Shown one piece after another: positions 1-13,017 of a DNA stretch of 13,017 nt. The stretch is from the NCBI GenBank assembly GCA_937128575.1, contig CAKZMN010000077.1, forward strand, positions 1 through 13,017, written 5' to 3'. A program made the translations under genes and the position numbers. Below the pieces are notes generated by a model, which was not told where the DNA came from, ran no database searches, and worked only from the letters and a program-made list of their open reading frames with translations. The stretch's first letter is position 1; each line of letters opens with the position of its first letter. The stretch comes from an uncultured Alphaproteobacteria bacterium. GTDB lineage: Bacteria; Pseudomonadota; Alphaproteobacteria; Micavibrionales; Micavibrionaceae.

Positions 1-327
1 GAGAAAGGCCGCGACCATAAATATAAAGAACGGCAGAGCCAATATCTTCATCACACCAACGAATGAATGGCTAAGCGCGACACTGACGCCGCCGGGCGCA
101 GTTGGAATGTCGTGGGCGCGCGCGATGAATATGGTCATGAAATCCGTTAGAGAGCGGAAGACCGGGTCGGCAAAAGCCATAATTAATATTGTGCCCGCAA
201 AAAGCATGACCCAATTATTGACCTCCCTAGATAGCGGCACCTGCCCTTTTTTACGGGCCTCCTCTAACTTTTTCGGAGTGGGTTCTTCGGTTTTTTGGGA
301 GTCGTCGGACTCTTCACCATCTGACAT
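1..327 (-). CDS. flhB: FlhB, flagellar type III export switch protein (5' part only, cut by window edge)
   Basis: Inner-membrane component of the flagellar type III export gate; its cytoplasmic C-terminal domain (outside the window) normally switches export from rod/hook to filament substrates. The first 109 residues are visible. They start with an acidic stretch (MSDGEESDDSQ), then the FlhB hallmark EEPTPKKLEEARKKGQVPLS at residues 14-33, where Thr-Pro-Lys-Lys, Ala-Arg-Lys-Lys-Gly-Gln-Val and Ser are family-conserved. The first membrane segment is at about 39-60 and a second begins near 90. The ATG at 327 lies 6 bp after the fliR stop, with a G-rich ribosome-binding stretch (GGGGTAGGG) overlapping the end of fliR, so it is the last visible gene of the flgB-flgC-fliE-fliQ-fliR-flhB operon. 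Whether the NPTH autocleavage site is present cannot be seen here. Confidence 0.96.
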   Translation of the reverse strand, partial: MSDGEESDDSQKTEEPTPKKLEEARKKGQVPLSREVNNWVMLFAGTILIMAFADPVFRSLTDFMTIFIARAHDIPTAPGGVSVALSHSFVGVMKILALPFFIFMVAAFL

Positions 328-333
328 GCCGCC

Positions 334-1101
334 CTACCCCGCGCTCTTGAGGAAGAAGACGAGCGCATCTTCGTATTGAGTGGCCCAGTAAACCAGACCA
401 GCGCCCAGAACAAATGTGAAGGTCATAAGCGATAGCAGAATCTGTAGCGGCAAGGCGAGCATGAAGACTTGCACCTGCGGCATGAGGCGCGACAGAACAC
501 CCATCCCCACATATATAACTAACGTCATCACAATGAAAGGTGCGCCGATCTGGATACCTATCATGAAGCTGCTGCTGACGGCTCTGGAAACAAAATCTGC
601 CATTGATCCCGTGTCAGGAAGACCGCCAAGGGGGAACATTTCGTAACTTTCGACGATCCCCATAATCAATAAATGATGCAAGTTGGTTGAGAATAAAAAC
701 ACCACGCCCGTGACAGACAAGAACGCACCAACGAGGGAGCCTTGGGCAGATAATGACGGGTTAAAAAGTTGCGCGTTACTAAGGGAAGATGAAAAGGAAA
801 TAACCATACCGGCGGTATCAAGCGCAGTCATGAATATGCGCGCAATGGTGCCGTAGAACAAACCAATTACAAACTCCATTATAATCAACGTCAAGAGCGC
901 AGATGTACCGGGCAGCGGGCTGGGCACCTTATCAATAATGAGCGGGAACAAAACAAAAGCCATGGCGACAGCAAAAAACAAACGCACCTTTTGCGAAACG
1001 AACGAGTCACCAATGCCCGGGATAATCATAACGGCCGTGCCCATGCGCACGAAGCTCAACATAAAAGCCAAAGCGCTGGTGACTAGAAAATCTTCCAGCA
1101 T
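334..1101 (-). CDS. fliR: FliR, flagellar export gate protein
   Basis: Polytopic inner-membrane protein of the FliPQR export gate, through which rod, hook and filament subunits leave the cytoplasm. It has 255 residues, a normal FliR length. About six hydrophobic segments are visible. The family pattern near the N-terminus (FVRMGTAVMIIPGIG, residues 17-31) matches FliR proteins, and the C-terminus is short (ATQYEDALVFFLKSAG). The order fliQ-fliR-flhB is the classic export-gate order. The ATG at 1101 follows the fliQ stop by 7 bp, so the two are surely co-transcribed. The Shine-Dalgarno is weak (GGGGTAG). No truncation or odd feature is seen. Confidence 0.96.
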   Translation of the reverse strand: MLEDFLVTSALAFMLSFVRMGTAVMIIPGIGDSFVSQKVRLFFAVAMAFVLFPLIIDKVPSPLPGTSALLTLIIMEFVIGLFYGTIARIFMTALDTAGMVISFSSSLSNAQLFNPSLSAQGSLVGAFLSVTGVVFLFSTNLHHLLIMGIVESYEMFPLGGLPDTGSMADFVSRAVSSSFMIGIQIGAPFIVMTLVIYVGMGVLSRLMPQVQVFMLALPLQILLSLMTFTFVLGAGLVYWATQYEDALVFFLKSAG

Positions 1102-1108
1102 GGCGACA

Positions 1109-1375
1109 CTACCCCAGACCGATCATTTTATCGGCTAGGCTTTCCATGAATACAGTGAGGGTTTTCATCATGCTGGGTAGGAACACAAACATCGCAAGGA
1201 AAATGGCAAGAATTTTAGGAACAAAAACCAGCGTCATTTCCTGAATTTGTGTAAGAGCCTGAACAAGAGCGATAGACACACCAACAACCAATCCAACCAA
1301 TAATATTGGCGCACCAATTTGAATGGTGATTAGGATGGCTTCGCGCGCCGTTTCTATGACTTCTTCTTCATTCAT
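1109..1375 (-). CDS. fliQ: FliQ, flagellar export gate protein
   Basis: Small inner-membrane protein forming part of the helical FliP5-FliQ4-FliR1 gate. It has 88 residues, the usual FliQ size, with two long hydrophobic helices (about 15-40 and 48-75). The characteristic loop between them reads QALTQIQEMTLVFVPKI, with the conserved Gln-Ala-x-Thr-Gln-Ile-Gln-Glu and Phe-x-Pro-Lys. The N-terminus is acidic (MNEEEVIE). The ATG at 1375 has no clear Shine-Dalgarno, and 80 bp separate it from the fliE stop, the longest gap in this operon. That gap holds no ORF and no convincing terminator, only a short GGAT-AAA-ATCC inverted repeat and a TGCATGCTGCA near-palindrome. Confidence 0.96.
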   Translation of the reverse strand: MNEEEVIETAREAILITIQIGAPILLVGLVVGVSIALVQALTQIQEMTLVFVPKILAIFLAMFVFLPSMMKTLTVFMESLADKMIGLG

Positions 1376-1455
1376 GATTTAACTATAAAGGATAGAAAGC
1401 CGGTGGTGAAATATTTAATGCAGCATGCACGGATTTTATCCATGCCGTTACCACA

Positions 1456-1770
1456 TTAGATCGGCATACGCATAATTTCTTGATAGGCGGAAATCAGACG
1501 ATCACGAACGGCAACAACAGTTTGAAGGGTTAATTCGGCAGCGGTTACGGCTTCTACGACGTCTGTTAGGTCGGCGTCACCGGTCACGGCCTTGCCGGAC
1601 ATTTTCTCGCTCTCTTTCAAGGTGTCTATTGATTCGCGACCCTTTACCTCTAGAAAATCAGAGAATGACATTTCGTCATCTGATGCAATGCCGGGCTTGC
1701 TCGCAATATTCGATGTATTGCTGTAGGCGTTGGCAACAACGTTGGGGTCCATAATTTTATCAATAGCCAT
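1456..1770 (-). CDS. fliE: FliE, MS-ring/rod adaptor protein
   Basis: Early exported axial protein that joins the proximal rod to the MS-ring and export gate. It has 104 residues, as expected. The conserved part is the C-terminal helical region (about 70-104): LTDVVEAVTAAELTLQTVVA, followed by VRDRLISAYQEIMRMPI, which matches the family pattern of an Arg-x-Arg/Lys-x-x-x-Ala-Tyr-x-Glu-Ile-Met-x-Met ending. The N-terminal half is variable. A strong Shine-Dalgarno, AAGGAG, lies 7 nt before the ATG at 1770. It follows flgC by 34 bp in the rod operon; FliE works directly with FlgB and FlgC, which fits the order. Confidence 0.95.
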   Translation of the reverse strand: MAIDKIMDPNVVANAYSNTSNIASKPGIASDDEMSFSDFLEVKGRESIDTLKESEKMSGKAVTGDADLTDVVEAVTAAELTLQTVVAVRDRLISAYQEIMRMPI

Positions 1771-1804
1771 TCACTTGCTCCTTGAAGCTTAGTATACGCT
1801 GCGT

Positions 1805-2224
1805 TTAGCTACGCAGCAAATCAATCGTTCTTAAAACCATATTTTTAGATTGCTCAATCATCCCGAGGTTCGCTTCGTAGGAACGCTGCGCCTCGCGCAC
1901 ATCCATAACTTCGATCAATGGATTAATGTTTGGCAACTTCACGTAGCCGTTATCATCAGCCGCCGGATGATCGGGGATAAATTTCATGGGGAATGGTGTT
2001 TTCATATCTTCCCCAATATCATTAACTTCCACCAATTTAACGCCAGCTTGTTTATCCATTTCGTTTTTGAACGTAATGGTCTGACGGCGGAATGGATCCG
2101 CGCCTGGGGTTTGGCCCGTTGTGTCTGCGTTGGCCACGTTTTCTGTGATAACGCGAATTCTTGTACCTTGGGCGCGCATGCCCATGGCGGATATTTTCAT
2201 TGCGTTTAAAATTTCAGAACTCAT
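1805..2224 (-). CDS. flgC: FlgC, proximal rod protein
   Basis: Flagellar proximal rod subunit, exported through the type III apparatus and assembled in the periplasm after FliE and FlgB. It has 139 residues, close to the family norm. The N-terminal rod/hook signature is present: AMKISAMGMRAQGTRIRVIT followed by ENVANADTTG (about residues 8-37), then a Pro-Phe-Arg-Arg-Gln segment. The C-terminal helix ending SYEANLGMIEQSKNMVLRTI plus DLLRS is typical of the coiled-coil D0 region of rod proteins. The ATG at 2224 has a strong AAGGAG 7 nt upstream. It is separated from flgB by 32 bp. Confidence 0.96.
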   Translation of the reverse strand: MSSEILNAMKISAMGMRAQGTRIRVITENVANADTTGQTPGADPFRRQTITFKNEMDKQAGVKLVEVNDIGEDMKTPFPMKFIPDHPAADDNGYVKLPNINPLIEVMDVREAQRSYEANLGMIEQSKNMVLRTIDLLRS

Positions 2225-2256
2225 GATTTATCTCCTTGTTATAGCGCTCGCTAGCT

Positions 2257-2667
2257 CTATTGGCTTGTTCCTAGAGCAATGCGAATCATGCTCACGTTCT
2301 TTTGATATAAATTACTCATTAAATTGTAGTCCATCACTGTGGCGCCTGCGTTGATTAGCTGCTCTTCCATGATGACCGCGTTACCAGCGGGGGCAACTTC
2401 ATAGGTGTCTTTTTGTTTCTTGGAGCGCGGGTCATTGATTTCACCCGGCGGAGGCATGTGCATATTATCCGTTGTTTCAACGCGCACTGACTTTTTGTTT
2501 GTTACGTCCTTCAACACATTGCCGAAATCCACAGGCACCAAGTCTTTGGGCTTGTAACCGGGCGTGTCTGAGTTGGATACGTTTTGCGAGATAACGCGCT
2601 GCCTTTGGTTCAAAAAGTCCATTTTTGCGCCTAAGGCTTTAAAAAGTGCAAGATTCTGTGTAGTCAT
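2257..2667 (-). CDS. flgB: FlgB, proximal rod protein
   Basis: Flagellar proximal rod protein and first gene of the minus-strand rod/export operon. It has 136 residues from the ATG at 2667. That start is chosen because an AAGG Shine-Dalgarno lies 8 nt before it and because FlgB proteins begin with a short helix like MTTQNLALFKALGAKMDFLN. An in-frame extension up to 2703 adds 12 residues without support. The rod signature RQRVISQNVSNSDTPGYKPK (about 22-41) includes the conserved Asn-x-Ser-Asn-x-x-Thr-Pro-Gly-Tyr. The C-terminal helix contains MDYNLMSNLYQKNVSMIRIA, as in other FlgB proteins. Transcription starts within the 67-bp divergent gap shared with the plus-strand operon, or within its flanking coding sequence. 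Confidence 0.95.
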   Translation of the reverse strand: MTTQNLALFKALGAKMDFLNQRQRVISQNVSNSDTPGYKPKDLVPVDFGNVLKDVTNKKSVRVETTDNMHMPPPGEINDPRSKKQKDTYEVAPAGNAVIMEEQLINAGATVMDYNLMSNLYQKNVSMIRIALGTSQ

Positions 2668-2734
2668 TGTTTGTACCTTATTTATTAGGTTTCTTATTCC
2701 CACCGCCCCAAATTATCAAGAGGCAGGGAAATAA
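2668..2734. promoter_or_regulatory. Divergent intergenic region between the flgB operon and the fhlB-fliOP operon
   Basis: Only 67 bp separate the start of flgB (minus) from the start of the FlhB-domain gene (plus), so it probably carries promoters for both operons. Reading toward flgB, TTGATA, a 17-bp spacer and TAAGAA form a weak sigma-70-like pair. I found no sigma-54 GG-N10-GC site and no FliA-type site. The two Shine-Dalgarno sequences (AAGG for flgB; AGAGG and AGGGA for the plus gene) occupy the ends. That promoters lie here is inferred from the gene arrangement. Confidence 0.5.
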
Positions 2735-3124
2735 TTGCAGGATGCGTGCCAAATGGTTGATCAGTATGATGATGGACAAGAATTTGACGGGAAAAGTGGC
2801 CTAACCCCCTCAAATACAAAGAAAGTTCCCAAACGCAAGATTGCGGTTGCGCTGGATGATGGCGCAAGAAAAGGCGAGTTGCCGCGCATTACAGCGGCCG
2901 GACGGGGAAATATTGCCGAGAAGATACTGCAGCTTGCCTTCGATAATGGCATTCGTGTTCGTGAAGATAGTGATTTATCGGAGATGCTGGCGCAAATTGA
3001 GCTAGACAGCCCTATTCCGAGTGAAGCCTTTATGGCTGTTGCGGAGATTTTATCCTATGTTTATCGTGCAAATGGACAGCCGAATCCCTTTGATGCGGCA
3101 TTAGAAAGTGATAGTGATGAGTAA
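2735..3124 (+). CDS. fhlB: FhlB-type stand-alone homologue of the FlhB cytoplasmic C-terminal domain
   Basis: Small soluble protein (129 residues) matching the globular C-terminal domain of FlhB, the substrate-specificity switch of the export apparatus. After a variable polar leader (1-33), residues 34-113 follow the FlhB pattern: IAVALDD, then LPRITAAGRGNIAEKILQLA, FDNGIRVREDSDLSEMLAQI, a PIPSEAF loop and the terminal helix VAEILSYVYR. The Asn-Pro-Thr-His autocleavage loop that precedes the AVAL strand in FlhB is absent; the aligned residues are about Pro32-Lys33-Arg34-Lys35. It therefore cannot self-cleave as FlhB does. Homologues of this type (FhlB, FlhX, YlqH) occur elsewhere beside a full FlhB. 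The start is uncertain: TTG at 2735, with AGGGA 5 nt and AGAGG 11 nt upstream, or ATG at 2753. It heads the plus-strand operon and its end overlaps the next gene by 8 nt. Confidence 0.85.
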   Translation: MQDACQMVDQYDDGQEFDGKSGLTPSNTKKVPKRKIAVALDDGARKGELPRITAAGRGNIAEKILQLAFDNGIRVREDSDLSEMLAQIELDSPIPSEAFMAVAEILSYVYRANGQPNPFDAALESDSDE

Positions 3125-3380
3125 TGCGCAGCAGTTAGAAGTAAAGTTTGAGGAGTTAATCCGCTTTATTGATGATGCGTGCATTGCGGCGGGGCGCGGA
3201 AACTCCGTAAATATGGATAGTTTGGACCAAACGGTTGCACAGTTGCTTGCTAGAGTTAAGCGATCTGGCGGAGCGGCCGCGAGAGATATTCAGCCCGCAA
3301 TGGCGCGCATGATCTCTAAATTAGATGAATTAACGCAAATTTTAAGTGAACAAAAAAATGATAATGGAGCGCAAAACTGA
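3117..3380 (+). CDS. Small helical protein of unknown function in the fliO-fliP operon
   Basis: 87 residues from the ATG at 3117 (a GTG at 3108 in frame would add three residues). I do not recognise it by sequence. It lacks any membrane segment or signal peptide and looks all-helical. A helix at about 5-24 (LEVKFEELIRFIDDACIAAG) is followed by a break, a helix at about 34-50 (SLDQTVAQLLARVKRSG) and a third at 56-79 (ARDIQPAMARMISKLDELTQ). The size and helical hairpin look resemble flagellar export chaperones such as FlgN or FliT, but that is only a resemblance. It overlaps the FhlB gene by 8 nt and shares one base with fliO (TGATG), so it is translationally coupled to export-gate genes and most likely serves flagellar export. 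Confidence 0.7.
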   Translation: MSNAQQLEVKFEELIRFIDDACIAAGRGNSVNMDSLDQTVAQLLARVKRSGGAAARDIQPAMARMISKLDELTQILSEQKNDNGAQN

Positions 3381-3679
3381 TGGTTTGGAGTGAATTACCC
3401 GATTTGGTACGCGTGCTGGCGGCGCTGGCCTTTATTGTCGCATTGATGGGCGGGTTTGCCTTTATTTTAAAGAAATTGGGGCTGGCGGATGTTCCATCCA
3501 CAACACCGACGAAGAACCGCCGCCTTAAAGTGGTAGAGAGTTTGGCGCTAGACCGGACCCGCAGGCTGGTGATTTTACAGCGCGATGAAAAACAGCATCT
3601 TGTCATTTTGAGCGCAAACGGCGAGACTATAGTTGAATCTGACTTTGACCCCGTGGAAGATAATGACAAAAACAACTAA
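3380..3679 (+). CDS. fliO: FliO, flagellar export gate assembly protein
   Basis: Single-pass inner-membrane protein that helps FliP assemble into the export gate. It has 99 residues. There is one membrane helix at about 10-31 (VRVLAALAFIVALMGGFAFI), then a cytoplasmic part with the FliO pattern of a basic residue pair followed by a beta-rich stretch: RRLKVVESLALDRTRRLVIL, QRDEKQHLVILSANGETIV (about 47-84). Its position immediately before fliP supports the call, since FliO is poorly conserved. The ATG at 3380 overlaps the preceding stop by one base (TGATG), and the 3' end overlaps fliP by 17 nt, so expression is tightly coupled. Confidence 0.9.
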   Translation: MVWSELPDLVRVLAALAFIVALMGGFAFILKKLGLADVPSTTPTKNRRLKVVESLALDRTRRLVILQRDEKQHLVILSANGETIVESDFDPVEDNDKNN

Positions 3680-4448
3680 ATACTCCCTTTTGTTTTTTGC
3701 AACCGCTGCCATTGGCTTGGCGATTGCCCTTATACCTGAGCATGCCTTTGCGCAGAGCCTGTCACTCGATATGGGTGATGAGGGGAATGGCAGTGTTTCT
3801 GGGCGCGTTATTCAGCTCGTCGCCCTACTCACGGTTTTATCCTTAGCGCCGTCTATTTTAATCATGATGACCTGCTTCACGCGGATTGTTGTTGTGTTGT
3901 CATTTTTACGAACTGCTATTGGTATTCAGCAAACGCCGCCTAACTCAGTTATGCTTTCGCTGGCTTTATTCCTGACATTTTTCATTATGGCGCCCACAAT
4001 GGAGCGCGCCTATAACGCCGGTATTGCGCCGCTTATAGATGAAGAAATTGACGAAATAGAAGCCTTCAAACGCAGCACCGAGCCGTTTAAAGAATTTATG
4101 CTGGATAATGTTCGCCCGCAAGATTTGCGCCTGTTCGTTAGTGCGTCTCAAATGGATATGCCGGAAGATCCGCGCGCCCTGCCCCTGCAAGTTGTTGTTC
4201 CGGGCTTTATGATTTCAGAGCTTCGCCGCGCATTTGAAATTGGCTTTATGCTGTTTCTACCGTTCCTAATCATTGACCTTGTCACGGCCTCTATATTGAT
4301 GTCGATGGGTATGATGATGTTGCCGCCGGTGACGATATCACTGCCGTTTAAGATCATATTCTTTGTGCTGGTTGATGGGTGGTATTTGGTAAGTGGCTCA
4401 CTTATTCAAAGCTTTGATGCCTTCGGAATTTCACCGCCAACGCCATAG
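3663..4448 (+). CDS. fliP: FliP, flagellar export gate protein
   Basis: Core subunit of the FliPQR export gate in the MS-ring pore. It has 261 residues from the ATG at 3663; GGAAGA just upstream supports this start over a TTG at 3633. FliP is unusual among gate proteins in having a cleaved signal peptide, and one is visible (about 1-30, ending HAFAQ). The signatures are all present: MMTCFTRIVVVLSFLRTAIG followed by IQQTPPNSVMLSLALFLTFF, the periplasmic acidic segment, SELRRAFEIGFMLFLPFLII, and the C-terminal PPVTISLPFKIIFFVLVDGW. It is the last gene of the plus-strand operon and ends 6 bp from the convergent AMIN/TPR gene. Its partners fliQ and fliR lie on the opposite strand across the 67-bp divergent gap. 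Confidence 0.97.
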   Translation: MTKTTKYSLLFFATAAIGLAIALIPEHAFAQSLSLDMGDEGNGSVSGRVIQLVALLTVLSLAPSILIMMTCFTRIVVVLSFLRTAIGIQQTPPNSVMLSLALFLTFFIMAPTMERAYNAGIAPLIDEEIDEIEAFKRSTEPFKEFMLDNVRPQDLRLFVSASQMDMPEDPRALPLQVVVPGFMISELRRAFEIGFMLFLPFLIIDLVTASILMSMGMMMLPPVTISLPFKIIFFVLVDGWYLVSGSLIQSFDAFGISPPTP

Positions 4449-4454
4449 ATTTCT

Positions 4455-7400
4455 TTAGTTTGATGGCGGCGTGGTTGTACGGTAATTCTCTAAAAACTCT
4501 GCAAACAAATCCGTTTCCGACACGATATTTAGCAGCGTATCGCGATCCGCTAAGGCCGCGCTTTGACGCGGGCGCGTGATTACATCAAAGACATTTGATT
4601 TATCGGTCTGCGCCATCAGGTCGGAATATTTTTCACGCATATTCGCCAGCGCAATGCGGTCGCCCGCTAGACTGAGTGCGACTGAGCGCTGCAATATAAG
4701 GGCGGTGTCTTTGCTCTCTAGGGGCCTAGTAAATGAGAAGTTACGATCTAAAATAACATCGCCTAGCGCCTCGCCTGCATCATCCCAATAGCCAGCGCCC
4801 CATGCAATATCTGCCTTCAAGCGGTTACTGTCTGTGCTTGCCTCTAGATCATTCAAAAGGGCAAGCGCCTGATCTGGTCGCCCTTGATCGGATAATGCGC
4901 GGGCGCGGAGCAATGACAACTCAGCAAAGCGCGCAGGTGATTGTGATTCCTCTGGCAGGGTTTGTAAAAACTTCACAGCCTTTTTCAAGGTCTCAATCGC
5001 ATCAGATGGGCGGCTATCGAGAAGCTCAATCGCGGAAAGTCTGACGGCCACGCGGTAGGCTTCGCTGCCGCTTAAACGGTGGTCAATTTGATATTTCAAA
5101 AGCTTTGATGCGCGTCCAAGCAGGTCGGCCTGCACTAAGCGCTCCGCTAGCATTTCAACAACCTTATTCCCGCGATCGCCAGGGGGAACTAGTTCGGTGA
5201 ATTGTTCATATAACGCTGTCGCATCGAGAGGAGAAACTTCGGCCAATTTATCGGTTAGGAATAGATCGGCAAATACATCGCTCATCTCGGCTGTGATTTT
5301 GCGGCTGAGCGGCGCGCCGACTGCGTAGGTGGCGGCGTCACGCATAATATTTAGGCCCTTGGCAAATTCGCCAGTATTGAAATAGGCATCACCTAGCCAA
5401 TAATTAATTTGCGACTCTAGCTCATCACCGCGCCATGCATAGCGCAGGCGCTCTAGGTTGTCGATCGCCTTTTGCGGCGTGATTTCCTTATTCTCCATTT
5501 GAAGGCGGGTTAGCGCCAAGCCAGCCTTGGCGCGATATAAATCGTCACTGCCGGTTACAAGCTCACCCCATAATTTTTTGGTAGTTTCAGTCTTGCCCTT
5601 TTGACGCGCTGCCTCGCCCTTTAAGTAAGCGTAGGCCGCTTTTTGTGGGTCCCATAATGTATCTTCTTGATCATCAAGACGCTTGAACAGGCCTTCCGCT
5701 TGCTTCACATTTCCTGCGCGCAGAGCAACCTCCGCCAGCGTAAGCGCCAAGCGGTTATAGAGATATTGAGGATATTCCTGAAGAGCGCTTAAGTTTGCTG
5801 GCAAGACTTCCTCGGCCTGTTGCCAGTCCCCTAGATCAGCCAAGGTAAAGGCGCGCCAATAGCCAATATCTTCATAAGATTTCAAATCATCATGAGATAA
5901 TTGCAGGAAGGCCGCCTCGCTTTTTGACACGATGGCTTTCGCGACAGCGTAGAGTGCGCGGAATTCAGGATTTTCTTCAATGCCGGGCATTAGATCTTGC
6001 GCTAGCTTAAGAAAACCAAGTGCTTCCGGCCCTAGGCCGTTGGCGAAATGCATTTTCCCAAGACCGATTATATTCTCAACTTTTTTACCGTCAGGCAGGC
6101 CGTTCATGGAACTGAGGATGACATTGCGGTTGCCCTCAAGCGCATCTAAACCGCCCATTTCCCAGTTTTTAAAGTCGAATAATTGTTCGCCTGCGGCCAC
6201 ATTATTTTCTTCGCTATTTGCCGCAGTTCTTTGGCGCGCCATGGCCGCCTGCACTTGAGCCTCAGACGTTAAAGCTAAGCCACCGGGGCGTGAAACCTCG
6301 ACGCCAGCTTCGGTTATTTCCACCTTTAAATCATCGACCTTGGGCATAATCGCCATACCGATGGAGGATGGAAGAACCTTGAAATCAACAAAATCCATTG
6401 CGGTGCCCGATAGCTCCTCACCGTTTTCAACAGAAACCACCATTAGAGAAGCACCGGTTATAGGATCAGACATACTTACGACTTTGCGCGCAGTTTTAAA
6501 GGGCCATATAATTTTTCCGCCGCGAGAATCCCCGCGGACGACGTCTTTGCGCACAGGCTTAACGGCCAGATCTTTAGCTGAGTCTTTTGTTGAGATAACA
6601 ACGCGCCATAATAAACCGCCGCCTTCACCGCGAACATTATAGCCCTTGAGGGCATTGGCCTTGAAGGCTGTGCCGCCGTCAATTTCAACGGGCTCTATTG
6701 GATTGATTTTATCTTTGTCTGGGCCGCTGGCCTGCGGCGCGAGGCTGAGTGATGGTTGATCATTCACAAGCCATAGCGCGTCATTGATTTGAAAGGCCGC
6801 CATGCCGAAAGACTTGATTGAAGAAATAGAAATCAAGTTTGATATAACTGCGTCTTCTTTGGATATTTTTTTAACCTCCAGTTTTTCTACTGGCTGAGCG
6901 GGTACGTTAAGCGCGGATTGTGACGGCGCGGTGGGCTGCTCTGGCTTTTCTTCTTTTGCTTCTTCTGGTGCGGCTGCTTGTTGCTCGGGCTCGGGTTCTG
7001 CTTTTGGCTCTGGAGTCGCAGGCTTTGGCTTTTCAACGGGAGGCTGCGGTTTGGGCGCCGGGGCTTGCGCAACTTGCTGCGATGGTTTTTTTGCGCCGGG
7101 TGAATTGTATATGTCGACGACCAGGCGATTTCCGGCAAAAAAGGCGCGGGTGCGGCTGTCTGATGGGACATTTACAGAAACGGTTAAGGGCGTTTCGTCT
7201 GTGACTTTGAAGTTAGAAAAATTACGCAGCGGCTTTGCGTCTGATGGGTTGCTAATTTTTGCATTATTTTCAAACTGAATAACCAGTGCGCCGGGCGTGG
7301 ATTTATCGATTTTATATTTAACCGTTTTATTCCAATCAAATACTAGGCGCGAATATTCTTTATGCTCCCCCGTGCGCACACGCAGAGAATCTTGCGCAAA

Positions 7401-7460
7401 AGCGGGCTGCGCAAAAAATAGAACCATAAAAACGCTGTAGTAAATGAAGCGATAGACCAT
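4455..7460 (-). CDS. Large periplasmic AMIN-like/TPR protein at the end of the stator operon
   Basis: 1001 residues from the ATG at 7460, chosen because it gives a clean signal peptide (1-22, hydrophobic core YYSVFMVLFFAQPAFA, cleavage AFA|Q). Longer in-frame starts at 7484 (ATG) and 7496 (TTG) would put polar residues ahead of it. No start has a good Shine-Dalgarno. Domains: an AMIN-like beta domain at about 24-118 (EYSRLVFDW, TPGALVIQF and AFFAGNRLVVDIY strands); a Pro/Glu/Ala/Lys linker at 121-190; a beta-rich unknown region at about 200-395; then a long alpha-solenoid of degenerate TPR-like helix pairs from about 455 to 985. It is exported and probably periplasmic, where AMIN domains often bind peptidoglycan or envelope partners. 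As the last gene after motB, 81 bp downstream of it, a role in the motor periphery is likely; S. meliloti MotC (periplasmic, MotE-chaperoned) is a functional analogy only. No catalytic motif is visible. Confidence 0.8.
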   Translation of the reverse strand: MVYRFIYYSVFMVLFFAQPAFAQDSLRVRTGEHKEYSRLVFDWNKTVKYKIDKSTPGALVIQFENNAKISNPSDAKPLRNFSNFKVTDETPLTVSVNVPSDSRTRAFFAGNRLVVDIYNSPGAKKPSQQVAQAPAPKPQPPVEKPKPATPEPKAEPEPEQQAAAPEEAKEEKPEQPTAPSQSALNVPAQPVEKLEVKKISKEDAVISNLISISSIKSFGMAAFQINDALWLVNDQPSLSLAPQASGPDKDKINPIEPVEIDGGTAFKANALKGYNVRGEGGGLLWRVVISTKDSAKDLAVKPVRKDVVRGDSRGGKIIWPFKTARKVVSMSDPITGASLMVVSVENGEELSGTAMDFVDFKVLPSSIGMAIMPKVDDLKVEITEAGVEVSRPGGLALTSEAQVQAAMARQRTAANSEENNVAAGEQLFDFKNWEMGGLDALEGNRNVILSSMNGLPDGKKVENIIGLGKMHFANGLGPEALGFLKLAQDLMPGIEENPEFRALYAVAKAIVSKSEAAFLQLSHDDLKSYEDIGYWRAFTLADLGDWQQAEEVLPANLSALQEYPQYLYNRLALTLAEVALRAGNVKQAEGLFKRLDDQEDTLWDPQKAAYAYLKGEAARQKGKTETTKKLWGELVTGSDDLYRAKAGLALTRLQMENKEITPQKAIDNLERLRYAWRGDELESQINYWLGDAYFNTGEFAKGLNIMRDAATYAVGAPLSRKITAEMSDVFADLFLTDKLAEVSPLDATALYEQFTELVPPGDRGNKVVEMLAERLVQADLLGRASKLLKYQIDHRLSGSEAYRVAVRLSAIELLDSRPSDAIETLKKAVKFLQTLPEESQSPARFAELSLLRARALSDQGRPDQALALLNDLEASTDSNRLKADIAWGAGYWDDAGEALGDVILDRNFSFTRPLESKDTALILQRSVALSLAGDRIALANMREKYSDLMAQTDKSNVFDVITRPRQSAALADRDTLLNIVSETDLFAEFLENYRTTTPPSN

Positions 7461-7541
7461 ATATTTTACCGTGCCACAGGGCATAAAAAAGGACAAGAAG
7501 TCATGACGTATGGCGGGCGCTTTATCCCGCTTTAACCAGCA

Positions 7542-8348
7542 TTAAAACGGCGTTTTTTTCGTGCCGTCATCTTGCATAATAACGATATCAACGCGGCGGG
7601 ATAAATTTAAGCGCTCTTCCTGCGGCATATCTTCTGATAATTGATCGTAACGGGCGCTCGATAGGCCGCGCACAACGGCCCCTCTTTCATAGCCTACATC
7701 ACGCAAAACCGCCGCGACCTGCGCCGCGCGCGCTAGCGAAAGCTCCCAATTTGAAGAAAAGCTTCCGCCTTCATTTTCAACGGGGCGTGGATCGGCGTGT
7801 CCAATTATTTCTATGCGGTTGCGGATGCGCGATAATGGGCCGCCCAGCGCGAATAAAGCGCGCTTACCTTCTGCGCCGACCTCCGATTGCCCGCTTTCGA
7901 ATAAAAGCTCGCTAGGTAGAGAAATTATGAGGCGCTGTTTTTGCGGGATTATTACAATATTTTCAAGGCGTTCGTTGTCGGCGATTAATTCCGTGACCAA
8001 GGATTCGAGGTAATTCAAGTTAAGAGCGCGGCTCTGACTGAGGCGGCTAATATCTATAGCGTCCTGTGCGCCGCGGCTGTATTTTGGCCCCTGTGACTGA
8101 CTTACGCCTTTACTAAGACCCGTTGTCAGCTCTTCCCATTTTTCCTCTAGCGGGACAGACATGGAATAGAGCAAAACAAAGAATGTCAGCATCAGCGCCA
8201 TAATATCTGTAAATGTTACTAGCCATAATGGAACGGTTTCTTCCCCGTCCCCATTACCGGATGAGCGCGCGCCGAAGCTAAAGAAGGACACTGGGGTCTC
8301 AACTTCTTTTTCTTCTGCATCTTCTTTTTCGTTTTCTTTGTTCGTCAT
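7542..8348 (-). CDS. motB: MotB, flagellar stator protein with OmpA-like peptidoglycan-binding domain
   Basis: Stator subunit that, with MotA (not in this window), conducts ions and is anchored to peptidoglycan. It has 268 residues. The acidic cytoplasmic N-terminus is about 40 residues long. The single membrane helix starts WLVTFTDIMALMLTFFVLLY at 42-61; Asp48 corresponds to the essential proton-binding Asp (Asp32 in E. coli). A plug-like amphipathic stretch follows at about 65-80. The OmpA/MotB domain at about 135-257 has the LLFESGQSEV entry, GHAD at 183-186, NWELSLARA at 200-208 and RRVDIVI at 251-257, i.e. the peptidoglycan-binding residues are intact. It starts only 3 bp after the stop of the degenerate MotB-like gene, with GGTGAG 6 nt upstream, so the two are probably translated in tandem. 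It looks functional. Confidence 0.95.
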   Translation of the reverse strand: MTNKENEKEDAEEKEVETPVSFFSFGARSSGNGDGEETVPLWLVTFTDIMALMLTFFVLLYSMSVPLEEKWEELTTGLSKGVSQSQGPKYSRGAQDAIDISRLSQSRALNLNYLESLVTELIADNERLENIVIIPQKQRLIISLPSELLFESGQSEVGAEGKRALFALGGPLSRIRNRIEIIGHADPRPVENEGGSFSSNWELSLARAAQVAAVLRDVGYERGAVVRGLSSARYDQLSEDMPQEERLNLSRRVDIVIMQDDGTKKTPF

Positions 8349-8351
8349 TTT

Positions 8352-8990
8352 TTACTCACCACGCGCGCCTAAGGGATTAAAGGGTTGGTAGCGTTTGAAA
8401 AATAAATCTACGGTCTTTTCCGGCCCCTTACCCAAGCCCGCACTTATGAATTTTTTCGGCAAGCCAATATCTTCGATTGTTTTGGCATAGCCAGATACAC
8501 GCTTGATATTTTTTATGGAGTCTTGTGGGGTATCCCCCTGAAGAGCCGCCGGATTTTGAGTTAAGTTCAGGATAATTTCAAGGCTGTAGGCCACCTGATC
8601 CTCAGCCAGCAATAATGAAACCAGCGTTGGCGTTAAATTACCTGCGGCGCGACCATCGGCGCCAGAGATTTGCGCTTCAAATTTATCGACAGGGATGCGC
8701 ATATGCATTGTTGTGCCTAAGCGGTTTTTTTGCACCTCTACGCCCGCAATTTGAGTTTCGAATAATTCTTTTAATTGATCGAGCGTATTGCCCTTCGCAG
8801 CAGACTCTACGGGGTCTGGCTTTACGCTGGCAGATAGATCATTGGGGACATTTTCTTTGGAAAAAGCGACGGACAGGCTAGTTAAAACTTCACGCGCCTT
8901 TATGACTTCGAAATTCGACATCGAATTCAAAATAATAAAAAACGAAAGCAGCATTACAAATAATGCTAAAGCGAGAAATTGGTTGGCCAT
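8352..8990 (-). CDS. Degenerate MotB-like membrane protein lacking the proton-binding Asp
   Basis: 212 residues, directly before motB. The N-terminal helix FLALALFVMLLSFFIILNSM (5-24) aligns without gaps to the MotB helix next door through the shared ending FF-x4-SMS, but the position of MotB Asp48 is Ala9, so this protein cannot conduct protons by the MotB mechanism. There is almost no cytoplasmic tail: the ATG at 8990 is the only ATG downstream of an in-frame stop. The C-terminal part (about 92-200) follows the OmpA-like order: IPVDKFEAQI, SLEIILNLTQ (aligned to MotB IEIIGHADP, with the binding Asp now Thr144), DSIKNIKRVSGYAKTIEDIG (aligned to NWELSLARA and following) and KTVDLFF. The fold seems kept while key binding residues are lost. 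It is probably an inner-membrane, periplasm-facing partner of MotB; it could instead be a general motor scaffold protein. Confidence 0.8.
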   Translation of the reverse strand: MANQFLALALFVMLLSFFIILNSMSNFEVIKAREVLTSLSVAFSKENVPNDLSASVKPDPVESAAKGNTLDQLKELFETQIAGVEVQKNRLGTTMHMRIPVDKFEAQISGADGRAAGNLTPTLVSLLLAEDQVAYSLEIILNLTQNPAALQGDTPQDSIKNIKRVSGYAKTIEDIGLPKKFISAGLGKGPEKTVDLFFKRYQPFNPLGARGE

Positions 8991-9047
8991 ATCACTTATT
9001 AGTATAGGTGAAAATCATGCGCATGGATAGGCGCGGATGATCAAGAT

Positions 9048-9743
9048 TTAATTACCTTGAGGAAGGGATGGTAGAGTTTTTTGCTCCGCCAGCATAATGG
9101 TGATGGTACGCGCGCGCTCTGGGTTCATCGCCGCCATGACAGGAGATAGTTTGCGCTCCGACATTTTGGATACGACAGCCGCCAAAATGTCGAGATCCAA
9201 TGTATCAAAAATACGCGCCGCATCTTTGGGCTTCATACCTTCGTAAATTTTAACAAGGCTTCTTATGCGCGATAACTCCTCTTCGGATTGCTCCTGAAGC
9301 AGCCCTTCAATTTCACCGCGCAGCTGTGATAGCTCCTGATATTTACGATCCAGTTCCTGCTCAGCCGCTTTTAACAAGGCTTCCCGCGTGGTCAATGCGC
9401 GCTCTTTGGCTTCGATTTCTTTGCGGCGTTTGGACAGATCCTTGAACACATCCATGCGCACCGCTTCATAGGCCGGATCATCATCAACGGGGTCGCGCCA
9501 CTCTGGCTCATCCATAGCCTCTTCCTCAGCCATCTCGCCGTCTTCTTCGCTCGTCGCTTCAGCGTCAGTCATTTCCATGGATTCGTCTTTTGCAGCTTCC
9601 GTCATTTCATCTTTTGCGGCAGGGCTTTCGGCCTGCGCAGAGCCAGACAAGGTGGATACACCAGACACCACATCAACAAGACGCACGGAAAATGACAAAA
9701 GCGCCACGGCAACCAATAAGGGTATGACTTTAAAGTCTTTCAT
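9048..9743 (-). CDS. motE: MotE-like flagellar accessory protein (MgtE-N/FliG-like fold)
   Basis: 231 residues. An N-terminal hydrophobic segment (about 6-27, VIPLLVAVALLSFSVRLVDV) is a signal peptide or anchor. Then comes a very acidic, Met-rich low-complexity region (about 39-90), a long coiled coil (about 98-155, RRKEIEAKERALTTREALLK and onward) and a compact C-terminal helical domain (156-225). That domain has the MotE/MgtE N-terminal pattern: LVKIYEGMKPKDAARIFDTL, LAAVVSKMSERKLSPVMAAM and NPERARTITIML. In Sinorhizobium meliloti MotE is a periplasmic chaperone for the motility protein MotC; family members are common in alphaproteobacterial flagellar clusters. Its place between the switch gene block and the motB genes fits a stator-associated role. 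Shine-Dalgarno is poor (AGGAT about 12 nt upstream). The exact function here is inferred. Confidence 0.85.
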   Translation of the reverse strand: MKDFKVIPLLVAVALLSFSVRLVDVVSGVSTLSGSAQAESPAAKDEMTEAAKDESMEMTDAEATSEEDGEMAEEEAMDEPEWRDPVDDDPAYEAVRMDVFKDLSKRRKEIEAKERALTTREALLKAAEQELDRKYQELSQLRGEIEGLLQEQSEEELSRIRSLVKIYEGMKPKDAARIFDTLDLDILAAVVSKMSERKLSPVMAAMNPERARTITIMLAEQKTLPSLPQGN

Positions 9744-9762
9744 TCTTTTACATTATCCTGTT

Positions 9763-10296
9763 TTAAGCTGATTTCTTTTTGTTGCGCTGCAGAGCTTCGA
9801 ATAGCTCTTTTTCAGCTTGGCTTTGGAATTTTTTGCCGCTGGCATCTGCTGCAGGCTCGTCAAATTCACGGTCTTGGATAGCGAAAGATGAGCCGCCAAT
9901 TTGATCACCTTCAAATTCGCCTTCATCGTCACCATAGGCGCTGTATTCCTGTGATGGCGCAGCCTGCCCCGATGTTGATGCCACGAGGCTTTCCAAACGA
10001 TTAGCCACATTATTACCGGATTGATTCATAATCTTGAGTTCATCAGCCAGTGTTTTGGCCTCTGCAATTTGTTTGTTTATATCGCCGCCAGAGCGATTGC
10101 TGGCTTCTTTTAATGAGGCAAGTGTTTCATAAGCATGTTCTATATTTTGGCTTAACTCTTCCATCAAAGCTTCAAATTCGCTGCGGTGACTGCGGAAATT
10201 ATCGAGACTTTTAGACAGCCTTAGAACAAAGTAAATCGTGGCGACTAGGCCGCTCATTACCAATACATCCATAAACAAACTCAGTGTTGTACTCAT
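9763..10296 (-). CDS. DUF6468-type membrane-anchored coiled-coil protein next to fliM
   Basis: 177 residues. One membrane helix at about 7-26 (LFMDVLVMSGLVATIYFVLR) is followed by a long helical, coiled-coil-like region at 30-108 (for example FRSHRSEFEALMEELSQNIE and QIAEAKTLADELKIMN). Next is an acidic, low-complexity linker and a conserved-looking C-terminal patch, SQAEKELFEALQRNKKK. This matches the layout of DUF6468 proteins that I recall beside fliM in Rhodospirillales-type flagellar clusters; their function is not known to me. The N-terminal helix is probably an inner-membrane anchor with a cytoplasmic coiled coil. The start codon overlaps the fliM stop by 4 nt (ATGA), implying translational coupling and a link to the switch complex. 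Confidence 0.8.
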   Translation of the reverse strand: MSTTLSLFMDVLVMSGLVATIYFVLRLSKSLDNFRSHRSEFEALMEELSQNIEHAYETLASLKEASNRSGGDINKQIAEAKTLADELKIMNQSGNNVANRLESLVASTSGQAAPSQEYSAYGDDEGEFEGDQIGGSSFAIQDREFDEPAADASGKKFQSQAEKELFEALQRNKKKSA

Positions 10297-11414
10297 TGAT
10301 CGTCATCTCTTTCTGGTGGCATGTAATCTTCGATGCGCACGGCAATATTGCCCTGCTTCTGACCAACCGGCCCTTTAAACATTGGGAAGTGACCACAACG
10401 CAATTCCAAATCATCTTCGGTGCGCGTGCTGAACATGATTTGCGACCCAATTTTCCAATTAAGCATATCGCCCAATGGCAAGATCAATTCACCCAATACA
10501 GCCTGAAGCTGGATATCGGTTTTGTGCAATTCTTGCGTCAAATGACTTTCCCAGATGGAGTCACGACCGAATTTTTCACCCATGAACATCTGAAGCAGCA
10601 ATTCACGAATGGGCTCGAGCGTGGCGTAGGGAATTAACACCTCAACGCGGCCGCCGCGATCACCCATATCAACGCGCAAACGGGCAAGCACACAAGCATT
10701 GCCGCTCTGCGTTATTGTTGCGAAGCGCGGGTTTGTTTCTAGGCGGTCTAGCGAAAAGCTGACCGGGGATAGTGGATCGAAAGCGGATGATAAATCAGCC
10801 AGCGTGACCGTCACCATTTTCTCAACCAGCTTGCTTTCAATCGTTGTATAGGGACGCCCTTCAACGCGGATAGATGGCGTGCCCTTACGACCGCCAAGCA
10901 AAACGTCCACGATGGAATAAATCAGCGCGCTGTCTGTTACGAGCAGGCCATTATTGTCCCATTCTTCTGCCTTAAACACAGAAAGCATTGCGGGAAGCGG
11001 AATTGAATTCATGTAATCGCCGAAGCGCACCGTGGATACCTGATCCAGAGACACCTCCACGTTATCGGTTGTTAGGTTACGAAGAGAGGTGGACATCAAG
11101 CGCACCAAACGGTCAAACACCACGTCCAACATAGGCAGGCGTTCGTAGTTCACCATCGCGGAATTAATAAGCGCCATCACACCGGAGGTTTCACTGCCGC
11201 CCATTTCGTCATCATCAAAGCCGAGAAGAGAGTCAATTTCTTCCTGGTTTAGAATGCGGGTTCCGCCGCCTTCATCATCCATACCATCATCGAAGTCAGG
11301 CATAGCGTCACCGACAGACGCAGCGTCATCGTCTGCCATGGACTCCCAATCGTCCATTTCAGCCTCTTTTCCTTCGCTCGTTTTCTCGAGCTCATCCGTA
11401 TCGGTATCGCTCAT
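10293..11414 (-). CDS. fliM: FliM, flagellar motor switch protein
   Basis: C-ring protein that receives CheY-P and controls rotation together with FliG and FliN (neither in the window). It has 373 residues from the ATG at 11414; AAAGG lies 7 nt upstream, and a TTG one codon earlier is less likely. The CheY-binding motif ILNQEEIDSLLGF is at 54-66, preceded by an acidic leader of about 50 residues that enterobacterial FliM lacks. The middle CheC-like domain (about 80-270) includes the LLGGRKG loop at 172-178, whose Gly-Gly-x/Arg motif contacts FliG. The C-terminal SpoA domain spans about 285-365 (IQLQAVLGELILPLGDMLNW, then ELRCGHFPMFKGPVGQKQGN). It lies 83 bp after fliL and overlaps the DUF6468 gene by 4 nt. 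It looks intact. Confidence 0.97.
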   Translation of the reverse strand: MSDTDTDELEKTSEGKEAEMDDWESMADDDAASVGDAMPDFDDGMDDEGGGTRILNQEEIDSLLGFDDDEMGGSETSGVMALINSAMVNYERLPMLDVVFDRLVRLMSTSLRNLTTDNVEVSLDQVSTVRFGDYMNSIPLPAMLSVFKAEEWDNNGLLVTDSALIYSIVDVLLGGRKGTPSIRVEGRPYTTIESKLVEKMVTVTLADLSSAFDPLSPVSFSLDRLETNPRFATITQSGNACVLARLRVDMGDRGGRVEVLIPYATLEPIRELLLQMFMGEKFGRDSIWESHLTQELHKTDIQLQAVLGELILPLGDMLNWKIGSQIMFSTRTEDDLELRCGHFPMFKGPVGQKQGNIAVRIEDYMPPERDDDQ

Positions 11415-11497
11415 CAACCTGCCTTTATTATCATTTTAAGCATCATTCGTCGCTTTCATATACGCAAGAACTATGCCGTTTATTTTTGATTATAGCA

Positions 11498-12130
11498 TTA
11501 TTGGATCAAAATTTCCTGAAACAATACATCTTTGACTTCCACGGGGGAGGCCTGATTAACGCGCCATAACAGCTCCATTTGCAATCTGTATATACCCGCA
11601 GACCCGCGCAAATCCTTAACTCTCAGCTCTCGCAAATATGTTTGAAACTGGTCAATAACGCGCGGAATCACGGCTTCAATTTCTGGTAATTCTGCTGGGT
11701 TTGCTAGCTCCAACTGAACGGTTAGGCGTAAATAGCGGGGGGTGCCGTCTTCGGTATTTAAATTCACAATCATTGTTGGGATAGCGAGGAACGCACCGCC
11801 CTCGCCGCCGTGACCATCACCGCCGCCATGGCCGTCGCCGCCTTTTTTCTTTGCGTGCTTGTCTTCTTTTTCTTCCTCTGGGCAGACCTCAACCGTTTCG
11901 CCGTGGTCATCAACATGCTGCTCACATTTAGAGCCGCCTAGAACACTATCCAGCATCCCCGTGAAATAGAGCCCGCCGCCAATACCAAGCAATAAAATGA
12001 TCGGAGCCACAACGAACATAATGATCTTTTTCGTATCAAGACCACCCTCTTCCTCATCGCCCTCTAATATATCTTCAGCGTCATCGGCGCCGCTTTCCAC
12101 TTCTTCTACTTGATCTTCTTCATCGGACAT
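11498..12130 (-). CDS. fliL: FliL, stator-associated basal-body membrane protein
   Basis: Inner-membrane protein that encircles or supports MotAB stators through a periplasmic stomatin-like domain. It has 210 residues, longer than enterobacterial FliL. There is a highly acidic cytoplasmic tail (1-31), a membrane helix at about 36-58 (IMFVVAPIILLLGIGGGLYF), an unusual linker (67-112), and a FliL domain at 113-210. The FliL domain has AIPTMIVNLN, RYLRLTVQLEL, VIPRVIDQFQTYLRELRVKD (typical of the family, with Arg-x-x-Asp-Leu-x-Gly-Ser following) and the terminal VKDVLFQEILIQ. The linker contains Cys69, Cys83 and His72, 76, 92, 101 and 107, ending in DGHGGGDGHGGEGG. It is the first gene of the minus-strand switch/stator operon, starting at the ATG at 12130 with little Shine-Dalgarno match. 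Confidence 0.96.
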   Translation of the reverse strand: MSDEEDQVEEVESGADDAEDILEGDEEEGGLDTKKIIMFVVAPIILLLGIGGGLYFTGMLDSVLGGSKCEQHVDDHGETVEVCPEEEKEDKHAKKKGGDGHGGGDGHGGEGGAFLAIPTMIVNLNTEDGTPRYLRLTVQLELANPAELPEIEAVIPRVIDQFQTYLRELRVKDLRGSAGIYRLQMELLWRVNQASPVEVKDVLFQEILIQ

Positions 12131-12302
12131 ATGCTTGCTTTCGCTGTAAATCTGGAATTATTGAATGGCTACTGTAAGAGAAAACGCAGAACTTAATAAA
12201 CCATTGTAGCGTTATTAAAGAATAAAATAAATCTTCTAGAGCATACAAGCCTCATCGCTCCCCAGAAATTGCCGCGCACGCCAGTTAAATCAAAGCGTTG
12301 CT

Positions 12303-12374
12303 GTGGAAAAGTCAGAGGAAAATTTTGCCCCGGAGCGACATTATTACCGCCCCAAGAATGCCGCCAGGAAAATA
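12303..12374 (+). promoter_or_regulatory. Three GGAAAA-containing motifs upstream of the sigma-54 promoter (possible activator sites)
   Basis: GTGGAAAAGT begins at 12303, GAGGAAAATT at 12315 and CAGGAAAATA at 12365. The first two are 12 bp apart and the second and third 50 bp apart, so all lie near the same face of the helix. Relative to a transcription start near 12455 they sit at roughly -150 to -80, where enhancer-binding activators of sigma-54 (FlbD in Caulobacter) usually bind. The motif repetition is seen; binding is inferred, and A-rich words can recur by chance. Confidence 0.3.
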
Positions 12375-12427
12375 GCAGCCGAACCCTGCCACCAACATAA
12401 ACCACTGAAAAACAATAATATTTTTTG

Positions 12428-12445
12428 TTGGCACGCTATGTGCAA
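12428..12445 (+). promoter_or_regulatory. Sigma-54 (RpoN) promoter for flgF
   Basis: TTGGCACGCTATGTGCAA matches the -24/-12 consensus TTGGCACG-N4-TTGCA at all but one base: GG at 12430-12431, exactly 10 bp, then GC at 12442-12443. It points toward flgF, with a predicted transcription start near 12455 and a leader of about 83 nt. Sigma-54 control of rod and hook genes such as flgF is the known pattern in Caulobacter and other flagellar hierarchies. An activator of the FlbD/FleQ type would be needed. Confidence 0.85.
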
Positions 12446-12537
12446 TTACCCTGACCGGAATAAAAGCATTTTGGCGATCCATTCTTTAAGGGGCGCTGGC
12501 AAAGATTAGAAACTTACGTGGGTAAAAGGACAAAGAC

Positions 12538-13017
12538 ATGGAAAATAGTATTTATCTAGGTCTATCGCGGCAAATGACGCTCCAAACCAATATGGAGATT
12601 ATTGCCAATAACGTGGCCAACATGAACACCTCTGGTTTTCGTGCCCAGAACCTGATTTTCGATGAATATATTTCCGACCCCAGAGGCGCAGATGATGCGC
12701 TTTCTTTTGCTGTGGACGAGGCGCATTACCAAGTAACAGCGCCCGGATCCATGTCCGTTACAGGAAACCAACTTGATATTGCCCTTGAGGGGCCAGGATT
12801 TTTAGGCGTTCAAGCGCCCAATGGCGAAACAGCCTACACCAGAGACGGAAGCTTCAGTCTTGCGCCCGGTGGCGGCTTAGTATCGTCCTCCGGTTTTCCG
12901 ATTTTAGATGCTGGCGGCGGCCCGATTACAATACCCAATGGCTCTAGCGAGATTAAGATTGATCAGCGCGGCTTTATATCGAACCAAGATGGCCAGATTG
13001 CACAGCTTCTTATCAAT
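12538..13017 (+). CDS. flgF: FlgF, proximal rod protein (5' part only, cut by window edge)
   Basis: Flagellar rod protein of the FlgF/FlgG type. The first 160 codons are open to the window end. The N-terminus MENSIYLGLSRQMTLQTNME (1-20) followed by IIANNVANMNTSGFRAQNLI is the classical FlgF start and distinguishes it from FlgG, which begins with a longer two-helix 'ALWTAATGM' type sequence. Conserved internal points include GPGFLGVQAPNGETAYTRDG SF (about 93-114), the hook-basal body Gly-x-Gly/Phe-Phe and Tyr-Thr-Arg-x-Gly pattern, and DQRGFISNQDGQI. The ATG at 12538 has AAGGA 7 nt upstream. Transcription is probably from the sigma-54 promoter about 93 bp upstream. flgG, flgA and flgH commonly follow this gene in such clusters, but they would lie outside the window. 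Confidence 0.96.
   Translation, partial: MENSIYLGLSRQMTLQTNMEIIANNVANMNTSGFRAQNLIFDEYISDPRGADDALSFAVDEAHYQVTAPGSMSVTGNQLDIALEGPGFLGVQAPNGETAYTRDGSFSLAPGGGLVSSSGFPILDAGGGPITIPNGSSEIKIDQRGFISNQDGQIAQLLIN

Follow-up and report, generated by a model that had tools for sequence, protein, structure and literature searches.

A diverged MotB paralogue encoded directly before motB suggests that many alphaproteobacterial flagellar motors are driven by lopsided stators with two different B subunits

To our knowledge, the solved 5:2 rotary motors (MotAB, PomAB, ExbBD, TolQR, GldLM and ZorAB) use a homodimeric axle. A published rotary scheme advances in 36-degree steps, one per ion, in the passages available from PMC9389320. 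Two B-type genes or proteins alongside one A partner have been described: excerpts of PMC4525482 and PMC4987623 report an Aquifex aeolicus operon, motA-motB1-motB2, with one motA and tandem motB genes, and for the gliding motor AglR-AglQ-AglS a heterodimer is raised as a possibility and called undecided in the available text of PMC9389320 and PMC9120999. Further motor components have been named in alphaproteobacteria, including the E-ring protein MotE (PMC13023049, in part) and MotK, a TPR/AMIN partner that binds MotB2 (PMC10954123, in part).

Here we analyze a flagellar locus from an uncultured member of the Alphaproteobacteria (GCA_937128575.1, contig CAKZMN010000077.1). The window, meaning the whole 13,017-nucleotide stretch of DNA analyzed, is a flagellar gene cluster whose minus-strand run reads fliL-fliM-DUF6468-motE-motB′-motB-motK, with MotB′ denoting the MotB paralogue of interest:

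11498..12130 (-), fliL, first gene of the run (NF009420, 1.5e-33, 115.8 bits, below the cut-off of 197)
10293..11417 (-), a gene that we take from its sequence to be fliM, upstream in the same strand run
9763..10296 (-), DUF6468 protein, between fliM and motE (PF20072, 2.5e-15)
9048..9743 (-), MotE-like protein of the E-ring family, a FlgY/FlbB relative (PF03448, 2.7e-5, 25.1 bits, just below the cut-off of 25.9)
8352..8990 (-), MotB′, the MotB paralogue, with Ala9 at the channel-Asp position of its transmembrane (TM) helix and an OmpA-like periplasmic domain without GHxD
7542..8348 (-), intact MotB with Asp48 and an OmpA domain, GHAD and NWELSLARA (PF13677, 1.2e-12; PF00691, 4.2e-7)
4455..7496 (-), MotK-like large TPR protein (TPR_19, 4.7e-11; weak AMIN-like N-terminus, 0.022, below cut-off)

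A single FliM match (9.4e-61) is found in the window genome. The MotE-like protein also matches NCBIfam FlbB below cut-off (3.6e-6), and its gene occupies the position given for motE in the accessible part of PMC10954123; architecture and position point to MotK for 4455..7496. Elsewhere in the window, 2735-3124 (+) encodes a free-standing protein whose similarity to FlhB is confined to the C-terminal region (PF01312 positions 260-335, 1.6e-13); we label it FlhX, and it is present in many syntenic loci. It is separate from an ORF at 1-327 with what is presumably an FlhB-like start, and a 90-residue ORF at 3108-3380 (+), between the FlhB-like piece and fliO, has no Pfam match at E<=1.

The ORF at 8352-8990 (-) is a full-length MotB homologue with a MotB-type membrane helix and an OmpA-like periplasmic fold. 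It encodes 212 residues and stops 3 bases ahead of motB (7542-8348, minus strand), the spacing noted in the original prediction, and the by-eye helix alignment of that prediction also holds: MotB′ and its neighbor match without gaps through FF and SMS, with Ala9 opposite Asp48. The GHxD...NxxLSxxRA peptidoglycan-binding motif is missing. By itself the window protein scores 16.7 bits against MotB_plug (PF13677), below the cut-off of 24; 107 proteins are related to it at E<=1e-3, and our first profile of the family (A1) matches at least 254. Family-level comparison with MotB/OmpA, which had been proposed as the check on homology, reveals the expected similarity, with matches to the MotB profile (E 1.6e-17 across 180 columns), to solved PomB (3.6e-9) and to Campylobacter MotB with most of the profile covered. 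The predicted model consists of one long helix, a poorly predicted linker at about residues 44-59 and an OmpA-like domain, and its best solved structural neighbors include the periplasmic domains of MotB, PomB and MotS. Profiles, model and the residue counts below thus confirm a MotB paralogue that lacks the proton-binding Asp and the peptidoglycan motif and sits beside an intact MotB. No FliL family matches the window MotB′ protein at E<=1 in Pfam or NCBIfam, and FliL is encoded separately at 11498-12130. Among the matches listed, source names of MotB′ relatives are mostly "hypothetical protein", the exceptions being two entries named "Motility protein B-like N-terminal" and one "flagellar motor protein MotB". 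Our search of the open-access literature found no description of the gene; a viral collection yielded no relative of the window MotB, and a plasmid collection no match to a distant MotB′ used as query.

MotB′ is a conserved gene of the class. The first search gave a match in 86 of 385 genomes of the class, tabulated as 87 loci (L003-L032 and L113-L169) with one genome contributing two; one match, L165 (G047), turned out to be a MotB of the ordinary kind next to MotA, which leaves 85 genomes. Profile A1 undercounts, as 17 pairs were found beyond it: 14 further genomes with divergent pairs came from 20 MotB-led loci and three from later loci, with weak paralogue matches in L175 (37 bits), L262 (41 bits) and L176, whose best-matching stretch falls outside the helix. 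The remaining six MotB-led loci were set aside, comprising one in a genome already counted (L188), four with ordinary motA-motB or none (L181, L182, L183 and L187) and one at a contig end (L174). MotB′ therefore occurs in about 102 of 385 genomes, a few on weak matches, and FliM in 213, so that roughly half of the sampled flagellated genomes of the class carry it. The broad profile A5 also matches ordinary OmpA/MotB proteins (66/74 and 284/299 genomes), and for that reason its tallies are not counts of MotB′.

Gene order is nearly invariant. We read order alone from the best 80 of 112 loci in a named collection, where the peptide pattern used fixes Ser, Ala or Gly at the Asp site; these loci come from Micavibrio and other alphaproteobacterial metagenome-assembled genomes, Thalassospira, Sneathiella, Kordiimonas and Pseudokordiimonas. 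The usual order is motE > motB′ > motB > motK, with motB′ directly upstream of an Asp-bearing motB: among these best 80 of 112, paralogue precedes MotB in 80/80, MotE precedes the paralogue in 71/80 and a MotK-like gene follows MotB in 77/80. Across the class set and the best 80 of 112 named loci together, both genes are present at 164 loci, and at 163 of these they share a strand, paralogue first, with frames <=150 bases apart; the two sets may overlap, and at least one locus is counted twice, L003 and L095 being apparently one genome. The exception within the 164 is L144, where the paralogue and motB are both broken frames; the MotA_N match of its genome (G300) is also split. Co-occurrence with motB across the class was another anticipated feature and is found, with one true exception to adjacency in L167, where about 6 kb separate the paralogue from a motB on the opposite strand. 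Three divergent pairs (L184, L185 and L186) have TFM rather than FF in the TM helix and no other flagellar query gene found nearby; the frame upstream in L184 is presumably dnaX-like. Near-universal tandem order favors a mixed axle formed by one copy of each protein. The place after motE (71/80 of the best 80 of 112 named loci) is also what would be expected if MotB′ instead served the stator as an accessory from outside the ring of A subunits, acting as a periplasmic linker, anchored in the membrane, that binds MotE/MotK and recruits or opens MotA-MotB2 units as MotF or FliL do, a reading we regard as rather unlikely. It draws on Cereibacter, where MotE and MotK bind MotB2 and are required for rotation (PMC10954123, in part) and where MotF is a 24 kDa protein with one TM helix that is bypassed by MotB plug mutations (PMC7277832, in part).

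We next consider the Asp column in 84 readable paralogues from across the class, a set collected without constraint on the residue at this site and from which L144 (broken frames) and L153 (fragment) were excluded, as they were from the tree. Paralogues carry Ser (47), Gly (23), Ala (10), Asp (3) or Asn (1), and their partner MotBs carry Asp in 84/84. Within the peptidoglycan motif of the same 84 proteins the H column is mostly a gap, the Asp column holds D in 11 and Arg is retained in 72. The expectation of a fixed non-acidic residue thus stands for 81/84 class paralogues and fails for three with Asp, as it does for the 22 of 25 first B proteins with Glu outside the class. In the three class paralogues with Asp (L161, L166 and L168) the periplasmic domain is of the paralogue type and lacks GHxD. 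They do not form one group: two have genes with Ser as their sisters (support 96 and 91), and the third lies near the base of the tree; their scatter among Asp-less relatives makes Asp-lessness the rule in the class, not an absolute. Asp in 3/84 MotB′ suggests that this site has kept channel-like surroundings. Gene conversion as the origin of the three Asp-bearing helices is not supported over other donors, as TM identity to their own MotB was not the best. The assignment of L168 is close (72.6 bits as paralogue, 70.3 as MotB), and its MotB partner itself lacks GHxD. In a tree built by a quick method with the TM helix excluded, all 84 paralogues fall on one side of a branch from 31 MotBs (support 99), for which one old duplication suffices. 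A decaying, functionless motB duplicate would account for the two lost motifs and for the broken frames of L144; set against this are open frames and a conserved TM helix across a deep clade and a tree that needs one origin only, and we give the idea almost no credence.

The A-subunit of the system appears to be encoded elsewhere. In the window genome (84% complete) an A-subunit gene on another contig (L002) is flanked by fliN and flbD, and this fliN-linked A-subunit is found at E<=1e-50 in 48 of 50 MotB′ bearers (45 of the 86 plus five named genomes, one of which is apparently identical to another); the exceptions are G059, with a weak A-subunit match, and G122, which has the pair but no A-subunit match. 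Among 74 flagellated genomes unmatched in the first MotB′ search, a hand-made list of FliM-positive presumed non-bearers, not all such genomes, compiled before the A-subunit search, four carry it, and two of these later proved to be bearers (L248 and L249). Raw counts of 48/50 and 4/74 give a Fisher p of 5e-27, a value that ignores relatedness. All 30 A-subunit loci read, two of them apparently from one genome, place the gene between fliN and flbD, with no adjoining motB (fliH-fliN-motA-flbD). By comparison, in 17 of 19 weaker A-type loci in the 74 (L228-L246) the A gene adjoins a MotB gene; linkage to fliN is seen in the remaining two, and the genome of one of them (G233) carries the weakly matching pair L262. 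Operon neighbors and co-occurrence also fit an accessory MotB′, which explains the operon equally well.

A separate MotA_N-type motA is present in 70 of 79 bearers, so the MotB′-MotB pair is often not the sole stator, and a MotB_plug gene adjoins this motA in 5/7 named genomes; bearers with both the second motA and the adjoining gene are probably two-stator organisms. The Thalassospira genomes of loci L101, L102 and L105 hold several stator-like systems besides the MotB′-MotB pair: each has five MotB_plug matches, of which one adjoins a MotA_N-type motA and one adjoins another, weakly matching MotA-like gene. An earlier notion of one MotA per genome, from a MotA_N search (PF20560), was dropped, as PF20560 misses the fliN-linked A-subunit of the window genome.

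TM helices are equally conserved in MotB′ and MotB (1.31 bits in both), and the rest of the protein varies more in MotB′ (2.93 vs 2.59 bits). Consensus identity between the two is 10/17 columns in the TM helix and 41/162 elsewhere; their TM entropy profiles show no significant correlation (rho 0.26, p 0.32). MotB′ retains Phe in 83/84 at each FF position and a small residue at the Asp site in 80/84, whereas Trp at D-6, found in 84/84 MotBs, is absent. A more variable periplasmic domain agrees with an accessory role; a helix outside the ring, however, would have no need to retain the MotB TM pattern. In E. coli, the residues A31, M34, M38, F41 and W45 form the contact between paired MotB helices, corresponding to D-1, +2, +6, +9 and +13 (PMC10659934, in the portion available). 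At three of these five positions residue sizes are swapped between MotB′ and MotB, with mean volumes of 160 vs 102 at D-1 (large vs small), 188 vs 146 at D+2 (aromatic vs aliphatic) and 119 vs 188 at D+13 (Asn/Thr vs aromatic), and in 68 of 82 genomes packing is most even for mixed MotB-MotB′ pairs. The published register is the strongest of seven, with one other near (0.67 vs 0.71). Divergence is not significantly greater in the interface set than at other TM positions (p 0.30), D+3 outside the set diverges too, and the partners covary in size with mixed sign (negative at +3 and +6, positive at -1 and +2), the shuffles used ignoring relatedness; the size-swap pattern is for these reasons only a hint. 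The same data bear on a further alternative in which MotB′ forms its own A5-MotB′2 or dead mixed complexes, which would compete with A5-MotB2 and adjust the number of stators as a reserve or brake without activity of their own. The acid is absent at the site in 81/84 paralogues, tandem genes could keep a fixed ratio, and in AglR-AglQ-AglS a single A protein has two partners of the B type (PMC9120999 and PMC9389320, in part), yet homotypic interfaces pack less evenly than mixed ones and wide retention beside motB exceeds, in our judgement, what a dispensable brake would lead one to expect. We consider a brake improbable.

Tandem B genes also occur outside the class. We read 35 loci (L273-L307) from other branches of the phylum, drawn from best matches and our own choice, a non-random sample from a handful of families, and found two tandem B genes in 25 and a single MotB beside MotA in the other ten. 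The tandems stand directly behind motA in 24/25, one being cut by a contig end, and a FliL match follows in 22/25. At the Asp site the first B has Glu in 22, Gln in 1 and Asp in 2, and the second has Asp in 25/25; first Bs of the Glu/Gln type mostly retain GHTD and NWELSAARA. These first Bs and class MotB′ do not group in the tree, whose deep branches are weak. Tandem B genes may have more than one origin, an Asp-less type with Ser, Gly or Ala belonging to alphaproteobacteria and a type with Glu or Gln behind a single motA to another branch of the phylum. In two loci from two other families of the phylum (L294 and L295, motA then two motB), both Bs bear Asp and have almost identical TM helices, resembling Aquifex. 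Together with the published Aquifex operon, these tandems show that one motA with two B genes is a recurrent arrangement. No match to the window MotE lies beside the out-of-class tandem Bs in the loci read, and B genes placed directly behind motA without it speak against a role tied to MotE outside the A ring.

On balance, and with moderate confidence, we think that MotB′ is the second, diverged B subunit of the flagellar stator, most likely in a MotA5-MotB-MotB′ unit with one ion site, a reading favored by the co-occurring A-subunit, the motA-B-B operons elsewhere and MotB-like TM conservation. Of the three roles first offered for MotB′ (heterodimer with MotB, plug or regulator, structural ring protein), these features and the gene order favor the heterodimer, and the proposal as a whole is partly supported. 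Within five fliN-linked A subunits arranged as a ring, one MotB and one MotB′ would associate by their TM helices, so that MotA5-MotB-MotB′ would replace MotA5-MotB2. Of the two, MotB alone has the Asp that binds the ion and an intact wall-anchor motif; MotB′ would complete the axle and add a periplasmic domain of different shape, which perhaps docks the stator to a MotE/MotK periplasmic scaffold, its gene lying between motE and motK. With one ion site, each ion would drive 72 degrees and a turn would take five ions rather than ten. The broader picture, which we hold as plausible but a little short of probable, is an ancient and widespread hetero-stator with two different Bs, one of them ion-conducting, at half the ion cost per turn and 72 degrees per ion, with tandem Bs possibly of more than one origin dividing ion conduction, axle and wall anchoring. 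If true, a natural one-Asp axle would test the need for both ion sites, the number of ions per turn and 36- versus 72-degree steps; a gene mostly called hypothetical among the source records listed would then have a function, and MotE/MotK a partner.

Compared with canonical MotB and PomB, MotB′ has the same TM pattern and OmpA-like fold and differs in lacking the channel Asp (81/84) and GHxD and in being accompanied by a second, Asp-bearing MotB. MotF of Cereibacter and Rhizobiaceae is likewise a membrane-anchored periplasmic protein needed for rotation or motility (PMC7277832, PMC9812332), and Cereibacter MotF shares one TM helix and a similar size with MotB′ (PMC7277832); as described in the accessible parts of these papers, a TM helix at residues 54-74 in Cereibacter and membership of the FliL superfamily in Rhizobiaceae set MotF apart. 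The Myxococcus gliding motor AglR-AglQ-AglS similarly combines one MotA homologue with two MotB homologues (PMC9389320, PMC9120999, both in part) but serves gliding, not flagella. Aquifex has two tandem motB genes whose products, like MotB′ and MotB, differ strongly in their periplasmic regions (23% identity); in contrast to our pair, the TM and N-terminal regions of the Aquifex proteins are 97% identical, so both presumably carry the Asp, and either one, as a chimera in E. coli, functioned with MotA on its own (PMC4525482 and PMC4987623, in the text available). In the class, the first B has lost the Asp and the A-subunit gene lies apart, at fliN (30/30 loci), not directly before the Bs. The precedent for the MotB′ system is Aquifex motA-motB1-motB2.
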